A stretch of DNA of 9,133 nt. Origin: Anaerolineales bacterium (GTDB lineage: Bacteria > Chloroflexota > Anaerolineae > Promineifilales > Promineifilaceae). The notes beneath the pieces are model-generated. The model was not told where the DNA came from. It saw only the letters and a program-made list of their open reading frames with translations, and searched no databases. The position numbers were made by a program, and so were the translations under genes. This document shows, one piece after another, positions 1 to 9,133 of the stretch; positions within the stretch are counted from its first letter, which is position 1; each line of letters begins with the position of its first letter. The stretch spans positions 1-9,133 of the forward strand of contig JAGQGA010000181.1 of NCBI GenBank assembly GCA_020432595.1, read 5' to 3'.

Positions 1-281
1 GGTGCGGTGGTCGAGGTTTCGTGAAGGAACTCAAAGGTGTCACCAATTTTTATTTCACGGCCGGCTTCGTTGTCGCTGTCGTAGACATAGACGCGGAAGC
101 GGGCAGCCTGCCGCTTGATCCGCTTTTGGCTGTCGCGGAACTGCTCAACCGGCTTTTCTTGCCCGTTCACATCATATTCGGTTGGGAGTTGGCCGGGGCT
201 TTCGGGGGCCAGGTAAAAATCGGTGTCGCTATTGCCCAAACGGGCAATGCCAATGGCGGGGTGGATTTTAAAAACAGTCAT
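1..281 (-). CDS. LodA/GoxA-family CTQ-dependent amino-acid oxidase, N-terminal part (runs off left edge)
   Basis: The frame opens with ATG at 281-279 and stays open for 93 codons to the window edge, so only the N-terminus is present. The protein begins MTVFKIHPAIGIARLGNS, followed by DFYLAPE and later by IKRQAARFRVYVYD. These are the hallmark N-terminal motifs of LodA (L-lysine 6-oxidase) and GoxA (glycine oxidase). Family knowledge: these enzymes oxidatively deaminate an amino acid with O2, releasing ammonia and H2O2, using a cysteine tryptophylquinone built from their own Cys and Trp with help from a LodB-type flavoprotein. The cofactor residues lie in the missing C-terminal part, so activity and substrate cannot be judged. 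An AAGG ribosome site (complement of 289-292) sits 7 bases before the ATG. No signal peptide is visible. It lies 93 bases downstream of the tyrosinase gene, on the same strand. A LodB gene is not in the window and might lie beyond the left edge. Confidence 0.88.
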   Translation of the reverse strand, partial: MTVFKIHPAIGIARLGNSDTDFYLAPESPGQLPTEYDVNGQEKPVEQFRDSQKRIKRQAARFRVYVYDSDNEAGREIKIGDTFEFLHETSTTA

Positions 282-303
282 AGGATTGCCTTTTAAAAAT
301 AGG

Positions 304-330
304 ACACGGACGAACACGGACGAACACGGA
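304..330. repeat. Short tandem repeat, 10-bp unit CGAACACGGA, about 2.7 copies
   Basis: Two perfect copies of CGAACACGGA (311-320 and 321-330) follow a partial copy, ACACGGA (304-310). The repeat fills the middle of the 93-base gap between the tyrosinase and LodA-like genes. No convincing terminator or promoter is seen in this gap, so the two genes may be co-transcribed. Confidence 0.75.
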
Positions 331-374
331 TGTCTTTGCATTGTTTCCGCCGCGTTATCGTCTGCTGTGTCTGC

Positions 375-2498
375 TTAGTCTATGAGGTTGAGCGAAACGC
401 CGTCAAGGTAGAGGGCGTTTTCGCTGGGCTGCCCGTCAATGCCTAAAACAACGAGGTGGAGCGAGAGTTCGGTTTGGCCGAGGCTGGCGAGGTATTTGAC
501 GGCATCGGTGGCATCAAGGCGGGCGTTGCGGGGTTCATGGTGGTGTAACGGCCGTTTATCAAACCGTCGGCTACGCGGCAAAGGCAAATCACAGTGGCCC
601 GGGCCACCATAGCAACTGCCGCCAAAGGTCATAAACTCGCCCACAAAATGGGGGTTGTTTTCCATAGGTGTGGCTTCATTGGCATCGGGCGTGTTGAGAA
701 AGACCCGAATGCTGGCGTTGTTGGCGACGCGCTGGATGCGGTGCAGCCGCACTTCGGCACGACTGTTGGGGTTGTGCTGGAAGTCGGTGAGGGCGGGGGG
801 GGAAACGGCCGTTTTTTCCGAATGAAACCGCACCATGGGTAGCTCGCTGACCGTGGGGAAGAAGGCTGAATCTTTGATGTACTCATACCCCAATTTTCGC
901 GTGCTCAACGCCTCGCGTACCGATAGCGACCACGGTGGCAAAATGCCGTCTAGCTCCTCGGGGTTGACATTGGGGTTTTTCTTTTGCCATAGCGCCCAAA
1001 TGCGGTCTACATTGCAATGATGCGCCCAGAAAATCGGATCATATGCCGTTACCCGGTTATCGGTCATGTCGCCAGTGGGTGGATTTTCCTGGCTTTGCGG
1101 ATTGCTGTTCTTCACATAGAAGGGGTTGCTGCCGCCAGCAAAGTTGTGCATACCGTTGTGAACCTTCTCCAGCTTGCCAAAATGGTGGTCATCATCTGGC
1201 CCACCGCCAAAGGTTGCGAAGTCGGTGATGGCGAGAATGTTGTCTACATCCTGCGAACGGGGGTATTGCGTGGGGCGTTGGGCAATAGCTCCCGGCCAGC
1301 GGTTGGCGTGCCACAGAGCATTCACGCGGCGCAGCTCTTTGTAAATCGCCCGGATTTTATCGCTGTATTGGTAATCGTTGCTGCCCAGGGGCACCACTTC
1401 ATAGTTGACCTTTGTTTTTGCCAGCAAACGTGCCCCAGAGTTGAAAGATTGCCCGACAATCTTTTTGAGGCTGTTGACCTCGCTGGTGGAAAAAATTTGC
1501 AGGGCGGTCAGGTTTTCAATGGCCTGTTCGTCAAGCCAGCAGCGATACGCTTCCGGGATGATGCCTAGATCAAGCTGGGCGGTGTTGTAGGTTTTGGCGT
1601 TGTCTTCGGCATAGGCCGTCCAGTCCCAATAGGGAAGGGTGATGAGCGGGTCAAAATCTTGCAGCATTTGCTCAAAAAAGTAGAGGTAAAGACGGTGCCA
1701 GGGAAGAAAATGTTCCCAGCCGTGTTGGCAGGAGTCGGTGTGGATGCGTGCCCAATACCCCCAACTGCGTTCGTCCTGGCGGTAGGGATCATATTGGTGC
1801 ATACAGGTGATGGCGCGGCGCAGGCCGTTTCGCTCTGTGTCGTTGAGGCAGCGCACATCTTTGCGAACTTTGAGACCGCCTACCTGTTCACGAATGGCGT
1901 TGGTGTGTTCGTCGGAGCGGGCGTGCTGGGCGGCTCCAAAGGACAGGTCGCGCAGTTTATTGGATAGGACGGTGATCTGGCTTTTGGGTGCTTCTGCCTC
2001 TGTTTCGGGGCAGCCGTCGTCAATCCAGGCGGCGATGAAGTTGATGTTTTCGGCGGAAACCGGCTGTTTGGCCTGCCACAACAAGGGTGGGAATTGGCTG
2101 CCGTCGAAGGGAGCTTGCCCGCGTAGCCCTTTGATGAGGCCGGATTGCTCGCTGCGCTGGCTGCCAGCGGGGGCGAATTGCTGCTGTTTACCGCCGGAGG
2201 GCCAACAGTTGGGAGAAACGGCCGTTTCTTCCCCACTTTCCCCACTTTCTGCCTCACCACCCCCACAGCCACACGAACTGCCGCAGCCACAGCCACAATT
2301 AACGGCCGTTTGCGACTGCTTGCCACCAGCCGGGGCAATCATCCGCTGCCCATAAATTTCCAACGCCAAAAATTCAGCCAGCGGCCGCCGCCAGAAAGAG
2401 CCATACCCCTGGTACAAATGGTCAGAAATAGTCTCCCCTTGCGCTTCATCCAATATGTGTTTGACAGTTTCATAACGCGAACGTTTTGTATTTGCCAT
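375..2498 (-). CDS. Tyrosinase/polyphenol oxidase-like type-3 copper protein with N-terminal extension
   Basis: The 707-aa protein has both binuclear copper sites. CuA lies around residues 253-269 (IHTDSCQHGWEHFLPWHR), with ligands H259 and H268; the first ligand is H253 or H234. Cys257 is two residues before H259, the CxH arrangement that forms a Cys-His thioether in fungal tyrosinases. CuB has H447 and H451 (VHNGMH) plus the DPIFWAHHCNVDRIW motif at 487-501. Family activity is o-hydroxylation of phenols and/or oxidation of catechols to quinones; which of these applies is unknown. Residues 1-170 are an extension I cannot assign, with a Cys/Gly-rich stretch at 68-81 (NCGCGCGSSCGCGG) and a segment ending WIDDGCPE. 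The C-terminal 580-707 region looks like a polyphenol-oxidase beta domain and contains GGSCYGGPGHC. No signal peptide is evident. The ATG at 2498 follows AAAGGAA. It lies 264 bases downstream of the multicopper oxidase gene. Confidence 0.92.
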   Translation of the reverse strand: MANTKRSRYETVKHILDEAQGETISDHLYQGYGSFWRRPLAEFLALEIYGQRMIAPAGGKQSQTAVNCGCGCGSSCGCGGGEAESGESGEETAVSPNCWPSGGKQQQFAPAGSQRSEQSGLIKGLRGQAPFDGSQFPPLLWQAKQPVSAENINFIAAWIDDGCPETEAEAPKSQITVLSNKLRDLSFGAAQHARSDEHTNAIREQVGGLKVRKDVRCLNDTERNGLRRAITCMHQYDPYRQDERSWGYWARIHTDSCQHGWEHFLPWHRLYLYFFEQMLQDFDPLITLPYWDWTAYAEDNAKTYNTAQLDLGIIPEAYRCWLDEQAIENLTALQIFSTSEVNSLKKIVGQSFNSGARLLAKTKVNYEVVPLGSNDYQYSDKIRAIYKELRRVNALWHANRWPGAIAQRPTQYPRSQDVDNILAITDFATFGGGPDDDHHFGKLEKVHNGMHNFAGGSNPFYVKNSNPQSQENPPTGDMTDNRVTAYDPIFWAHHCNVDRIWALWQKKNPNVNPEELDGILPPWSLSVREALSTRKLGYEYIKDSAFFPTVSELPMVRFHSEKTAVSPPALTDFQHNPNSRAEVRLHRIQRVANNASIRVFLNTPDANEATPMENNPHFVGEFMTFGGSCYGGPGHCDLPLPRSRRFDKRPLHHHEPRNARLDATDAVKYLASLGQTELSLHLVVLGIDGQPSENALYLDGVSLNLID
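547..556. repeat. AACGGCCGTT palindrome, site 1
   Basis: Exact 10-bp palindrome inside the tyrosinase gene. Here it is read as AAA CGG CCG TTA, giving K-R-P-L (residues 648-651), a different frame from most other copies. Confidence 0.85.
804..813. repeat. AACGGCCGTT palindrome, site 2
   Basis: Exact copy, extended to the 12-mer AAACGGCCGTTT (803-814). It is read as ACG GCC GTT, giving T-A-V at residues 563-565 of the tyrosinase (SEKTAVSPP), between the copper core and the C-terminal domain. Confidence 0.85.
2217..2226. repeat. AACGGCCGTT palindrome, site 3 (with extended flank)
   Basis: Exact copy, extended to AAACGGCCGTTT (2216-2227). It is read as T-A-V at residues 92-94 of the tyrosinase, within SGEETAV. 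The 21 bases 2217-2237 match 3630-3650 in the multicopper oxidase gene at 20 positions. Confidence 0.88.
2301..2310. repeat. AACGGCCGTT palindrome, site 4
   Basis: Exact copy read as T-A-V (residues 64-66, QSQTAVNCG), immediately before the Cys/Gly-rich stretch of the tyrosinase and 84 bases from site 3. Confidence 0.85.
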
Positions 2499-2510
2499 GT
2501 TATGTTCCTT

Positions 2511-2754
2511 TGGAAACAGGATGCAGATTTACCTGATTTGCCTGATCAGTACCTTAACGATGAAATTTTTGTATACAAAACAAGAAGTGACACAGAGTTA
2601 CACAGAGATAAGGAAGAGTTTCACAGAGGAAGCGAGACAAGCAACTCCTTTCTCTCTGTGCTTCTCTGTATCTTCTCTGTGAACCTCTGTGTAACGTTTT
2701 TGGGTTTGGCCTGTCCAGGTTAGAAAGATCAGGTAAATCTGCGTCCCATTTCCA
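2511..2754. repeat. Nested inverted-repeat element between the multicopper oxidase and tyrosinase genes
   Basis: This nearly fills the 264-base gap. Outer arms 2511-2537 and 2728-2754 are inverted repeats matching at 23 of 27 positions (the ATTTACCTGAT block is perfect). Inside, CACAGAG occurs three times (2591, 2601, 2622), and its complement CTCTGTG three times (2654, 2675, 2685) plus one near copy (2664). The pair 2597-2607 / 2685-2695 is a perfect 11-bp inverted match. On the minus strand the transcript could fold into a long imperfect stem. No transposase and no target-site duplication are visible. The left arm begins at the ribosome site of the tyrosinase gene. Confidence 0.75.
2567..2580. 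promoter_or_regulatory. Perfect 14-bp palindrome TTTTGTATACAAAA, possible operator
   Basis: A perfect palindrome about 70 bases upstream of the tyrosinase start, inside the inverted-repeat element. TTGTATACAA-like palindromes are typical of dimeric repressor sites (GntR-type among others), but no regulator gene is in the window. It could equally be a by-product of the repeat structure. Confidence 0.3.
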
Positions 2755-2762
2755 TTCATAAA

Positions 2763-5700
2763 TTATCCAGTTTCCGTGGGTGGCTCAACAACAAAGCCGG
2801 GGTAAACCTGGCCGGTGGTGTTGGGATCAACCATCGTCAAACTCTGGCGATAAAATGCCTGCAGGTTGGCGCGGTAGTTTTCCGGGTCATCAGAAACAGC
2901 ATAGAGCTGGTTGACCTCTTCCACGGTAGCATCATCGCTGATGACGGCATCGTGAGGAACATAGTTGCTGCGCTCGGCGACAAAAGTTGTTTCTACTGGT
3001 GTCATCATGCCGTTGTCTTCATGCAGCAGCAGGTGGCAGTGGTTGACATAGATCCCGGCAAAGTCGAGGAAGCGGGAGCGGAAGACAATGCGCCCGCCGT
3101 GACGGGGAATCCAAACGGTGTCTTGCCAGCGCGGTTTGTCGAGAATATTGACGAGATTGCCGTCATTGTCGGGGATTTCAATTCGCATCACCCAAAACGG
3201 GTTGGTGTGCATGTGGAAGGGGTGGTCAACGCCACGGGTGACAATGCGGAAATGGTTATTTTCAACAAACCGCTGATGCCCTTCGCCCCGTGATAGCGCA
3301 TAGGCGATGTAATGGTCTTTGTTGCTGCCGTCAGAATTTGTGCCGTAATATTCGTTGCGATCATCACCCCAGAGGGTAATGCCACCGTTATACAGTGCCC
3401 ACTCTTCGGCGCTACCAACAAAGATGATGGGGCGGGCGGGGTCAACGGGGTTAAATTTGCGCGGCGACGGCCGTTTATCTCCTTCGGCAAAGCGCATGTC
3501 AAACTGGTTGTTGATTGACATGGTGCGGGTGTTGGGGGGCATGAGGACGTTGAATTTCTGGCTGCTGGGTTGGGCGTAGATGAGGTTTTCCAGGTTGCCC
3601 TTGTCCTCGGCAATGAACTTTTGGAAATTAACGGCCGTTTCCTCCCCACTCAACTCCGCATCCGTTGTCACCAGCGGAAACCCTTCCGCCCCCCAACCCG
3701 AATACAAAATCGTCCGTGTGCGATATGTTCCCGCTTTTACATCCTGTGAAAACGCTTCCACCTCCATCGTTTGCTGCCCACCCACGGCAAAGGTATGCAT
3801 TCCCACTTCAGCACTATCATTTGGCACCATCACCTCATCAGCTGCAATGGGCATCAGGTAAGGTGGCACATCAACGTTGTCCAGCGCACCCTGCACCACG
3901 TTCATGACATTAACAGCCTCAATTTGTGGTGGTGCCGGGTCAAGCTGGTACGGATTTTTTTTCACAACCACATATGCCACAATGATATGCTGCGGCCAGC
4001 TTACCAAGTCCTTGGTTCCTTGTTGTACCGCTTGCTGAAGTCTTTGCTGATAGGTGTCGGCGTGCAAAACGGCCGCTTTTGCCACCACCGTATAGATCGT
4101 ATCATCCGTCGCCGGAGCCTGGAAAAAGAGGTCAGCGCGGTTGGCCGGAGCCATGTACACCTCATTTGGCCGCACATAACAATCCTTAATGTTCTCTGCC
4201 ATAAAACATTCATGGATGTTTTCTAGCATTGAGGCATTTTCATCATTCCCCAGTGGCTTTGCTAGGGGATAATTAGTCGCCGCCGCTGGGTTTTGCTTAG
4301 CCAGATCGCGCACAACATACCGGGCATTTTGACTATCTCCCTCTACAAAAGTAACGCCGTCCATTGCCATTTGGTACAACTGTATCTTGGCATCCTCAAT
4401 GTCTTGCAAGGTCATCGGTGTCAGCGAACCATCTTGTTCCACCCGTTGCAGCAGGTTGTTGTCTGTGACATATTGCCCTTTCAACACCATAAAATGCTTG
4501 TAACCACGGCCATCCACACTGCCATTAATGACGCGCCACCGTTCCACTGCCCCCGGCCGCATTAAAATGATGCGCGGTGTGCTGGAACCATTAATGGCTG
4601 GAGTTACGTCAGGACGCAGGACATTCTTCTTTTGTGGCTGATTTGTGGGCGCGTCCAAGTCGCCCGCCCGGCCGCCTTGGAATACGCGCTGCATAAACAT
4701 AAGCCGTTCCCGATAATCGTTGGGGCCTGTTTTGGCATCCAAATTTGGCACCAACTGGGTATCCGCCCCAAACGCCGTGTTGATTGCTTCATCCACATCC
4801 CCTTCCACAACCAAAAACCCCGCCATACCGCTGGATACCTGATCGTGCGTAGCACCATGTGAATGGGGATGATACCAATGGGTGCCGGGTGGGTGCGGCT
4901 GCTTGGCATCACCCATCACATTGCCAATACGAAACTCGTAGTCACCTTGCCCTACTTGTTCATTGGGGTTGAGAAATAGGCAGTTGGGGTCATTGCTGGC
5001 CTGGCGGCGGCGCAAGTCGGCTTGCGGCATAATCCGCAAGATGATGTTGTCGGAGTGGGTGCCATCGGGGTTGCGGCCGGGGCGAACATGCAGCCCGTGG
5101 GTGTGCAAGTTGGTGACACGCGCCGAGTGCTGACCATTTACATGTTCTTCTAAGCACCAATCATGGCGATAGTTGCCTCTGTCCTGGGCAATTTTTTGCA
5201 CTTGCGCGGCGGTCAGCCCTTCGACAAGTTCCGCGTTGTCGGGGAATTCCTTGATATAGCTTTCGCCAAAATTGGCACCAAGGAAGTTGCGTAATTTAAC
5301 AAAGAGCGTCTCATTGCCACCCATGCGGATCGTGGGGCCGGGGGTGATGCCGCCGTAGCTGAACAAAGCGGCATCGGGATTGCCAAAACCAATGGTGGCA
5401 CCGGGATTTTCATTTTCCACAAAGTTGAGGTTAAGCTGCTGCCCCGGCCAATCGCTGGGTCGCCATACCCAGGGTTCAATCCAGGTTTCAAAAAGCTGGT
5501 CGCTGGTTAGGTCAATGGGGGTGGTCGTGGGTGGTGGGGTCGCTTTGGCACCGCCCCCGCTACCAGCCTGGTTGCCGCCTCCTCCCCCGCTGCCGCTGCC
5601 GGATTGGGCGGCTGGGGCGGCGGTAATGTCGCTGGCTCTGTTGGTAAGGCTGGCAACGCCGGCCGTGCCGAGTAGAGCAGCACCGGCGATGGCACCTTGG

Positions 5701-5771
5701 ATGAAGCCGCGACGGGTGATGGTTGGCTTAACGGCCGTTTCCTGTTGCTGTGTATCCTGGGGATCAGACAT
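2763..5771 (-). CDS. Large Tat-exported multicopper oxidase (laccase/CueO-like superfamily)
   Basis: The 1002-aa protein has a twin-arginine signal (TRRGFIQG, residues 19-26) followed by a hydrophobic stretch to about 42, then a Gly/Ser-rich linker (57-75), so it should be exported folded with its copper. All four copper motifs are present: NLHTHG (H223, H225), HWYHPHSHG (H301, H303), HPFHMH (H850, H853, H855) and HCHLLLHEDNGM (H911, C912, H913, H917, M922). C912, H850, H917 and M922 form type 1 copper; the other eight histidines form the trinuclear site. Family reaction: four one-electron oxidations of phenols, amines or metals coupled to reduction of O2 to water. Its length is about twice that of usual bacterial laccases; the extra sequence lies mainly in the middle (about 330-640) and before the fourth-to-last motifs. 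The ATG at 5771 has AGGAGG (complement of 5777-5782) 5 bases upstream. It is probably the first gene of the oxidase cluster. Substrate unknown. Confidence 0.94.
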   Translation of the reverse strand: MSDPQDTQQQETAVKPTITRRGFIQGAIAGAALLGTAGVASLTNRASDITAAPAAQSGSGSGGGGGNQAGSGGGAKATPPPTTTPIDLTSDQLFETWIEPWVWRPSDWPGQQLNLNFVENENPGATIGFGNPDAALFSYGGITPGPTIRMGGNETLFVKLRNFLGANFGESYIKEFPDNAELVEGLTAAQVQKIAQDRGNYRHDWCLEEHVNGQHSARVTNLHTHGLHVRPGRNPDGTHSDNIILRIMPQADLRRRQASNDPNCLFLNPNEQVGQGDYEFRIGNVMGDAKQPHPPGTHWYHPHSHGATHDQVSSGMAGFLVVEGDVDEAINTAFGADTQLVPNLDAKTGPNDYRERLMFMQRVFQGGRAGDLDAPTNQPQKKNVLRPDVTPAINGSSTPRIILMRPGAVERWRVINGSVDGRGYKHFMVLKGQYVTDNNLLQRVEQDGSLTPMTLQDIEDAKIQLYQMAMDGVTFVEGDSQNARYVVRDLAKQNPAAATNYPLAKPLGNDENASMLENIHECFMAENIKDCYVRPNEVYMAPANRADLFFQAPATDDTIYTVVAKAAVLHADTYQQRLQQAVQQGTKDLVSWPQHIIVAYVVVKKNPYQLDPAPPQIEAVNVMNVVQGALDNVDVPPYLMPIAADEVMVPNDSAEVGMHTFAVGGQQTMEVEAFSQDVKAGTYRTRTILYSGWGAEGFPLVTTDAELSGEETAVNFQKFIAEDKGNLENLIYAQPSSQKFNVLMPPNTRTMSINNQFDMRFAEGDKRPSPRKFNPVDPARPIIFVGSAEEWALYNGGITLWGDDRNEYYGTNSDGSNKDHYIAYALSRGEGHQRFVENNHFRIVTRGVDHPFHMHTNPFWVMRIEIPDNDGNLVNILDKPRWQDTVWIPRHGGRIVFRSRFLDFAGIYVNHCHLLLHEDNGMMTPVETTFVAERSNYVPHDAVISDDATVEEVNQLYAVSDDPENYRANLQAFYRQSLTMVDPNTTGQVYPGFVVEPPTETG
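3467..3474. repeat. ACGGCCGT palindrome core (9/10 match to the longer form)
   Basis: The 8-bp core is exact; the 10-mer differs only in its first base (GACGGCCGTT). It is read as K-R-P (residues 766-768 of the multicopper oxidase), the same frame as site 1. A further 9/10 variant, AACGGCCGCT, lies at 4068-4077 in the same gene. Confidence 0.7.
3630..3639. repeat. AACGGCCGTT palindrome, site 5 (with extended flank)
   Basis: Exact copy read as T-A-V at residues 712-714 of the multicopper oxidase, within SGEETAV. It is the partner of site 3: the flank to 3650 is shared apart from one base. Confidence 0.88.
5730..5739. repeat. AACGGCCGTT palindrome, site 6
   Basis: Exact copy read as T-A-V at residues 12-14 of the multicopper oxidase (QQQETAVKP), just before the twin-arginine motif. 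The TTTCCT flank resembles that of site 5. Confidence 0.85.
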
Positions 5772-5942
5772 GGTTTCCTCCTGTATGTCTTAGCCTAATG
5801 AAAACATTAACAGCCTTCCCAAGGAGATGCGTCAGCGATTAGACACATCTGATGGCAAGGTTATATTGTGTGAGCGGTGGTTGTGGTCTTGAATGGCAGG
5901 ATAGAGGGCATAGAGCCAAGACGGATGTGGACGGTAGGTATT

Positions 5943-5983
5943 TTGCTGTAGTATAGGCCACTAACGTGACCAAAACGTGACCA
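5943..5983 (-). promoter_or_regulatory. Putative promoter of the oxidase cluster with paired 11-bp-spaced direct repeats
   Basis: On the minus strand, GGTCACG occurs twice (complements of 5976-5982 and 5965-5971), separated by TTTT, a period of 11 bp; on the plus strand the shared block is AACGTGACCA. Nine bases further downstream lies TATACT (complement of 5950-5955), a 5/6 match to a -10 box. No good -35 box is seen at the expected place, which is instead occupied by the repeats. Two tandem 7-bp repeats with 4-bp spacing just upstream of a -10 is the layout of PhoB/OmpR-family activator sites. Start of transcription would be near 5943, leaving a leader of about 170 bases before the multicopper oxidase. 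The assignment is inference. Confidence 0.4.
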
Positions 5984-6082
5984 CCGTCAGCGGCAACTCC
6001 CCAAATGTGGTTAAGAGGATTAGACGATAGCGATGAATGTGGTTGTGGGCAATCGTTTAGGAGATATGTCCTATGAATTTTG
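5984..6082. other. Non-coding spacer between the oxidase promoter and the sdh terminator
   Basis: With the promoter and leader, this is part of the 368-base gap between the multicopper oxidase and sdhB. Only very short reading frames are present (for example 17 codons or fewer near 6032 on the plus strand). No RNA gene was recognised. Confidence 0.55.
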
Positions 6083-6116
6083 AAAAAAAAAGAGCGAGTT
6101 TTGGAACTCGCTCTTT
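6083..6116 (-). terminator. Intrinsic terminator of the sdh operon
   Basis: A perfect 12-bp inverted repeat (AAAGAGCGAGTT at 6089-6100, its complement at 6105-6116) has a 4-base loop, and is followed on the minus strand by a run of nine T (complement of 6083-6091). It starts 24 bases beyond the sdhB stop, and isolates the sdh operon from the oxidase cluster downstream. Confidence 0.93.
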
Positions 6117-6139
6117 CTCATTGCGTTAAAAAAGGTTCG

Positions 6140-6862
6140 CTATATCTTGCCGCTTGTTAGAGCCATCTTCACTTCGGCAATGGCGCGGGTGACTTCAATT
6201 TCACGGGGGCAGGCGTTGCTACAGTTGAAGTTGGTGCGGCAGCGCCACACGCCAAAGGTGTCGCCCACCACTTCCAGCCGTTCCTCAAATGCCTCATCGC
6301 GGGTGTCAAAGATAAAACGGTGGGCTTGCACAATGGCGGCCGGCCCGATGTATTTCTCATTAGCCCAAAAGCTGGGGCAGGAGGAGGTGCAGGCGGCGCA
6401 AAGGATACACTTGGTGGTGTCGTCAAAGCGGGCGCGGTCTTCCTGGCTTTGCAGCCGTTCACGGCCGTTGGCCGGTAAGGGGTTGTCGTTGACAAAGTAG
6501 GGCATGACGGAACGGTAGTGGTCGAAAAACGGTTCCATATCAACCACCAAATCCTTGATGATTTGCATCCCCAAAATTGGCTCAACCTGAATCCTGGCGT
6601 AGTTGTTATCCTTGGTTAACCGTGTTACCAGCGTTTTGCACGCCAGCATGTTGGCACCGTTAATTCGCAGGGCATCTGACCCACATACACCGTGGGCACA
6701 AGAGCGACGCAAAGTTAAGGTGCCGTCTTGCTCCCATTTGATACGGTGGAGCAAATCTAACACGGTATCGGTGGCACGCACTTTTTCCAAAGTGTATTCA
6801 CCCCACCACGGCTTTTGGTCTTTTTCCGGGTTAAAGCGACGGACTCGCAAATCTACTTTCAT
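6140..6862 (-). CDS. sdhB: Succinate dehydrogenase iron-sulfur subunit
   Basis: The 240-aa protein carries the three clusters that pass electrons from the SdhA flavin to quinone in the membrane. The [2Fe-2S] ligands are C55, C60, D63 and C75 (SCAHGVCGSDAL...NMLAC); Asp in the third position is also found in E. coli SdhB. The C-terminal ferredoxin-like domain has CILCAACTSSCP (C152, C155, C158, C162) and CRTNFNCSNACP (C208, C214, C218), supplying the [4Fe-4S] and [3Fe-4S] clusters. The length is normal for the family. The ATG at 6862 follows AGGGA (complement of 6871-6875) by 8 bases. It lies 50 bases after sdhA and is the last gene before the terminator. It acts at the inner face of the cytoplasmic membrane in the TCA cycle and respiratory chain. 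Confidence 0.97.
   Translation of the reverse strand: MKVDLRVRRFNPEKDQKPWWGEYTLEKVRATDTVLDLLHRIKWEQDGTLTLRRSCAHGVCGSDALRINGANMLACKTLVTRLTKDNNYARIQVEPILGMQIIKDLVVDMEPFFDHYRSVMPYFVNDNPLPANGRERLQSQEDRARFDDTTKCILCAACTSSCPSFWANEKYIGPAAIVQAHRFIFDTRDEAFEERLEVVGDTFGVWRCRTNFNCSNACPREIEVTRAIAEVKMALTSGKI
6461..6468. repeat. ACGGCCGT palindrome core in sdhB
   Basis: Exact 8-bp core; the 10-mer form is CACGGCCGTT. It is read in the third frame, AAC GGC CGT, giving N-G-R (residues 132-134). Confidence 0.6.
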
Positions 6863-6876
6863 AATCTTTTTCCCTG

Positions 6877-6913
6877 AAAATAAGAGGTTCTGTCTTGAAG
6901 AACCCTCTATTTT
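6877..6913 (-). promoter_or_regulatory. Imperfect hairpin between sdhA and sdhB
   Basis: Arms 6877-6891 and 6899-6913 pair at 12 of 15 positions around a 7-base loop. The hairpin starts within the sdhA stop codon and ends just before the sdhB ribosome site. The trailing T run is only four long, so it is a poor terminator. A role in partial attenuation or mRNA processing is possible. Confidence 0.4.
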
Positions 6914-8697
6914 TAATAGACACGCTCTTTTGGCTGGTAACGGCCGATCACAACGGGTTTATAGTCAAGACGCAGCTTGCCGTTTTCGGAGAAGCAGAGG
7001 GTGTGCTTCAGCCAATCCACGTCGTTGCGTTTGGGATAGTCGTCGCGGGCGTGTCCACCTCGGCTTTCGGTGCGGTTTAGGGCAGAAACGGCCGTTATCT
7101 CCGCCAACTCCAGCAAACACCCCAACTCCCACGCCTCCAACAAATCCGTGTTGAACCGCGCCCCCTTATCATCAATTTGAATATTCCGGTTATATTCCGC
7201 CCGCAGCAGCCGCAAATCGTCCACTGCCTTGCTAATCGTCTCATCTGTGCGGAATACCCCCACATTATCCGTCATCGTCTTCTGCATCTGCTTGCGCAGC
7301 TCATACGGCTTCGCCCCACCACTCCCATTGCGAATCCGGTCAAACTCAGCCATCACCTCATCCACCGGATTCTTTGGCAGCGGCAGCTTCTCCGCTTCTT
7401 TACAATATTGCGCCATGTGGACACCCGAACGGCGGCCAAACACCACCAAATCAACCAAGGAATTGGTTCCCAACCGGTTTGCCCCATGCACCGACACGCA
7501 GGCACATTCCCCGGCTGCATACAGCCCCGCCAGCACCTTGTTGTTCTGATCCAGCACCACACGGCCGTCAACATCCGTAGGAATGCCACCCATGGCATAG
7601 TGCGCCGTTGGCTGAATGGGCATTGGCTCTTTCACCGGGTCAACCCCCAAATAGGTGCGCGTAAAATCGGCAATATCCGGCAGCTTGGCCTCAACATATT
7701 CACGGGTAATGCGGCGTGATTCTCCCGCCTCAGCTAAATATTTGTTCACCGTTTCCGGGGTAATATCCAAATGGACATAATTCTCCCCGTTAATGCCTCG
7801 GCCGGCTTGAATTTCCAAAAAGATAGCTCGGCTTACCACATCACGGCTTGCCAAATCCTTAATGCTGGGAGCATATTTCTCCATGAAACGCTCCCCCTTG
7901 CTGTTGAGCAACACGCCACCTTCGCCGCGTACCCCTTCCGTAATCAAAATACCTAAGCGATAGATACCCGTGGGGTGGAACTGGAAGAACTCCATATCTT
8001 CCATAGGAATGTTGCGCCGTACACAGATGGCCGCTCCATCCCCGGTCAGCGAATGGGCATTGGAGGTAACTTCCCAGCAGCGACCCCAGCCACCTGTGGC
8101 AAACAACACGGCCTTGCTGTGAAAGACATGAAAATCGCCCGTGCTAATTTCCACCGCCACCACGCCGCGCACCGTGTCACCCACACGAATCAGATCAACC
8201 ACATGGAATTCATCAAAAAAGTTGACCTTGTTCTTAATGCACTGCTGGTAAAGCGTTTGCAAAATCATGTGGCCGGTGCGGTCGGCGGCGTGGCAAGCAC
8301 GCTGCACCGGTTTGCCCGTTTCGTTGTTGGTGTGGCCGCCAAAACGCCGCTGCGAGATTTTACCGTTGGGGAATCGGTCAAAAGGTAGCCCCATATGCTC
8401 CAACTCGATAACCGTGTCAATGGCTTCCTTGCAAAGCACATCAACAGCGTCTTGGTCAGCCAAATAATCCGACCCCTTTACGGTGTCATAGGCGTGCCAT
8501 TCCCACCTGTCTTCTTCAATATTGCCCAGCGCGGCCCCAATGCCACCCTGTGCTGCCCCCGTGTGCGAACGGGTGGGGTAGAGTTTGGAAATAACGGCCA
8601 CGTTGACTTCACGGCTGGCGTAAAGAGCCGCCATCAGACCAGCACCCCCTGCGCCAACGATGATTGCATCAAAAGAATGTGTTTTAACTTCTGCCAT
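6913..8697 (-). CDS. sdhA: Succinate dehydrogenase flavoprotein subunit
   Basis: The 594-aa subunit oxidises succinate to fumarate and passes electrons to SdhB. The N-terminus has the dinucleotide-binding GAGGAG (residues 15-20) and SHTGAAQGG, where H45 is the expected site of covalent FAD attachment. Substrate-site motifs are FHPTGIY (240-246), RGEGG (258-262), H366 in PTAHYAMGG, and [20 protein letters not shown] (R408). The C-terminus has [13 protein letters not shown]. The length is normal and no motif is missing. The ATG at 8697 is preceded by AGGAG (complement of 8704-8708) with a 6-base gap, which supports this start. It follows sdhD after 177 bases that contain a REP-like doublet, and precedes sdhB by 50 bases. 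The start [18 protein letters not shown] is like SdhA of Thermus/Chloroflexota-type complexes. Confidence 0.98.
7087..7096. repeat. AACGGCCGTT palindrome, site 7
   Basis: Exact copy read as T-A-V (residues 535-537, AEITAVSAL) in sdhA. This is a conserved stretch of the family where such residues are normal, so here the palindrome looks like codon choice and not an insertion. Confidence 0.8.
7561..7568. repeat. ACGGCCGT palindrome core in sdhA
   Basis: Exact 8-bp core read as GAC GGC CGT (D-G-R, residues 377-379). A 9/10 variant of the full form, AACGGCCGAT, lies near the 3' end of the gene at 6939-6948 (I-G-R-Y). Confidence 0.55.
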
Positions 8698-8793
8698 TAT
8701 AGGCTCCTAGCGAGTATAGTCATTTCTGTACCCGATATGTTTATTGCAAGCAACTTTACAGATGTTCCTTGAAAACGTTAACGAAAAAGACTC

Positions 8794-8860
8794 GTCATTC
8801 CCGCAAAAGCGGGAATCAAGGCTAATGCTCAAGATGGATACCCGCCTATGCGGGTATGAC
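8794..8860. repeat. REP-like doublet of inverted hairpins between sdhD and sdhA
   Basis: The first hairpin is ATTCCCGC / GCGGGAAT (8797-8804 and 8809-8816, loop AAAA). The second is ATACCCGC / GCGGGTAT (8838-8845 and 8850-8857, loop CTAT). The ends GTCATTCCCGC and GCGGGTATGAC also match each other as inverted repeats at 10 of 11 positions, so the unit can fold as two small hairpins or one long one. The GTCATTCCCGC...GCGGGAAT form is a widespread bacterial intergenic repeat. It may affect the balance of sdhD and sdhA transcripts. Confidence 0.8.
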
Positions 8861-8874
8861 AATCTGTCTAGTTA

Positions 8875-9133
8875 CTATTGAAATTTGGATGCGTCGAAGA
8901 GTGCCATGCCAATGGTGGCCCAAATAACGGTGGCAACCACAAACAGCGCCAGCAGCCGGTTGACCAGCTTGACGGTGGTGGGGTTGTGGATGTAATCTTC
9001 CAAAATGTTGCGCAGGCCGTTGATGCCGTGGGGGATTGCCAGCCACAGGAGCAAAATGTCGTAGACTTTCCACCCCCAGGAGTTCCACTGGGCGGCCACG
9101 AATTCGATGGTGAGGTTGGCGGAACTGTTGAGT
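8875..9133 (-). CDS. sdhD: Succinate dehydrogenase membrane anchor subunit, C-terminal part (runs off right edge)
   Basis: The frame is open from the right edge, giving 85 residues before the TAG stop at 8877-8875. The protein shows WNSWGWKVYD, then a membrane segment ending in PHGINGLR, DYI, and a second membrane segment (about 23 hydrophobic residues, LLALFVVATVIWATIGMALF). The HGxNGLR motif is typical of SdhD-type cytochrome b anchors, whose His ligates haem b. An in-frame GTG at 9099 exists but would remove conserved sequence, and the frame has no stop upstream of it, so the true start is outside the window. The anchor binds SdhAB to the membrane and helps form the quinone site. sdhC is expected just beyond the edge. 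Confidence 0.88.
   Translation of the reverse strand, partial: LNSSANLTIEFVAAQWNSWGWKVYDILLLWLAIPHGINGLRNILEDYIHNPTTVKLVNRLLALFVVATVIWATIGMALFDASKFQ

What the first reader, a model, noticed from the sequence alone, without database searches (positions are those of the whole stretch)
547..7568. A highly iterated palindrome, AACGGCCGTT, spread through coding sequence
Seen: exact 10-mers at 547, 804, 2217, 2301, 3630, 5730 and 7087, and the 8-mer core ACGGCCGT also at 3467, 6461 and 7561, with near copies at 4068 and 6939. Ten copies of a given 8-mer in 9.1 kb compares with roughly 0.14 expected for equal base use. All lie inside genes and all three reading frames are used (T-A-V, K-R-P, N-G-R), so the constraint acts on DNA and not on one peptide. 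This resembles HIP1 (GCGATCGC) of cyanobacteria. The function is unknown; methylation target, chromosome organisation marker or copy-number-driven spread are all possible.
Basis: seen in the sequence. Interest (0 to 1): 0.75.

Follow-up and report, generated by a model that had tools for sequence, protein, structure and literature searches.

The report
A cyanobacteria-style repeated palindrome in Chloroflexota
One order of uncultured Chloroflexota bacteria carries a short self-complementary DNA word thousands of times per genome, conserves it strongly and even has protein sequence changed to fit it, while a few relatives use a different version of the word.

Summary
The window holds 7 AACGGCCGTT and 10 ACGGCCGT, against 0.01 and 0.14 in shuffles. 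The unit is the octamer ACGGCCGT on a CGGCCG core. It is not a chance cluster. The window belongs to a Chloroflexota order in which 27 of 56 genomes held carry ACGGCCGT at 0.99-2.1 per kb. Four sister genomes use another octamer: GCGGCCGC (1), TCGGCCGA (2), TGCCGGCA (1). It is 81-fold over a Markov background, in coding and noncoding DNA. Between orthologs at 79-93% identity it is kept 80-96%, matched local octamers 18-57%. It has shaped proteins: Thr-Ala-Val is 7.6-9.2 times commoner than in outgroup loci, and 407 of 424 TAV in one sample are motif-coded. Some phage contigs carry it. It is the same kind of thing as cyanobacterial highly iterated palindromes (HIPs). No searched family (C5, N4/N6 or D12 methyltransferase, Vsr, AddAB/RecB nuclease) is in all carriers, though methyltransferases are commoner in octamer users. 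Best reading: a DNA-level ratchet, probably biased repair, guided by an unidentified reader of CGGCCG plus one outer base pair.

The parts
547..556 (.). AACGGCCGTT (octamer 548-555), in the tyrosinase-like ORF, frame K-R-P
804..813 (.). AACGGCCGTT, tyrosinase-like ORF, frame T-A-V
2217..2226 (.). AACGGCCGTT, tyrosinase-like ORF, frame T-A-V
2301..2310 (.). AACGGCCGTT, tyrosinase-like ORF, frame T-A-V
3467..3474 (.). ACGGCCGT, multicopper oxidase ORF, frame K-R-P
3630..3639 (.). AACGGCCGTT, multicopper oxidase ORF, frame T-A-V
5730..5739 (.). AACGGCCGTT, multicopper oxidase ORF, frame T-A-V
6461..6468 (.). ACGGCCGT, sdhB-like ORF, frame N-G-R
7087..7096 (.). AACGGCCGTT, sdhA, frame T-A-V; the octamer is at this alignment column in 14 of 26 sequences aligned (window included)
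7561..7568 (.). ACGGCCGT, sdhA, frame D-G-R; the octamer is at this alignment column in 13 of 26 sequences aligned (window included)
4068..4077 (.). near copy AACGGCCGCT (CGGCCG core)
6939..6948 (.). near copy AACGGCCGAT (CGGCCG core)
375..2498 (-). tyrosinase-domain protein (host gene of 4 copies)
   Evidence: PF00264
2763..5771 (-). multicopper oxidase (host gene of 3 copies)
   Evidence: PF07731 and weak PF07732
6140..6862 (-). succinate dehydrogenase iron-sulfur subunit, SdhB-like (1 copy)
   Evidence: PF13085 and 4Fe-4S domains
6913..8697 (-). succinate dehydrogenase flavoprotein SdhA (2 copies); used to place the window
   Evidence: PF00890, PF02910; relatives

Best explanation
ACGGCCGT is the Chloroflexota counterpart of the cyanobacterial highly iterated palindromes. 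Shown: it is a genome-wide octamer with a CGGCCG core and an outer base pair that differs between lineages (A:T, G:C or T:A; a fourth lineage uses TGCCGGCA). It is held at 54-88 times background (21 times for TGCCGGCA), is gained and lost at similar low rates, sits in coding and noncoding DNA, replaces amino acids at weakly constrained positions, and is also found in some phage contigs. Inferred: a trans-acting factor that reads CGGCCG plus the outer pair makes near-miss sites and mutated sites resolve toward the exact octamer, most likely by biased mismatch or strand repair during replication or recombination (a ratchet), on any DNA copied in the cell. When the factor's outer-pair preference changes, old sites decay and a new set accumulates elsewhere. 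The factor is not identified, and it may or may not work through DNA methylation. That the force is repair rather than selection for a function is my preferred reading, at about 55 to 45.
For: Abundance: 15,031 copies in 7.2 Mb of G002 against 130 of the reversed-word control, and 0-53 in 5 outgroup genomes. Single-step neighbours sit near or below expectation except at the outer pair: O/E 0.42-1.14 at inner positions of the pooled A..T genomes against 81 for the octamer. Ortholog conservation 0.80-0.96 against 0.18-0.57 for same-phase local octamers in 8 pairs. Turnover is 0.07-0.24 of local turnover. A directional force strong enough for an 81-fold excess predicts about 0.055, while mere protection from mutation predicts about 0.012 (my arithmetic, assuming equilibrium). 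Gains and losses are similar in 5 overlapping triples (gains 3,3,1,4,1; losses 4,4,3,3,1). Protein rewriting: TAV 32.5-39.7 per 10,000 residues in four carriers against 4.3 in 20 outgroup loci and 2.9 and 4.4 in G007 and G018; in G007, whose octamer encodes AAA in frame 0, AAA is 2.4-fold over expectation instead. Phage loci: 55 octamers outside close pairs against 1.1 expected in 39.9 kb. That is an excess of host order; a repair bias predicts this more readily than selection, but the loci were chosen for high density. Word switching: of 36 distinct aligned sites where one of 8 carriers has ACGGCCGT, G007 has its own GCGGCCGC at 3.
Against: No cognate enzyme was found in all carriers, and the families searched are few. 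Weak selection at mutation-selection-drift balance gives the same stationary pattern, so conservation and abundance cannot separate selection from biased repair. The observed turnover is above the 0.055 prediction in all 8 pairs. At long distance, protein alignments show much turnover: motif-coded TAV of G002 is TAV in G019 at 4 of 26 sites, no more than tripeptides in general (0.21), while DNA alignments of the same pair gave 0.52; those are biased toward conserved regions. Phage contigs were drawn by a pattern that needs two close copies and then chosen by density, and their hosts are not known. Gains, losses and one-step differences are few and come from overlapping pairs.
Confidence: 0.5

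Rival explanations
1. Weak selection for a function of the site: an unknown dimeric DNA-binding protein (nucleoid organisation, recombination, repair targeting or self-recognition) benefits from frequent sites, and each copy has a small advantage.
For: Strong positional conservation between near orthologs; perfect symmetry; symmetric G-rich 5' flanks at -3/-4 on both strands, also in noncoding DNA and absent around other CGGCCG; octamer in phage contigs.
Against: Spacing is near random: CV within 2 sd of the null in 7 of 10 contigs, two more clustered (1.33, 1.17), one more even (0.84), so no set interval is evident. The outer pair differs between sisters with few shared positions. A similar excess in host and phage needs selection in both. 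The flank skew is weaker in most phage-collection loci.
Confidence: 0.35
2. Methylation-linked HIP as proposed for cyanobacteria (Elhai 2015): a resident methyltransferase for the site marks it and a methyl-directed mismatch repair system creates and keeps it. This is one form of the biased-repair reading, so its odds overlap with it.
For: The class of sequence, its density and the switch at positions 1 and 8 match that paper. In 28 one-step differences between orthologs C2>T is commonest (11) and positions 4/5 never differ, which would fit a methylated first cytosine; the paper reports protection of positions 4 and 5 of HIP1. In the set searched, strong PF01555 matches (E<1e-19) are in 24 of 28 octamer users (26 carriers, G007, G018) against 2 of 8 other order members, and D12 matches at E<1e-50 in 24 of 28 against 0 of 8; PF00145 in 16 of 28 against 2 of 8. 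These counts are not corrected for kinship.
Against: No one family is in all carriers: 11 of 26 have no PF00145 match, and G001, G025 and G382 have neither that nor a strong PF01555 match. Strong PF01555 matches are also in 5 of 5 outgroup genomes. The two D12 enzymes compared are Dam/DpnM-like, and D12 at E<1e-50 occurs in order members without a dominant octamer (G329, G356, G097, G065, G313). MAGs may lack genes.
Confidence: 0.27
3. Very-short-patch (Vsr-type) repair: m5C deamination at the site is repaired with a bias that drives T to C.
For: C>T is the commonest one-step deviation.
Against: Vsr (PF03852) is in only 5 of 26 carriers. The depletion of neighbours is not confined to T-for-C changes.
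Confidence: 0.03
4. A Chi-like stop signal for an AddAB/RecBCD-type nuclease, made bidirectional by symmetry.
For: GC-rich word, G-rich 5' flanks, higher density in ORFs, presence in phages.
Against: Only 4 of 26 carriers have a PDDEXK_1 match in an AddA/AddB/RecB-sized ORF; 20 have matches in short ORFs only and 2 none. Fragmented MAGs could hide some, and RecC/RecD families were not searched.
Confidence: 0.04
5. DNA uptake sequence for natural transformation, spread by biased uptake.
For: Density per kb is of the order known for uptake sequences (recalled).
Against: Known uptake words are not palindromes (recalled); phage contigs carry the octamer; the outer pair switches between sisters. 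Competence genes were not searched.
Confidence: 0.05
6. Chance cluster, composition or codon bias, or an assembly artefact.
For: None found.
Against: Synonymous-codon shuffles leave an 8- to 14-fold excess in 6 of 6 genomes sampled; whole-genome counts across many MAGs.
Confidence: 0.005

Closest known systems
HIP1 (GCGATCGC) and alternate HIPs of cyanobacteria (Robinson 1995, recalled and seen only as a reference; Elhai 2015, PMC4390886: abstract, sections 2.3, 2.5.3, 2.6, 3.4 part 1 and 3.5, and search passages)
   Same: GC-rich perfect palindrome, about 1-2 per kb, replaced in some genomes by another palindrome, including changes confined to positions 1 and 8; few ortholog differences at positions 4 and 5.
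   Different: Another phylum and another core (CGGCCG, not CGATCG). [quoted passage not shown] here three of 26 carriers show no strong candidate in PF00145 or PF01555. 'Phage' occurs 0 times in that paper and its two 'amino acid' passages do not treat an effect of HIPs on proteins.
Chi sites
   Same: Overrepresented short GC-rich word, denser in coding DNA.
   Different: Palindromic, a very large excess, and AddAB/RecB-sized PDDEXK_1 proteins are not detected in 22 of 26 carriers.
DNA uptake sequences (DUS/USS)
   Same: About one or more per kb, in coding and noncoding DNA (uptake-sequence facts recalled).
   Different: Symmetric, switches its outer pair between sisters, found in phage contigs.
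Restriction-modification sites
   Same: Palindromic 6-8-mers; GCGGCCGC and CGGCCG are NotI and EagI sites (recalled).
   Different: Such sites are usually avoided (recalled); here they are in excess, also in some phage loci.

Membership tests
HIP class (highly iterated palindromes) | GC-rich palindromic oligomer as the outstanding overrepresented word of the genome | tested here: met
   ACGGCCGT is the top 8-mer by O/E in the G002 sample (837 in 400 kb, 49-fold over a second-order model), GCGGCCGC in the G007 sample (37-fold)
HIP class (highly iterated palindromes) | About 500-2500 copies per Mb genome-wide | tested here: met
   0.99-2.1 per kb in 27 of 56 genomes of the order
HIP class (highly iterated palindromes) | Different palindrome substitutes in relatives | tested here: met
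   GCGGCCGC (G007), TCGGCCGA (G413, G124), TGCCGGCA (G018)
HIP class (highly iterated palindromes) | Central positions 4 and 5 protected from deviation | tested here: inconclusive
   0 of 28 one-step ortholog differences fall there, but genome-wide one-step neighbours at position 4 are near expectation in the A..T genomes (0.72-1.14) and above it for two changes in G007 (1.45, 2.34)
HIP class (highly iterated palindromes) | Resident methyltransferase able to modify the palindrome | tested here: inconclusive
   PF00145 in 15 of 26 carriers, strong PF01555 in 22 of 26, neither in G001, G025, G382; specificity unknown; MAG gaps possible; besides D12 no other methyltransferase family was searched
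HIP class (highly iterated palindromes) | DNA methylation at the site | not testable with these tools
   needs long-read modification data
HIP1 itself | Sequence GCGATCGC | tested here: not met
   the dominant octamer is ACGGCCGT; GCGATCGC is 0 in 394 kb of G007
Vsr/VSP-driven word | vsr gene present | tested here: not met
   PF03852 in 5 of 26 carriers
Chi for AddAB/RecBCD | AddAB/RecB-type nuclease present | tested here: not met
   4 of 26 carriers with an ORF of that size matching PF12705
DNA uptake sequence | Preferential uptake of DNA carrying the word | not testable with these tools
   needs a cultured transformable host

The most novel reading that the evidence does not exclude
A genome-wide DNA-word drive that may not need a cognate methyltransferase: a repair or replication factor of this Chloroflexota order continually rewrites all DNA copied in the cell, host and phage, toward one octamer, so that roughly one protein residue in a hundred lies in a motif-coded Thr-Ala-Val, and switches its word by changing the outer base pair, so that sister lineages and their phages carry different words.
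Probability: 0.3. Interest if true: 0.88.

Novelty: new variant of a known kind. Interest (0 to 1): 0.74.

Why it matters
What HIPs are for and what makes them has been an open question since HIP1 was described in 1995. A second phylum with its own core, several lineage-specific words on that core, three carriers without a strong candidate cytosine methyltransferase, and phage contigs that carry the word gives comparisons that test the methylation-repair model directly, for instance by long-read modification calling. It also means that protein sequences in these genomes (Thr-Ala-Val, and less so His/Asn/Asp-Gly-Arg) partly reflect a DNA word and not protein function, which matters for annotation, phylogeny and phage-host matching.

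Tried and rejected
Chance or codon bias: rejected by shuffles, synonymous shuffles and whole-genome counts. One enzyme family present in every carrier: not found among PF00145, PF01555 (strong matches), PF02086, PF03852 and PF12705. D12 methyltransferase was first a lead (22 of 26 carriers at E<1e-50); the two compared are closest to E. coli Dam and DpnM, matches at E<=1e-30 are in 194 of 396 genomes of the class, and five order members without a dominant octamer have one; set aside, not excluded. Set spacing: no clear sign. Cruciform or extended inverted repeat: complementarity of the flanks is not consistently above the product of their marginals; the largest deviations were about 3 sd in both directions. 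In-place conversion of outer pairs between sisters: 3 of 36 distinct sites for G007; for G413 too little alignable sequence. Depletion of SAV/TAL peptides was not used, because its expectation is inflated by TAV itself. Papers: 'highly iterated palindrome' with 'Chloroflexi' in 0 papers; 'iterated palindrom' in 14 papers, which by title, abstract start or term counts concern cyanobacteria, their phages or their proteins; the octamer in 196 papers, of which the 20 listed are unrelated by title; searches listed nothing on such words in Chloroflexota. The 2018 HIP1 selection paper and Delaye & Moya 2011 are not held and are recalled only.


Full report
Observation. The window contains AACGGCCGTT 7 times and ACGGCCGT 10 times at the stated coordinates; shuffles give 0.01 and 0.14. 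All ten octamers lie in minus-strand ORFs and use all three frames, 6 of 10 as Thr-Ala-Val. The window encodes a LodA N-terminal fragment, a tyrosinase-domain protein, a multicopper oxidase and succinate dehydrogenase subunits. No whole genome is held for it.

Placement. Of the best 80 of 164 SdhA relatives kept, 25 have 78-85% identity, all from MAGs titled Chloroflexi/Chloroflexota, Anaerolineae, Anaerolineales, Anaerolineaceae, Ardenticatenia, Ardenticatenaceae or Promineifilum; the other 55 have at most 71%. I recall that GTDB calls the order Promineifilales; no call names it.

Genome-wide test. In 30 genomes reached through those loci, carriers have up to 15,031 copies in 7.2 Mb (reversed-word control 130), while 5 of 5 outgroup genomes have 0-53. 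In 396 genomes drawn from the class, 21 have at least 0.4 copies per kb; all 21 reappear among the 56 genomes held of the order, and no sampled genome outside the order exceeds about 0.12 per kb. In the order, 30 of 56 reach 0.4 per kb and 27 reach 0.9 per kb.

Other words. G007 has 12,040 GCGGCCGC in 8.0 Mb and only 83 ACGGCCGT. G413 and G124 have 9,414 and 7,668 TCGGCCGA (samples). G018 has 3,665 TGCCGGCA in 4.0 Mb, found as the control column. Thus 31 of 56 genomes carry one octamer at 0.9 per kb or more. G180 has the A..T, T..A and G..C words about equally (1,727, 1,326, 1,462). In small samples of G009/G010, G022 and G013 the CGGCCG core is at 3.1-3.4 per kb with weaker or no fixation of the outer pair, against 0.05 per kb in five outgroup loci. 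G415, G329 and G356 show no dominant octamer in samples of 28-42 kb. CCGGCCGG was not counted in whole genomes.

Strength and shape. Over a third-order Markov model built with the octamer masked, O/E is 81 in 1.03 Mb pooled from four ACGGCCGT genomes, 54 in G007 and 88 in G413+G124, and 21 for TGCCGGCA in 140 kb of G018 (144 against 6.7). One-step neighbours are near or below expectation at most inner positions (position 4 of G007 is an exception, up to 2.34) and raised mainly at the outer pair, up to 4-fold. Pooled over 10 contigs of five genomes, copies are at 2.01 per kb in ORFs and 1.35 outside; spacing is near random (CV within 2 sd of the null in 7 of 10), with fewer distances under 100 bases than expected in 8 of 10. 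Flanks show more G on the 5' side, strongest at -3 and -4, on both strands and in noncoding DNA, but not around other CGGCCG. This is unexplained and is weaker in most phage-collection loci.

Maintenance. In 8 genome pairs (79-93% identity) the octamer is kept at 0.80-0.96 of instances, against 0.18-0.57 for same-phase octamers 12-60 bases away. In 14 pairs at 71-75% identity, DNA alignments give 0.47-0.89 against 0.05-0.19 for control octamers; these alignments favour conserved regions. Protein alignments of the distant carriers G002 and G019 give a lower figure: motif-coded TAV is TAV in the other at 4 of 26 and 4 of 27 sites, about as or less than tripeptides in general (0.21, 0.25), against 23 of 42 for G002 and G382 (0.38 in general). 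So sites are strongly kept between near relatives and turn over at long range. Pairs share genomes and are not independent. The ratio of log conservation in the 8 near pairs is 0.07-0.24. If an 81-fold excess came only from lower loss, the ratio should be near 0.012; if from a directional force with scaled strength ln 81, near 0.055 (my arithmetic, assuming equilibrium). The data speak against pure protection and fit a directional force, with more turnover than the simplest model. In five overlapping triples gains (3,3,1,4,1) and losses (4,4,3,3,1) are alike, so the system looks active.

Effect on proteins. Synonymous-codon shuffles explain only part of the count: excess 8- to 14-fold in 6 of 6 genomes. 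TAV is 32.5-39.7 per 10,000 residues in four carriers, against 2.9 in G007, 4.4 in G018 and 4.3 in 20 outgroup loci; frame-0 octamers account for 407 of 424 TAV in the G002 sample. In G007 the frame-0 peptide of its own octamer, AAA, is 2.4-fold over expectation. At the orthologous places of motif-coded TAV, G007 has TAV in 0 of 45 and outgroup loci in 3 of 43, so the word sits mainly at weakly constrained positions. An sdhA column shows TAV with the octamer in six sequences where others have KAV, EAV, QAI, SAV and so on.

Search for a partner. Carriers here are the 26 genomes with at least 0.4 ACGGCCGT per kb that I searched. PF00145: 15 of 26. PF01555: best E of 4e-20 or lower in 22 of 26, weak in G001, G003, G025 and G382 (9.5e-10 to 4.6e-4); G003 has a PF00145 match, so three carriers lack both. 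D12 (PF02086) at E<1e-50: 22 of 26, Dam- or DpnM-like in the two compared and widespread in the class. Adding G007 and G018, strong PF01555 is in 24 of 28 octamer users against 2 of 8 other order members searched (G008, G009, G010, G012, G020, G022, G023, G024), D12 in 24 of 28 against 0 of 8, PF00145 in 16 of 28 against 2 of 8; outgroups have strong PF01555 in 5 of 5. This favours a methylation link to some degree, but is not corrected for kinship and no family is universal. Vsr: 5 of 26. PDDEXK_1 in an AddA/AddB/RecB-sized ORF: 4 of 26. Completeness of these MAGs is not given, so single absences are weak.

Verdict. This is a real, active-looking, highly iterated palindrome in Chloroflexota, the same kind of thing as cyanobacterial HIPs by sequence class, density, switching and conservation. 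It differs in core, in proteome distortion and phage carriage as seen here, and possibly in its relation to methylation. I favour a biased-repair ratchet over selection for a site function, at about 55 to 45; the factor is unknown.

Noticed in passing
window 3-341 and 375-2498 (minus strand): A LodA-type L-lysine epsilon-oxidase N-terminal fragment lies directly beside a tyrosinase-domain protein with a Cys/Gly-rich insert, next to a large multicopper oxidase: perhaps a copper/quinone enzyme cluster.
   Followed up: no
G007 stretches (L195-L214): GCCGGC occurs once in 394 kb (132 expected from base composition) and GGGCCC 5 times, while GCCGCGGC is sixfold over a Markov model; this suggests restriction avoidance next to the dominant GCGGCCGC.
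   Followed up: no
relatives' contigs (L175-L264), bases -3 and -4 of each octamer: Symmetric G enrichment on the 5' side of the octamer on both strands, about 1.5-1.9-fold, in coding and noncoding DNA, absent around non-octamer CGGCCG.
   Followed up: partly
[not shown]
   Followed up: partly
L289 and L343 (one 100-kb IMG/VR contig): Octamer at 2.8-3.7 per kb, denser than in the host contigs sampled, with FtsK-like and lytic transglycosylase genes; perhaps a conjugative element rather than a phage.
   Followed up: partly
L169 (G012), low end of the minus-strand frame at 168-863: The D12 methyltransferase frame ends in a peptide that I recall as translated Illumina adapter, a probable assembly artefact in that MAG.
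   Followed up: no
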